This document shows, in pieces, positions 1-64,000 of a stretch of 64,000 nucleotides of DNA; the stretch's first letter is position 1, and each line of letters starts with the position of its first letter. The notes below the pieces were generated by a model. The model searched no databases. It had not been told where the DNA came from and worked only from the letters and a program-made list of their open reading frames with translations. The position numbers and the translations under genes were made by a program. Source of the DNA: Sphingobium sp. 66-54 (lineage in GTDB: Bacteria; Pseudomonadota; Alphaproteobacteria; Sphingomonadales; Sphingomonadaceae); the NCBI GenBank assembly GCA_001899715.1, contig MKWI01000006.1, positions 1 through 64,000 of the forward strand, read 5' to 3'.

Positions 1-127
1 AAAGCTCCTTCCCGAAGCCTTGAATCAACCGCGCCCGCGCCGCGCAAGTCAGTTTATGAGTTTACGGCCTAGCGTGGGCATGGCTCGGGAAGGCCTATGC
101 AACGCCTAATGTGGGAAGGTAGACAAG

Positions 128-799
128 ATGCGAAACATTCTCGTTTCTGCGCTCCTGGCGGGTGCGGCGCTGGCAGTCGCGGTGCCAGCACAGGCTGCTG
201 AGTTCATCCAAATCAACAATGCGGGGCTGACCAACAAGATCAAGGCTTACTCCGATAATGACCCCGTGAATCCACACCCGTCGACCGGAACCAGCGTTTA
301 TGGCAAGACGGAAACGGGCGACGAACTTGTCAAGTTTACCGGGAACACGGTGCTCAATATCACCGACGGCAGCGGCTATGCCCAGATCAGCGACAATGAT
401 ACAACGGATAACGTTGGCTGGAATAGTCTGACGGTCGCTTTCGACAGCTATGCTTATGGCTTTACCGGCCTGGAGTTCTCGCTTCAGTTCAAGAATACGG
501 GGTCCCTGAACGTCGAAGCGTTTTTCCTGGACGGTTCCCCATCGGAAACATTCACGTATTCGCCTATCAACGGCAACACGGGCTTCTTTCTGAGCGCGGA
601 CGTGGGGGAAGTGTTCTCGCATGTAGTGCTGACGAGCGGGGATAATCCGTTCTTCCAGTTTAAGCAGGCCGAGATTGGCATTGCTGCTGCTCCGCCGCCA
701 GCCGTTCCCGAACCGGCGACCTGGGCGATGATGATCGGCGGCCTCGGCCTTGCCGGCGCTGCACTGCGCCGTCGTGCGACGAAGGTTCAGTTCGCCTGA
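128..799 (+). CDS. PEPxxWA-CTERM sorting domain-containing secreted protein
   Basis: N-terminal signal peptide (MRNILVSALLAGAALAVAVPAQAAE) and C-terminal VPEPATWAMMIGGLGLAGAALRRR: PEP motif, TM helix, Arg cluster. Confidence 0.93.
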   Translation: MRNILVSALLAGAALAVAVPAQAAEFIQINNAGLTNKIKAYSDNDPVNPHPSTGTSVYGKTETGDELVKFTGNTVLNITDGSGYAQISDNDTTDNVGWNSLTVAFDSYAYGFTGLEFSLQFKNTGSLNVEAFFLDGSPSETFTYSPINGNTGFFLSADVGEVFSHVVLTSGDNPFFQFKQAEIGIAAAPPPAVPEPATWAMMIGGLGLAGAALRRRATKVQFA

Positions 800-824
800 T
801 TGGTGAGCAGAGTGACAAATTGTG

Positions 825-853
825 AAGGCGCCGGCTTTCCGGCGCCTTTTTCT
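825..853 (+). terminator. Rho-independent terminator after the PEPxxWA-CTERM gene
   Basis: aaggcgccgg-cttt-ccggcgcctt followed by tttctttt-like T tract. Confidence 0.85.
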
Positions 854-926
854 TTAGCTCGCCCTTCATCGGCATAAATGCGATTGGGAATGAGGGATGA
901 GTTCCACTCAACGAACCAAGATCCGC

Positions 927-1688
927 TCAATAAGTCGACCCGCCACAACTCACCGTGCCGCTGCCGGCATGGTTCACTGTACAAGCCCCCTTACCGGCAA
1001 CGGTGACACTGCCCGGACCGATTGCAAGGATACGCGCGGCGCGATCCGCCCGCGCGGCGACGCTCGCTGGGCCATCCAGCCGCAGGTCGAGATCGGATGA
1101 GGCAAGCGCGGCGGCATCGAGTTCACCAGCGCCCGAGACACGCAGCACGACGTTCTTGGCCTTGCCGGCGAGCACCAGTGAACCCGAGCCAAGCTGGGTG
1201 ACGTCCAGCACATCGCTGTCCACGTTCCCGATGACAAGACTGCCGCTGCCCGCGGCGAGGATCTCCGCCCGGCCCCGATCAAGCCCGGTAGCGCGCAGCG
1301 AGCCCGCGCCGGTAAGCTGGACACGGCGCAACCCCGGCACGGTGAGGTGGAGCCGCGCGGTATCGGCGGCGGACCCCTTGCGTCCCTCATAAGGCGACGG
1401 CTTGAGACGGACGGTCAGCACGCGCGCGGAAACGGTGAGGTCGATCCGATCCAGCACATCGCGATCGCCTTCGCCGTGTGCGGAGATGCCACGCCCGGTC
1501 TCGACCGATATGTCGATCGGCGCATCGACACGCAGACTATCGAAATCGGTGACGATGTAGCTACGGGTCGCAGCGGACGCGGCGGCTGGTGCCAGCATCA
1601 AGGCCATAGCGACCGCGCAAGACTGCGCCCGCCCCTCGCTCAGGCGCCGCAGCGGACGGCTCCCGAACCGACCCGGCTTACATTGCAT
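927..1688 (-). CDS. DUF2807 (putative auto-transporter adhesin head, GIN domain) protein; true start may be internal
   Basis: Signal peptide plus repeated G-S-G-x-L/V beta-helix-like motifs; paralogous to the next gene. Confidence 0.75.
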   Translation of the reverse strand: MQCKPGRFGSRPLRRLSEGRAQSCAVAMALMLAPAAASAATRSYIVTDFDSLRVDAPIDISVETGRGISAHGEGDRDVLDRIDLTVSARVLTVRLKPSPYEGRKGSAADTARLHLTVPGLRRVQLTGAGSLRATGLDRGRAEILAAGSGSLVIGNVDSDVLDVTQLGSGSLVLAGKAKNVVLRVSGAGELDAAALASSDLDLRLDGPASVAARADRAARILAIGPGSVTVAGKGACTVNHAGSGTVSCGGSTY

Positions 1689-2365
1689 CTGGCGTCGCCC
1701 GAGATGGTCGCATCGCCCGAGCCGACGATCGAGACCTCGGCGCGGCCGTCAACCCGCAGTTGCGCGTCGCCCGAGCCGACCAGAGACAGTTCGGCGGTCT
1801 GCGCCGCAAGACCCGAAGCGGCGATGCCGCCCGAGCCGGTGACAGACAGATCCGCCTCGCGCACCTGCCCGCTGGCGGTGAGCGTACCCGAGCCGGACGT
1901 CTCCAGATCAACGCTGTCGGCCTGGACGCGAGCGATGACGAGATTGCCCGAGCCCGTCACGCTTGCCTCGACATCCTTACCGGTAAGCTGGTCCACCTGC
2001 ATGTTGCCCGATCCGGCCAGCGTCGCCTCCCGTAACGCCGGGAGGGTGACGGTGATGGTCGCGCCGCCGTCCCGGCCGGGCATGATACTGCGCCAGTCAT
2101 GCCTGCGGCCGATCTCCAGCGTCTCGTCACGCACCTTGAGTTCGAGCCGGGCGAGCGCGCGTTCATCACCCGTGGCGGTGACCGAGAAGGCCGCGCCCCG
2201 CCGGATGACGACATGGTCCGGCCCGGCAAAGGAGACCTTGGTAAAATTGCGCAGGCGGCTCAGATCCTGCGGTGTATTGCCGGTGGCGGTTGCATTGGAA
2301 CCGCAGCTCATCAGAGCGAAAATAGCGGCCGCGAGCAGACCGTGGCGGGCGATGGGGGTCATCAT
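1640..2365 (-). CDS. DUF2807 / GIN-domain lipoprotein
   Basis: MMTPIARHGLLAAAIFALMSCGSN lipobox; repeated SGSGNL motifs; start trimmed from the longer ORF. Confidence 0.75.
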   Translation of the reverse strand: MMTPIARHGLLAAAIFALMSCGSNATATGNTPQDLSRLRNFTKVSFAGPDHVVIRRGAAFSVTATGDERALARLELKVRDETLEIGRRHDWRSIMPGRDGGATITVTLPALREATLAGSGNMQVDQLTGKDVEASVTGSGNLVIARVQADSVDLETSGSGTLTASGQVREADLSVTGSGGIAASGLAAQTAELSLVGSGDAQLRVDGRAEVSIVGSGDATISGDARCNVSRVGSGAVRCGA

Positions 2366-2494
2366 CCGGTCCTTCCTATGTGTATTGCCGACATAATACA
2401 GATGAGGACAAGGCCTGCCAAGCCGGAAATGGCGGACGACCCGCGAGCGCGCTTTCTCGCTCCGTTGCGCGGACGCGGATCGGCGGAACCTACG

Positions 2495-2542
2495 GAGCGG
2501 ATTGTGAGCAAATAGACCCTTCCGCCCGAGCTTGTCGAAGGG
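2495..2542 (+). repeat. Left arm of a flanking inverted repeat (GAGCGGATTGTGA...GAGCTTGTCGAAGG)
   Basis: Matches the reverse complement of 2777-2839 at both ends of the arm. Confidence 0.6.
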
Positions 2543-2594
2543 ACGCTCTTCGCGTTTGACGGGCCCAAGACAATTCAATGTCCTTCAACTGCCC

Positions 2595-2759
2595 AGGACG
2601 GATCGACATTCCTTTCTGGCGGCCTGCAAATGGCGTCTTTTCGCTTCCGGTGCTTACGGAGCTATCGCCCACTGCGCTCCGGGTCGTAAAAATCCACCAT
2701 TTTGCTCTGCGGTCGTCACCGACTCCGGCTCACCATCTCCATGAATGGCGATCCGTCCT
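2595..2759 (-). repeat. TIR-bounded intergenic repeat, family 1, copy 1 (inverted relative to the 56.9 kb copy)
   Basis: Ends aggacggatcgacattc / tgaatggcgatccgtcct; reverse complement matches 56904-57065 over most of its length. Confidence 0.85.
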
Positions 2760-2776
2760 AGCGCTCCTCAGGACGG

Positions 2777-2839
2777 CCTTCGACAAGCTCAGGGTAGTAA
2801 CAGAGGAGGAGGAGATTCCAGTCGTTCACAATCCGCTCT
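2777..2839 (-). repeat. Right arm of a flanking inverted repeat (CCTTCGACAAGCTC...TCACAATCCGCTC)
   Basis: Reverse complement of 2495-2542 end motifs; encloses the family 1 element. Confidence 0.6.
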
Positions 2840-3102
2840 AACGCTCTTCTCAGCATCTCCCGGCTTGGGTTCCACGGCTTTCCCACCCCCTTTTGACCGC
2901 ATGCCAATGGGTGTAGAATGGGCGCTAAAACAAGGGTGCAGATGGTATAGGAACCGACAGAAACGTAACCGGGGGAAAGGCGCAACCCTGCGCCTGACGG
3001 ATCCAGCACCCGTCCTCAGCCCCATCAAACGCAAAGGGGCGGCGCCACCCGCCTTCCGGCAGAGCGGCACCGCCCCGCTGACCTCTTATCGGGAGGCGCG
3101 CC

Positions 3103-3633
3103 TTAGTCGGTGCGCTCCTTGGCGTATTTCGGCGCAGCCTCGTTGAGAATGACGAGGATCTTCTTGAGCGCGGTGGCTTCGTCCACCTGCTCCATCGCGG
3201 CCAGCTCACGGGCGAGGCGGCTGGAGGCAGCCTCGAAGATCTGGCGCTCGGAATAGCTCTGCTCGGGCTGATCGTCGGCGCGGAACAGGTCGCGCGTCAC
3301 CTCGGCGATCGAGACGAGATCGCCCGAGTTGATCTTCGCTTCATATTCCTGCGCGCGGCGCGACCACATGGTGCGCTTCACCTTGGGCTTGCCCTTGAGC
3401 GTCTCCAGCGCCTCGCCAAGCGTCTTGTCCGACGAGAGCTTGCGCATGCCCACGCTCTCTGCCTTGTTGGTCGGCACGCGGAGCGTCATGCGCTCCTTCT
3501 CGAAACGCAGCACATAAAGTTCCAGGTCGATACCCGCGATCTTCTGGCTTTGCAGCTCGATCACGCGACCGACCCCGTGCTTGGGGTAAACGACATAATC
3601 GCCGACATCAAAGGACAGCGCTTTAGCAGCCAT
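3103..3633 (-). CDS. carD: CarD family transcriptional regulator
   Basis: FDVGDYVVYPKHGVGRVIELQSQKIAG N-terminal CarD/TRCF RNAP-interaction domain. Confidence 0.93.
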   Translation of the reverse strand: MAAKALSFDVGDYVVYPKHGVGRVIELQSQKIAGIDLELYVLRFEKERMTLRVPTNKAESVGMRKLSSDKTLGEALETLKGKPKVKRTMWSRRAQEYEAKINSGDLVSIAEVTRDLFRADDQPEQSYSERQIFEAASSRLARELAAMEQVDEATALKKILVILNEAAPKYAKERTD

Positions 3634-3928
3634 GCTTGCGAACCTTTCTTTTGCTCTGAACTGATCTGGCTGAATTGCGGCGCATCGTCATAGAGGGGAT
3701 AGGTCGATGCCAGCCATAGGCCATGCGCAATTACTCCCGAGCGGCGCTGAACGCACCGTCACGAGAGCCAATTAACAGATTCGTCACAAAAAAGCTAGCC
3801 CACTAAGCATGATGGCCGTGAAGGACCCTGCATGTCCCCGCGGAGGGCACACAAGGGATAGCGATCATCAGGCGCGCGAGACGCTGTGGATTGTGCAGTG
3901 CCGGAAGGACGGCCGAGGTGCCGCGCGG

Positions 3929-4267
3929 TCAGCTTCCCGCGCCTGGCTCCGGCGAAAAATATTTCTCGAACTTGCCGCTCTCGCCCTTCATCGCGTCGGC
4001 ATCCGCCGGGACGTCACCCTTGCTGGTGATGTTGGGCCAATCCGCCGAATATTTGGCATTCAGCTCCAGCCACTGCTCCAGCCCGCTCTCGGTATCGGGC
4101 AGGATCGCCTCGGCGGGGCATTCCGGCTCGCACACGCCGCAGTCGATGCACTCGTTGGGATTGATGACGAGCATATTCTCGCCCTCGTAGAAGCAGTCCA
4201 CGGGGCAGACTTCGACGCAGTCCATATATTTGCAGCGGATGCAGGCGTCGGTCACGACATAGGTCAT
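3929..4267 (-). CDS. fdxA: Ferredoxin family protein, 7Fe-type
   Basis: [29 protein letters not shown]...[16 protein letters not shown]. Confidence 0.95.
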
Positions 4268-4354
4268 GGCAGGCTTTCCTTGGTTATTCTGGGGGCCGCG
4301 ATATGCGCGCGCCTCCGGAGCGTCAACAGGCAAGCGGCTATGGCCCACCCTAGC

Positions 4355-4678
4355 TCAGCTTTGCGCCGATCCCTGTTGCGCAGGCGCAATGCCGGGCGTG
4401 ATGGCACTGTAGCAAAGCTGCGCCTCGCTCGCGGGGCCGCGCCGCGCCGGCAATTTCTCCACGCGGACGACGCGGATGACGGCGCCTTGCGGGAAGGTGA
4501 TGAGGTCGCCGACGCGCACCGGCGCGTGCGCCCGCTCGATGCGCCGGCCGTTGAGGCGCACGATGCCGCGCTCCGCCAGCGCCTGCGCGCTCGATCGGTC
4601 GGGAGCGAGCCGGGTGAACCAGAGAAACTTGTCCAGACGCAGGCTCGGGCCGTGACCAGGCACGCTGCCCGGCAACAC
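4355..4678 (-). CDS. RNA-binding S4 domain protein (Hsp15-like)
   Basis: LRLDKFLWFTRLAPDRSSAQALAERGIVRLNGRRI S4 motif. Confidence 0.88.
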   Translation of the reverse strand: MLPGSVPGHGPSLRLDKFLWFTRLAPDRSSAQALAERGIVRLNGRRIERAHAPVRVGDLITFPQGAVIRVVRVEKLPARRGPASEAQLCYSAITPGIAPAQQGSAQS

Positions 4679-4702
4679 GGTCTGCTCGCGCGCGCCCAGC
4701 GG

Positions 4703-7420
4703 CTACTCCTCGCGGCCGAACAGCGCGCCGAGACCGGCGAGCGCCTTGCCCGTGGCGACGATCGGACGTGAGCGCGGCTCGGACCGATCGCGCTCCCGGC
4801 CCTCGCGATCCGGCCGGCGTTCGCGCGGAGGACCGCCCCGGTCCCGATCGGTTCGTTGCTTGCCAGCCCGATCCTTGCCCCCGCGCCCGGCACCAGCCTG
4901 CTCGCCATCCGCCTTGCGGGAACGCGGCGGACGGCGCTCTCCTTGCGGACGCGAACGCGGGCGGCCCTTGAAAGTCCAGTTGGGCGCGCCTTCCGCCGGC
5001 TCGGCGACGGGGCGGAAGCCCGCCTGCCGCATGAGATCGAGAAAGCTCGCCTCCGCCAGACCGATCGAGACGATGGTCGGATCCTCCGGTCCATAAGGCT
5101 TGCCGGCGGCAATCGCCTCGTGCGCACCGCGCGCCAGCCGCTCGGCCATGTCGATACGCAGCCATGCTTCGCCCAGCTTGCGGAAGCCGGCGAGGCGCGC
5201 GCCGATCTCGTCCAGCTCCTCGCTGGCGGGCAGCAGCACGGCGCCGGCCGCAGGCAGCGCCACGAGCGGCTTGCCGCGCTTCAGGGCCAGCAGCGTCATC
5301 CGCCATTGCGCGGCGCCGGGCTTCATCAGGCCGGGATGATAGAGGTCCATCACGCCGATCACGACGCCCGCCTTGCGCAGATGGGTACGGTCCTCCTTGG
5401 CGACCTGGCCCAGCGCCTCGTCCAGCGTGGTGCGCGGCACGATGCCGCCCGCGTCGGCAAGCTGCGCCAGCACCGCGCGCGCGGTCGGCGGCAAGGCTGG
5501 ATCGGTCGCGCCCGCCTCCATCTTGAGCAGCGCGGGAACGTGGCGCTCAAGCTGGCCCTTTATCCATACGCCGAGCCGTTCGCGGATGCCCTGCTGGATT
5601 TCCGGCGCAAGGTTGGAGAGGCCGGCATCAAGCGCCAGCTCCGGCGCGAGCAGGCGCTGCCCGGCCTTGAGCGTGGCCACCGGATGGCCGTTCCAGATGA
5701 TCTGCGCATCTCCGCCGGGAGGGCTGGCGAGGCTGAACGCCTTGTCGTCCACCGCCAGCAATGCCTGTGCCATCTCGTTCAAATGCGCACCCAGTCTCCG
5801 TTCGGCAGCGGCCAGCAGCAGCCGCTTCTCGCTTGCCCTAGCCGTGGGATCAACCGCGAAGCGGAAGCCCCGCATCGTCCCCAGCCTGTGTCCGTCGACT
5901 GTTACATTGCCTGCGCCGTCCACGTCCACTGTCAAAAATGCATCCGCGTCTCCCACTCGCCGCAACAGCGCCGAAGTTCGCCGATCCACGAAGCGCTGGC
6001 GCAATGCAGCGTGGAGCGCATCGGACAGCCGCTCCTCCAGCGCACGGGCGCGCGCCGCCATCTCGGCCGGGTGGGCGAGCCAGTCGTCGCGCTGGGCGAC
6101 ATAGGCCCAGATCCGCACCGCCGCGATGCGCCCGGCCAGCGCGTCGACATCGCCCTGCACATTGTCCAGCCGGGCGAGTTGCCCCGCGAACCAATCCTGC
6201 GGGATATGGCCGCTGCCCTGGCTCAGCCACTGCCAGAGGCGGTGGATGACGCGGGCATGATGCTCGATCCCCAGCTTCTGGAAATCCGGCACCGAGCAGG
6301 CCGCCCACAGCCGCGAGACCTGCACGCGGCCGTGCGCCTGCGCGATCACATCCGGCATATCGGCCAGACATTTGAGCGCGGCGAGGTCGATCGCTTCCGG
6401 CGCGGCGCGCAGGCCGGGACGATCCGGGCGCTCCTCCAGCGCCGCGATCAGCGCGGGCACGCTCTCCATCGGCAGCTCCGCCTCGCGCCAGAAAATCTGC
6501 TCGATGGGATCGAAGCGATGCTCCTCGATCCGCTCGATCTCCTCGGCGGTGAAAGCAGGCGGTGCGTCGGGTGAGCCGATGTCGCCGAAGGTGCCGTCCT
6601 TCTGGTGGCGCCCGGCACGCCCGGCAATCTGCGCCATTTCCGACACGGTCAGCCGGCGGGTGCGCTGCCCGTCGAACTTGCGCAGCGAGGCGAAAGCGAC
6701 ATGATCGACATCGAGATTGAGGCCCATGCCGATGGCGTCGGTTGCAACGAGATAATCCACCTCACCCGCCTCAAACATGGCAACCTGGGCGTTGCGCGTC
6801 GCCGGGCTGAGCGCGCCCATCACCACCGCCGCGCCGCCCCGGTGACGACGCAGCAACTCGGCAACGCGATAGACCTCCTCCACCGAGAAGGCGACCACAG
6901 CCGAGCGCTTGGGCAGGCGCGAGAGCTTGCGCGCGCCGGAATAGCGCAGGGTGGAGAAGCGCGGGCGCGAGACGATCTCCGTCCCCGGCAACAACGAGCG
7001 CACCAAGGGTGCCATGCTGGCCGCGCCGAGCAGCATTGTCTCCTCGCGCCCGCGAGCATGCAGCAGCCGGTCGGTGAAGATGTGGCCACGCTCGGGATCG
7101 GCGGCAAGCTGGATCTCGTCGACGCCGACGAAAGCAAAATCGGTGAGCGCGCCGAAGCCGCCACGCGCCGGCATCGCCTCCGCCGTGGCCAGCACGTAGC
7201 GCGCATTGGGCGGGGCGATGCGCTCCTCGCCGGTCAGCAGCGCGACCTGATCCGGGCCCTTGATGCGGCAGACCCGGTCATAGACCTCGCGCGCCAGCAG
7301 CCGCAGCGGGAAGCCCATAAGGCCGCTCGAATGACCGCACATGCGCTCGATGGCGAGATAGGTCTTGCCGGTGTTGGTCGGCCCCAACACCGCCTTGTCC
7401 GTCGATCGGGAGCTGGCCAT
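4703..7420 (-). CDS. SUV3-like DEAD/DEAH RNA helicase with basic low-complexity C-terminus
   Basis: VLGPTNTGKTYLAIERM Walker A, VDEIQ box, QIAGRAGR motif; Arg/Gly-rich tail. Confidence 0.88.
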   Translation of the reverse strand: MASSRSTDKAVLGPTNTGKTYLAIERMCGHSSGLMGFPLRLLAREVYDRVCRIKGPDQVALLTGEERIAPPNARYVLATAEAMPARGGFGALTDFAFVGVDEIQLAADPERGHIFTDRLLHARGREETMLLGAASMAPLVRSLLPGTEIVSRPRFSTLRYSGARKLSRLPKRSAVVAFSVEEVYRVAELLRRHRGGAAVVMGALSPATRNAQVAMFEAGEVDYLVATDAIGMGLNLDVDHVAFASLRKFDGQRTRRLTVSEMAQIAGRAGRHQKDGTFGDIGSPDAPPAFTAEEIERIEEHRFDPIEQIFWREAELPMESVPALIAALEERPDRPGLRAAPEAIDLAALKCLADMPDVIAQAHGRVQVSRLWAACSVPDFQKLGIEHHARVIHRLWQWLSQGSGHIPQDWFAGQLARLDNVQGDVDALAGRIAAVRIWAYVAQRDDWLAHPAEMAARARALEERLSDALHAALRQRFVDRRTSALLRRVGDADAFLTVDVDGAGNVTVDGHRLGTMRGFRFAVDPTARASEKRLLLAAAERRLGAHLNEMAQALLAVDDKAFSLASPPGGDAQIIWNGHPVATLKAGQRLLAPELALDAGLSNLAPEIQQGIRERLGVWIKGQLERHVPALLKMEAGATDPALPPTARAVLAQLADAGGIVPRTTLDEALGQVAKEDRTHLRKAGVVIGVMDLYHPGLMKPGAAQWRMTLLALKRGKPLVALPAAGAVLLPASEELDEIGARLAGFRKLGEAWLRIDMAERLARGAHEAIAAGKPYGPEDPTIVSIGLAEASFLDLMRQAGFRPVAEPAEGAPNWTFKGRPRSRPQGERRPPRSRKADGEQAGAGRGGKDRAGKQRTDRDRGGPPRERRPDREGRERDRSEPRSRPIVATGKALAGLGALFGREE

Positions 7421-7654
7421 GATCCTGTGAGACATGGAGCGCGCCGGGCGACGCGGCAAGGGCGTTTTCCACGCGGGTAACGATATTTCGCGCCAGCGCT
7501 CGCGATCGGTCGACCGTGCCGCACGCCTCACCGCAGCGTTTCAACGCGAGTGAGCTGTTTAATTGACTTTAACCAGCCTGTTTTACAAGATTCCGGCGAC
7601 GTCGGTGGATTTGCATAACCGGCGAATGAAAAGCCTTTCGGGGGCAATCGACGG

Positions 7655-9205
7655 GTGTTTCAAAAGATCGAGTTCAGTCCCAGCCAAGGCGCAGGCGCGG
7701 CGACATTGTGGCTGACCAGCCCAGCGCCGGCGCTCGCCTTTGCGCCGACGCAACGCGAACCATGGAAGGCGCGCGTCAGCGACTGGGCGCAGACTGTCGA
7801 TCTCGTCCCCGATCTCGGCCGGAACATCGGCAGCCGCATCTGGTGGCGGGGCTTCGTCACCTGCCTCTCGCTGTGCGGCACGGCGCTGGCGATGGCGCCC
7901 GGCGTCATCGCGCTGCCGGCGGCAGTACCCGCTCCGCTCAGCGCCGCGCATCTCGACCAGTATCGCTCGCAGGCGACCAGCGCGTTGGCGCTCGGCGCCG
8001 ACAGCGGTCTGCGCATGGGTCCGACCGATGCCGTCGCACCGCTCGCCGAGACGCCCGAACGCCCGCAGATCGAACTGGATGCGGCACTCGGCACCGGCGA
8101 CAGCTTCGCCCATAGCCTCTCGCGCGCCGGGGTAAGCGATGCGGACGCCAGGGCCGTGCTCGCGCTCATCGGCCAGGCGGTCAGTCCGGACTCCATCGCT
8201 GCCGGCACGCGTCTGCACCTGGTGCTCGGCCGCCGCGCCAGCCGCTCGATGCCGCGCCCACTCGACAGACTGGCGGTGCGCGCGCGGCTGGACCTCGCGC
8301 TGGAGATCAACCGCATCGACGGCGCGCTGGCGCTGACCCGCGTCCCGATCGCCGTCGACGACACGCCGCTGCGCATCCGCGGGCGGGTGGGCGACAGCCT
8401 CTACCGCGCGGCCCGCGCGGCCGGCGCCGACCCGGCCAGCATCCAGGCCTATCTGCGCGTGCTCGCCGGTCAGCTCAATGTCGGCACCGACATCCGTGCC
8501 GACGACACCTTCGACATCATTCTCGCCCACCGCCGCGCCGCAACCGGCGAGAGCGAAATCGGCGCGCTGCTCTACGCCGGCCTGCACCGCGCGCGCGGCA
8601 AGGACCTCAACATGCTCAAATGGACGCTCGGAGGCCGCGAGCAGTGGTTCGAAGCCTCGGGCGTGGGTGAGCGGCGCGGCGTGCTCGCCCAACCGGTCAC
8701 GGGCGGACGGATCAGTTCCAACTATGGCCTGCGCTCCCACCCGATCCTCGGTTACAAGCGCATGCATGCGGGCATGGATATCGCGGTGGCCTACGGCACC
8801 CCTATTTACGCCGTAACGGACGGGCGCGTGACCTTCGCGGGCTGGCATGGCGGGCACGGCAAATATGTGCGCCTGCAACATGGAGGCAATATCGGCTCGG
8901 GCTATGGCCATATGAGCCGCATCGCGGTGAAGGCCGGTCAACAGGTGCGGCGCGGCCAGGTGATCGGCTATGTCGGCTCGACCGGCCTCTCGACGGGGCC
9001 GCATCTTCATTATGAGCTGTATCGCGGCGGTACGACCATCAATCCGCGCTCGATCAAGTTCACCGAAACCGCCCAGCTCTCCGGCAATGCCCTCGCCGCC
9101 TTCAAGGCGCGGCTGGCTGATCTGAAGCGGTTACCGACAGGGCTGAGCAAGGCTGCCGCCACCGACAGCCAAGCTGCTGGCGGCGCTCTCGCCGCGGCAC
9201 GCTAA
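7655..9205 (+). CDS. M23 family metallopeptidase, membrane anchored
   Basis: GTG start; SNYGLRSHPILGYKRMHAGMDI...TGLSTGPHLHYEL LytM active-site motifs. Confidence 0.92.
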   Translation: MFQKIEFSPSQGAGAATLWLTSPAPALAFAPTQREPWKARVSDWAQTVDLVPDLGRNIGSRIWWRGFVTCLSLCGTALAMAPGVIALPAAVPAPLSAAHLDQYRSQATSALALGADSGLRMGPTDAVAPLAETPERPQIELDAALGTGDSFAHSLSRAGVSDADARAVLALIGQAVSPDSIAAGTRLHLVLGRRASRSMPRPLDRLAVRARLDLALEINRIDGALALTRVPIAVDDTPLRIRGRVGDSLYRAARAAGADPASIQAYLRVLAGQLNVGTDIRADDTFDIILAHRRAATGESEIGALLYAGLHRARGKDLNMLKWTLGGREQWFEASGVGERRGVLAQPVTGGRISSNYGLRSHPILGYKRMHAGMDIAVAYGTPIYAVTDGRVTFAGWHGGHGKYVRLQHGGNIGSGYGHMSRIAVKAGQQVRRGQVIGYVGSTGLSTGPHLHYELYRGGTTINPRSIKFTETAQLSGNALAAFKARLADLKRLPTGLSKAAATDSQAAGGALAAAR

Positions 9206-9420
9206 GGCTGAATTACAGGAACTGCGTTATCAGGCTTAACGGCGACGTGCGGTTCACTTCGCATCAATTCCCCGATGAACCCGCGTGAGGCAGACCGTTT
9301 TTCGGTCACTCCGTTCGGGCGCCGTGGCACAACCATCAAGTTCCAAGCATGACTGACGAGTGAGGACAAACCATGCGTACGGCCGAATGACCATTGGGGC
9401 GCCGGAACTCGACACAAACA

Positions 9421-9462
9421 AAAGTGGCGCGGGTCAGCCCAAGGGCAAATCCGCGCCACTTT
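9421..9462 (-). terminator. Rho-independent terminator for the minus-strand gene at 9479-11305
   Basis: aaagtggcgcgg / ccgcgccacttt inverted repeat; T-rich tract on the minus strand. Confidence 0.7.
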
Positions 9463-9478
9463 CCAACTTTGGAACGGG

Positions 9479-11305
9479 TCAGTTCTTCGTCAGGTAAGAC
9501 TGACGGAACAAGTCAACCGCACGCGCCTTGGGTGCTTCACTAAGCGGCTGACCGAGATATTCCTGCATGCCCCAAGCGCCATATCGATTGATCGGGCCCC
9601 ACGCGTGGAATAGAACCATCAAATCGCCGAAGTCGTCCTTCCACTTCATCAAGTAGCGCGTGTAGAGATCGCCCATACGCGGATCGCGTTGGAGTTGCGC
9701 CAGCATGGGGATATCGGCATCATTGGAAATCGTGATGTGTTGGCCAGCTTCATAAGTGATGTAGCGCAACCCTCTTTCCGTAGCGAGTGCCTTGTTTTCA
9801 GCCGCATTGGCCAATTTTAGATTCATTGCCTCTAGCAATCCATTGGAGAAGAAGTCCGCTGGCGGCTGCTCCCCTGCTGCGAACCTCCGCGAGAAATAAG
9901 GCGCCGTGGCAAGGGCATCGACCTTGGATGCGGTATCTTTGTAGGCAAGCGTCACCTTCGCTCCCCACGGCACCGCATTCTGTGTCGCAAGCACCCGGAC
10001 GATCCGTCTCGGATTGGTCGCGAACACCGACTTCCATACATCCATGACCTCGGCGGTACGCTCGGCATAGCGGTAAAGGGTCGCCAACCCGCTGTCGGTC
10101 GCCAGGTTTTCCGCTAACCCTTCCTCTCTGGCCTGCTGGGTAACCTTATAGCCCGTGTTCCAGACCTCGTTCGACAACTCAACATAGGCGACAAGCGACG
10201 GGTCGAGATTATCCCGCACATATTCAGCAAATTTGTGAATATATTCTTCGTTGGCGTTCCACGGGATACATAGCCAGATATTTCTCTTGATGAGATTGGC
10301 GAGCAATATCATGCGCTCAATCGGCACCCCGTCCACCGTCGCATAGGAATTAGCTGTCGTTTTGGTCCGGTTAGCCCAAGTAACGACTGCATTCGACTCG
10401 ACCGCAGATTGCCACTTCATGAGGCGGAGAGTATCGTAGCGCGCAGCATCGGCCAGGAACGCCGGATCATAAATTGCATTGGGATCTGCATCGGTTTCCC
10501 GGCAGTCGATATCGCGTATGGGGTTCGCAGTATCCAGGCCGCTGACAACGAATTCAGCGCTGTTATTGCCATCCGGCACGAATGTGAAGGTTAGCGAGCT
10601 ACCGGAAATCCTGATATTCCGTGCGACTTTCCCCCGGATTTCGATCTTTGCCTTCCCAGCCCAGCGGCAGATTATGTCGACCGAGAGACCGCGGAGCGCA
10701 TTCGTCGCCGGACCGATAGCTCGGGACGCTTGTTCGCCCGCAGCCAATTGAATCAAATTCTGGTCGCGGTCCATCTTCTCCGCTGGCATTTGACTCGAAG
10801 AAGTTGATGACTTCAATGCCCAGTAGCTTTGCAGCATGAGGTTGGAGAAGACCCGAGCACCGCCATAATAGGTCGGCTTTTCGAGATTGACGCCGAGCTT
10901 CATCTTAGGCACGCCGCTCACACCCGCCTCGGTGCCCACCGGCTTGACTGGCTCCGTGACCGTGACGGTGGAGGGTGTCGGCGTCGGAGCGGGAGTCGCC
11001 GGACGCGACGCACCAATCGTGCCGAAACCGACAGCCGTCATGATCGGCTGTAGCCATTTTATGGCGGATGCGTTGCTTCCCAAGACGCTGCTCAATATGG
11101 TGAGGAAAAGGACGGCTCCGGATGCGCTCCCAGCGATCATGACCGAACCGATCGCCGATGTCGAACCCAAAGCAGTCGCACGCGAGGCACGCGCTCTGGA
11201 CGAGCGGCGAGCGTTCTCATTACGAATCATGAATGTCTGGCTCCCGCCGAGACTGCTGGTCCAGCCTCTGGTTGTTCCCGCCTGCACCTTTAGGAACCAG
11301 TTCAA
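9479..11305 (-). CDS. Putative membrane-anchored glycoside hydrolase (clan GH-A-like) of the polysaccharide locus
   Basis: N-terminal TM segment, Pro/Thr linker, then AYVELSNEVWN (N-E motif) and later YITYEAGQH; alternative start near 11230. Confidence 0.6.
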   Translation of the reverse strand: MNWFLKVQAGTTRGWTSSLGGSQTFMIRNENARRSSRARASRATALGSTSAIGSVMIAGSASGAVLFLTILSSVLGSNASAIKWLQPIMTAVGFGTIGASRPATPAPTPTPSTVTVTEPVKPVGTEAGVSGVPKMKLGVNLEKPTYYGGARVFSNLMLQSYWALKSSTSSSQMPAEKMDRDQNLIQLAAGEQASRAIGPATNALRGLSVDIICRWAGKAKIEIRGKVARNIRISGSSLTFTFVPDGNNSAEFVVSGLDTANPIRDIDCRETDADPNAIYDPAFLADAARYDTLRLMKWQSAVESNAVVTWANRTKTTANSYATVDGVPIERMILLANLIKRNIWLCIPWNANEEYIHKFAEYVRDNLDPSLVAYVELSNEVWNTGYKVTQQAREEGLAENLATDSGLATLYRYAERTAEVMDVWKSVFATNPRRIVRVLATQNAVPWGAKVTLAYKDTASKVDALATAPYFSRRFAAGEQPPADFFSNGLLEAMNLKLANAAENKALATERGLRYITYEAGQHITISNDADIPMLAQLQRDPRMGDLYTRYLMKWKDDFGDLMVLFHAWGPINRYGAWGMQEYLGQPLSEAPKARAVDLFRQSYLTKN

Positions 11306-11570
11306 AATTTAGCATTGCGCACTCTGGTTAATGGTCCGTTCTTAAATGAAGAAATGGGGTTCGCGCCGTCGCACGCGGTGAGGGAGCGAGCTTAAGAGCG
11401 AACGGCCGATTCGCGATTGAAACGACGAGATCACCCACTCTCGCCGTCCTGTCGACTCGGCGCCCCTCACTGGGGGACCGCCTCATCCGGTCCAACAGGC
11501 TTGCCGCGAGCCGGGCTATATCCGCGACAGGCGGGAAACAGGAAGCGGACGACCCCCGGCCTGGATGGAC

Positions 11571-12983
11571 TTAACGCGCGCGGCGCGCCTGGCGGTCAAA
11601 TAGATACGGCGATGCGCCGCTCGTTCCGTCACTGCCAGCCACGCGCAGGCCAAGCCGCGTCATATTAGCGAGCGCGCCGGCGATCAGCCATGTCAACGGC
11701 CGCAGCGATGAATTGGGAATCAGGTCGAGCACGTTGAGGAGATGCATGGTCAATAACGCCAGGGTTATCATCGGCAGGGTGCCTCTGCGCAGCCGGAAGC
11801 CCCGCAGAAAGGGATAACAGAGCAGGCCGAAGCAGGCGATATAGCCAGCCCAGCCGAATGTGCCCGCCACGATGATCCATGTCCCGTCCGTTACCGTGAC
11901 ATCGGTAAAACCTTCTCCCCAGCTCTGCTCGACGATGACGCGGTTGCGTCCATAGCTCCCCCATCCGAAGATGGGCTTCTCTGCGGCGCGGTTCAGTAGC
12001 AGAGTTTCGTTCCTCACCCGGAATTTGAAGGATTCCGCCCGTGCGGGACTGACCTGTCCGGCCGCATCAATAATCGACTGGAGTGGCAGCAGGTTGGTGC
12101 CCCGCGCCAGGGGATAGGTCGCCACCACGGCGCCGATCAGAAAGATAAATGCCAGCAAGGTCCGCTGCCGGATAAACAGTAGCGCGGGCGCCAGAATCAG
12201 CACGAGAAGCGTGGCGCCCATCGTCTTGTTCAGCAATAGAACCACCGCGAGATAGACCGCGAGCAGCACCGCCGGCGCCCCCATCAGCCTGACCCGCTCC
12301 TTCCATAGCCCGAGCGCGCCAAGGATCGCCATCGCCAGAAAGGTCGATACAAGCAGGCCATGGCCCATGAGCACCATCGCCCGGAAACCGCTCCCGCGCA
12401 TCTGCTGGAGGAAATAGCTGGCCGATCCGACGCCATATATCTTCGCCTGGATGAATGGGCTGAGCCGGATCTCCGCCAGGATGGGCAGCGAATAAAACAG
12501 GGCGGCGAGCACAATAGCCTTCACGATATCGCGATGACCCTGCTCATCGGCGAGCAGCGCGGCGCCGAGCAGGAACGGCACGACATCCAGCGCATTGCCG
12601 ATTGCCAGCGATAGGGCTTCCCACCAACCCAGACCTGGGCGCACGGACGTACCGACGATCAGCGGCGCGCCGTTGTTCAACATGGTGCCGATCGGCACCA
12701 GCACCCAGGCGAGCAGGAGCAGCTTGACGACGAAGCTTCTCGGCCACCTGAACGCGCCGTGTCGGGCGAACAGGGGTGCTAGCATGATGGCAGCCAGATT
12801 GGGGATGGAGCTTTTGTCCATCGCCGGCACGCCAGGCAAATCGAAATTGACCCCCAACGGAAGCAGGAGATAGCCCGCCAGGATCGTCCAGATGACCGCA
12901 CGGCCCACGGGCAAAGCCATGAACAGGACGAGGGCAACCACCGGCCAGAGGATGAGAGCGCCCTGCGCGATCAGGCCCTGCAC
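11571..12983 (-). CDS. O-antigen ligase/polymerase (Wzy)-like polytopic membrane protein
   Basis: Many TM helices; large periplasmic loop with NRAAEKPIFGWGSYGRNR; position in an EPS locus. Confidence 0.65.
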   Translation of the reverse strand: MQGLIAQGALILWPVVALVLFMALPVGRAVIWTILAGYLLLPLGVNFDLPGVPAMDKSSIPNLAAIMLAPLFARHGAFRWPRSFVVKLLLLAWVLVPIGTMLNNGAPLIVGTSVRPGLGWWEALSLAIGNALDVVPFLLGAALLADEQGHRDIVKAIVLAALFYSLPILAEIRLSPFIQAKIYGVGSASYFLQQMRGSGFRAMVLMGHGLLVSTFLAMAILGALGLWKERVRLMGAPAVLLAVYLAVVLLLNKTMGATLLVLILAPALLFIRQRTLLAFIFLIGAVVATYPLARGTNLLPLQSIIDAAGQVSPARAESFKFRVRNETLLLNRAAEKPIFGWGSYGRNRVIVEQSWGEGFTDVTVTDGTWIIVAGTFGWAGYIACFGLLCYPFLRGFRLRRGTLPMITLALLTMHLLNVLDLIPNSSLRPLTWLIAGALANMTRLGLRVAGSDGTSGASPYLFDRQARRAR

Positions 12984-13034
12984 GGCACGCCCTCCCGTCT
13001 TGCGCCGCGCGGCGCGGCATGATCGGCCGGACCG

Positions 13035-14492
13035 CTAATAGGCATTGCGGTCCCACACCAGCCGGAACACCGTCTCCACGATAATCCTCAGATCGAGCAA
13101 CGGCGACCAGTTCTCGATATAATAGACATCATATTCCACGCGCTTCTTGGCCCGCTCGATCGTGTCGATCTCGCCGCGCAGGCCGCGCACTTGCGCCAGA
13201 CCGGTAATCCCCGGCTTGACGCGGTGCCGGGCGGGATAGCCCCGCACGGCTTCGTGATAATATTCGTCGCCCACACGCATGGCGAGCGCATGCGGCCGGG
13301 GGCCGACCAGCGACATCTCGCCGCGCAGTACGTTCCAGAGCTGCGGCAGTTCGTCGATACTGGTCCGCCGGATGATCCGCCCGACCCGCGTGACGCGTGG
13401 ATCATCCTTGCGGGTGCGCTCGCCACCGCTCTCGTCCTGCCGGTCGACATACATGGAGCGAAACTTCAGCACATCGATTTCGAGATTGTTGAAGCCCAGC
13501 CGCCGCTGGCGGAACAGCACCGGTCCCTTGCTCTCCAGCTTGATTACGAGGGCGGTGAGCAGCAGCAGCGGCGACAGCACGATGAGGCCCGCGAGCGCCA
13601 GCAGGCGATCCTGGATCTCCTTGAGCACGCCGTCGAGATCGCGCACCGGCTGCTGCCAGACGCTCAGCACCGGCAGCGAGCCGATATAGTTCACCCGGTA
13701 GCGGTCGCGCAGCACGAGGAACTCACGCGGCATGATGCAGATATCGATAGCGCCGGCGCTCAGCTCCTCGATGATCCGGTTCAAGCGCTCCTGGCTGACC
13801 AGCGGCAGCGCGACGATCACCTGATCGAGCATGCCGGCGCGAGCAAGCTCCAGCATGTCGTCGAACCCGCCGAGATAGGGATAGGGACCGATCATCCCGG
13901 TCTCGACGCGGGTGCGCCGGTCGTCCGCGAAGCCGATCACGTTGATGTGCGGCAGCCGCTCGATGTCGAGCAGTTCCAGCAGGCGGCTCGTCACCTCGCG
14001 GTCGGCGCCGTAGATCGCGACGCGCTGGCCTATGATGCCGCGCCGCATCGCCGCCCAGATGAGCTGCCGGAACAGCAGGCGCGAGAAGATCAGCAGGATC
14101 AGGCAGAGTGCGACGAACAGCAGCGAGAAGCGCGCCGACAGGCTGTTCGCCTCGCCAAACTGCACGATAGTGAAGCCGGTCAGCGTGATCGCCACCAGAA
14201 AGTCGATGAACGTGCCGCTGCTCAGATCGTCGCCCTGACCGCGAAACGCCGAATAGGCATCGCGTGAAATACGGATCAGGAAGAAGTTGATCGCCATGAT
14301 GATCGCCGCCGTCGAGTGCAGGCGATGGTCGTAATAATAGCCATACCAGGCGGCATGGAACGCCACGGTCAGCAGGTAGGCGACCAGGAAGCAGACGGCG
14401 TCGTTCACCATGCCGCCCGAACGCAGCACGTTGGACGTGAACCGCACATATTTGTTGCGGCGATGACGCGAAGACGGACTCATGCTGCTCAA
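13035..14492 (-). CDS. Undecaprenyl-phosphate sugar phosphotransferase (initiating transferase)
   Basis: C-terminal bacterial sugar transferase domain: KFRSMYVDRQDESGGERTRKDDPRVTRVGRIIRRTSIDELPQLWNVLRGEMSLVGPRPHA. Confidence 0.94.
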   Translation of the reverse strand: MSSMSPSSRHRRNKYVRFTSNVLRSGGMVNDAVCFLVAYLLTVAFHAAWYGYYYDHRLHSTAAIIMAINFFLIRISRDAYSAFRGQGDDLSSGTFIDFLVAITLTGFTIVQFGEANSLSARFSLLFVALCLILLIFSRLLFRQLIWAAMRRGIIGQRVAIYGADREVTSRLLELLDIERLPHINVIGFADDRRTRVETGMIGPYPYLGGFDDMLELARAGMLDQVIVALPLVSQERLNRIIEELSAGAIDICIMPREFLVLRDRYRVNYIGSLPVLSVWQQPVRDLDGVLKEIQDRLLALAGLIVLSPLLLLTALVIKLESKGPVLFRQRRLGFNNLEIDVLKFRSMYVDRQDESGGERTRKDDPRVTRVGRIIRRTSIDELPQLWNVLRGEMSLVGPRPHALAMRVGDEYYHEAVRGYPARHRVKPGITGLAQVRGLRGEIDTIERAKKRVEYDVYYIENWSPLLDLRIIVETVFRLVWDRNAY

Positions 14493-14511
14493 CGCTTAAA
14501 AGGATCTGGCA

Positions 14512-16146
14512 TCAGATACGACCGAAGAGGCCACGATTGCGCGCTGTTCCAGGCGGGTCGTCGACGAGATAGGTCGTTTCGGCATTTTTCTGTCCCGCCA
14601 GCGCACCTTGCAAACAGCCTTCGTCCTCCGCCCACCGGCACTGCTCGACCAGAAACGACCATGCACGCACCGAGGACGGCGTCGCTCGCGCGAATGCCCG
14701 GGCGACCGAGACCGCCCTCCCCTTATCCCCCGACTGATGAAGAAATTGCGTATAGCGTTCCAGCAGAAGGAAATTCTGGGGCAGTGCCTTGATCCCCTCC
14801 TCGAACGCGCGGCGCACCCGCCACGCCTGATCTTCCGCCTGGGCGATGCGCGCGAGAACGAGATAGCTCTCCGCATTGACCGGATCGTTGGCGCGCGCAA
14901 GCTGCGCCGCCTCCACCGCCGGACCCGGCTTGCCCGCGGCCAGCGCGGTCAATGCACGCACCAGCAGCGCGTCGACATCCTGCGGATCCTTCTTCAGCAG
15001 CATCTCGGCGGCCTCGCTCGCCTGCGCCCCCTGACCCGAGGCGGCAAGCAGCCGCGCTTCGAGCGAGGCAAGGAGCGGCCGGGCGTTCGCCGGTGCGGAG
15101 CGGATGACCGCCTGCGCCGTGGCGAGATCGCCGCGAGCGAGGAGATACCGGACCGTCTGCTGCGCAGCGGCGGGATCCTTCCAGCGCGCGGCTTCCCCCG
15201 CCGAAGCGACGGAGAGCGGCGTCTTGTCATATTCCCACCAGAGCCGTTGCAACGCGCGATAGCTTTCGGGCGCCGCACCCTCGCGCAGCAGCGCCATGGC
15301 AGCCTGCCGCGCCGCATCCGTCCGCCCCAGCCGGTAGAGCAGGTTCACCTGGTCCAGCCGCAGGGCCGGAGACATGGCATCGCGCTGCTCAAGACGGGCC
15401 AGCATATCGGCCATCGCCTCCGGCTGCCGCAGATTACGATAGATATTGAGCTTGTTGGCAAGCAGGACGGGTGATTCGCTGGCCCCGGCCGGGCCGTCAA
15501 GCAGTGCCAGCGCCGCGTCGAACTGCCCCTGCTTGGCGAGAGCACGTGCCTTGATGATCGTGCCGGCCTCGTCGCCCGGCCGGAGCGCGAGCATCCTGTC
15601 GCCGATCGCGAGCGCTTCGTCGTCCCGGTCGCGAGCGAGGGCGATCATGCCCTTCACCTGCATGGCCGGCAACGCGTTGGGATCGAGCGTCAACAAACGA
15701 TCCGCCGCTTCTTCGGCCCGATTGATCTGCCCCACCTGCACGCCGAGATTGGCCACATAAGCCAGAGCGGTCATGTTGGTCGGGTCAACGTCCAGCGCCC
15801 GCGAGAATGCCCGATATGCATCACCCTGATTCCCCGCCTTCAGCGCAATCGCGCCGAGAAGCTGCTGATAGGCAGGAATATCGTCGCGCAGGGCGATCGC
15901 TTCCAGGATCGCTTTTTGCGCCGCAACAAGATTGCCCGCATCCGCCTGGGCATTGGCCTGGGCCGCCAGTTCCGCCGCTCGCTCGGCCGGGCTTTTGCAA
16001 GCCGGCAGCGCGAGCAGGGCAGGCAGCATGAGCAAGAGCATGATCCGCGACCCGCGCCAGCCGCCATGACGGCTGGCGAACAGGCCGCTTGCGCGCGCCC
16101 GGCAACGTGGCGCGCGGGGATAGACCGGCCTGTCGAAGTCGTTCAT
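14512..16146 (-). CDS. TPR-repeat lipoprotein of the polysaccharide locus
   Basis: LLALPACKSP lipobox; multiple TPR-like repeats; start uncertain (16170, 16146 or 16041). Confidence 0.8.
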   Translation of the reverse strand: MNDFDRPVYPRAPRCRARASGLFASRHGGWRGSRIMLLLMLPALLALPACKSPAERAAELAAQANAQADAGNLVAAQKAILEAIALRDDIPAYQQLLGAIALKAGNQGDAYRAFSRALDVDPTNMTALAYVANLGVQVGQINRAEEAADRLLTLDPNALPAMQVKGMIALARDRDDEALAIGDRMLALRPGDEAGTIIKARALAKQGQFDAALALLDGPAGASESPVLLANKLNIYRNLRQPEAMADMLARLEQRDAMSPALRLDQVNLLYRLGRTDAARQAAMALLREGAAPESYRALQRLWWEYDKTPLSVASAGEAARWKDPAAAQQTVRYLLARGDLATAQAVIRSAPANARPLLASLEARLLAASGQGAQASEAAEMLLKKDPQDVDALLVRALTALAAGKPGPAVEAAQLARANDPVNAESYLVLARIAQAEDQAWRVRRAFEEGIKALPQNFLLLERYTQFLHQSGDKGRAVSVARAFARATPSSVRAWSFLVEQCRWAEDEGCLQGALAGQKNAETTYLVDDPPGTARNRGLFGRI

Positions 16147-16317
16147 CTCGCGCGGCCTCAATATCGCCAAACAGAGCCGCGCTTACTAGGCTTCAAGGCA
16201 CCAGGCAATCAAAGTAACCAAAAGGCACCCGTCGTTAACGCTGCTTTTACGTAGTGACGACATGCTTTTCTGGTATATGAGGCCTCGGTCCAGGGCCAAC
16301 AAAAGGGATTTCCACGC

Positions 16318-16938
16318 GTGCATTCTACCGTGAAAACATGGTCCGTGGCTGCGTTGCTCACCGCGTTCGCGGCCCCCGCAATTGCCCAGGACGCCAAGCC
16401 CGATAGCAAGCCGATCGTCGTCACGGCCGCCTCGGCGCGCCCCTATACGATCAACCCCGGCGACCAGATCGAGGTCTATGTGTGGGGCGAGGAGCGGTTG
16501 CAGCGCAGCATCCGCGTCTTGCCAGACGGCACCTTCTCCTTCCCGCTGGTCGGCCGCGTGGTGGCGCAGGGCATGCTGCCCGAGCAGATCGAAACCGCCA
16601 TTTCCAACGGCCTCTCCAGTCAGTATCGCGGGCAGCCGCCGCAAGTGACCGTCTCCGTGCTGGCCCCGGCCGGCTTCACCTTCTCGGTGATCGGACGGGT
16701 GCGCAGTCCCAACACCTTCACCCCCGGCCGCTACGTCAATCTGATGGAGGCGATCGGCATGGCAGGCGGCCCGGACGAGTTCGCCAATCTCGACAACATC
16801 ACCATCATCCGTAAGCAGGGCAACGAGCTGACGTCGATCCGCTTCCGTCTGGGCGGAGCGATGAAAGGCAACCTCTCGGAAGCGGCGGCGCGCGCCATTC
16901 CGCAGATCCAGACCGGGGATACGGTGATCGTACCATGA
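16318..16938 (+). CDS. Polysaccharide biosynthesis/export protein (Wza/SpsD-like)
   Basis: GTG start; YTINPGDQIEVYVWGEERLQRSIRVLPDGTFSFPLVGRV Poly_export domain, SLBB region. Confidence 0.93.
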   Translation: MHSTVKTWSVAALLTAFAAPAIAQDAKPDSKPIVVTAASARPYTINPGDQIEVYVWGEERLQRSIRVLPDGTFSFPLVGRVVAQGMLPEQIETAISNGLSSQYRGQPPQVTVSVLAPAGFTFSVIGRVRSPNTFTPGRYVNLMEAIGMAGGPDEFANLDNITIIRKQGNELTSIRFRLGGAMKGNLSEAAARAIPQIQTGDTVIVP

Positions 16939-18137
16939 CCATGATCAAACTCGCGGGGCCCATCGTGGGCATAGGGCTGCTTCTGGCGAGCAGCGCGGCC
17001 ATCGCCGAGACCAAGGTCGGCGCGGATGTCGCCGTCAACGCGGGCTACGCGAGCAACCCTTATGGCGCCGTCGGCGGCAGCGGCGGCACAGGCAGCGCGA
17101 CGTTGAGCGGCAGCTTCCTGCCCTCGGTCGTGATGACATCGCCGACCGGCACGACCACGCTGGGCGGGGAAGTAACCCACACCGAATATACCAACCGCTA
17201 TTCGGCCACCACCGACTACGGCGTCTCCGGTTCGACCAGTCAACAGCTCAGCCGCCTGACCGCGCTGACCGCCAGCGCCGGGTTCAGGAGTTTCGTCCAC
17301 AATTCGCTCCATCCGATCTACGATCCGATCATCGGCATCCCTACCGACCCCAGCGCGCCGATCATCATCGACCCCTCGGGCGCGACCAGCTTCGCCGAGC
17401 GCGTCGAGACCATCTACGGTTCGGTTGGTCTCAGCACGAGCCTGTCGTCGCGCGATTCGGTGAGCGCCACCGGTCGCTTCTCGGATGTGCGCTACCCCAA
17501 CGGCGCGCTTGCCTCCAACCGCAGTTACAGCTCCTATGGCGGTGGGCTATCCTACCAGCGCCTCATCTCACGGGACACCTCGATCGGCCTCGCCATGAAT
17601 ATCGGGCGCGCCGATTATCGCGACGGTTCGCTGGGTGACGGCACGCAGATATCGCCGTCGGTCATTTTCGCGACCAAACTGGCGCCGCGCGTCTCGCTCA
17701 ACCTCTCGGCCGGCGCCACCTTCAACGAGACCAACGTCGTCGGCGGCAAGATCAAGAATACGCTGTTCGCCGGCTCGGCGAGCCTCTGCAATCAGGGCGA
17801 CCGCTCCAACCTGTGCGCCAGCCTGTCGCGTTCGGTCTCGCCGACCTCGTTTGCCGGCACATCCAAGGTCACGGCCTTCGGTCTCAGCCACAGCTATCGG
17901 CTCGATCCGCGTAGCGAGATCAGCACCAGCCTCTCTTATTCGCGCGCCAGTTCGGTGGGCGGCCTTGGGCGCACCACCGATTACGGCACCGCCAGCGTCG
18001 GCTACAGCCGGCAGGTGGCCGAGCGCCTCTCCGCCACGCTCCGGCTCAGCTATAGCGACACCTTCGATTCGTCGTTCAGCCGGGGCAGCAACTTCTACGG
18101 CGCGGTGGGGCTGCGATACAGGCTGGGCAACTTCTGA
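16935..18137 (+). CDS. Outer-membrane beta-barrel protein
   Basis: Signal peptide, alternating beta-strand pattern, terminal Phe (RYRLGNF); between Wza- and Wzz-like genes. Confidence 0.8.
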   Translation: MTMIKLAGPIVGIGLLLASSAAIAETKVGADVAVNAGYASNPYGAVGGSGGTGSATLSGSFLPSVVMTSPTGTTTLGGEVTHTEYTNRYSATTDYGVSGSTSQQLSRLTALTASAGFRSFVHNSLHPIYDPIIGIPTDPSAPIIIDPSGATSFAERVETIYGSVGLSTSLSSRDSVSATGRFSDVRYPNGALASNRSYSSYGGGLSYQRLISRDTSIGLAMNIGRADYRDGSLGDGTQISPSVIFATKLAPRVSLNLSAGATFNETNVVGGKIKNTLFAGSASLCNQGDRSNLCASLSRSVSPTSFAGTSKVTAFGLSHSYRLDPRSEISTSLSYSRASSVGGLGRTTDYGTASVGYSRQVAERLSATLRLSYSDTFDSSFSRGSNFYGAVGLRYRLGNF

Positions 18138-19660
18138 TGAACAACATCCAGGTCCATCAGGGGATAGCGGAAGAGGCGGGCAGTGCCGCCTTTCTGCCGT
18201 ATCTCCCCTCCATCATCCTCCAGCGCAAATGGATGGTCATCATCCCGGCGCTGCTGGGGATCATCGTCGGCCTGGCCGCCGCTTTCCTGCTGCCGGTGAA
18301 GTATCAATCGAGCGCGACGCTGCTCGTCGAGGCATCCCTGTTGCCCGAGGACGTAACGCTGGACACCAGCGGCACCCAGCTCGTCGACCAGCGCATGGCG
18401 CGCATCCGCCAGCAGGTGCTCAGCCGGCCGCAATTGTTCGAGCTGATCCAGCGCAACGGCCTCTATGAGACCGATCTGCGCACCAAGTCGCTCTCCCAGG
18501 TCATCGAGACGATGCGCAACTCGATCGCTATCACACCGGTGACGGCGGATATCCAGACGACCAATAGCGGGCGCCGCTCCACCATCGCTTTCTCGATGAG
18601 CTTCCTCTATTCGGACCCGATCAAGGCGCAGGCAGTGGCGCAGGCGCTCACCGAGCAGGTGCTTGAGATCGACGCGTCCAGCACCGCGACCCAGGCGACC
18701 AACACCGTCGAGTTCCTGACCGACCAGGCGACCGACCTGCAAACGCAGATCGGCGAGGTCGAGCGCACCCTCTCCGACATCAAGGCGCGCAACGGGCTGG
18801 CGCTGCTGCCGGGCATCGGCACCATGGCCAATACGACAGCCGGCATCGATTCGCAGATCGCCGCGCTACAAGCCGCCAATTCACAGCTCGCCGCGCAGCG
18901 CGACCTCACCAAGTCCGCTGCGGAGCGCGATCCGGTCGTCAGCAACGCCGAGGCGACGCTGGCTGCCGCACAGGCCGCCTATACGGATAGCCATCCCGAC
19001 GTGGTTCTCGCCAAGCAACGGCTGGCCGAGGCGCGGGAATTGGCCAAATCCAACCAGCAGAAGATCCCGCTCTCCACCATCGACGCGCAGATCGCCTCCA
19101 ACAACCGTCAGCTCGCCGCCCTCCAGGCGCTGCGCAGCAACGAGGCGAGCCGCAGCGCGGCGCTCATGGATGCGCAAATGCGCGGGCCGGCACTGCAACA
19201 GCAGATCGCCCAGCTCGAACAGCGGCTCCAGGGGCTTAACGCGCAATATCAGGGCGTGTCCAACCAGCTTCTCGCCGCCAAGGCCGGCAAAAAGGCCGAG
19301 GACGAGCAGCAGGGCGAGCGCCTTTCGATCATCGACCCGCCGGTGGTGCCGGACAAGCCGGTGTCGCCCAACCGCCCGATGATTATCGCGCTGGCCTCCG
19401 CGGCCGGGCTCGGGCTGGGGCTGGCCATCGTCCTGCTCATCGAAATCGTCACCAAGCCGATCCGCGATACCAATGCTGTCGCTCTGGCGACCGGCGAGCT
19501 TCCGCTCGTCGTAATCCCGACCATCACCACCACGCAGGAACGCAAGCGCAAGGGGCTCAAGAGCCTGAAGGCGCTGTGGCCGTTCGGCGGTGATGACGAT
19601 GATGACGACGACGACGATGATGACGAGGACGATAATGCCGGCCGCCGCCGCAGGAAATGA
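18137..19660 (+). CDS. Wzz/GumC-type chain-length determinant with poly-Asp cytoplasmic tail
   Basis: Wzz N-terminal domain, coiled-coil, PxxP-like VVPDKPVSPNRP before the second TM; C-terminus GGDDDDDDDDDDDEDDNAGRRRRK. Confidence 0.9.
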   Translation: MNNIQVHQGIAEEAGSAAFLPYLPSIILQRKWMVIIPALLGIIVGLAAAFLLPVKYQSSATLLVEASLLPEDVTLDTSGTQLVDQRMARIRQQVLSRPQLFELIQRNGLYETDLRTKSLSQVIETMRNSIAITPVTADIQTTNSGRRSTIAFSMSFLYSDPIKAQAVAQALTEQVLEIDASSTATQATNTVEFLTDQATDLQTQIGEVERTLSDIKARNGLALLPGIGTMANTTAGIDSQIAALQAANSQLAAQRDLTKSAAERDPVVSNAEATLAAAQAAYTDSHPDVVLAKQRLAEARELAKSNQQKIPLSTIDAQIASNNRQLAALQALRSNEASRSAALMDAQMRGPALQQQIAQLEQRLQGLNAQYQGVSNQLLAAKAGKKAEDEQQGERLSIIDPPVVPDKPVSPNRPMIIALASAAGLGLGLAIVLLIEIVTKPIRDTNAVALATGELPLVVIPTITTTQERKRKGLKSLKALWPFGGDDDDDDDDDDDEDDNAGRRRRK

Positions 19661-19686
19661 AGCCATGCGCCACAGGAGCTTGATCC

Positions 19687-20493
19687 TTGTCTGACCCTCT
19701 TGTCTCCACCGGGCAGGCTGCCTCCACGCTGTTCGAGATCCCTGCTCATACGGAGCTGCCGCTGTTCACGCCCGACTGGCGGGTGCTTGAGGAGAACCGT
19801 GTGGTCGGCTTCAACGGCCGTCACATTTCCGCGCGTCCATTCAGCCTGCTGCGCTCGCAGCTCATCAAGCGGATGGCGGCGCGCGATTATCGGATCGTCG
19901 GCATCACCTCGCCCGCACCGGGGGCCGGCAAATCCTTCCTCTCGGCCAATCTGGCCGCGACGCTGAGCCGCCTGCCCAACCACAGCGTGCATGTGTTCGA
20001 CCTCGACGTGCGGCGCGCCTCGATTGCCGAAAGCTTCGGCCTGACGGGCGAGACCGGGCTGGAGAAGTTCCTTGCCGGCGATATCGACGATCTGCGCAAG
20101 GTCGGACGCCACGTCGAGGGCACCAACCTCGCGCTCTATCCCTGCTTTCTCAATGATCTGGACACGGTGCAGCTTCTGGCGAGCGAGCGCTTCGCCGCTT
20201 TCGTCGCCTCACTGCGTACGCTGGGCGAAGGCCATATCGTGGTGTTCGACATGCCGCCGGTCTTCGCCAACGATGACGCGATGGTCATCGCCGGGCAGAG
20301 CGACTGCTATTTGATGGTGATCGAACAGGGCCGCAACAGCCGCAAGCAGGTGGAGGACGCCATCCGCCTGCTGGAGCCGGCCGACTGCATCGGCTCGGTG
20401 CTCAACCGCTACGACGGCGGCGTGGGCGACCCCTATGGCTATTCCTACGGCTCCTACGGCAAATATTCCGATTATTTCAGCAAGGCGGAATAG
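19687..20493 (+). CDS. CpsD/CapB-type tyrosine-protein kinase (BY-kinase ATPase subunit)
   Basis: TTG start; ITSPAPGAGKSFLSANLA Walker A, VHVFDLDVRR Walker A', C-terminal Tyr cluster YGYSYGSYGKYSDYF. Confidence 0.88.
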   Translation: MSDPLVSTGQAASTLFEIPAHTELPLFTPDWRVLEENRVVGFNGRHISARPFSLLRSQLIKRMAARDYRIVGITSPAPGAGKSFLSANLAATLSRLPNHSVHVFDLDVRRASIAESFGLTGETGLEKFLAGDIDDLRKVGRHVEGTNLALYPCFLNDLDTVQLLASERFAAFVASLRTLGEGHIVVFDMPPVFANDDAMVIAGQSDCYLMVIEQGRNSRKQVEDAIRLLEPADCIGSVLNRYDGGVGDPYGYSYGSYGKYSDYFSKAE

Positions 20494-20555
20494 CCGGCAC
20501 GCTCGTCCGGAATAAGCAGACGAGCAGGCAGCCACCCTTGGGAATGAGAAACCGC

Positions 20556-20630
20556 GTGCCCCTGCGAAGACAGGAGCCCAAGACGGCGAGGCGCCTCGGC
20601 TAGACCATGGGCTTCCGCCTTCGCAGAGCC
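20556..20630. repeat. Palindromic repeat family 2, copy 1
   Basis: gtgcccctgcgaagacaggagccca...tgggcttccgccttcgcagagcc. Confidence 0.75.
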
Positions 20631-20877
20631 TGTTGATTGGCAATTTCAGCCTGCGCCCTTCAACCCATTCGCCCCGATGAAGGAATAAGCGAGCCCCCAG
20701 AGCAGATCATGAGCGGATGGAACACATCTTTCCATTCGCCCTAAGCTTCTCGAAGGACCGTGCTTCGTTCACTCAGCGGCGATCAAACACAGCCCCCCAC
20801 AGGCTCCGGGGAACGGGTCTGCTTCGTCGCGATCCGCCCTAACGCTGCGCCGCCTGACCGCCTCCGCGCCAACAGCC

Positions 20878-21940
<1,063 letters not shown>

Positions 21941-21948
<8 letters not shown>

Positions 21949-22807
21949 GCGTCTTGATGACTCCGAGCATGTCGCGAAGATGGACGCGCCAGTGCGGTGC
22001 CGCAGCCCCGACCAGCGCAATGGCGGCGCTTTTGTCGAGAACGGAATAAGCAGGCCGGCGCGCCGGGGTAGGATAATCGCTGGTGGCGATGGGCACGATG
22101 GGCACTGCACGCGCCAGCAGACCGAGCGTCAGCGCTTCCTCCTGGATGGCGACGGCGAAATCGTACCAGCTCGCCGCCCCGCTGTCCGTCCAGTGATGGA
22201 CGCCGGTCGCGCCGGCTGCGTCGAGCGCCCAGAGCGCGCGGGCGAGGCCGGCAGCGTAGGTCGGTGTGCCGATCTGGTCGGCAACGACGCGCACCTCCTC
22301 CCGCTCGGCCATCAGCCGCAGCATGGTGCGCACGAAATTATGCCCGGTATCGCCATAGACCCAGGCGGTGCGGACGATCAGCGCGCCGGGGTGCGCCCCT
22401 TGCACCGCTCGCTCGCCGGCCAGCTTGGTGGCACCATAGACGCCGAGCGGCGCGGTCGGGTGAGCGGGCCGGTAGGGCGTGCCGCTCGCGCCGTCGAAGA
22501 CGAAATCGGTCGAGATATGGATGAAGCGCGCGCCGGCTTTGGCGGCAGCCGCGGCGAGATGGCCGGGAGCTTCCGCGTTGACGCGCCGGGCCGCCTCGGC
22601 ATCGCTCTCCGCCTTGTCGACAGCGGTATAGGCGGCGGCATTGATAACGAGATCTGGCGCCACCTTGCGCACCCGCGCCGTCACCGCCACCGCGTCGCCA
22701 ATGTCGAGCGCGGCGCGGTCCAGGGCCGTCAGTGCCGCCCCTGCCGGAGCAGTCGCCTGCAAGGCGCGGCCAAGCTGGCCGCTGGCGCCGGTGAGGAGCA
22801 CCTTCAC
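21941..22807 (-). CDS. rfbD: dTDP-4-dehydrorhamnose reductase
   Basis: [38 protein letters not shown]. Confidence 0.97.
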
Positions 22808-23349
22808 GGGAACGTTACCGCGTCGGCCAGCGGCCGGCCGGCCTCATCCTTGGCGGCAAGCTGCGGCACCAGCCCGTCGAGCGGCCAGTCGATGCCGATG
22901 GCGGGATCGTTCCACAGCAGGCTGTGCTCATTCGCCGGATCGTAATAGCCCCGGCATTTGTAGAGGAAATCCGTGCCGTCCTGTAGGCACAGGAAGCCGT
23001 GCGCCATGCCCTCGGGCACCCACAGCATCCGCTTGTTAGCCGCGCTCAACTCCACGCCTACCCATTGGCCGAAGCTTGGCGAGGAGCGGCGCATGTCCAC
23101 CGCCACATCGAAGACCGCGCCCGCCGTTACCCGCACCAGCTTGCCCTGCGGATTGGGCGACTGATAATGCAGCCCGCGCAGCACGCCACGCGCGGAACGG
23201 CTATGATTGTCCTGCACGAAGGCGATATCCAGCCCGGCCTCACGGAACATACGCTCGTTCCAGCTTTCCATGAAGAAGCCGCGCTCGTCACCGAACAGCT
23301 TCGGCTCGATAATGAGCACGCCGGGAATCGCCGTCTTGATGACGTTCAT
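22804..23349 (-). CDS. rfbC: dTDP-4-dehydrorhamnose 3,5-epimerase
   Basis: [31 protein letters not shown]. Confidence 0.97.
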
Positions 23350-24224
23350 TGGGCGCCGCGCTCCAGCAGCCGCAGCAGATAATCGCCATAGCCGGACTTG
23401 CGCAGCGGCTCGGCGACACGGAGCAGTTGCGCATCGTCGATGAAACCCATGCGCCAGGCCAACTCTTCCGGGCAGCAGATTTTGAGGCCCTGCCGTTCCT
23501 CGGTAATCCGCACATAGTTGGCGGCATCGGTGAGCGCGCCATGGGTGCCGGTGTCGAGCCAGGCATAGCCGCGCCCCATGATCTCCACCGACAGTTCGCC
23601 GGCTTCCAGATAGAGGCGGTTCAAATCGGTGATCTCCAGTTCGCCACGTGGCGAAGGGGTGAGGCTCTGGGCACGTTCGACCGCCGTGCCATCGTAGAAA
23701 TATAGCCCCGTCACCGCATAATTGGAGCGCGGCTTCGCGGGCTTCTCCTCGATCGCCTCGGCCTTGCCGTCGGCATCGAACGAGACGACGCCATAGGCAG
23801 TGGGATCCTTCACATAATAGCCGAACACGGTCGCGCCCTGCCGCCGGCCTGAAGCCGCCCGGAGCAGATCGGTGAGGCCGTGGCCGTAGAAGATATTGTC
23901 GCCCAGCACCAGCGCGGAGGGATCCGTGCCGATGAAATCCGCGCCGATATGATAGGCCTGCGCCAGTCCACCGGGGTGGGGCTGCACCGCATAATGGAGC
24001 GCGAGGCCCAGGTCCGATCCGTCCCCGAGCAGCGCCTGGAACGCTGCCTGATCCTGCGGCGTGGTGATGAGCATGATCTCACGGATGCCGGAGAGGATCA
24101 GCACCGAGAGCGGATAATAGATCATCGGTTTGTCATAGACGGGCATGAGCTGTTTCGAGACAGCACGGGTCAGCGGATAAAGCCGCGTCCCCGAACCGCC
24201 GGCCAGGATGATCCCTTTACGCAC
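23346..24224 (-). CDS. rfbA: Glucose-1-phosphate thymidylyltransferase
   Basis: [41 protein letters not shown] start inferred. Confidence 0.97.
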
Positions 24225-24462
24225 GTACAACTCCTGCTGACTGCCTGGTATGACGGAGCGATCGGCGATCATCCCTATCGGCGGACCCGTCGATTGCAAG
24301 CAGCAGCATAAGCACCGGCCGCCGCCATTCGGTTAACGGTGCTCTCTATCTGGTCCGCCGCAAAAACATCGTGAATCGCTTTGCCTTTCCCGAACAATAA
24401 ATTTAGCGCTTCCATCTTGGCTGGCGCGTTGCCGGCGGATAGCAGCCCATCGGCGGAGGGGA

Positions 24463-24723
24463 TTGATGGAAACAGCCTATGACTGGATCTCGCTCGCGAT
24501 CTTCGCCGGGATCATCGTGCTGTTCCTGCAGCGCTCGTCCATGGAAAATCCGCCGGACCGGATGATCGACTATCTGCCGCCCGCCCTGGGCTGCGCCATG
24601 GCCAACCAGGCCGGCAATTACGCGATCGAGAATGACAGCATTCCGATGCATCTGGTCGGCATAGCGCTGCTGATCGGCGTGGTCGTCTATGTCTGGCTGG
24701 TGCTCAAGCCCAGTTTCAAATAG
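24463..24723 (+). CDS. Small two-TM protein, probable XrtV sorting-system accessory protein
   Basis: 86 aa, METAYDWISLAIFAGIIVLFLQRSS...YLPPALGCAMANQAGNYA; resembles, from memory, small proteins annotated this way in sphingomonads. Confidence 0.6.
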   Translation: MMETAYDWISLAIFAGIIVLFLQRSSMENPPDRMIDYLPPALGCAMANQAGNYAIENDSIPMHLVGIALLIGVVVYVWLVLKPSFK

Positions 24724-24822
24724 GGGCGCGGGGGAAAGGCGAACGCTCGCAGCGCCGGTGCCTGCCGGCCCCGCGACCATGCTCGGGCGGTGTGCGCCCC
24801 ATAGCCAGGAGGATTTTGCAGC

Positions 24823-26124
24823 GTGAAAATCACCATGATCGGCTCGGGTTATGTGGGTCTGGTCTCCGGCGCCTGCTTCGCCGACTTCGGCCATGACGTG
24901 ACCTGCGTCGACAAGGACGAGACCAAGATCGACGCCTTGCGCGCGGGCCGCATCCCCATCTTCGAGCCCGGTCTCGATCAGCTCGTCGCCAAGAATGTCG
25001 CCGCCGGCCGCCTTGCCTTCGCCACCGATCTGGCTGCGGCGGTGGGTAGCGCCGATGCGGTGTTCATCGCGGTCGGCACCCCCTCCCGGCGCGGCGACGG
25101 CCATGCCGATCTCTCTTACGTCTATGCCGCCGCCGCCGAGATCGCCCATGCGCTCAAGGGCTTCACCGTGATCGTCGACAAGTCGACCGTGCCCGTCGGC
25201 ACCGGCGATGAGGTGGAGCGGATCATCCGCGAGACTAACCCGCAGGCCGATTTCGCCGTGATCTCCAACCCCGAGTTCTTGCGGGAAGGCGCCGCAATCG
25301 ACGATTTCAAGCGGCCCGACCGCGTCGTCATCGGCGGGGAGGACCCACGCGGGCTGGAGGTGATGCGGCAGGTCTATCGGCCGCTGGTGCTCGGCCGCTC
25401 GCCTGTCATCGAGATGTCGCGCCGCGCCGCCGAGCTGACCAAATATGCCGGCAACGCCTTCCTCGCCACCAAGATCACCTTCATCAACGAGATCGCCGAC
25501 CTGTGCGAAAAGGTGGGTGCGGATGTGCAGGCCGTCGCGCGCGGCATCGGGCTGGACAACCGCATCGGCGCCAAGTTCCTCCATCCCGGCCCCGGCTATG
25601 GCGGCTCCTGCTTCCCCAAGGATACGCTGGCGCTGCTCAAGACCGCGCAGGATTATGGCGCGCCGCAGCGCATCGTCGAGACGGTGGTCGCGGTCAACGA
25701 CCAGCGCAAGAGCGGCATGGGCCGCAAGGTGATCGAGGCGTGCGGCGGCGACGTGAACGGCAAGACGATCGCCCTGCTCGGCCTCACCTTCAAGCCCAAC
25801 ACCGACGATATGCGCGAATCGCCCGCCATCGCCATTGTGCGGACGCTTGAGGAAGCCGGCGCCACGGTACGCGCCTATGACCCGGAAGGCATGGAACTGG
25901 CGAAGAAGGACCTGCCTGACATCGTCTATTGCACCGGCGCCTATGAGACGATGGAGGGCGCCGACGCGCTGGTGATCGTGACGGAATGGGATGCCTTCCG
26001 CGCGCTCGACCTGGCGCGGATCAAGGGCCTGCTCAAGACGCCGGTGCTGGTCGATCTGCGCAACATCTATCCGCGCGACATGGTCGAGGCGGCGGGATTT
26101 TCCTACACCGCCGTCGGTCGGTGA
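24823..26124 (+). CDS. ugd: UDP-glucose 6-dehydrogenase
   Basis: MKITMIGSGYVGLVSGACFADFGHDVTCVD; GPGYGGSCFPKDTLAL active-site Cys. Confidence 0.97.
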   Translation: MKITMIGSGYVGLVSGACFADFGHDVTCVDKDETKIDALRAGRIPIFEPGLDQLVAKNVAAGRLAFATDLAAAVGSADAVFIAVGTPSRRGDGHADLSYVYAAAAEIAHALKGFTVIVDKSTVPVGTGDEVERIIRETNPQADFAVISNPEFLREGAAIDDFKRPDRVVIGGEDPRGLEVMRQVYRPLVLGRSPVIEMSRRAAELTKYAGNAFLATKITFINEIADLCEKVGADVQAVARGIGLDNRIGAKFLHPGPGYGGSCFPKDTLALLKTAQDYGAPQRIVETVVAVNDQRKSGMGRKVIEACGGDVNGKTIALLGLTFKPNTDDMRESPAIAIVRTLEEAGATVRAYDPEGMELAKKDLPDIVYCTGAYETMEGADALVIVTEWDAFRALDLARIKGLLKTPVLVDLRNIYPRDMVEAAGFSYTAVGR

Positions 26125-27110
26125 TCGGCGGACCGCCCATCCTCATCACCGGCGCGGCCGGCTTCATCGGCCACGCCACCGCACAACGGCTGCTGGCCCG
26201 CGGGGACCAGGTGATCGGCGTCGACAATCTCGACGATCATGGCGACCCCGCGCTCAAGGCGGCCCGTCTCGCGACGCTGGACGGCCACGCTGCCTTCCAC
26301 TTCGTCAAGGCGGACGTTGCCGAGCCGGAAGGCATGGCCCGGCTCGTCCACGACCATGATGTACGTCGCGTCGTCCACCTCGCCGCGCAGGCGGGCGTGC
26401 GCCACAGCATCACCACGCCATTCGCATGCGAACGGTCCAACGTCGGCGGCCATCTCGCGGTGCTGGAAGCCTGCCGGCAGGCACAGACCTTCGAGCATCT
26501 GCTCTACGCCTCGTCCAGTGCGGTTTATGGAGACCGGCCGCTCGGCAGCGCCGGGTTCCGCGAGGACGATCCGGCCGACACACCCGTCTCTCTCTATGCG
26601 GCGACCAAGCGCGCGGCCGAACTGATGAGCCATAGCTACGCCGCGCTCCATGGCCTGCCCCAGACGGGTCTGCGTTTCTTCACCGTCTATGGCCCGTGGG
26701 GGCGGCCGGACATGGCCTATTTCCATTTCACCCGGCTGACTCTCGCGGGCGAAGCGATCGACATCTATGGCAATGGCGCGATGACGCGTGACTTCACCTA
26801 TATCGACGATGTCGTGACTGGTATCGTCGGGGCGCTGGACAGGGCGCCAGCGCGAGGCGAGCACCGCATTCTCAATATCGGCGAGGGTCGCCCCGAGAGC
26901 TTGATGACGATGATCGCGACCTTGGAGGCGGCGCTAGGCCAAACCACACGGAAGAGGATGCAGCCAATGCAGCCCGGCGACGTTACCGCGACCTGGGCGG
27001 ATATCGCCCGTCTGCACCGGCTCACCGGATATCGGCCGCGGGTTGGGCTGGCCGAGGGTTTGCAGCGCTTCGTCGGCTGGTATCGGGATTTTTACGGAGT
27101 TGCGGCATAG
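26121..27110 (+). CDS. NAD-dependent epimerase (UDP-glucuronate 4-epimerase-like)
   Basis: GTG start overlapping the ugd stop; ILITGAAGFIGHATAQRLL; YAATKRAAELMSHSYAALHGLP; FTVYGPWGRPDMA. Confidence 0.92.
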   Translation: MIGGPPILITGAAGFIGHATAQRLLARGDQVIGVDNLDDHGDPALKAARLATLDGHAAFHFVKADVAEPEGMARLVHDHDVRRVVHLAAQAGVRHSITTPFACERSNVGGHLAVLEACRQAQTFEHLLYASSSAVYGDRPLGSAGFREDDPADTPVSLYAATKRAAELMSHSYAALHGLPQTGLRFFTVYGPWGRPDMAYFHFTRLTLAGEAIDIYGNGAMTRDFTYIDDVVTGIVGALDRAPARGEHRILNIGEGRPESLMTMIATLEAALGQTTRKRMQPMQPGDVTATWADIARLHRLTGYRPRVGLAEGLQRFVGWYRDFYGVAA

Positions 27111-27161
27111 CGCCGTTCCTCTCGATTCCGATTGTGACAATTCATTTCGTGGGAGCCTGAA

Positions 27162-28046
27162 TTGACGATCCGCAAAACCATCTTTCCCGTCGCCGGCCTG
27201 GGCACGCGCTTTCTGCCCGCGACCAAGGCGGTGCCCAAGGAAATGCTGCCGGTCGTCGACCGCCCGCTCATCCAATATGCGGTGGACGAAGCGCTGGAAG
27301 CCGGGGTGGAGACGATGATCTTCGTCACCGGTCGCAACAAGAGCGCGATCGAGGATCATTTCGACATGGCCTATGAGCTGGAGCGCATCCAGGCCGACCG
27401 GGGCAAGTCGCTGGCTGCTCTGGAGGGCACGCGGCTGACGCCCGGCAACGCCATCTTCGTGCGCCAGCAGGAGCCGCGTGGGCTGGGTCATGCCATCTGG
27501 TGCGCACGCGACATCGTCGGCGATGAGCCGTTCGCGATCATCCTGCCGGATGAGTTGCTCATCGGCCGCCAGCATGGCTGCCTCGCCCAGATGGTCGCAC
27601 AATATGACAAGGTCGGCGGCAATCTGGTCTGCGCACTGGAGGTGCAGCCGGAGGAGACGCATAACTACGGCGTGATCGACCCCGGCCGGCGCGACGGCGT
27701 GCTGACCGAAGTGAAGGGGTTGGTCGAGAAACCAGCGCGCGGCAGCGCCCCCTCCAACCTGATGCTGCCCGGCCGCTACATCCTCCAGCCGGAGGTGATG
27801 GCGCTGCTCGCCACGCAGGAAGCCGGTGCAGGCGGCGAGGTGCAACTCACCGACGCCATGGCCAGACTGATCGGCAAGCAGCCCTTCCACGGCGTCACAT
27901 TCGACGGGGAACGGTTCGATTGCGGTTCCAAACTTGGTTTCGCGCAAGCCAATTTCGCGCTGGCGGCGCGCGATCCGGCAATGGGGGAAGACCTCAAGGC
28001 ATGGGCGAAGGCGCTGTTGGCAACCGAGCGGGTCAACATGCTATGA
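27162..28046 (+). CDS. galU: UTP--glucose-1-phosphate uridylyltransferase
   Basis: KTIFPVAGLGTRFLPATKAVPKEMLPVVDRPLIQYAVDEA. Confidence 0.97.
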   Translation: MTIRKTIFPVAGLGTRFLPATKAVPKEMLPVVDRPLIQYAVDEALEAGVETMIFVTGRNKSAIEDHFDMAYELERIQADRGKSLAALEGTRLTPGNAIFVRQQEPRGLGHAIWCARDIVGDEPFAIILPDELLIGRQHGCLAQMVAQYDKVGGNLVCALEVQPEETHNYGVIDPGRRDGVLTEVKGLVEKPARGSAPSNLMLPGRYILQPEVMALLATQEAGAGGEVQLTDAMARLIGKQPFHGVTFDGERFDCGSKLGFAQANFALAARDPAMGEDLKAWAKALLATERVNML

Positions 28047-28119
28047 GGCGCCGGCACATCGGCGCCCGTCATAGCGATCTCCGACACCTGGATTATTCCA
28101 ATACTCAACGGGGTATCTA

Positions 28120-29271
28120 ATGATTAACCCGCATGAGATTGATATCTATGCTGCCGAAAATCTTTTGGCCACGAAGAAGGGGATAATCGCCCGGAAATGG
28201 CTATCCAGGAAATATTCCCGGAAGGATCGGCGCCGCATATTGATATTTTATAATCATGTTGAAACCGCTCCAGCACAGATATTCCCATTCTATTACTATT
28301 GGAATTCATTAGACAGGCGCTTTTCAGCGGAAACTCGCTGCGTGGATATATCCAATATTACAGGACATATTGGGAAATATCACCCTTATCATAACCTGAT
28401 AAAAGCAGCCGATATTATCCTGATCCAGCCATGGTTCACGATAGGAAATGATAAGATAAAGGAAATTTTGGAAGGCATCTCGGCTATCAATAGCAATGCT
28501 TCCATGTCATTTCTGGACTCATACGCCCACAGCGATATTCGCCTCGCTAGAGCGGTCAATCCTTATATAAAATACTATATAAAGAAATCTCTTTTCCGAG
28601 ATAAACAGAGTTATTTCCGTAAATTTGGCGGCGGAACAATCTTAGACGATTATTATGACGGTCTGTACGAGATAGATTCTGAGAAACTTGACTGGAATGT
28701 CCCCGAAGACATCATTCCAAAATTAAGATTGAGCCCAAACTTTCTCACTGCGGCGCGTTTTGTCAGGATGTTTCGAACGGGCGGCGCCCCGAAAATGGAT
28801 GGGAAATTGTTCGATGTGCAGGCACGCATCGGCACCAAAGGTTCGCCGTGGTATCAAGCGATGCGAAATGACGCACTCCGAAAGATCGAAGGCATAGCTG
28901 GCCTCAGGGTCTCCCCAAAGACCAAGGTAAGTCGCGCCGAATTCATGAAGGAGTTATCCGCAAGCAAACTTTGCTTCAGCCCTTTCGGTTATGGCGAACT
29001 TTGTTGGAGAGATATTGAGGCCATGGCTACTGGAGCCATTCTCATAAAACCGAATATGGATCATCTGGAGACCTTGCCGGATCTCTATCAGGCCGGCGTG
29101 ACATATCTACCGTGCCGCTGGGATTTTAGCGATCTCGAAAATATCGTTCACAATGCACTATCCAACTATGAAAAGCACTTCGAATGCTCGATAAACTCAT
29201 ACGATATATGTAGGGATTATATTAATAATGATAAATTCATCAATGATATATCCTTCATTTTTGATGAATAA
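28120..29271 (+). CDS. Glycosyltransferase-like protein, AT-rich
   Basis: C-terminal KLCFSPFGYGELCWRDIEAMATGAILIKPNMDH resembles GT-B/exostosin-type donor-binding region; clearly lower GC than flanks. Confidence 0.6.
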   Translation: MINPHEIDIYAAENLLATKKGIIARKWLSRKYSRKDRRRILIFYNHVETAPAQIFPFYYYWNSLDRRFSAETRCVDISNITGHIGKYHPYHNLIKAADIILIQPWFTIGNDKIKEILEGISAINSNASMSFLDSYAHSDIRLARAVNPYIKYYIKKSLFRDKQSYFRKFGGGTILDDYYDGLYEIDSEKLDWNVPEDIIPKLRLSPNFLTAARFVRMFRTGGAPKMDGKLFDVQARIGTKGSPWYQAMRNDALRKIEGIAGLRVSPKTKVSRAEFMKELSASKLCFSPFGYGELCWRDIEAMATGAILIKPNMDHLETLPDLYQAGVTYLPCRWDFSDLENIVHNALSNYEKHFECSINSYDICRDYINNDKFINDISFIFDE

Positions 29272-29521
29272 TGATCTTCCAGCCATGAGGCGATACAGCC
29301 CGTGGCGATGCTAATTGTGATCGTCCGAATTTTCGATAACGCTCTTACCTTCGCCACCTGGTCGCTGGATGCGGAACACTGTTCGCCGATCCGGGGCCTG
29401 CTCGTGGCGAGACCCGTCGTCGAAGCCTCTCACAACTGAAGCGCCTCGCCATCGAGGGAGATGTGCGTCAGGGGCGATATGCCGTTCCGACCACCCGCTT
29501 CCGACAGGAAGAAGTAGACGT

Positions 29522-29556
29522 GAAAGGGGGCAGATCCATCGGATCCGCCCCCTTTC
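29522..29556. terminator. Bidirectional Rho-independent terminator
   Basis: gaaagggggcagatcc-atc-ggatccgccccctttc; between convergent genes. Confidence 0.75.
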
Positions 29557-29588
29557 CTTGTCTCTACGGAAGCATCACCCCAACCGGA

Positions 29589-30446
29589 TCAATGCTCCTT
29601 GCCGGCCCAGATATTCTGATAGGCCATATAGGCAAGCACGGTGCCGAAAATCAGGAAGATCAGCACGCCGACGCCAGTGCTCTTGCGCGCCTCCAGCTTG
29701 GGCTCGGCAGCCCACATCAGGAAGGCGGAGACGTCCTGCGCCATCTGGTCGACCGTCGGCTTGGGCTGGCCCTCGCCGTATGTCACCTGACCCTCGGCCG
29801 TGAGCGGCGGTGCCATGGCGATGTTGAGATTGGCGAAATAGGGGTTGTAGTGCAGCCCTTCGCCGGTCTTGGCATCCGGGAACTTGCGCAGCAACTCGGC
29901 CGGCTGCTCGCGGAACCCGGTAAGCAGCGAGTGGATGTAGTTCGCGCCGTCATGCCGCGCTTTCGCCATCAGCGAGAGGTCCGGCGGGATGGCGTTGTTG
30001 TTCGCCGCGCGCGCCGCCACGTCGTTGGGATAGACCAGCGGGAACTTGTCCGCAGGCGTGCCCTCGTGCGTGGTCGCCTCGCCCGTATTGGGGTCGATGG
30101 CCGGCACCTGGTGCGCCTTGGCGATCGCCTTGATCTCCGCCTCGTTATAGCCGAGGTCGGCAAGGCTGCGGAACGCCACCTGATGGAGCGAATGGCAGGC
30201 CGCGCAGACTTCCGAATAGACCTGGAAGCCGCGCTGGAGCTGGGCCTCGTCATATTTGCCGAACGGGCCGTTGAAGCTCCACGCTACCTGCCTGGGATGC
30301 TCGTGGAATTCCGACTCCGCCGTGGGAGCCACGAGCTTGCCATGCTCGGAGAGCACGGGCACGACGGAGACCGCGCCCCAGATGAAGCTCAGGAGCAGCA
30401 TACCTGCAAAGAACAGGCCGACGAGACCGCCGAGGAAACGAACCAT
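29589..30446 (-). CDS. petC: Cytochrome c1
   Basis: VCAACHSLHQVAFRSL haem-binding CXXCH; C-terminal TM anchor. Confidence 0.95.
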   Translation of the reverse strand: MVRFLGGLVGLFFAGMLLLSFIWGAVSVVPVLSEHGKLVAPTAESEFHEHPRQVAWSFNGPFGKYDEAQLQRGFQVYSEVCAACHSLHQVAFRSLADLGYNEAEIKAIAKAHQVPAIDPNTGEATTHEGTPADKFPLVYPNDVAARAANNNAIPPDLSLMAKARHDGANYIHSLLTGFREQPAELLRKFPDAKTGEGLHYNPYFANLNIAMAPPLTAEGQVTYGEGQPKPTVDQMAQDVSAFLMWAAEPKLEARKSTGVGVLIFLIFGTVLAYMAYQNIWAGKEH

Positions 30447-30458
30447 TGCTATGCCCCC

Positions 30459-31784
30459 TTATTCAGCGGCCGCGGCGGCCGGAACCGCATCGACTGCATC
30501 GCTCTTGTTCTTGGACTTCGCGAGCACAGCCTCGGTGATCGAGCCGGGCAGCGGATCGGGCCGCTCGATCGAAGCGATGATCGGCAGGATGATCAGGAAG
30601 TGCGCGAAATAATAAGCCGTCGCGAGCTGACTGATCATGAGATAGGGCTCCTCGGCGTGCGCGCCGCCGCAGTAACCCAGCACCAGCACGTCCGCGACCA
30701 GCAGCCAGAAGAACTTCCTGAACAACGGCCGATACTTGCCCGAGCGCACCGGCGACGTGTCGATCCACGAAAGGAAGAACAGCAGCAGGATGGAGGCGAA
30801 CATTGCCATGACGCCGAGCAGCTTCGCCGGGATGATGACGATACCGGTGAAAGGAATGGAGAAGTCCATCGTGCAGGCACGCAGGATCGCGTAGAACGGC
30901 CAGAAATACCATTCCGGAACGATCAGGGCCGGCGTGCTCATCGGGTTAGCCGCGATGTAATTGTCCGGGTGTCCCATCGAGTTGGGCGCGAAGAACAGCA
31001 CCAGCGCGAACAGGATGAGGAAGATGCCGACGCCGAACCCGTCCTTCGCCGTATAATAGGGATGGAACGGCACGGTATCCTGCGGCCCCTTCACTTCCAC
31101 GCCGGTCGGGTTGGATGAGCCGGGAATGTGCAGTGCCCAGATGTGCAGGATGATGACACCGGCGATCACGAACGGCAGCAGATAGTGCAGCGAGAAGAAG
31201 CGGTTGAGCGAGGCATTGCCGGGCGCGAAACCGCCGAGCAGCCACGTCTGGATCGGCTCGCCGACAACCGGGATCGCCGCGAACAGGCCGGTAATGACCT
31301 GCGCGCCCCAGAAGCTCATCTGGCCCCACGGCAGCACATAGCCCATGAATGCGGTGGCCATCATGAGCAGGAAGATGACCACGCCCAGCAGCCACACCAT
31401 TTCGCGCGGCGCCTTGTAGGAGCCGAAATAAAGCCCGCGGAACATGTGGAGATAGACGACGATGAAGAAGAAGCTTGCGCCGTTGGCGTGCGCATAACGC
31501 AGCAGCCAGCCCGAGTTCACGTCGCGCATGATGTGCTCGACCGAATCGAAGGCGATGCCGGCATTGGCCGCATAATGCATGGCCAGGATGATGCCGGTGA
31601 CGAGCTGGATGGTCAGCGCCACACCGGCGAGAACACCGAAGTTCCAGAAATAGTTGAGGTTGCGCGGGACGGGATAGCCGGCGCCGACCGCGTTATACAC
31701 GAGGCGGGGGAGCGGCAGACGCTCGTCGACCCACTTCATCACGGGATTTTTGGGAGTGTAATGCTCAGCCCAGGGAAAGCTCAT
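30459..31784 (-). CDS. petB: Cytochrome b of the bc1 complex
   Basis: [41 protein letters not shown]. Confidence 0.97.
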
Positions 31785-31795
31785 TATCTTTATCC

Positions 31796-32362
31796 TCAGC
31801 CTACGAGAACAGCGGTGTCGGAGGTGTACTTATACGGCGGAACCACGAGGTTCTTCGGCGCGGGGCCTTTGCGGATGCGCGCCGCCGTATCGTAGGACGA
31901 GCCGTGACAGGGGCAGAAATAGCCGCCGAACTCGCCGCGATTCTCGCCCTCGCCGGCACCAAGCGGAACGCAGCCGAGATGGGTGCAGACGCCCATGGTG
32001 ATGAGCCACTGCTTCTTGCCGTCGACGGTGCGATCTTCCAGCGTCTGCGGGTCGCGCAGCGTGGACGGGTCGACCGCGTCCGCCTCCGCGATTTCCTTGG
32101 CGGTCAGGTGCCGTACGAACAGCGGCTGGGCGCGGAACACCGCCTTGACGGCCTGCCCCTCCTCGATCGCCGAGAGATCGACCTCGGTCGTCGCCTGCGC
32201 CAGCACGTCGGCGCTGGGGTTCATCTGGTTGATGAGGGGCGCGAGGACGGCGACACCGCCGACGCCCGCGAAACTCACGGCCGCGATATTGATGAAGTCG
32301 CGGCGGCGCACGCCCTCGCCTTCACCCACGACAGCGTCCGTTCCTTGCACTTCAGTGGCCAT
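31796..32362 (-). CDS. petA: Ubiquinol-cytochrome c reductase Rieske iron-sulfur subunit
   Basis: [10 protein letters not shown]...[13 protein letters not shown]. Confidence 0.97.
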
Positions 32363-32669
32363 GTGTTCTCACTTGCCTCCCTTTGCCCGGCGATTGGCGA
32401 CCTCATGAAGACGCCGGGCATGAACCGCGGATGGGCCGCCCTGCCGATCCCGCCGGAGTCTGCGCCCGCTTCCCATGCCTTGTCAGGGAGGCAGGCCGCC
32501 CGGTGGGGACAATAGACGACCGCGCGCCAGGAACCCCCTTGGCGCGTCCGGGCGCCTGATAGCGCCCTTGGCCGCGATTTGCCAACCTTCAATTTCCCAT
32601 CGCCCACAGCTTTTTTCCGCCGCGCCGCGGGACTGGGACGCAGGCCGCATTGCGGCTAGGGAGGCGAGC

Positions 32670-33128
32670 ATGCGTATCGCCCTCCACCAGCCCGATATTG
32701 CGGGCAATGTCGGCACGATCCTGCGGCTTGCGGCCTGCTGGCGGATCCCCGTCGACATCATCCTGCCCTGCGGGTTCCCCGCGTCGGACCGGCAGCTCCA
32801 GCGCGCCGCGATGGATTATGGCGGCCAGGCCGACGTGACTCGCCATGCCGATTTCGTGGCGTTCGCGCGGGCGCATCTGCTTGGCGAGGCCAGACTCGTG
32901 GCCCTGACCAGCAGCGGCGATACCCGACTCACCGATGCCCGCTTCCAGCCCCACGACATCCTGCTGATGGGCCGGGAGAGCGCTGGCCTGCCGCCGGACC
33001 TGCATGCGCGCGCGGACCTGCGGGTGCGGATTCCGATGGCGGCGGGCTTTCGCTCCTTGAACCTCGCGGTCGCAACTGGCATCGCGCTCGGCGAGGCGCT
33101 GCGGCAGACCGACCTGTTCCCCGGCTGA
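32670..33128 (+). CDS. trmL: tRNA (cytidine(34)-2'-O)-methyltransferase
   Basis: [40 protein letters not shown] knot motifs. Confidence 0.93.
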
Positions 33129-33204
33129 CCGCGCGGGCACCCCGTTGATTCACGTCAAGGCGGCACCCCGGCGGGCGCGGCTAGGGACGATCATCCGAAA
33201 CGAC

Positions 33205-34077
33205 ATGACGGAAAGACGAATGCTGGACGAACAACAAACGGCCGCACGCGCATGGTTCGAGGATCTCCGGGACCGGATCTGCGAGGAATTCGAGGCGATC
33301 GAGCGCGAGGCGGGCAGCGACGCGGCGTTCGACTATCTCGCCTGGTGGCGCGAGAGCGGCAGCGCAAAGACCGGCCCGATGGAAGAAGGCGGCGGTGGCG
33401 GCGGCGTGCGCGGCCTGATGAAGGGCAAGGTGTTCGAGAAGGTCGGCGTCAATGTTTCGACCGTGGGCGGCACGTTCTCGCCCGAGTTCGCCAAGACGAT
33501 CCACGGCGCGGAGGACGACCCCGGTTTCTTCGCCACCGGCATCAGCCTGGTCGCGCACATGACCAACCCGCATGTGCCGGCGGTGCACATGAACACCCGC
33601 TTCCTCGTCACCACCAAGCGCTGGTTCGGCGGCGGGGCGGACCTCAATCCGCCGCTCCCTTATGCGGAAGACACGGTCGATTTCCATGCCGCCTTCAAGG
33701 CCGCGTGCGACGCGCACGATCCCGAGCATTATCCGCGCTTCAAGGCCTGGGCGGACGACTATTTCTACATCCCGCACCGGCAGGTGCATCGCGGCGTCGG
33801 CGGTATCTTCTACGACCATCTCGAAGGGGACTTCGACACGAATTTCGCTTTCACCCGCGCGGTGGGCGAGGCGTTTCTCGATATATTCCCGCGCATCGTG
33901 CGCCGCCGCATGGGGCTGGCGTGGACCCCGCAGGACGAAGCCGAACTGCTCACATGGCGCGGCCGCTATGCCGAATTCAACCTCGTCTATGATCGCGGCA
34001 CGCTGTTCGGCCTCAAGACCGGCGGCAATATCGACGCGATCCTGATGAGCCTGCCACCCCGCGTGACCTGGGCCTGA
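33205..34077 (+). CDS. hemF: Oxygen-dependent coproporphyrinogen-III oxidase
   Basis: [32 protein letters not shown]. Confidence 0.97.
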
Positions 34078-34163
34078 GTGGGGGCAGCGAGCGAGGATCC
34101 GATTTAGACGGCTGGTTGGTTATCCCCGAAAGAGTCGATTCTCGCTCTCCGGAAAAAGAACAT

Positions 34164-34239
34164 GTGCTCCTGCGCAGGCACGAACCCAGAGCGGCAAGGC
34201 ACTGCGGCTGGATCTGGACTCCTGCCTGCGCGGGAGCAC
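34164..34239. repeat. Palindromic repeat family 2, copy 2
   Basis: gtgctcctgcgcaggcacgaaccca...ctggactcctgcctgcgcgggagcac. Confidence 0.85.
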
Positions 34240-34291
34240 ACTGCTTTAGTTTCGAAGTGAACCCGCTGCCGACCCGTAGCCTTTAGCCGCT

Positions 34292-35053
34292 TTAGCCGCG
34301 CCGCCGCCCTACGGCTGCCATGGCCACACGGTAGAGCGCGGCGGTGACGAGCATGATGGCGACACCGATCCCCGCTTCGACCAGCCCCGAGATAATGGCC
34401 ACCGCCAGATCGGCCACATCCTTGGGCAGCAGCAAGGTCGCGGTGACACCCACCACCGACGTCGCGGCAAGGCCGATGGCCGTCGCGGCGATGAACACCA
34501 TCGCCAGCATCAGGAAGATGCGCCAGCCATTGCCGATGGTCAGCTCCGCGCTACGGCGCAGGATGGTGAGCGGATTGCCCGGCCGCTCGGCCGCCGCCAC
34601 CGGCGCGATCAGCGCCAGCCGGCCGATCAGGTAGAAGCCGGGCAGGAAGAACAGCGTCAGTCCGCACATGATGCCGAAACGCTGGACGGTAACGGCGAGA
34701 ACGTAAGCGGGCAGCACCAGCAGCGCCGCATGCAGCGACTGGCCGACCGTCAGCCGCTCGGTGCGCAGCAGCAGCGAGAGCATCGCCAGCACGCCGAACG
34801 CTGTGACGATGCTGTGGACCAGCAGCACCGGCCAGTTGAGCGCGGCATAGTCCATCAGCCGGCCAAACGCCGCCGCCGGCTCCGCGCCGCTTTCGAGCGG
34901 CGGCGGCATGCGACTGAATTGCCCGGCGACGATGCTGGGCAGCAGCAGGAACATGCCGGCGATCGCGGTCAGCAGGTCGCGATTGGCGCGGCCCATGGCT
35001 CTGGCGTCGTCCCAGACGAGATTGAGGTCGATTTTGTTCACGCGCGCACGCAT
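34292..35053 (-). CDS. Polytopic membrane protein, hypothetical
   Basis: Multiple TM helices; start trimmed to MRARVNKIDLNLVWDDARAMGR. Confidence 0.75.
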   Translation of the reverse strand: MRARVNKIDLNLVWDDARAMGRANRDLLTAIAGMFLLLPSIVAGQFSRMPPPLESGAEPAAAFGRLMDYAALNWPVLLVHSIVTAFGVLAMLSLLLRTERLTVGQSLHAALLVLPAYVLAVTVQRFGIMCGLTLFFLPGFYLIGRLALIAPVAAAERPGNPLTILRRSAELTIGNGWRIFLMLAMVFIAATAIGLAATSVVGVTATLLLPKDVADLAVAIISGLVEAGIGVAIMLVTAALYRVAMAAVGRRRG

Positions 35054-35152
35054 TTCCTTTCGCGCGCTCGATAGGGAATTAATCCGGCGAGAGCCAGCAC
35101 CTGCATCCGCCCCCTTGCCAAATTTCGCCGTAGCCCACATGTCGGCGCCACG

Positions 35153-35848
35153 ATGCACGCCGCAATGACAGGGGAGATAACCGCGCCGCCGCCGGAACTG
35201 GGCGATGTCGAGTGGCGGGTCGAACCGGGCCTGCTCGATTATGCAGCCGGCGTCGCGGACATGACGCAGCGAGCGGAGGCCATCGCCGCCGGGGCAGCCC
35301 GCGAGCGCATCTGGCTGATCGAGCATCCGCCGCTCTACACCGCCGGCACCAGCGCCGTGGCGAGCGACCTCATCGCGCCGCGCTTCCCGGTGCATGAGAC
35401 CGGGCGCGGCGGGCAATATACCTATCACGGCCCCGGCCAGCGCATCGCTTATCTCAACATCGACCTCGCCCGGCGCGGGCGCGACGTGCGGCTGTTCGTG
35501 CAGGCGATCGAGCATTGGGTGATCGCGGCGCTGGCCGATCTCGGCGTTCCGGCGTGGACGGCGGATGGGCGAATCGGCGTGTGGACGCACGACAGGGACG
35601 GTGCCGAGGCCAAGATCGCCGCCATCGGCGTGCGCGTGCGCAAATGGGTGACGCTGCACGGCGTTGCGATCAATGTCGCGCCGGACCTTTCCCATTATAG
35701 CGGCATCGTGCCCTGCGGTATCCGCGCATTCGGCGTCACCAGTCTCGCCGCACTGGGCAAGCCGGCGGACATGGCGACGATGGATGCCGCCCTCGCCACC
35801 CATGCACCAGCGCTGCTAGCCATGGTCGGGGACAGCACCCGCGCGTAG
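35153..35848 (+). CDS. lipB: Lipoyl(octanoyl) transferase
   Basis: [42 protein letters not shown]. Confidence 0.95.
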
Positions 35849-35962
35849 CGCGACAGGGCCTTGAGGCTTCGTCATGACGTCACTAAGGTCCGCCCTTCGC
35901 GGTCAGCCCACCGGGTGGCGCCATAGAGGCGAGCGGCCGCGCAACAGGGAGAAAAGAGAGAG

Positions 35963-36256
35963 ATGCCTCGCCCCGACCTTCGCCGCATGACGATGGCCTT
36001 GCCCCTGGCAGTCTTGTGTGCCCCCTTCCTGCTCGCCGGCTGTGGCGGCGGCAGTCAAACGGCCGGCAACAGCGTGGAAATGCGCGACATGGATGTCGTC
36101 GACGGCACGGTAAACGATTCGATGACCGACCTCGATGCGGTCAAGGCCGATGGCGTCGGCGCCGTCAGCAATGCCGGCAGCGCCCACCGTCCCGCCGCGC
36201 CGAGCGAAAATAGCGAGGAAGAAAGCCCGGACGCCGAGACGGTCGCCGCCGAATAG
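35963..36256 (+). CDS. Small hypothetical lipoprotein
   Basis: LPLAVLCAPFLLAGCGGG lipobox. Confidence 0.65.
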   Translation: MPRPDLRRMTMALPLAVLCAPFLLAGCGGGSQTAGNSVEMRDMDVVDGTVNDSMTDLDAVKADGVGAVSNAGSAHRPAAPSENSEEESPDAETVAAE

Positions 36257-36439
36257 GATCCGTCCCGGCCGCATCGAAGCGACCACGCCGTTCGTTGCGG
36301 GCGGTCAGGGCGCGCTTGCCGGGCGTCGATACTCGATGCGAACGAAGGTCGCCGCCTTATCGCTCCAGGCGCTTCGCTTGGCGGCAGGCCCATATTCCAG
36401 CCCCTTCTAAGAAGCGTCGGCAGAACAAGGGAAAGCGCC

Positions 36440-37081
36440 TCATTTCAGGCCGAGCAGCTTGTGCGTCTGGAGGGTCAGGCGCCAGCGGCTGTCTCCCAGC
36501 ACGAGCGCAATCGCGGCCTCACGCGCGGCTGCGTTGGCATCCGCGTCGCCGCAATCCATCGGCTGGAGGAGGAAATGTGCGAAATCCCACGCCAGCAGCG
36601 CGGCCGGGTCGATGCCCTCCTGCGGCCAGACAAGCTTGAGTTCGTCGCCCGTGCGCTGCACCACCGCGCTGCCCGCCTTGGGGCTGATGCACAGCCAGTC
36701 GATGCCCGGCGTCGCCGGCAGCGTGCCGTTGCTCTCCACCGCGATCTCGAAACCGGTGGCGTGCAGCGCATCCACGGCGGCGCCATCGAGCTGGAGCATC
36801 GGCTCGCCGCCGGTCACGACGACGAAACGCCGGCCATGCTCGTCTCCCCACAGCCGGGCGGCCGCATCCGCCAAAGCCTCCGCCGTGGCGAAACGGCCGC
36901 CATTCTCGCCGTCGGTGCCGACGAAATCCGTATCGCAGAAGCGGCAGACGGCCGTGGCGCGATCCGCCTCGCGCCCGGTCCACAGATTGCAGCCGGCAAA
37001 GCGCAGGAACACGGCGCGGCGCCCGGCCTGCATACCCTCGCCCTGCAAGGTGAGGAACATTTCCTTGACGGCGTAGCTCAT
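36440..37081 (-). CDS. queE: 7-carboxy-7-deazaguanine synthase
   Basis: MSYAVKEMFLTLQGEGMQAGRRAVFLRFAGCNLWTGREADRATAVCRFCDTDFVGTDG; CX14CX2C variant radical-SAM motif. Confidence 0.96.
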   Translation of the reverse strand: MSYAVKEMFLTLQGEGMQAGRRAVFLRFAGCNLWTGREADRATAVCRFCDTDFVGTDGENGGRFATAEALADAAARLWGDEHGRRFVVVTGGEPMLQLDGAAVDALHATGFEIAVESNGTLPATPGIDWLCISPKAGSAVVQRTGDELKLVWPQEGIDPAALLAWDFAHFLLQPMDCGDADANAAAREAAIALVLGDSRWRLTLQTHKLLGLK

Positions 37082-37089
37082 CGCCCGGC

Positions 37090-37782
37090 TCAGGGATGCG
37101 CGGCGTAGCGCGTGGGATCGGGCAGGCCCGCCTCGATGAACCCCTTCGAGCGCAGGCGGCAGCTATCGCACAAGCCGCAGTGCAGCCCGTCCGGTGTCGG
37201 GTCGTAGCAGGACCAGCTCATGCCCGCGTCGAGACCGAGGCGGTGCGCCTCCCGCGCGATATCTGCCTTTGTCATATATTGCAGCGGCGTCTCGATACGC
37301 ACCGTGCGGCCTTCCACACCGTCGCGCGTCGCCAGCGCCGCCATCGCCTCGAATGCCGCGATGAACTCGGCCCGGCAATCGGGATAGCCCGAATAATCGA
37401 GCGCGTTGACGCCGATGAAGATGTGCCGCGCGCCGACCACTTCGGCCAGCCCCAGCGTAAGCGAGAGGAAGATGGTGTTGCGCGCCGGCACATAGGTAAT
37501 CGGGATATCGCCCGCCTGCACGCCGTCCTTGGGCACGGCGATATCGGCAGTCAACGCCGAGCCGCCGAACAGCGATAGGTCGAGCGGCAGAATGATGTGC
37601 CGCTCGACGCCGACCGCCGCCGCAACACGGCGCGCGGCATCCAGCTCGATGCGGTGGCGCTGGTTATAGTCGATAGTGAGGGCCGCAAGCCGGAACCCCG
37701 CCTCGCGTGCGAGGCCGGCGGCGACCATGGAATCGAGCCCGCCCGAAATCAGGGCGACGGCAATGGGCTGTTGGGATGTCAT
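37090..37782 (-). CDS. queC: 7-cyano-7-deazaguanine synthase
   Basis: VALISGGLDSMVAAGLAREAG; SWSCYDPTPDGLHCGLCDSCRLRSKGF. Confidence 0.97.
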   Translation of the reverse strand: MTSQQPIAVALISGGLDSMVAAGLAREAGFRLAALTIDYNQRHRIELDAARRVAAAVGVERHIILPLDLSLFGGSALTADIAVPKDGVQAGDIPITYVPARNTIFLSLTLGLAEVVGARHIFIGVNALDYSGYPDCRAEFIAAFEAMAALATRDGVEGRTVRIETPLQYMTKADIAREAHRLGLDAGMSWSCYDPTPDGLHCGLCDSCRLRSKGFIEAGLPDPTRYAAHP

Positions 37783-37864
37783 GGCCGCCCGCTAGCGCAA
37801 TTCGCGCGCCGGCGCCACGGGAAGGATGGAAAGGGAAGGCCCGCACGGACGCGGAAACCACCCC

Positions 37865-38299
37865 TCAGCGCTGCAACGCCGTCGCCCGGCACGCGCCCAC
37901 CCGGCGGCCCTCGATCACCATGGCGAAGGGCGACCCGTCCGAGACGCCCTGCGAATCGATCTGGACCAGCCGCCCGGTTTCGACGCGCAGCGCGGTGCGG
38001 CCCTGCCCGGCATGGGCGCAATCATAGGTGATCGCCACCCGCCGCGCGCTGTTCTCAAGCACGAAGCGCTTGCATTGGCGGCCGGGATGGCGGGGCTGGA
38101 GCAATTGCGCGGGGTCGCCGAGGCAGACGCGGCGCGCATTGCCAGCCGCGCCACGCTCGACCAGCTCCCATTCGCCGCTCTCCAGCGCGGTCAAGGCGCC
38201 ATAATCGCCCGCTTGCGCCACAGCAGAGCCCGCCGGGCAGGCCATGCCCAGCGCCATCGCAGACCAAAGCAGCCCCCTGCTCATCTTCGTCACCTGCAT
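37865..38299 (-). CDS. Hypothetical secreted protein
   Basis: Signal peptide (LLWSAMALGMACPAGSAVAQA); four Cys; start trimmed. Confidence 0.65.
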   Translation of the reverse strand: MQVTKMSRGLLWSAMALGMACPAGSAVAQAGDYGALTALESGEWELVERGAAGNARRVCLGDPAQLLQPRHPGRQCKRFVLENSARRVAITYDCAHAGQGRTALRVETGRLVQIDSQGVSDGSPFAMVIEGRRVGACRATALQR

Positions 38300-38427
38300 C
38301 CATTGCGGTGCCAATCGCGCGCCTCCCCCAAATCGCCCCCAAGATAATATGGAATTATGGCGATAAAAGAGCACGGTTCGTCGCACCATCCAAAATTCGG
38401 ACAGGCAGCGAAAGGCCAGCGCGCGCG

Positions 38428-39345
38428 TCACCCAGCGCCGGGCAACTCGCCGAGCGGCACCTCGAAGATGCGCGAGCAGAAGGCGCAATCCACGGCGATG
38501 ACGCCACGCTCGTCGGCCATCTCGCCGCGCTCTTCGGGCCCGAACCGGCCGAGCACGGAGCGGATATGGCTAAGATCGCAGCGGCATCCCTTGCTGAGCG
38601 CAACGGGATTGAACACACGGATTTCCTGCTCCTCGTGGAACAGTCGCCAGAGGAGGTCGGTGAGCGGCAGCGCCGGATCGGTCAGTTCGCTGTCCTTCAG
38701 CGTGCGCGCAAGGATCGCGACATGCTCCCAATCGGGATGATCGTGGCGCACATGCAGGCGTTCACGCCCCACTTCGCCCTCCGGAAGATGCTGGAGCAGC
38801 AGGCCCGCGCCGATACAACCCTGCTCAGCGTCCCTCCGCACCGCAATATGGACAAGGCTGGGGATCTGCTCGGACTGGGCGAAATAATGCTCGGCCGCCG
38901 CGCCCAGCCCCTCGCCCTCCAGCGGCACGATGCCCTGGTAGCGCTCACCCGTGACCGCCTGATCGAAGGTGATGGCGAGATAGCCCTTGCCGAACAGGCC
39001 GAACAGCGTGGGCGCGTCGCCCAGTTCCGCCAGCCGGTCCGCATCATATTGCGCATAGCCGCGCACTGCGCCTGCCTTGTAATCGGCGACGAGCAGAGAG
39101 ACGACGCCATGCTCGGTCTGCGCCTGCAAGGTGAGCTGGCCCTCGTCGTCCTTCAGCATCGCCCCCAGCAGGCTAGCGAGCACCAGCGCCTCGGCGACCA
39201 GCTTCTCGATAGGCGGCGGATAGGCGTGGGCGGCAAGCACATCGTCGAGCGCTGCGCCAATCCGCGTGACCCGCCCCCGCGCATGGCGGGACGGGATGGT
39301 GAAGCCGAACGCTTCATCGTTGAAGGAGCGGGCGAGACTGGCCAT
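38428..39345 (-). CDS. hslO: Redox-regulated chaperone Hsp33
   Basis: KGCRCDLSHI...DCAFCSRIF redox zinc switch. Confidence 0.94.
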   Translation of the reverse strand: MASLARSFNDEAFGFTIPSRHARGRVTRIGAALDDVLAAHAYPPPIEKLVAEALVLASLLGAMLKDDEGQLTLQAQTEHGVVSLLVADYKAGAVRGYAQYDADRLAELGDAPTLFGLFGKGYLAITFDQAVTGERYQGIVPLEGEGLGAAAEHYFAQSEQIPSLVHIAVRRDAEQGCIGAGLLLQHLPEGEVGRERLHVRHDHPDWEHVAILARTLKDSELTDPALPLTDLLWRLFHEEQEIRVFNPVALSKGCRCDLSHIRSVLGRFGPEERGEMADERGVIAVDCAFCSRIFEVPLGELPGAG

Positions 39346-39434
39346 GGATCATTCCTGTGTGCGGGCCGGTGTGCCCGGCCCGGTTCCAGATAAGCGCCCT
39401 TTCCGGGCCGGCAAGCCGAGGAGCGGCTGCGCCC

Positions 39435-40370
39435 TCAGCCCAGCAGCCCAAAGGCCCAGAGCAACACGGACTTCTGCGCGTGCAGGCGGTTCTCCGCCTC
39501 GTCCCAGATGAGCGACTGCGGCCCGTCGATCACCTCCGCCGTCACCTCCTCGCCGCGATGAGCAGGCAGGCAGTGGAGGAAACGCGCATCGGCCTTCGCC
39601 TGCGCCATCAGCGCCGGCGTCACCTGATAGGGCATCATCGCCTTGAGCTTGGCCTCGCCCCCAGCCTGGCCCATCGAGATCCAGGTATCGGTGACGACGA
39701 CATCGGCACCCGCCACCGCTGCCCCGGCATCGCGGCTGAGCGTGATCGCCGCCCCGCGCGCCTGCGCCTCGGCGGCAAAGCGCGGATCGGGATCGTAGCC
39801 CTCCGGCACGCCCATGCGCACATCGAACTTGAACAGGCCGGCCGCCTCGACGATCGAGTGCAGCACATTGTTGCCATCGCCCAGCCATGCCCACTGGCTG
39901 CCGGGCAGGGCAAGCCCATGCTCGATGACGGTCAGCAGGTCCGCGACGATCTGGCACGGGTGCGACAGGTCGGTCAGACCGTTGATGACCGGCACGGTGG
40001 CGTGGGCCGCCATCTCCTCGATCTTGGCGTGATCGTCGGTGCGAATCATGATCGCGTCGACCATGCGGCTCAGCACACGCGCGGTATCGGCCACCGTCTC
40101 GCCCCGGCCGATCTGCATCGAGCCGGCATCCATTACCATGGAGGTGCCGCCGAGCTGGCGGATCGCCATGTCGAACGAGACACGGGTGCGGGTCGAGTTC
40201 TTCTCGAAGATCATGGCGAGGGTGCGCCCGGCCAGCGGCGCATCCCTGTCGGCCGCGCCCTTAAACAGGCCAGCCGCCACGCGCGCCGCTTTGCGGTCGA
40301 TCGCATCGGCGATCATCGCGGCGATCGCGTCACCACCGGCATCGGACAGGTTGAGGAAATGTCTCGTCAT
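39435..40370 (-). CDS. argF: Ornithine carbamoyltransferase
   Basis: [39 protein letters not shown]. Confidence 0.97.
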
Positions 40371-40463
40371 CGTTTTTCGACTTTCCTGCAAAAGCAGAAG
40401 CCGGGGCGGTTGGGACCGCCGCCGGGCTCTGGGCTCCCCTCCTCCGGGAGCACGGGAGTAGGA

Positions 40464-41663
40464 TCAGGCGGCCGTTTCGGCTGCCTTGTAGCTGGCCGCG
40501 CCGGCCGAGAGCTTCTCGATCGCCTCGGCGATATGGCGCTCCTCGATCACCAGCGGCGGCAGGATGCGCACGACATTCTCGCCCGCCGAGACGGTGAGCA
40601 GGCCGTGATGGTCGCGCAGATGCGCCACGAAGGCGCGCGCCTCCACCGCCGGCTTGAGCTTGAGGCCGAGCATCAGGCCAAGCCCGCGCACGCTCTCGAA
40701 CACATCGTCGTGATTGGGGATGAGCTGCTCCAGCGCCCCACGCAACCGCTCGCCGCGCCGCGCCACCTCGTCGAAGAAGCCCGGCTCCAGCATCACGTCG
40801 AGCACCGCCATACCCGCCGCCATGGCCAGCGGGTTGCCGCCATAGGTCGAACCGTGAGTGCCGAACACCATGCCCTTCGCCGCTTCCTCGGTGGCGAGGC
40901 AGGCGCCGAGCGGAAAGCCGCCGCCAATGCCCTTGGCAACCGCCATGATGTCCGGCTCGATGCCGTAATGCTCGTGCGCGAAGAACTTGCCGGTGCGCCC
41001 ATAGCCGCACTGCACCTCGTCCAGCACCAGCAGCAGGCCGTGCTCGTCGCACGCCGCGCGCAGGCCCTTGATGAACGCGGGGTCGCCAGCGGTCAGGCCG
41101 CCCTCACCCTGCACCGTCTCGACGAGGAAACCGGCGGTCTCGTCGTCGATCTTCGCCAGCGCACCCTCAAGATCGTTAAAGGTCGCATAGTCGAAGCCGG
41201 GTAGCAGCGGCTCGAAGCCGTCGCGCATCTTGGGCTGGTTGGTCGCGCTGATCGTGCCGAGCGTGCGGCCGTGAAACGCATTCTTGAACGTGATGAGCTT
41301 GTGGCGCTGCGGATTGCCGTTGGCGAAGTGGTAGCGCCGCGCCGTCTTGATCGAACACTCGACCGCCTCGGCGCCCGAATTGGTGAAGAACACCGTATCG
41401 GCGAAGCTGTTGTCGACGATGCGCTGCGCGAACGCCTCCCCCTGCGGCGAGCCGTAGAGGTTGGAGACGTGCATCAGCGTCGCCGCCTGGTCCGCAATCG
41501 CCTTCACCAGATGCGGGTGGCCGTGGCCGAGCGCGTTGACCGCGATGCCGCTGGCGAAATCCAGATAGCGCTCGCCTCGCTCGCCGATCAGATAGCAGCC
41601 CTCGCCGCGCACGGGACGCACATCGCACCGGGGATAGACGGGCATGAGCGGCGTGATCGACAT
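40464..41663 (-). CDS. argD: Acetylornithine aminotransferase
   Basis: FTNSGAEAVECSIKTARRYH; LVLDEVQCGYGRTGKFFAHEHYGIEPDIMAVAKGIGGGFPLGA. Confidence 0.95.
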   Translation of the reverse strand: MSITPLMPVYPRCDVRPVRGEGCYLIGERGERYLDFASGIAVNALGHGHPHLVKAIADQAATLMHVSNLYGSPQGEAFAQRIVDNSFADTVFFTNSGAEAVECSIKTARRYHFANGNPQRHKLITFKNAFHGRTLGTISATNQPKMRDGFEPLLPGFDYATFNDLEGALAKIDDETAGFLVETVQGEGGLTAGDPAFIKGLRAACDEHGLLLVLDEVQCGYGRTGKFFAHEHYGIEPDIMAVAKGIGGGFPLGACLATEEAAKGMVFGTHGSTYGGNPLAMAAGMAVLDVMLEPGFFDEVARRGERLRGALEQLIPNHDDVFESVRGLGLMLGLKLKPAVEARAFVAHLRDHHGLLTVSAGENVVRILPPLVIEERHIAEAIEKLSAGAASYKAAETAA

Positions 41664-41715
41664 GAGCCTTTTCCTTTCTGGCCAACGGGCGGCCCGGATG
41701 GGGGCAACCCAAACG

Positions 41716-41743
41716 GAAAAAGGCGGCCCCTTGAAAGGCCGCC
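41716..41743 (-). terminator. Rho-independent terminator or attenuator upstream of argD
   Basis: On the minus strand: GGCGGCC-TTTCAAGG-GGCCGCC-TTTTT, about 50 nt before the argD start. Confidence 0.65.
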
Positions 41744-41819
41744 ATCCTTCAACGCCGCCCCTATAGCGGCCAAGGGGGAGCGAATCAACGGAAGCTCGCA
41801 GCGCCCATCAGGGGGCAGG

Positions 41820-42413
41820 CTAATCGGCCTGCCGCTTCACCACGGCGGGCACGCCGACCGCCAGCGCCCCGGGCGGCACGTCCTTCGTCACCACGGCATT
41901 GGCGCCGATCACCGCACCGGCGCCAATCATGATATCCCCCACGATCACCGCCCCGGCCCCGATCTGGACGCCGTCGCCGATGACCGGCTTGGCATTGCGA
42001 TCGGCAGGATCGGCAATGCCGATCGTCACGTTCTGCCGGATGATGACATCCGAGCCCACCGAACGCGCGCCGATGATGATGCCGCCGAAATGGTCGATCC
42101 GCACCCTGCGGCCCACCGGCACATTATAGGAGAGCTTCATGCCGCAGACCCACTCGCACATCTTGAACATGATGCGGTAGACGATCGTGAACGGCAGCCG
42201 CAGCAGTCGGGGCCGCACAGACATGCGCCAGTTGCCGAATCGATGCCAGAACAGGGTCCAGAACCCCTGTGCGAGCCAATCGCCGTCATGCGTGCGCAGG
42301 TCCTCGGCGACGAGGCTCCAGAAACCGATGTCCCTGGGGTTGGCGTTCACATCGCCGCGCGGCAGCGCGGGCGCCATGGGCCGGGTCGGCGACGGGGGTA
42401 TGCCCGCGGTCAT
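41820..42413 (-). CDS. Serine O-acetyltransferase-like hexapeptide acyltransferase
   Basis: Left-handed beta-helix hexapeptide repeats: VRIDHFGGIIIGARSVGSDVIIRQNVTIG. Confidence 0.88.
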   Translation of the reverse strand: MTAGIPPSPTRPMAPALPRGDVNANPRDIGFWSLVAEDLRTHDGDWLAQGFWTLFWHRFGNWRMSVRPRLLRLPFTIVYRIMFKMCEWVCGMKLSYNVPVGRRVRIDHFGGIIIGARSVGSDVIIRQNVTIGIADPADRNAKPVIGDGVQIGAGAVIVGDIMIGAGAVIGANAVVTKDVPPGALAVGVPAVVKRQAD

Positions 42414-43423
42414 CGCGCAGATACCTTGATCGTCTTGCCATCCGGCCTCGCCAACAGGGGATCGCCCAGGAACAGCGGACGCAGGACATTGCGGCCAAAA
42501 TCCCGGAAGAAGCGCACCGGCACATTCGAAGCCTTGCGGCGCACCATCGAGAGCGCGAGATTGATCGCCGCGCCCGCGACGCTCAGCACCGCCGCCATTC
42601 GGGCTGCACCGACACCGCGCGTTTTCACATGATATAGCCGCCAGCTATCATACCAGTAGCCGGGCTTGGCGCGGCTCACATGCTTGCCGCCGCGCATGCC
42701 CGTCGCCGCACCGGCCACATGCTCGACCTTCGCTTCGGGCACATACCAGACCGACTGGCCAGTGCCATGCAACCGCCACATCAGCTCCGCCTCCTCGAAA
42801 TAGAGGAAGAAATCGGGATCGAAGAATCCGGCTTCCAGCAGCACCGGGAAGCGGACCATGAACGCCGCGCCGCTCACCCAGTCGACCGGCCGCCGCTCCG
42901 TCTCCGGGGGAAGGGCCACCTCCCTGCCCGGCAGTAGCCGATTGAGGATACCGAAGCTCGCCATGCCGACGAATTCGCTCGCCGGGCTGGGGAAGCGAAA
43001 GGCGGCCGACACGCGCGTTCCATCGGGCCGCAGTACTGCCGCGCCCGCCGCGACGGCACCCGGATGGTCGTCGAGAAAGGTCGCCATTATATCGACGGCC
43101 TCGTTGGCGAGGCGCGCGTCGGGATTGAGGAAGAAGACATAATCGGGCCGCGCCGCAGCCTTGGCCAGCGTGTTCAGCACCACATTATTGCCCCGGCCGA
43201 AGCCATGATTCTCGTGTTCCAGGTGGAGCGTCACCCGCTCCCCCCAGCCACGTTCGGCATGGACGCGGCCCAGCATCCCGGCATCATCGCCGGGCGAGCC
43301 GTTGTCGACCAGATGAATGTCGACCACCCGGCCGCCATGATCGCGCGCCAGAACGGTCTGCACCGCCTCGGCGGCAAGATCGGCCGTGCCGTAATTGACG
43401 ATGATGACCGAAATGCGTGTCAT
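42410..43423 (-). CDS. Glycosyltransferase family 2
   Basis: MTRISVIIVNYGTADLAAEAVQTVL; FFLNPDARL; GFFDPDFFLYFEEAELMWRL. Confidence 0.93.
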   Translation of the reverse strand: MTRISVIIVNYGTADLAAEAVQTVLARDHGGRVVDIHLVDNGSPGDDAGMLGRVHAERGWGERVTLHLEHENHGFGRGNNVVLNTLAKAAARPDYVFFLNPDARLANEAVDIMATFLDDHPGAVAAGAAVLRPDGTRVSAAFRFPSPASEFVGMASFGILNRLLPGREVALPPETERRPVDWVSGAAFMVRFPVLLEAGFFDPDFFLYFEEAELMWRLHGTGQSVWYVPEAKVEHVAGAATGMRGGKHVSRAKPGYWYDSWRLYHVKTRGVGAARMAAVLSVAGAAINLALSMVRRKASNVPVRFFRDFGRNVLRPLFLGDPLLARPDGKTIKVSAR

Positions 43424-43531
43424 GTCAGAGCACTGGAACCCCACTTGCCGTCGCGAGCCCTTGTGGCATCGGCATCATGAAAAAGATATTTCAAACCCGC
43501 CGGCATGTGGCACCGACCGGCTTCCTCTCAC

Positions 43532-44566
43532 CTAGCGCTTATATTCGATGATCCTGTGCGTGCCGCCGCGCCGCCGATTCCAGTGAAAGCGCAGCACACC
43601 GCCCGCCTGGGCAAACTTGCCGATCACCATCCAGAATCCATAGAAACAGGCGAAGCGCCGGTTGGCGCCCATGCGCGCCTTGCGCCGCGCAAGGCGAACC
43701 ACCTGAGCCGGATAAACGAGCAACCCGAGCGCAGCGACCAGCCACAGGTCCGTCCACCCGGTAGCGAGCGCCATCAGCGCCACGCCCGTAATCAAAGCGG
43801 GGATGAACAGCGCCCAGAGGACAATGCTGCGCAGTTGCCGGCGCCAGTCGGGAAAAGCCGCATCGCCGTGCCGCGCCACATGCTCGGCATAGGCATGGCC
43901 CGACCGGCGGACGCGCAGCCAGTTCTGGCGGAATGTCCTGATATCCGCATCGTGCCGCGTCATCTCCGCATCGATCCGGCGGATCTTCCACCCCTCGCGC
44001 CCGAGGCGCAGGCAAAGATCCGGCTCTTCGCCGGCGATGAGATCGTCCGTATAGCCGTTCGCCTGACGCAGCGCCGCGACCCGGAACAACACGTCGCCGC
44101 CGCACGCCTCGACATAGCCGACCGGCACATTCCACTCATCGTCGCACAGCGCATTGTAGAGCGTCGCCTGCGGAAACCGCTCGCGGCGGCGGCCGAACAC
44201 CGCGCAGAGACCGGCCTCCCCCTCGATCTCGGCCAGGGCGCGCGGCAGCCACGCCGGATCAAGCTCGCAATCGCCATCGACGAACTGCACGAAGGCAAGG
44301 CTCGGATGCAATTCCAGCAACCGGCGCCAACCGGCGTTGCGGGCCAGCGCGGCGGTAAAGCCATTGGGCGCGGCAAGCGGTTCCACCGTCATGCCCAGGC
44401 TGCGGGCAAATGCAACGCTGTCATCGGTCGAGCCGGAATCGACGTAGACGACCGGACAGCCGGCGGGCACGCTGCGCAGGCAGCGCTTCAGCCGCTCGCC
44501 CTCGTTGCGACCGATCGCAACCAGGCCGACGCGCGCCCCATCGGGCAAGGGAACAGTCGACGCCAT
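43532..44566 (-). CDS. Glycosyltransferase family 2 with C-terminal TM segments
   Basis: VGLVAIGRNEGERLKRCLRSV; VYVDSGSTDDS; FVDGDCELD. Confidence 0.92.
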   Translation of the reverse strand: MASTVPLPDGARVGLVAIGRNEGERLKRCLRSVPAGCPVVYVDSGSTDDSVAFARSLGMTVEPLAAPNGFTAALARNAGWRRLLELHPSLAFVQFVDGDCELDPAWLPRALAEIEGEAGLCAVFGRRRERFPQATLYNALCDDEWNVPVGYVEACGGDVLFRVAALRQANGYTDDLIAGEEPDLCLRLGREGWKIRRIDAEMTRHDADIRTFRQNWLRVRRSGHAYAEHVARHGDAAFPDWRRQLRSIVLWALFIPALITGVALMALATGWTDLWLVAALGLLVYPAQVVRLARRKARMGANRRFACFYGFWMVIGKFAQAGGVLRFHWNRRRGGTHRIIEYKR

Positions 44567-44685
44567 CGCCCGGCGGATAAGGCATCGGGCAATCGGGGGT
44601 CAACCGGGCCGTGCAGAAGCCGGGAGCCGACGCACTTTGGGGGCGGGGGTCGTCCGAGCCGACCGAGGGAGCGAAGTCCTCTCGC

Positions 44686-45822
44686 TCAGCGCCGGTGCAG
44701 CGCCGCCACCGAGCGCGCGACCGACTGCATCAGTTCCCAGCGCTGGGGGATTGCCAGTGTCGTCTCGCCGATCATCACCGCGATCGCATAGCTGGTGCCG
44801 TCCGGCGCGGTCATGATGCCGACGTCGTTATAGCCGGTCGAGCGCGGCGCGAGGTCCTGGCCGGTGCCGGTCTTGTGCAGATAGCTCCAGCCGGCGGGCA
44901 CGCCCGCCTTGATGCGCTGCGGGCCGGTCTTTGCCTCGCTCATGGTGGAAAGCAACAACTGGGTCGAGGCGGGCGAAAGCATGTCGCCCTTCTTGAGCTT
45001 GGCGAGAGCGTGCACGATGGCGAGCGGCGAGGCGCCGTCGATCGGGTTGGCGAGATAGGCATCCAGCGCCTTCTCGCGCACCGAGCGCGGCAGGTTGGCG
45101 CGTGCCGTGTAGAAGCGCCGCCCCTGCGACATCTCCTGCGACCAGGTGAGGCCGGCGGTCTGGCTCTGCAACAGCCGCTCGCCGGGGCCGAAGCGGATCG
45201 TGTCGGGGCCGAAGAAGCGCCGCGCAAGATAGCCGCGCACCGCATCCGGTCCGCCCACCGTGCGCAGCACCGAATCGTTGGCGGTGTTGTCGCTCTGCGT
45301 CATCGCCCGGTAGAACAGGTCGCGCAGCGAGGTCTGGTAGCCCGATCCCTTCACCATCGCCGCGATCGGCTGGTGGAACAGGGTGAGGTCGGCCGGACGG
45401 ATCATCACCGGCGTATCGAGCGTGATCTTGCCGCGATCGACCGCGTCGAGCATCGTCATCGCCACCCACAGCTTGGAGACGCTCTGCTGCGGGAACAGCT
45501 TGTTGCCGTTGTGCGCGATCGTCCAGCCGGCATCCACGCGCTGCACGGCGATACCGACCGAGCCGTTGAAGTTGCGCCCGAGCGTCTCGATGATCGAGAC
45601 CAGCGCGGGAGACGGGCGGCTGCTCGGTGCCACCGCGACCGGCGCAGGCCCTGGTGGCGGCGATGCCGGCCGTGCGGCCACGGCGGGAGAGGAAACGACC
45701 CGGACAGGTGCGGCCGAGGGGATGGCGGTGCAGGCGCCTGCCAGGACCAGCAGGGCGATCCCCGCCGACCATGATGCGAACCGCCGCTTCTGCTGCACCC
45801 GATGATTCCCCTTGCCATTCAT
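44686..45822 (-). CDS. Class A beta-lactamase-like serine hydrolase
   Basis: Signal/lipobox N-terminus; SVSK, SDN (TQSDNTAND) and KTG (LHKTGTG) motifs. Confidence 0.85.
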   Translation of the reverse strand: MNGKGNHRVQQKRRFASWSAGIALLVLAGACTAIPSAAPVRVVSSPAVAARPASPPPGPAPVAVAPSSRPSPALVSIIETLGRNFNGSVGIAVQRVDAGWTIAHNGNKLFPQQSVSKLWVAMTMLDAVDRGKITLDTPVMIRPADLTLFHQPIAAMVKGSGYQTSLRDLFYRAMTQSDNTANDSVLRTVGGPDAVRGYLARRFFGPDTIRFGPGERLLQSQTAGLTWSQEMSQGRRFYTARANLPRSVREKALDAYLANPIDGASPLAIVHALAKLKKGDMLSPASTQLLLSTMSEAKTGPQRIKAGVPAGWSYLHKTGTGQDLAPRSTGYNDVGIMTAPDGTSYAIAVMIGETTLAIPQRWELMQSVARSVAALHRR

Positions 45823-45934
45823 AACGATAGTTGTTGCCGCCCGATGCTTAACATGGTCCGAACAGGTGCAAGGCGGATGCGACGCACCGAATCGGATTCG
45901 CGATCAACCGAGTCCCAGGGTGGGAACCGACCGC

Positions 45935-47539
45935 TCACGGCACCAGCACCGTATCCTGCGCCTCCGGCAGCATATCGGGATAATCGAGCGTATAATGCAG
46001 GCCCCGGCTCTCCTTGCGGCGCAGCGCCGAGCGGATGATGAGCCGGGCGACTTCCAGCAGATTGCGCAACTCGATGAGGTCGGCCGTCACGCGGAAGTTG
46101 CCGTAATAATCGTCCACCTCGCGCTGGAGCAGATCGGCGCGGTGCTGGGCGCGTTCCAGCCGCTTGGTAGTGCGGACGATGCCGACATAGTCCCACATGA
46201 AGCGGCGGATTTCCTTCCAGTTGTGGTGGACGATCACCTCCTCGTCGCTGTCGGTCACGCGGCTCTCGTCCCACGGCCGGATCGGCGGCGGGGGCGGCAG
46301 CGCTTCCCAATGGGCGCGGATGTGGTTGGCGGCCGCCTCACCGAACACGAAGCATTCGAGCAGCGAGTTGGAGGCAAGGCGGTTGGCGCCGTGCAGCCCG
46401 CTCTCCGTCACCTCGCCCGCCGCATAAAGGCCGGGCAGGTCGGTGCAGCCATCGAGGTCGATCACCACGCCGCCGCAGGTGTAGTGCTGCGCTGGCACCA
46501 CCGGGATCGGCTCCCTGGTGATGTCGATGCCCAGATCGAGCAGCCGCGCGTAGATGGTCGGGAAATGCTCCTTGATGAACGCGGCCGGCTTGTGGCTGAT
46601 GTCGAGATGGACATAATCGAGGCCGAGCCGCTTGATCTCATGGTCGATGGCGCGGGCGACGATATCGCGCGGGGCCAGTTCGCCGCGCGCGTCAAACCGG
46701 TCCATGAACCGCTCGCCACCGCCAGGCACGCCGGTCGGCAGCTTCAGGAGCCCGCCCTCGCCGCGCATCGCCTCGGTGATGAGGAAGTTCTTGACCTCCA
46801 GATTGTAGAGGCAGGTCGGGTGGAACTGCATCATCTCCATATTGGAGACGCGGCAGCCCGCGCGCCACGCCATGGCGATGCCGTCCCCGGTCGCCCCGCG
46901 CGGCGCCGTGGAAAAAAGATAGGTGCGTCCCGCCCCGCCCGACGCAAGGACGGTCGCCCGCGCCACGAAGGCGTCCACCCGCCCCTCACGCTTGTTGAGC
47001 GCATAGACGCCCCACACATGGCCATCGCCCGAATATTGCTCGCCATGGCGGGAGGTGATGAGGTCGATGGCGACCATATCCTCCAGCAGCGTGATGTTGG
47101 GGTTTGCACGCGCCGCCGCGAGCAGCGCCACCTGCACCGCGTGGCCGGTCGCATCATCGACATGGACGATGCGGCGATGGGAGTGGCCGCCCTCGCGCGT
47201 CAGATGCCAGCGCTCGCCGAACTCCGCGCCATCGTTGAACGGCACACCGAGCGCCGCGAGCCGCTCGATCGCCGCCGGGGCTTCGGAGACGACGAACTCC
47301 ACCGTCGCGCGGTCGTTCAGACCGGCGCCCGCGATCATCGTATCCTCGACATGCGCGGCAAAGCTGTCGCCCGCGTCCAGCACCGCGGCGATGCCGCCCT
47401 GCGCCCAGTTGGTCGATCCCCCGTCCAGCGCGCCCTTGGCGAGCACCAGCACCTTGTGGCTCTGTGCCAGATTGATCGCGGCGGTCAGCCCGGCCGCACC
47501 GGACCCGATGATGACGACGTCATAATTGGAAATGGTCAT
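45935..47539 (-). CDS. nadB: L-aspartate oxidase
   Basis: YDVVIIGSGAAGLTAAINLA; GALDGGSTNWAQGGIAAV; LHGANRLASNSLLE. Confidence 0.95.
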   Translation of the reverse strand: MTISNYDVVIIGSGAAGLTAAINLAQSHKVLVLAKGALDGGSTNWAQGGIAAVLDAGDSFAAHVEDTMIAGAGLNDRATVEFVVSEAPAAIERLAALGVPFNDGAEFGERWHLTREGGHSHRRIVHVDDATGHAVQVALLAAARANPNITLLEDMVAIDLITSRHGEQYSGDGHVWGVYALNKREGRVDAFVARATVLASGGAGRTYLFSTAPRGATGDGIAMAWRAGCRVSNMEMMQFHPTCLYNLEVKNFLITEAMRGEGGLLKLPTGVPGGGERFMDRFDARGELAPRDIVARAIDHEIKRLGLDYVHLDISHKPAAFIKEHFPTIYARLLDLGIDITREPIPVVPAQHYTCGGVVIDLDGCTDLPGLYAAGEVTESGLHGANRLASNSLLECFVFGEAAANHIRAHWEALPPPPPIRPWDESRVTDSDEEVIVHHNWKEIRRFMWDYVGIVRTTKRLERAQHRADLLQREVDDYYGNFRVTADLIELRNLLEVARLIIRSALRRKESRGLHYTLDYPDMLPEAQDTVLVP

Positions 47540-47833
47540 GCGCACGCTTCTTGTCGGCCGCCGACCCGATTGCGGCGGGCACCCGATCCCTAACCGCCGC
47601 CGGCGGCTTTGGGAAGGGATGGGCGTGCCCCTGCCGGCGCCGCAGAGCCGGGCATGCATGAACGCAGCCTCGCCCGGATCGCGGTCTGTTTCAAAATGAG
47701 ATGGTTAAGATATGGTGAAGAAGTGGTCAGACATGCTATAGGGCTGACTCACGGGGTAGCGGAAGGCCCCTGGGAAATCGGACACGCTACCCTTGGGCAC
47801 AGCCTTCGGCGCTAGTCTGTTCAATGTGGGAGA

Positions 47834-48496
47834 ATGGAAATGGGTAAAACGAAGAGCATGCTGCTCGCCGCTGTTGCGGCTGCGGCATTTGCGATGCCAG
47901 CCAGTGCGACGCTGACGGTCAATTTTGGGGGCGCTTCAGCTCCCATCAGCGGCGTTTCCGGTACCAATGACTTTGAGTTCGACCTTGCTGCCTTGACTCC
48001 GAGCCTGACTCACTACGTCACGAACTTCTCGAGCGTCATAGTGTCGGATGCGCCGGTTACGATCAGCGTCTACAAGATGGGCGCGGAGAGCGGCGACACG
48101 AACTGGGTGCAGATCAACGGCACCAATTATGGCGAAAGCAACGAGACCTGGGCCCTTGGCAATATCTTCCTGACCTCGTTCGACCAAGGCAACGGCGCCT
48201 TGGGTGGTGAGATCAAGTTCACCGGCACCGGTCTGGATGGTACGTTCTACGACCTCGTCGGCAGCGGCCAGGTCGCCGTGTTCCTCCCGACTGGGGTGAG
48301 CGGCAGCTACTCGAACAACAGCCTCTATTTCGGCTTCAACGACTCGGGCAGCGCCGATGGCGATTTCGACGACTACGTCATCCGCATCACCTCCTCCCCG
48401 GTTCCCGAGCCGGCGACTTGGGCGATGATGGTGCTGGGCCTCGGGCTGGTGGGTGCCGGCATGCGCCGCCGCCGCACGACGGTCAGCTTCGTCTGA
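47834..48496 (+). CDS. PEPxxWA-CTERM sorting domain-containing secreted protein
   Basis: Signal peptide and C-terminal PVPEPATWAMMVLGLGLVGAGMRRRR. Confidence 0.94.
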   Translation: MEMGKTKSMLLAAVAAAAFAMPASATLTVNFGGASAPISGVSGTNDFEFDLAALTPSLTHYVTNFSSVIVSDAPVTISVYKMGAESGDTNWVQINGTNYGESNETWALGNIFLTSFDQGNGALGGEIKFTGTGLDGTFYDLVGSGQVAVFLPTGVSGSYSNNSLYFGFNDSGSADGDFDDYVIRITSSPVPEPATWAMMVLGLGLVGAGMRRRRTTVSFV

Positions 48497-48526
48497 ACCG
48501 ACTCGCGAAAGCGATCATGAACAAGG

Positions 48527-48564
48527 GAAGGGCCGCCGGTCGGATGATCGGCGGCCCTTCTTAT
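48527..48564 (+). terminator. Rho-independent terminator after the second PEPxxWA-CTERM gene
   Basis: gaagggccgcc...ggcggcccttc followed by ttatt. Confidence 0.75.
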
Positions 48565-48800
48565 TGTCGGCCCGCTTCAACCGGTGTCGCTCCGGTCGTG
48601 AAACAGGCGTCATCCTATCCTCCCGCTCCGGCATAGGACGTGCGCACACAACCGATGGATCGGGATTCAGACGTGTCAGCCACCTTTGCTCGCGACCGCC
48701 CGCTTCCCTGCACTGGCCGACCCAGCGCCTCGCGAATATCATGACAGCCGTATAGAGAAGCGATGCTGACAGATCGCCGCCCCGGCAGCGCAGCACCTGC

Positions 48801-49688
48801 TCAGGCGCTCCCTGGACTATCCACCCATCGGCGCCACCGGATCGCCCATTTATCGGCAATTCCGCGCGACTTCCCGCCGAACAGTCGCTTCCCCAACGTG
48901 ATCGCCTGCATGTCCAGCGCCTCGATCCGGCGATGGGCTCGCGCCACCAGTCGCATCATCGCCTCGGCTTCGTCGCCCCGCGCGCGGGAGCTAGCCAAGG
49001 TTTCCAGCAGGAGATCCAGATCGTGCCGCTCACCGAGCAGATCGCAGAGTCTCACGACCCGCTTTGCCCGCTTGCCGGCCTCGTCCTCGGCGACACCACG
49101 CAACAGGCGCATATGCTGCCAGTGATATTTGGCCTGCTTGCGCCACTCGTGGCCCGCCTCGGCATCAGCCGTCGCCTCGAACGTCTTCATCGCGCGACGG
49201 GCGGCCTTGATTGTGCGGGTGAAGCCCGCCGCCAGCGCATCCCAGCCATCGGCGTTCACCGCCCAGCTCGCCGCGCGCACCCGTGCCGCCAGCAGAGGCG
49301 CCACGCAACGATCCAGCGCCGCGCGCGCCGTGGCCTCGTCAGCATGATCGGGCGGCAAGGCGGTGCGCAGCGATGCAATCGCCGCCCCATCGCTGCCCGC
49401 CAACCTTGCCAGCGTATCGGCGAGCACGGCGCCATCGCGCACGCCGGCCAGTTGTCGGGCGATATCCCGCAGCGCCGCATTCTCCGCCGCGAAGGACGGA
49501 AAGGCCGGCCGCACCAGCCGAATCAGTCCACGCAGCGCCTTGCAGCGCCGCCGCACTTCGTGGACCACGCGCCCCGGCGGCCGCTCGGCCGCGCGGATCG
49601 CCGCCAACGCCGCATCCAGCTCCGCACAGGCGATCCGCCGCACCGCGCTTTCGACCGTCTCGTCCGATGGCTGAAAGCGGAAGGCCAT
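48801..49688 (-). CDS. CHAD domain-containing protein
   Basis: VHEVRRRCKALRGLIRLVRPAFP; EWRKQAKYHWQHMRLL; conserved His/Arg helical pattern. Confidence 0.9.
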   Translation of the reverse strand: MAFRFQPSDETVESAVRRIACAELDAALAAIRAAERPPGRVVHEVRRRCKALRGLIRLVRPAFPSFAAENAALRDIARQLAGVRDGAVLADTLARLAGSDGAAIASLRTALPPDHADEATARAALDRCVAPLLAARVRAASWAVNADGWDALAAGFTRTIKAARRAMKTFEATADAEAGHEWRKQAKYHWQHMRLLRGVAEDEAGKRAKRVVRLCDLLGERHDLDLLLETLASSRARGDEAEAMMRLVARAHRRIEALDMQAITLGKRLFGGKSRGIADKWAIRWRRWVDSPGSA

Positions 49689-49693
49689 GGCTT

Positions 49694-49838
49694 AGGACAG
49701 GTCGCCGTTCAGTTCAGGGCGAGCCGACAATGGCGATTTTTCGCGACCCGGAGCACAGCCTGCTTTCAGTATGCAAGCACCGAAAGCGCTGAAAAGCGGC
49801 GTTTGCAGGCCGGCATAGGGTGAATGGCGGCCCATCCT
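49694..49838 (+). repeat. TIR-bounded intergenic repeat, family 1, copy 2 (shorter, more diverged)
   Basis: Ends aggacaggtcgccgttca / tgaatggcggcccatcct; shares tttcgcgacccggagc and gtttgcaggccgg core. Confidence 0.75.
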
Positions 49839-52629
49839 AATGCGCGGCGCCCCAGCTCGGCCCGGTGCCGATCTCCACGCCCAGCGGAATGGAGAGCCGC
49901 ACCATCGGCTCGGCGGCGCCGGCCATTACGGTGCGGATGATCGGCGTGGCGGCCTCAACCTCCTCGTCCGCCACCTCGAACACCAGCTCGTCATGCACCT
50001 GCAACAGCATCCTGGTGCGGGTGAGCCCGGCCTGCGCCAGCGCCGGCCCCATGCGGGCCATGGCACGCTTGATGATGTCCGCGCTGGTGCCCTGGATCGG
50101 CGCGTTGATCGCCGCGCGCTCGGCGCCCTGGCGGATATGCTGGACGGAGGCGCGGATCTGCGGGAACCATGTCTTGCGGCCGAACAAAGTCTCGGTGTGG
50201 CCGTTGTGCCGCGCCTTCTCCAGCGTCTCGTTGATGTAGGCGGAGATGCCGGGAAAGCGCTCGAAATAGCGGTTTATCATCGCCTGCGCCTCCTCCGGAT
50301 CAATCTCCAGCCGCCCGGCGAGACCCCAGCGCGAAATGCCGTAGAGGATGGCGAAGTTGATCGTCTTGGCACGCGCGCGCGTGTCGCGGTTGATCTCGCC
50401 GAACAGTTCCTTGGCGGTCGCGGCGTGAATATCCTCACCGCGCAGGAACGCCTCGCGCAGCGGCGGCACGTCCGCCATATGCGCCGCCAGCCGCAGCTCG
50501 ATCTGGCTGTAGTCCGCCGCGAGGATGACATGGCCCGGCTCGGCGATGAAGGCATCGCGAATCTGCCGGCCCACCTCGGTGCGGATCGGAATGTTCTGGA
50601 GATTGGGATCGGTGGAGGAGAGCCGCCCGGTCTGCGCGCCGGTGAGGCTATAACTGGTGTGCACGCGGCCCGTCACCGGGTTGATCTGCGCCTGCAACGC
50701 ATCGGTGTAGGTGGACTTGAGCTTGGCAAGCTGCCGCCAATCGAGCACCAACCCGGCGATCTTGACGCCCTCGGCCTTCATCTTCTCCAGCACGGTCACA
50801 TCGGTCGAATAAGCGCCGGACTTGCCCTTCTTGCCGCCCTTGAGACCCATCTTGTCGAACAGGATCGCGCCGAGTTGCTGGGTGGAGCCGATGGCGAAGG
50901 GCTGCCCCGCCTCCGCCTGAATCTCCTCCTCCAGCCGTGCCATGTCCTGGGCGAACTGGCCGGAGAGGCGCGAGAGCTGCTCGCGATCCACCTTGATCCC
51001 CGCGCGCTCCATGCGGGCGACGACCGGGATGAGCGGCCGGTCGACCAGCTCGTAGATGCGCGTCGCGCCTTCCTGCGACAGGCGCGGCTTGAAGCGGGTC
51101 CACAGCCGCCACGTCACGTCCGCATCCTCGCCGCCGTAGCGGGTCGCGGCACCAAGCGGCACCTGCGCGAAGCTGATCGCCTTCCTGCCGGTGCCGGCCA
51201 CGTCCTTGAAGCTGATGCACGTGTGCTCCAGCACGGCGTGCGCTACCTCATCCATGCCATGCCCGGCGAGCGACTGGCCGGCGTCGAGATCGAAGCTCAT
51301 CACCATCGTGTCGTCGAGGGGGCTGATGTCGAGACCGTGCCGGGCCAGCACGTTGATGTCATATTTGATGTTGTGGCCGATCTTGAGCACGCCGGGGTCG
51401 CAGAATAGCGGCCGGAGCCGTGCGACCACCTCCGCCAGCGGAAGCTGCGGTGGCACCTCGCCGAACATGTCGTCGCTGCTGCGGTGGCCGAGCGGAATAT
51501 AGCAGGCACGGCCCGGCGCGGTGGCAAGGCAGATGCCGACAAGATTGGCGGCGATGCTGTCCAGCGCGTCCGTCTCGGTATCAACGGCGATGATGCCGCT
51601 GGCGTAGCTCTGCGCAATCCAGTGCTCCAGCCGCTCGATGGTCGTCACCGTCTCGTAGGAATCGCAGTCGATCGGCGGCAGCGGCACGAAATCGGGCACG
51701 CCGGGATCGGCCGTGGCGGCGGCCGCAGCAACCGGATCGGGCTTCTCCCGCCCCGGCGCGTGCGCAGCCATGCGCGAGAGCAATGTCTTGAAGCCCTGAT
51801 CCTCCAGAAACGCGCGCAGCGGCTCGGGCGGAATCCCATCGAGCCGCAATTCCTCCAGCATATGCGGCAGCGGCACTTCCTGATGCAGCGTCACCAGCTC
51901 GCGGGAGAGGCGAGCGAGCGCTTCATGCTCGATCAGCCGTTCCTTGAGCCTGGAGGGCTTCATCGCCGGCGCAGCGGCCAGCACCGCGTCGAGATCGCCA
52001 TATTCGCCGATCAGCTTGGCGGCCGTCTTGGCACCCACCCCCGGCACGCCCGGCACATTGTCCACGCTGTCGCCCATCAGCGCCAGCACGTCACCCAGCT
52101 TCTCGGGCGGCACGCCGAACTTGTCCATCACATAGGTCGGCCCGCGCCGCTCGTTCTTCATCGTGTCGAGCATGTCGACGCCCGGCTGGATGAGTTGCGC
52201 CAGATCCTTGTCGGAGGAGACGATGGTCACGTCCCACCCCGCCGCGACCGCCTGCACCGTGTAGGTGGCGATGATATCGTCCGCCTCGAACCCGTCCTCC
52301 TCGATGCAGGGCAGCGAGAAGGCGCGCGTCGCCTCGCGGATCAGCGGGAATTGCGGGACGAGATCTTCCGGCGCCGGCGGCCGGTTGGCCTTATATTGAT
52401 CGTAGAGATCGTTGCGGAAGGTGTGCGAGCCCTTGTCCAGCACCACCGCGAGGTGGGTCGGCCCCTCCTCCTTGTCGAGCGCGTCAGCCAGCTTCCAGAG
52501 CATGGTAGTATAGCCGTAAACGGCCCCCACGTTCAGCCCGTGCCGGTTGGTCAGCGGCGGAAGCTGGTGATAGGCGCGGAAGATGTAGCTGCTTCCGTCG
52601 ACGAGATAGAGGTGATTCCGGGAACTCAT
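49837..52629 (-). CDS. polA: DNA polymerase I
   Basis: LYLVDGSSYIFRAYHQLP 5'-exo domain; DYSQIELRLAAHM and RRAAINAPIQGTSADIIK-like polymerase motifs; start trimmed to MSSRNHLY. Confidence 0.97.
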   Translation of the reverse strand: MSSRNHLYLVDGSSYIFRAYHQLPPLTNRHGLNVGAVYGYTTMLWKLADALDKEEGPTHLAVVLDKGSHTFRNDLYDQYKANRPPAPEDLVPQFPLIREATRAFSLPCIEEDGFEADDIIATYTVQAVAAGWDVTIVSSDKDLAQLIQPGVDMLDTMKNERRGPTYVMDKFGVPPEKLGDVLALMGDSVDNVPGVPGVGAKTAAKLIGEYGDLDAVLAAAPAMKPSRLKERLIEHEALARLSRELVTLHQEVPLPHMLEELRLDGIPPEPLRAFLEDQGFKTLLSRMAAHAPGREKPDPVAAAAATADPGVPDFVPLPPIDCDSYETVTTIERLEHWIAQSYASGIIAVDTETDALDSIAANLVGICLATAPGRACYIPLGHRSSDDMFGEVPPQLPLAEVVARLRPLFCDPGVLKIGHNIKYDINVLARHGLDISPLDDTMVMSFDLDAGQSLAGHGMDEVAHAVLEHTCISFKDVAGTGRKAISFAQVPLGAATRYGGEDADVTWRLWTRFKPRLSQEGATRIYELVDRPLIPVVARMERAGIKVDREQLSRLSGQFAQDMARLEEEIQAEAGQPFAIGSTQQLGAILFDKMGLKGGKKGKSGAYSTDVTVLEKMKAEGVKIAGLVLDWRQLAKLKSTYTDALQAQINPVTGRVHTSYSLTGAQTGRLSSTDPNLQNIPIRTEVGRQIRDAFIAEPGHVILAADYSQIELRLAAHMADVPPLREAFLRGEDIHAATAKELFGEINRDTRARAKTINFAILYGISRWGLAGRLEIDPEEAQAMINRYFERFPGISAYINETLEKARHNGHTETLFGRKTWFPQIRASVQHIRQGAERAAINAPIQGTSADIIKRAMARMGPALAQAGLTRTRMLLQVHDELVFEVADEEVEAATPIIRTVMAGAAEPMVRLSIPLGVEIGTGPSWGAAH

Positions 52630-52699
52630 GGCGCAGGGGATAGCGCGGCCCGGCGGGGGATGCCAGCGGCGAGCCGGCCGCACCCCCATTCCTCCATCC

Positions 52700-53602
52700 T
52701 CAGGCAACGGCAGCGTCCACGCGGGGCTTCACCGGGATGCGCAGGTAACGCACGCCGTTCGCCTCCGCCTCGGGGAAGCGGCCGGCGCGGATGTTCACCT
52801 GGATGGAGGGGAGCAGCAGCCTGGGCACCGCCAGACCCGCGTCGCGCGCCTCACGCATCGCCACGAAATCATCCTCGGATACGCCGTCATGCACATGCAC
52901 GCTGGTGCGCCGCTGCTCGGCGACCGTGGTCTCCCAGCGATACTCGTCACGGCCGGGCGCCTTGTAATCATGGCACAGGAACAGCCGCGTCTCGCCGGGC
53001 AGGCTCAGCAGCCGGCGGATCGAGCGATAGAGCGTGCGCGCGTCGCCGCCGGGGAAGTCGGCGCGGGCGGTGCCATAGTCCGGCATGAACAGCGTATCGC
53101 CCACGAACACCGCGTCGCCGATGCGATAGGCCATGTCTGCCGGCGTGTGACCCGGCACGTGCATCGCCTCCACGGTGAGCGCCCCGAGCGCGAACCGCTC
53201 GCCATCCGCGATCAATCGGTCGAAGTCGGAGCCGTCAGTCCTGAGGTCGGTCATCGCAAAAACCGGACGGAAGATGCGCTGCACGTCGCGGATATGCGCG
53301 CCGATGCCGATCCAGCCGCCGCTGCGTGCCTTGATATAGGGCGCGGCCGAAAGATGGTCGGCATGGGCGTGCGTCTCCAGGATCATGGCGATGCGCCAGC
53401 CGCGCGCTTGCGCCGTGGCGACGATCCGCTCGGCCGAGCGGATATCCGCCTCGCCCGAAGCCAGATCGAAATCCAGCACCGGGTCGATCACCGCCGCATC
53501 ACCCGTGGCGGGATCGGCGACCAGATAGCTGATCGTGTTGGTGGGTTCGTCGAAGAACGCTTCGATCACGGGGCCGGAAGCGGGGGACGGATGCGCGGAC
53601 AT
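52700..53602 (-). CDS. MBL-fold metallo-hydrolase, Blh/ETHE1-like persulfide dioxygenase family
   Basis: ETHAHADHLSAAPY (HxHxDH), PGHTPADMAYRIGDAVFVGDTLF; divergent from an ArsR/BigR-type regulator. Confidence 0.85.
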   Translation of the reverse strand: MSAHPSPASGPVIEAFFDEPTNTISYLVADPATGDAAVIDPVLDFDLASGEADIRSAERIVATAQARGWRIAMILETHAHADHLSAAPYIKARSGGWIGIGAHIRDVQRIFRPVFAMTDLRTDGSDFDRLIADGERFALGALTVEAMHVPGHTPADMAYRIGDAVFVGDTLFMPDYGTARADFPGGDARTLYRSIRRLLSLPGETRLFLCHDYKAPGRDEYRWETTVAEQRRTSVHVHDGVSEDDFVAMREARDAGLAVPRLLLPSIQVNIRAGRFPEAEANGVRYLRIPVKPRVDAAVA

Positions 53603-53634
53603 ACGATTCTCCTCTTTCATGCCTTGACTATATA

Positions 53635-53663
53635 TTAGAATAATCTAAATTAGCAATATCTAA
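53635..53663. promoter_or_regulatory. Tandem operator palindromes TTAG-N6-CTAA in the divergent MBL/ArsR promoter
   Basis: TTAGAATAATCTAA (53635-53648) and TTAGCAATATCTAA (53650-53663), same arm spacing; possible -35 TTGACT at 53624. Confidence 0.7.
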
Positions 53664-53677
53664 AGGAAAGAGACGCA

Positions 53678-53992
53678 ATGCCCGCTGCCCCGATGGATAT
53701 GGCCACGTTTGAAAGAAAGGCCGGCGAGGTCGCCGAGCGGCTGAAGGCGATGGCCAATGGCCGCCGCCTGATGGTGCTCTGCAAGCTCACCGAGCAGGGC
53801 GAGATGACGGTGGGCGATCTGGCCGATGCGGTCGGGCTCTCGTCCTCCGCCCTCTCCCAGCATCTGGCAAAGATGCGGGAGGAAGGGCTCGTCACCTACC
53901 GGCGGGAGAGCCAGACGCTCTGGTATCGCATGGCCGACGCACGGACCGAGGCGCTGCTCGCCACCCTTTATGACCTCTACTGCAAGGAGTGA
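53678..53992 (+). CDS. ArsR-family (BigR/SqrR-like) transcriptional regulator
   Basis: LKAMANGRRLMVLCKLTEQGEMTVGDLADAVGLSSSALSQHLAKMREEGLVTYRRESQTLWY; two Cys. Confidence 0.88.
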   Translation: MPAAPMDMATFERKAGEVAERLKAMANGRRLMVLCKLTEQGEMTVGDLADAVGLSSSALSQHLAKMREEGLVTYRRESQTLWYRMADARTEALLATLYDLYCKE

Positions 53993-53997
53993 CTCTC

Positions 53998-54513
53998 ATG
54001 GCGATCGAAACCCTCTCCCCCGCCGACGCGCAGGCCGCGATCAAGGCCGGCGCCACGCTGGTCGATATCCGCGCGGCGGACGAACATGCCCGCGAGCATA
54101 TTGCCGGTGCCGTCAACATGCCGCTCGACCGGCTGGATTGCAGCGCTCTGCCCGAGGGCGCGGTGATCTTCCACTGCCGCTCGGGCATGCGCACCCGTTC
54201 CAACGCCGATGCGCTGGCCGCTGCCGCGCAGGGCCGGGCCTGCTATATTCTCGATGGCGGGATCGACAACTGGCGGGCCTGCGGTCAGGCCACCGCGGTG
54301 GACCGCAAGCAGCCGCTGGAGCTGATGCGGCAGGTTAAGCTTGCCGCCGGCGGACTGGTGCTGCTCGGCGTCGTGCTGGGTTTCCTCGTCGCACCGCCCT
54401 TCTTCGCCCTCTCCGCCTTCGTCGGCGCCGGGCTGATGCTGGCGGGGGCGACCGGCTGGTGCGGCCTTGCCCACATGCTGCGCCACATGCCCTGGAACCG
54501 CGCGCTGGCCTGA
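53998..54513 (+). CDS. Rhodanese domain protein with C-terminal DUF2892-like TM region
   Basis: LVDIRAADEHAREHIAGA; IFHCRSGMRTRSNADAL active-site Cys loop; C-terminal TM helices. Confidence 0.9.
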   Translation: MAIETLSPADAQAAIKAGATLVDIRAADEHAREHIAGAVNMPLDRLDCSALPEGAVIFHCRSGMRTRSNADALAAAAQGRACYILDGGIDNWRACGQATAVDRKQPLELMRQVKLAAGGLVLLGVVLGFLVAPPFFALSAFVGAGLMLAGATGWCGLAHMLRHMPWNRALA

Positions 54514-54520
54514 GCCGGGC

Positions 54521-55300
54521 ATGACGCTCGCCACCCTCGCCGCCGCTCTGCTCTCGGGCGGGCTGATCGGCCTCATCCTCGGCCTGGTGGGCGGGGGCGG
54601 CTCGATCCTCGCCCTGCCGCTGCTCGTCTATGGGGTGCAGATCGGCTCCACCCATGCGGCGATCGGCACGGCGGCGGTAGCGGTTGCCGCCAATGCGCTG
54701 GTCGGGCTCGCCGGCCACGCACGGGCGGGAACGGTCAAATGGCCCTGCGCCGGCGTGTTCGCGCTGGCCGGCATCGCCGGCGCGGCGCTCGGTGCGGAGG
54801 CGGGGAAGGCGGTGGACGGAACGCGGCTGCTCACCCTGTTCGGCCTGCTGATGATCGCGGTCGGCCTCGCCATGCTGCTCAAGCGCGGGCGGACCGAGCG
54901 CCCGGACGTGCGCCTCTCGGCGGAGACCGCGCGCCACCTCCTCCCGCGCCTCGTTCCGGCCGGTTTCGGCGTCGGGCTCGCCGCCGGCTTCTTCGGCATC
55001 GGCGGCGGCTTCCTGATCGTGCCCGCGCTGATCGCCGCCACCGGCATGCCCGCCCGCCATGCGATCGGCACCTCGCTGGTGGTCGTGGCGGCGCTGGGGC
55101 TGACCACCGCCGCCTCCTACGCATTCTCCGGCTATGTCGACTGGACGTTGGTGGCGCTGCTCACCCTCGGCGGGATCGCGGGCGCCGCGCCGGGCATCCT
55201 GCTCGGCCGCCGGCTTGCCGCGCGCAAGGGCCTGCTCGAACGGCTGTTCGCCGGCATCGTCATCCTCGTCGGGATCTATGTCGCCTTGCGCGCCTTCTAG
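54521..55300 (+). CDS. Sulfite exporter TauE/SafE family protein
   Basis: [40 protein letters not shown]. Confidence 0.92.
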
Positions 55301-55380
55301 TCCGGCGCCCGTTGCCTCGCCCGCCGTGCGCCGCTAGAGACCGCAGCCACAGGAAATCCAATCAATTGAAGGAACAGGCT

Positions 55381-56124
55381 GTGGCAGGCCATAGCAAATT
55401 CAAGAACATCATGCATCGCAAGGGCGCGCAGGACAAGAAGCGCGCGGCCGCCTTCTCCAAGCTGGCGCGCGAAATCACCGTCGCCGCCAAGATGGGCACG
55501 CCCGATCCGGACATGAATCCGCGCCTGCGTCTGGCGATCAACGCCGCCAAGGCGCAGTCCGTGCCCAAGGACAATATCCAGCGCGCCATCGACAAGGCGA
55601 GCCGGGGCGACGGGGAGAATTACGAGGAAGTCCGCTACGAGGGCTACGGCCCGGGCGGCGTGGCGCTGATCGTCGAGGCGCTGACCGACAATCGCAACCG
55701 CACCGCTACCAACGTGCGCACCGCTTTCTCCAAGAACGGCGGCAATCTCGGCGCAAGCGGCGCGGTGAGCCACGGGTTCGACCGCATGGGCCTCATCACC
55801 TATCCGGCAAGCGCGGGCGATGCCGACGCGATCTTCGAGGCGGCGCTGGAAGCCGGCGCGGAGGACGTGGAGTCGAACGAGGACGAGCACGAGATCTGGA
55901 CGGCGATGGATTCGCTGCACGAGGTCGCCAGGGCGCTGGAGGACAGGCTCGGCCCGGCGGAGAGCGCCAAGCTCGCCTGGAAGCCGCAGACCACCGTCGA
56001 GCTGGACGAGACCAACGCCGGCACGCTGCTCAAGCTGGTCGACACGCTCGACGACGATGACGACGTGCAGACCGTCTGGGGCAATTACGAAGTGCCCGAC
56101 GAGGTGATGGCCAAGCTGGGCTGA
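55381..56124 (+). CDS. yebC: YebC/PmpR family regulatory protein
   Basis: GTG start; [51 protein letters not shown]. Confidence 0.95.
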
Positions 56125-56166
56125 GCGCGGCTACACCCGTCTCGCATACGGGGCGGAGAAACGGAT

Positions 56167-56400
56167 ATGGCGCGCGATACGGGCAAGACGGCGCGGCTGG
56201 CGGTCGGCATCTGGTATAACGACCGCACCGGCCACATCCATGTCGCGGCCGCCGGCCACTTCATCTCGACGGTGAGCGGCGATCCGGCGTCGAAGCGCTA
56301 TCATCCCAATCTCTATCGCAAGCTGGCGACCTGCCTGCGCGACATGGGCAAGCCGCACCCACCGATCGCGCCTGCCAAGGGCGCGCCGGAACCATGCTGA
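56167..56400 (+). CDS. Small conserved-looking hypothetical protein
   Basis: 77 aa ORF overlapping the ruvC start by 7 nt; no motif recognised. Confidence 0.5.
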
Positions 56401-56888
56401 TCCTCGGTCTCGATCCCGGCCTCGGCACCACCGGCTGGGGGCTCGTCCGGGCAGAGGGCAACCGCCTCTCGCACGTCGCCAACGGCCAGATCCGCACCGA
56501 GGCGAGCGAACCGCTGCCCCGCCGGCTGGTCGCGCTGGACGCGGCGTTGGCCACGCTGCTCGCCACCCACGCGCCCGATCAGGCGGCGGTGGAGGAAGTG
56601 TTCGTCAACACCAACCCGCAGTCCACGCTCAAGCTGGGGCAGGCGCGCGGCGTCGTGCTGCTCGGCGCGGCGCGCACCGGCATCCCGGTCGGCGAATATG
56701 CCGCGCGGCTGGTCAAGAAGGCGGTCGTCGGCGTCGGCAATGCCAGCAAGGATCAGGTCCACGCCATGGTCGCGCGGCTGCTGCCGGGCGTGCGCATCGC
56801 CGGGCCGGATGCGGCGGATGCCCTCGCCATCGCCATCACCCATGCCCACCATGTCGCGAGCGCGCGGCGGATACCGGGCCTGCGATAG
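56394..56888 (+). CDS. ruvC: Crossover junction endodeoxyribonuclease
   Basis: [54 protein letters not shown]. Confidence 0.96.
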
Positions 56889-56903
56889 CGCCGGCCCAGC
56901 GCC

Positions 56904-57065
56904 AGGACGGACCGCCATTCAGGAGATGGTGAGCCGGAGTCGCAGACGACGGGCAAAATGGTTGATTTTCGCGACCCGGAGCGCAGCGGACTATAGGCCC
57001 GTAAGCACCGGAAGCGCGAAAATGCGCCATTTGCAGGCCGCCAGAACTGAATGGCGATCCGTCCT
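56904..57065 (+). repeat. TIR-bounded intergenic repeat, family 1, copy 3 (reference copy)
   Basis: 18 bp TIRs aggacggaccgccattca / tgaatggcgatccgtcct (one mismatch) plus internal imperfect IR 56953-56973 / 57014-57034. Confidence 0.88.
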
Positions 57066-57402
57066 AGCCCCGCCCCCAGAACAGAAACGCCACCGCGCCC
57101 ATCAGGCAAGCGAAGGCCCCGGCGTGCCGCCAGCCGAGCGGCTCGCCCAGCACCGCCACCATGAACACGCCGAACACGGTCAGCGCGATTGCCTCCTGCG
57201 CGATCTTGAGCTGCCCCGCGCTCCAGCCGCTCGCATAGCCGATCCGGTTGGCCGGCACCGCAAAGCAATATTCGAAGAAGGCGATGCCCCAGCTTATCAG
57301 GATGACCAGCAGCAGCGGCCGGGCCATGCCGCCCTTGAGATGCCAATACCAGGCGATGGTCATCAGGATATTGGAGGCGAAGAGCAGTGCGACGGTCGGC
57401 AT
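57064..57402 (-). CDS. DMT family protein (DUF486)
   Basis: TVALLFASNILMTIAWYWHLK; WGIAFFEYCFAVPANRIGY. Confidence 0.88.
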   Translation of the reverse strand: MPTVALLFASNILMTIAWYWHLKGGMARPLLLVILISWGIAFFEYCFAVPANRIGYASGWSAGQLKIAQEAIALTVFGVFMVAVLGEPLGWRHAGAFACLMGAVAFLFWGRG

Positions 57403-57466
57403 GATCCGCTGATGCCAGCGCCCGCAACCGCGCGCCATGGGGAAAATGACGGGAGGCCGCCTCTCC

Positions 57467-58009
57467 TTACAGGCTGGCGACCCGGGCGAAGATGCGATGG
57501 AGCAGCTCGGCGCACTGTTCCAGCTCCGCATCGTCGAGATCGGCGAGCACGGCGGCGCGCTCCTGATCGAGGATCGGCTGGATTTTCTTCACCACCGCCA
57601 TGCCGGCCGGGGTGAGCGAAATCAGCTTCGAGCGCCCGTCGCGCGGATTGTCCACGCGCGTGATGAGCCCGTCTGCGACCAGTCCCTCCACTACCCGCAC
57701 CAGCGTCGGCCACTGCACGAACAGGCGCTGGCCGACATCGGTCAGCGTCGCCGGCTGCGGCCCAAAAGCGAGCGTGAACAGCGCCTGCCAACGCGCCCGC
57801 GTCTGCCCCGTCTCGGCGCGCAGCCTGTTGTCGATATGGGTAATCCACGAGCGGCCGGCCATGACCAACAGCCGCGAGAGGCGATATTCCCGGTCCAGCC
57901 GCGTCCCCGCGGGATAGAAATCGTCGTAGCGGTTCGCCCACGATTCGAAGTCGCCGATCCGCTCGCCCCGCGCGCACGCTTCACCCTTGCCGTCTGCCCG
58001 CGCAGCCAT
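57467..58009 (-). CDS. MarR family transcriptional regulator
   Basis: TLTDVGQRLFVQWPTLVRVVEGLVADGLITRVDNPRDGRSKLISLTPAG winged helix. Confidence 0.9.
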   Translation of the reverse strand: MAARADGKGEACARGERIGDFESWANRYDDFYPAGTRLDREYRLSRLLVMAGRSWITHIDNRLRAETGQTRARWQALFTLAFGPQPATLTDVGQRLFVQWPTLVRVVEGLVADGLITRVDNPRDGRSKLISLTPAGMAVVKKIQPILDQERAAVLADLDDAELEQCAELLHRIFARVASL

Positions 58010-58188
58010 GCTGCCTCCCCTGCCGCAGATTATGGCTATGCTTGTAGCCTGTTGTCGCGAAATTGAAACCGTCGCGGTGGCCCCGGCCAACCTCTGCAAG
58101 AGCGCCATGGTGACAGGCGTGCCGGGCCAGCCTATGCTCGCCGCCGAGAAGCGTTCGGCAGAGGCTCCGGACGTGCCGACAAGGAGAG

Positions 58189-58896
58189 ATGGCCATGCAC
58201 AAGATTATGCTCGACCCCGATCTGGTGGCACGGCTCACGGCCGAACGCGGCGGCCAGCTCCACGTCATCGACCGGATCGACCCGGCCCGCACCGCCCATC
58301 TCATCATCGACATGCAGAACGGCTTCGTCGAGGAGGGCGCGCCGGTGGAGGTGCCGACCGCCAGGGAAGTGGTGCCCGCGATCAACCGCATCAGCCGCGC
58401 CGTGCGCGAGGCCGGTGGGCAGAATTACTTCGTGCAGTTCACCACGCCGGTGGGCAATCTCTCGTCCTGGTCGAGCTTCTATTCGCGCTTCTCGAACGCC
58501 GTCGCCAAGGGCCATCAGGATGCCTTCACCCCCGGCACGCATTACTGGAGCCTCTGGCCCGCGCTGGACGTGGACGAGAACCGGGACCGGACGATCGAGA
58601 AACTGCGCTTCGGCGCCTTCATCCCCGGCACCTGCGATCTCGACGCGGAGCTGCGTGCGCGCGGCATCGACACCGTCATCATCAGCGGCACGCTCACCAA
58701 CTGCTGCTGCGAATCCACCGCGCGCGACGCGATGCAGCTCAATTACCGGGTGATCTTCGCCACGGACGCCAACGCCGCGCTCACCGACGCCGAGCACAAC
58801 GCGACGCTCAACAACATGCTGTTCCTTTTCGCCGACGTGCGCCCTTCCGAGGAGATCGCCGCCCTGCTCGAAGGCGCCATGGCCCCGGCGGGCTGA
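58189..58896 (+). CDS. Isochorismatase-family cysteine hydrolase
   Basis: HLIIDMQNGFVE; IDTVIISGTLTNCCCESTARDAMQ. Confidence 0.93.
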   Translation: MAMHKIMLDPDLVARLTAERGGQLHVIDRIDPARTAHLIIDMQNGFVEEGAPVEVPTAREVVPAINRISRAVREAGGQNYFVQFTTPVGNLSSWSSFYSRFSNAVAKGHQDAFTPGTHYWSLWPALDVDENRDRTIEKLRFGAFIPGTCDLDAELRARGIDTVIISGTLTNCCCESTARDAMQLNYRVIFATDANAALTDAEHNATLNNMLFLFADVRPSEEIAALLEGAMAPAG

Positions 58897-58917
58897 GCAA
58901 GGCATCGCATGAGGCCC

Positions 58918-58978
58918 GTGCTCCCGCGAAAGCAGGAGCCCAAGGCGGCAAGACCTGCGGCTGACCTCTCGCGCTCCA
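58918..58978. repeat. Palindromic repeat family 2, truncated copy 3
   Basis: gtgctcccgcgaaagcaggagcccaaggcggcaagacctgcggctga; right arm degenerate. Confidence 0.6.
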
Positions 58979-59019
58979 TCAGCCCAGCCCGCGCAACCGC
59001 TCATCCCGCATCCAGCGCG

Positions 59020-59472
59020 CTACGCCTCGCACAACGCCTTGAGCTGCTCGGCGCAGACCGCCCAGCCCCGCTCGAAGCCCATCGCCTTGTGCTGCTCAAG
59101 CGCCTCCTCGGTCCAGTGGCGGGCGGAGGCCGTGTAGCGCGTGCCCGCCCCCTCCGGCTCGATCTCCCAGACGCCGACCATGAACCGCCCGGCCGGCACC
59201 CAGCCGGCGGTGAAGGCGTCCGTCGAGATGAAGCGCCTGCCCGGTACGACATCGAGAAACACGCCCTCGGTGGAAACCTCCTCGCCCTCCGGCCCGCGCA
59301 TGATCGTCGCCGCGCGGCCGCCGGGTCGCCAATCCTGCTCGATGATCTCGACGGTCCACGGGCGGGGACACCACCAGTCCTCCTGCCGCTGTGTCATGGC
59401 GTGCCACACCTTGTCCGGCGGCGCGGCGATATAGGTGGTGACGCTGAGCGTCCTGTCGGCTTGGTCGGTCAT
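59020..59472 (-). CDS. SRPBCC family protein (AHSA1-like)
   Basis: TTYIAAPPDKVWHAMTQRQEDWWCPRPWTVEII; C-terminal WTEEALEQHKAMGFERGW. Confidence 0.9.
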   Translation of the reverse strand: MTDQADRTLSVTTYIAAPPDKVWHAMTQRQEDWWCPRPWTVEIIEQDWRPGGRAATIMRGPEGEEVSTEGVFLDVVPGRRFISTDAFTAGWVPAGRFMVGVWEIEPEGAGTRYTASARHWTEEALEQHKAMGFERGWAVCAEQLKALCEA

Positions 59473-59502
59473 GGCAGCATCCTTCTCCAGGGGGCTGGAT
59501 CG

Positions 59503-60168
59503 TCAGTCGCGCTCGGGCGCACCGGGCGGGAAATAACCGCGATAGGGCCGCGCCTCCTCGATGCAACGCGCGACCGAGGGATGGGCATTGAGCCGGGTGC
59601 GATAGGCCCGCAGCGCCGCAAGGCTCTCCGGGATCGGCCGCACCCAGTCAGCATAGAACAGCGCTGGCGCCGCCGCGCAATCGGCCAGCGAGAAGCTCTC
59701 GCCGCACGCCCACGATCCCTTGGCCAGCCGTGCATCGAGCCAGCCATAGATGGTGTCCAGCGCCTGTTCCGCCTTCCCGATCCGCACCCGATCCGGCGCC
59801 GCGCGATCGACGAGATATTCCTGCACGATCGCGTTCATCGGCGTCATGACGTGATTGTCGAACACGCGGTCCATGAACCGCACGTCGAGCGCATCGGCAG
59901 GCTGCGCCGGGATCAACGGCGCGCGCTCATAATGCCGCAGGTCGAGATATTCGATGATCGTCGTCGATTCGATCACCGGCAGCGGCGCATCGCCCCCCTC
60001 GTCGACCAGCACGGGAAACTTGCCAAGCGGCCAGTATCCGCGCAGCGCCTCCATCACCCCATCGCCTTCGACCATTCGATAATCGAACGGCAGCTCTTTC
60101 TCGTAAAGCGCGATCAGCGCCTTCCAGCAGTAGGAGGAGAAGGGGTGGGCGAACAGCGCGTAGCTCAT
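59503..60168 (-). CDS. Glutathione S-transferase family protein
   Basis: MSYALFAHPFSSYCWKALIALYEKELPF; VIESTTIIEYLD. Confidence 0.92.
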   Translation of the reverse strand: MSYALFAHPFSSYCWKALIALYEKELPFDYRMVEGDGVMEALRGYWPLGKFPVLVDEGGDAPLPVIESTTIIEYLDLRHYERAPLIPAQPADALDVRFMDRVFDNHVMTPMNAIVQEYLVDRAAPDRVRIGKAEQALDTIYGWLDARLAKGSWACGESFSLADCAAAPALFYADWVRPIPESLAALRAYRTRLNAHPSVARCIEEARPYRGYFPPGAPERD

Positions 60169-60665
60169 GCCGCCTCCCCCGCGAACGCCGCCTGAAGCGC
60201 GGCCAGATCCAGCTTGTGCATCGTCATCAGCGCCTCGTTCATACGCGCGACCTGCTCGGGGCGGCCCTCCGCCTGCATGGCGATCAACACATGCGGCACG
60301 ACCTGCCATGAGACGCCGTAGCGGTCCTTGCACCAACCGCACATGCTCTCCGCCCCGCCATCGGCGATGAGCGCATCCCACACCCGATCCAGCTCCGCCT
60401 GATCGACGACCGGCACGACGAAGGAGACCGCCTCGCTCTGCGGGAACTGCGGCCCGCCGTTGAGCGTGGCGAAGGGGCGCCCGGCAAGCGTGAAGGTCAC
60501 GAGCATGACCGTCCCCGCCTTGAAATACGGCGGAAACGGAGAGTCCGCCGTGTAGCGGCTGATCTGGTCGATCCGCGAATCGGGAAACAGCGACACGTAG
60601 AAGCGCGCGGCCTCCTCGGCGGTTCCGTTCATCCAGATGCAGGGGGTGATCGGGTCAGTGAGCAT
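60165..60665 (-). CDS. VOC family protein (PhnB / 3-demethylubiquinone-9 methyltransferase-like)
   Basis: ITPCIWMNGTAEEAARFYVSLFPDSRI; MCGWCKDRYGVSWQVVP. Confidence 0.92.
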   Translation of the reverse strand: MLTDPITPCIWMNGTAEEAARFYVSLFPDSRIDQISRYTADSPFPPYFKAGTVMLVTFTLAGRPFATLNGGPQFPQSEAVSFVVPVVDQAELDRVWDALIADGGAESMCGWCKDRYGVSWQVVPHVLIAMQAEGRPEQVARMNEALMTMHKLDLAALQAAFAGEAA

Positions 60666-60676
60666 GGCGGATCTCC

Positions 60677-61441
60677 TCATGCGCCCCCGGCGAGCGCGAA
60701 CCGCACGCCCTGCGGATCGGTGCCGACGATGATATGATTCCCGCCCGGCACCTCGTGCGGGCCATTGTCGATGCGGCCGCCATGGGCCTTCACAGCCTCG
60801 ATGGCGGCGGCAATCGACGGCACGGTGAAATACGGCTGCCAGCGCGGCGCGCCCTCGCCCCGCATGGAGGCGCCGATGCGGATATCCCCGGCATAGAGGA
60901 AGCGATAATCGCCCATCGGCCCCATCGGCATGGACTCCGGGTTGGTCCAGCCGAACACCGCCGCATAGAAAGCGTCCGCCTTGTCCTGATCGGATGTGGC
61001 CAGTTCGTTCCAGCAGCAGTGGCCCGGCGCGTCGGGCGAGAAGGCGGTGCTGGTGCCCTCCACCGAACCGCGCATCACATAGAAGGGGGCGCCCTGCGGA
61101 TCGCTCGCCATGGCAAAGCGGCCGACATCGGGAATGTCGGTGGGCGGCACATGGATCCGCCCGCCGTGCTCCTTGATCGCCGCCGCGGTCGCATCCACGT
61201 CATCGACGCCGATATAGCCGATCCACAGCGGCTTCATGCCCTGCGCCGCCATGTCGTCGTCAATCGCCATCATCCCGCCCACGCTCGCGTCCGGCGCGTC
61301 GATCATGCGATAGTCCATGCCCGGCATGCCGCTCGCCGCGCCGATCGCCCAGCCGACGACCGGCCCGTAGAAGGCGCGCGCCGCATCCAGATCGGTGGTC
61401 ATCAATTCATACCAGATGAATTCGCCATGCTTGTTGGTCAT
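60677..61441 (-). CDS. Two-domain VOC family protein
   Basis: HGEFIWYELMTTDLDAARAFYGPVVGW and second GHCCWNELATSDQDKADAFYAAVFGW. Confidence 0.92.
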   Translation of the reverse strand: MTNKHGEFIWYELMTTDLDAARAFYGPVVGWAIGAASGMPGMDYRMIDAPDASVGGMMAIDDDMAAQGMKPLWIGYIGVDDVDATAAAIKEHGGRIHVPPTDIPDVGRFAMASDPQGAPFYVMRGSVEGTSTAFSPDAPGHCCWNELATSDQDKADAFYAAVFGWTNPESMPMGPMGDYRFLYAGDIRIGASMRGEGAPRWQPYFTVPSIAAAIEAVKAHGGRIDNGPHEVPGGNHIIVGTDPQGVRFALAGGA

Positions 61442-61483
61442 GTCGTCTCTCCTTCGCTTTGCGGGCCGCCGCTGGTCGCAGGG

Positions 61484-61840
61484 TCAGGCGCTTCGGTCGA
61501 GAATGGCGGAGAAGCCGCCGTAGATGAGGCGCGCCCCGGCCATGGGGTTGTCCTCCGGCCCTTTCATGCGCGGATCGGCCATGCACTTCTCCCAGCCCGC
61601 GTCGCGCGCCGCCTTGTCCGGCCATTCGATCCAGGAGAAGACCACGTCCTCGCCCTCCTCCGCGACCACGGCGGTGCGGAAGTCGTTGGTCTTGCCGACC
61701 ATCAGGTCGTCGTTCCATGATTCGACCACGCGCAGCGCGCCATGCTCCAGGAAGATCGGCGCGGCCGCCTCTGCCATGGCGATATAATCCTGCTTGCGGC
61801 CCGGCTTCACCGGGCAGAGAAATCCGTCAACATAGGTCAT
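61484..61840 (-). CDS. DUF1428 domain-containing protein
   Basis: MTYVDGFLCPVKPGRKQDYIAMAEAAAPIFLEHGALRVVESW. Confidence 0.92.
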   Translation of the reverse strand: MTYVDGFLCPVKPGRKQDYIAMAEAAAPIFLEHGALRVVESWNDDLMVGKTNDFRTAVVAEEGEDVVFSWIEWPDKAARDAGWEKCMADPRMKGPEDNPMAGARLIYGGFSAILDRSA

Positions 61841-61921
61841 GTCGGCACTCCTTCCTCATGGGGCGCGAGAACGCCCGTCGGCGCCATTCGCGCGCCAGCC
61901 TTCGCCCCCGCAAATCCCGGT

Positions 61922-62350
61922 TCAACCGGCAGCGGCCTCCTGCGAGGCCATCGCCGCCGCCATGTCCATCCACGCCGTCTCCCAGATGTGCCCATCCGGA
62001 TCGGCATAGCTGCGGCCATACATGAAGCCATGGTCCTGCGCCGGGTTGGGGTCGGCCATGCCGCCGGCCGCCGCCGCGCGGTCCACCGTCGCATCCACCG
62101 CCGCGCGGCTCTCCTCCGAGAGCGCCAGCAGCACCTGCGCGGTCTCATGCGCATCGGGGATCTTGCGCGGGGTGAAGCCACTGAACCGCTCGTGGGTGAG
62201 CAGCATCACGCAGATCGTCTCCGAGAGGCGGATCATCGCCGCGCTGTCGTCGCTGAAATGCTTGTCCTGCACGCCGCCCACGGCGCTATAGAAGGCGATC
62301 GACCGCTCAAGGTCGCGCACCGGCAGGTTCACGAAAATCATCTTGTCCAT
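61922..62350 (-). CDS. VOC family protein (glyoxalase/bleomycin resistance-like)
   Basis: KMIFVNLPVRDLERSIAFYSAVG; SYADPDGHIWETAWMD. Confidence 0.92.
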   Translation of the reverse strand: MDKMIFVNLPVRDLERSIAFYSAVGGVQDKHFSDDSAAMIRLSETICVMLLTHERFSGFTPRKIPDAHETAQVLLALSEESRAAVDATVDRAAAAGGMADPNPAQDHGFMYGRSYADPDGHIWETAWMDMAAAMASQEAAAG

Positions 62351-62434
62351 GGCAGCCCTTCTCCCTTGGCCCTCGTTCCGGTCGATTCGCCCGGAGCTTG
62401 TCGACGGTGCCTGTTTTGATTATATACTGCAACT

Positions 62435-63136
62435 ATGAAGTTAGAAAAAACAACCAAACGGTCGGAAACAGCGACAAGCCGCCGCTATGAGGACGCCTGC
62501 GGCACCGCACTGGGGCTGGAGCTGCTCGGCGACCGCTGGGCCATGTTCGTCGTGCGCGAGCTTATGCTCGGCCCCCGCCGATTCAGCGACTTGCGCGGCG
62601 ACCTGCCCGGCCTCAGCGCCAACGTGCTCACCCAGCGCCTCACCGAGCTGGAAGCGCGCGGCATCGTCGAGAAGACAACGCTGCCGCCGCCCGCCAACGT
62701 GCATGTCTACGGCCTCACCCCGTGGGGCTATGAGGCGGAGATCATCATCCGCGAACTGGGCCGCTGGGCCGTCCGCTCGCCGCTGCACGATCCCACGCTG
62801 CCGATCAGCCCGGTCTCGATCATGCTCTCGCTGCGCACGCTCATCGTCCCGGAACGGACGAAAGATCTGGATTTCGTCGTCGGCTTCCGCTTCGGCGCAC
62901 TGGCCTTCCGGGGCCATCTGAAAGGCGACCAGATCGCCGTCACCCGCGAGGAGCCGGACGATGCGGCCGCCATGTTCATCGGCACCGCGCCCGGCCTCGG
63001 CGCCTATGTCCATGGCGGCATGCCGCTCGGCGCACTTGAGGCAGCCGGCCTGCTGCGCACCGAGGGGGACCCTGCCCTGATCGCGCTGTTCCCCAGCCTG
63101 TTCGAGTTGCCGGAGAAGCTGCCGCCCAAAGAATAG
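62435..63136 (+). CDS. HxlR family winged-helix transcriptional regulator
   Basis: CGTALGLELLGDRWAMFVVRELMLGPRRFSDLRGDLPGLSANVLTQRLTELEARGIVEK. Confidence 0.92.
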   Translation: MKLEKTTKRSETATSRRYEDACGTALGLELLGDRWAMFVVRELMLGPRRFSDLRGDLPGLSANVLTQRLTELEARGIVEKTTLPPPANVHVYGLTPWGYEAEIIIRELGRWAVRSPLHDPTLPISPVSIMLSLRTLIVPERTKDLDFVVGFRFGALAFRGHLKGDQIAVTREEPDDAAAMFIGTAPGLGAYVHGGMPLGALEAAGLLRTEGDPALIALFPSLFELPEKLPPKE

Positions 63137-63192
63137 GCTCGACTTCCCCCCGCGCGCCGGCCTATCGACGCGGCGGGGGGAGAGAACGAATC

Positions 63193-64000
63193 GTGATCGC
63201 AACGGTGGCGACAGTGGCGTTCCTCGGGCTGGAGGCGCGCCCGGTCGAGGTGCAGTGCCAGCTCGTGGCGGGCCTGCCCAATTTCATCGTCGTCGGGCTG
63301 GCGGACAAGGCCGTGGCGGAGAGCCGCGAGCGCGTGCGCAACGCCATCGCCGCCATCGGCCTCTCGCTGCCGCCCAAACGCATCACCATCAACCTCTCGC
63401 CCGCCGATCTGCCCAAGGAAGGCTCGCATTACGATCTGCCGATCGCGCTGGCGCTGCTCGCCGCGATGGGCGTGGTCGATGCCGAGCATCTCGCCGACCA
63501 TCTCGTCGTCGGCGAACTGGGGCTGGACGGCCGCCTCGCCCCCGTGCCCGGCGTGCTGCTCGCCGCGCTCCATGCCGCCGCGCGCGACCTCACCCTCATC
63601 TGTCCCGCCGCGCAAGGTGCCGAGGCCGCCTGGGCGGGATCGGACGGCGTGCTCGCCGCGCCGGACCTGCTCACCCTCATCAATCACATGAAGGGCGCGA
63701 CCATCCTCCCCCGGCCCGTGCCCGGCGAGGCGGAGCCGCCACCGCCCGCGCCCGATCTGGCACAGGTCAAGGGGCAGGAGGTCGCCCGCCGCGCGCTGGA
63801 GATCGCGGCCGCTGGCGGGCATAATCTACTGATGGTCGGCCCGCCCGGCGCCGGCAAATCCCTCATGGCAAGCTGCCTGCCCGGCATCCTGCCGCCGCTC
63901 TCGCCGGCCGAAGCGTTGGAAGTCTCGATGGTCGCCAGCATCGCCGGCACGCTCTCGGGCGGGCGGATCAGCCAGAGCCGCCCCTATCGCGCGCCGCACC
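63193..64000 (+). CDS. comM: YifB/ComM family Mg-chelatase-like AAA ATPase, truncated by the window edge
   Basis: GTG start, read by eye (not in the ORF list); VEVQCQLVAGLPNFIVVGLADKAVAESRERVRNAI; MVGPPGAGKSLMA Walker A. Confidence 0.93.
   Translation, partial: MIATVATVAFLGLEARPVEVQCQLVAGLPNFIVVGLADKAVAESRERVRNAIAAIGLSLPPKRITINLSPADLPKEGSHYDLPIALALLAAMGVVDAEHLADHLVVGELGLDGRLAPVPGVLLAALHAAARDLTLICPAAQGAEAAWAGSDGVLAAPDLLTLINHMKGATILPRPVPGEAEPPPPAPDLAQVKGQEVARRALEIAAAGGHNLLMVGPPGAGKSLMASCLPGILPPLSPAEALEVSMVASIAGTLSGGRISQSRPYRAPH

Follow-up and report, generated by a model that had tools for sequence, protein, structure and literature searches.

The locus examined here poses the question of whether a palindromic intergenic repeat in Sphingobium sp. 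66-54 is a mobile element and, if so, what moves it and what keeps its two halves complementary. The window, by which we mean the whole stretch of 64,000 nucleotides that was analysed (contig MKWI01000006.1, positions 1 to 64,000), holds the repeat at 56904-57065, where a first-pass annotation had proposed a non-autonomous mobile or REP-like element with terminal inverted repeats of about 18 bp. Its description of the ends was accurate, the terminal 18 bases being inverse complements with one mismatch, and the long hairpin that it expected of the whole element was recovered: the strand of copy 1 forms a single extended hairpin at -86.7 kcal/mol, compared with -54.1 +/- 3.9 kcal/mol for 200 dinucleotide shuffles (z -8.5). 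The related copies that it placed at 2595-2759 (inverted) and 49694-49838 (diverged) are real and extend over 2593-2761 (minus strand) and 49692-49840 (plus strand); together with copy 1 they are the only three matches of a covariance model of 148 positions (R1) in the window (E 3e-39, 3e-31 and 1e-30). The mobile unit is bounded by TA on both sides, the element proper running from GG to CC, and the left flank of copy 1 is now CA, not TA (Table 1). On either side of copy 2 (window ~2527-2545 and 2780-2797) stands a short inverted repeat, of type CCTTCGACAAGCTCAGG / CCCGAGCTTGTCGAAGGG, which belongs to another repeat family outside the element.

Table 1. Copies of the repeat in the window, their parts and the neighbouring genes.
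Feature	Position	Strand	Remarks
Copy 1	56904..57065	+	Long form with additional arm segment, A-type ends; 152 bits with R1 model (E 2.9e-39)
Copy 2	2595..2759	- (inverted)	A-type ends, long form; R1 model 123 bits; 86% identity to copy 1
Copy 3	49694..49838	+	Diverged, short form without ~20-bp arm segment; R1 model 120 bits
Copy 1, left terminal inverted repeat	56904..56921	+	Complementary to 57048-57065, one mismatch
Copy 1, right terminal inverted repeat	57048..57065	-	Complementary to 56904-56921; exact match to A-type end pattern
Copy 1, hairpin core (class-wide conserved structure)	56922..57047	+	R2 model 90.9 bits, E 8e-19
Copy 2, hairpin core	2613..2740	-	R2 model 71 bits
Copy 3, hairpin core	49712..49819	+	R2 model 93.6 bits
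TAG stop of DUF486/DMT gene	57064..57066	-	TA target plus first G of element; ORF 57064-57531 ends there
TAG stop of polA	49837..49839	-	TA target plus end of element; ORF 49837-52707 ends there
ruvC, converges on copy 1 from left, ~14 bp off	56394..56888	+	PF02075, E 5.6e-46
DUF486/DMT_6 gene, converges on copy 1 from right	57064..57531	-	PF04342, E 9e-41
polA, 3' end abuts copy 3	49837..52707	-	PF00476, E 4e-144
CHAD-domain gene, follows polA downstream with copy 3 in between	48801..49688	-	PF05235, E 1.8e-24

The genome-wide search for further copies that the first-pass annotation had recommended found numbers far above chance, with 44 BLASTN matches and 53 distinct places matched by R1 in the 3.996-Mb genome. 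Most of these copies are about 146-170 bp long, dispersed and without coding capacity, and in well-preserved copies the 18-bp terminal inverted repeats are symmetric, all as in miniature inverted-repeat transposable elements (MITEs). The named loci closest to the ruvC locus of this genome come mostly from Sphingobium. Within the genus, 54 of 61 genomes carry the element, while a single genome among 40 from other genera has a match; a search of phages gave none. Sphingobium sp. 66-54 also contains truncated elements, 94-130 bp in length, in which both ends are retained and the core is partly or wholly lost (L214 2051-2160, L227 2424-2517, L226 2688-2816). In other copies of this genome (e.g. 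L025, L026 and L029) the same core has ends of a second type, TAGGCGCTGTCTGCATTC, and no insertion sequence (IS) with TAGGCGCTGTCTGCATTC ends was found there.

Orthologous empty sites reveal how the element inserts. The clearest is that of locus L188, filled in one genome and empty in three species (L232, L233 and L234), where GGGCTA/GGCG has become GGGCTA/GGGGCGATCGA...TCGATTGCCCC/TAGGCG, a 146-bp insertion with duplication of TA. The empty site L242 agrees with filled L185 in showing a duplicated TA, as does empty L244 with filled L187 at weaker flank identity, so that the check for target-site duplications suggested by the first-pass annotation gave a positive answer. Insertion is mostly into sites of the YTAR form. 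A 4-bp duplication of CTAG was considered and ruled out, because the base to the left of the first TA and that to the right of the second are often not the ones that CTAG would give (e.g. CTA...TAA).

A candidate source of transposase is found in relatives. In genome G016, an 854-bp stretch has the element's ends and TA flanks, and two overlapping frames within it encode an IS5-family transposase (PF13340, PF01609, NCBIfam NF033580). Elements of this family, ~850 bp long with TA flanks and ends of the GGCCGGATCGACATTCA type, occur in G016, G132, G067, G019, G112 and G014, and the proteins of the last five are relatives at 68-72% protein identity. Genome G132, with at least seven near-identical copies with GRGCGGATCGACATTT ends, offers a good candidate for an active partner. 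The transposase sharing the terminal repeats that had been proposed as a check thus exists in six other members of the genus and not in the genome of Sphingobium sp. 66-54 itself, where no partner IS was found: its best IS5 match has 48% identity and lacks such ends, and the unpaired end matches fetched in a search for long elements had no matching inverted end at IS distance, some of them being short remnants. The agreement between IS and repeat is confined to the terminal ~18-20 bp (by inspection, with L262); the interior of the repeat is unrelated and has no transposase gene, and it is therefore not a simple internal deletion of the G016-type IS. Nor is it a plain deletion product of another known IS, as the ISs that were found have nothing but the ends in common with it. 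Even there, the first 4-5 bases of an IS and of a MITE sometimes differ within one genome (G016, G014).

In Sphingobium sp. 66-54, 20 of 45 copies lie in convergent gaps, against a background of 119 in 713 neighbour pairs, and two of the 45 lie between divergent genes. Repeatedly, insertion has used the TA of the stop codon of an adjacent gene, where a TAG is completed by the G with which the element begins; in the window this has happened to the DUF486 gene at copy 1 and to polA at copy 3. Among other members of the genus, the stop codon of a gene coincides with the 3' end of the element in 23 of 42 distinct copies, whereas among CTAG sites in non-coding sequence and stop codons taken together the share of stop codons is 28%, an excess with P 3e-4 even if every target is taken to be CTAG and P 9e-9 for YTAR. 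There, the stop abuts the 3' end only in 19 copies and the 5' end only in three; in Sphingobium sp. 66-54 the corresponding numbers are 12 and three, and both sets combined give 31 versus 6 (P 4e-5), with the caveat that genes were predicted by a simple codon-usage caller throughout these stop-codon and orientation counts and that copies in different genomes may share ancestry. The two ends hardly differ, so the orientation must be determined either by selection or by a feature of the element's interior. It is a bias that well-preserved copies of other species already show and that ordinary models with symmetric ends do not predict.

We put the probability at roughly 85% that the element is a MITE moved in trans by the transposases of 850-bp IS5-family elements that have the same ends, and that it inserts into TA, by preference that of stop codons. 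Its status as a MITE is well supported, and the non-autonomous mobility proposed in the first-pass annotation is borne out by the TA-duplicating insertions and by the IS5-family elements with the same ends; mobilisation by these transposases is very probable, judging from sequence comparison. The MITE is a unit of 146-170 bp with 18-bp terminal inverted repeats that inserts, probably through the IS5-family transposase, into the TA of a YTAR-like site, duplicating the TA and preferring that of a TAG or TAA stop codon. As each end starts with G, the junction of TA and G rebuilds a TAG and leaves the gene unharmed, which probably explains how such insertions are tolerated. The IS5-family elements of other genus members probably did the mobilising, and the copies in Sphingobium sp. 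66-54 may now be stranded relics. The core, for its part, may work in folded, single-stranded form, as ssDNA or RNA, to which a protein most likely binds while the element transposes or replicates; this folded core may also decide the orientation. MITE and IS5-family transposase would form a testable pair in a genus of pollutant degraders.

Several known systems resemble parts of this picture. MITEs of the ERIC, Correia and RUP type are intergenic and palindromic, measure ~100-160 bp, duplicate TA and have size variants due to internal deletion; the element is like them in size, location, palindromy and TA duplication, and differs in sequence and host taxa. We know of no MITE with a core common to a whole class and exchangeable ends. 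With members of the IS5 family (NCBIfam NF033580, transpos_IS5_3) the element has ends and TA flanks in common, but not the interior or the gene. The closest known analogue, likened by description, is formed by Bru-RS1 and Bru-RS2 of Brucella, alphaproteobacterial palindromic repeats of 103-106 bp described as insertion targets of IS711 (IS6501). This IS is 842 bp long, has overlapping ORFs and inserts at YTAR sites with duplication of TA (PMC2266754, PMC3163539, PMC10800456). Unlike the element described here, which carries IS5-type ends, the Bru-RS repeats are described as targets of IS711 and not as carriers of its ends.

The core of the element has a wider distribution than its ends. A plasmid search recovered the whole element at 88% identity between two convergent genes in Shinella (L308 and Shinella plasmids), which suggests, on sequence grounds, transfer between Sphingomonadales and Rhizobiaceae, and it recovered the core, between outer arms of very different sequence, from Novosphingobium, Phyllobacterium, Agrobacterium/Allorhizobium, Mesorhizobium, Rhizobium, Ensifer, Aminobacter and Bosea. 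A model of the 108-nt core (R2) matches 19 of 387 sampled alphaproteobacterial genomes, from 17 genera (E <= 1e-6). In an alignment of 50 core sequences, 95.2% of the pair cells are paired, compared with 72.9% after shuffling, and 23 of 26 pairs have changes on both sides (0 of 500 shuffles), counts that lean towards the model because the alignment was fitted to it. Sliding the partner by 1-3 columns lowers the pairing to 29-37%, and a fresh RNAalifold prediction has double changes in 31 of 34 pairs; given this prediction and the size of the effect, the fitted alignment is unlikely to be the source of the covariation. Several unpaired or mismatched bases are nearly invariant (GAGAA, AGCGC-AG opposite GAGCA, and AAGCGCAG), suggesting a shape that is recognised. 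Rfam, at gathering and relaxed thresholds, has no match in the window or to the core in 20 loci, the only hit being a tmRNA beside the core in L321 (genome G378, 1098-1608), where the core copy directly adjoins the tmRNA gene. A search of openly available literature for the core sequence returned nothing but an unrelated match. In Aminobacter the core copy lies between two electron-transfer-flavoprotein genes, and the Rhizobium and Ensifer copies have flanking sequence in common with it on one side and a compensatory change in the arms; in all three (L313, L314 and L315 for Ensifer, Aminobacter and Rhizobium) the core is antisense to the electron-transfer-flavoprotein operon, as named from the Aminobacter annotation.

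The two strands of the core are not equivalent. Counted over 77 copies from Sphingobium, G-U cells outnumber A-C cells by 294 to 38 in the core, compared with 47 to 32 in the terminal arms. In 74 of these copies the plus strand gives the more stable fold, the mean difference being 9.7 kcal/mol, and copy 1 of the window is one of the three exceptions. A strand-specific structure is thus carried by the plus strand of the core and not by the terminal inverted repeats. In five unrelated genomes the plus strand lies on the C-rich strand, opposite to the GC skew, in 23 of 24 copies (P 3e-6), and in Sphingobium sp. 66-54 it does so in 30 of 45 (P 0.04). In those five genomes, most copies face with their 3' end a gene that is transcribed in their direction and whose stop codon is 4-21 bp away. 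The outer arms differ between genomes, between copies and even between orthologous copies, yet remain complementary. For the arms of copies in G453, G438 and G143, matched flanks score 10.7-11.8 and mismatched flanks 5.2-6.5, and orthologous copies in G453 and G522 have different arms that are palindromic in both. One G453 copy (L392) still has CTAAGACCAATCGACATTT, near the Sphingobium ends. Outside TA, the Sphingobium copies have no extended palindromy (5.93 versus 5.86).

Arms that change quickly and in pairs are as compatible with template switching from one side of the hairpin to the other as they are with selection, and copying of one arm onto the other is a documented process (PMC8794818, PMC7202029). 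That template switching, and not selection, keeps the arms complementary, with symmetry as a by-product, is possible as a general account, though we would not favour it. It is encouraged by private symmetric changes in single copies, by the quite different palindromic arms just described, and by the outer arms in Sphingobium sp. 66-54, which have 77 compensated double changes to 69 single ones (a count that mixes end types A and B, which inflates the doubles) compared with 43 to 187 in the inner pairs. Template switching would, however, erase mismatches, and the core keeps a near-invariant G-U pair, a bulge, loop bases and the excess of G-U over A-C. We therefore regard the process as plausible for the arms and not for the core. 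The first-pass annotation had taken the symmetry as a sign of selection on structure; the strong covariation and strand specificity of the core uphold that idea, whereas the symmetry of the terminal repeats is expected of any MITE and their arms could stay complementary by template switching. Should the core prove to be a single homologous structure class-wide, it would offer a natural test between the two. Another idea, that the core copies of distant genomes had entered the loops of terminator hairpins already present at those places, and so acquired their copy-specific palindromic flanks, is very unlikely. The joined flanks of L391 (G453) and L393 do resemble terminators after a stop codon, but the empty L391 site in two relatives, G522 and G520 (L438, L439), has no palindrome at all, which contradicts the idea at one locus and indicates that the L391 arms came with the element; several arms, moreover, look on inspection as if they had decayed from a single end sequence, CTAAGACCAATCGACATTTGAAGC.

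A function for the host, with the hairpin serving as a 3'-end structure (terminator or mRNA stabiliser) and with location, covariation and orientation arising from selection after insertion, would accommodate the near-constant position at gene 3' ends and rarity between divergent genes, the retention of copies with compensatory change at what is apparently one orthologous electron-transfer-flavoprotein place, and the class-wide covariation. We consider it improbable all the same, because genes mostly enter the element from its 3' side, so that their transcripts would hold the complement of the structured strand, with A-C in place of G-U and the mean stability loss given above, which disfavours a plain 3'-UTR role; in addition, the orientation bias is already present in well-preserved copies of other species, and insertion sites are polymorphic between species. 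REP sequences and REPINs, mobilised by RAYT transposases, insert without target duplication, and the element duplicates TA. Palindromic repeats at gene 3' ends are otherwise a point of likeness, as with Br-REP1 and Br-REP2 of Bradyrhizobium (PMC5082802), and REP units are shorter, given as 20-40 bp (PMC3733652). Movement by a RAYT (Y1) transposase, with folded single-stranded DNA as its substrate, would suit the imperfect hairpin with conserved mismatches, the strand asymmetry and the orientation opposite to the GC skew. We nevertheless regard it as extremely unlikely, and the REP-like label of the first-pass annotation does not hold in its strict sense: a search for Y1 transposase (PF01797) had no match in the genome of Sphingobium sp. 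66-54 and was positive in control genomes, and an element of 146-170 bp with TA duplication and IS5-type ends is of another kind.

Alongside the MITE with its IS5-family partner, which remains our preferred reading of the element as a whole, we tentatively suggest that the core could be an undescribed structured nucleic acid found across the Alphaproteobacteria and surviving because it travels between different transposon ends, that is, a mobile folded single strand recognised by a protein of the host or of transposition and set in fixed orientation at stop codons; on balance we lean against this stronger proposal. Were the class-wide core copies all homologous, the structure would represent an RNA family that is still missing from the catalogues or else a signal in folded DNA. 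Elsewhere in the window, at 128-799 and 47834-48496, are two small secreted proteins with a PEP-CTERM-like sorting signal at the end (VPEPATWAMM...).
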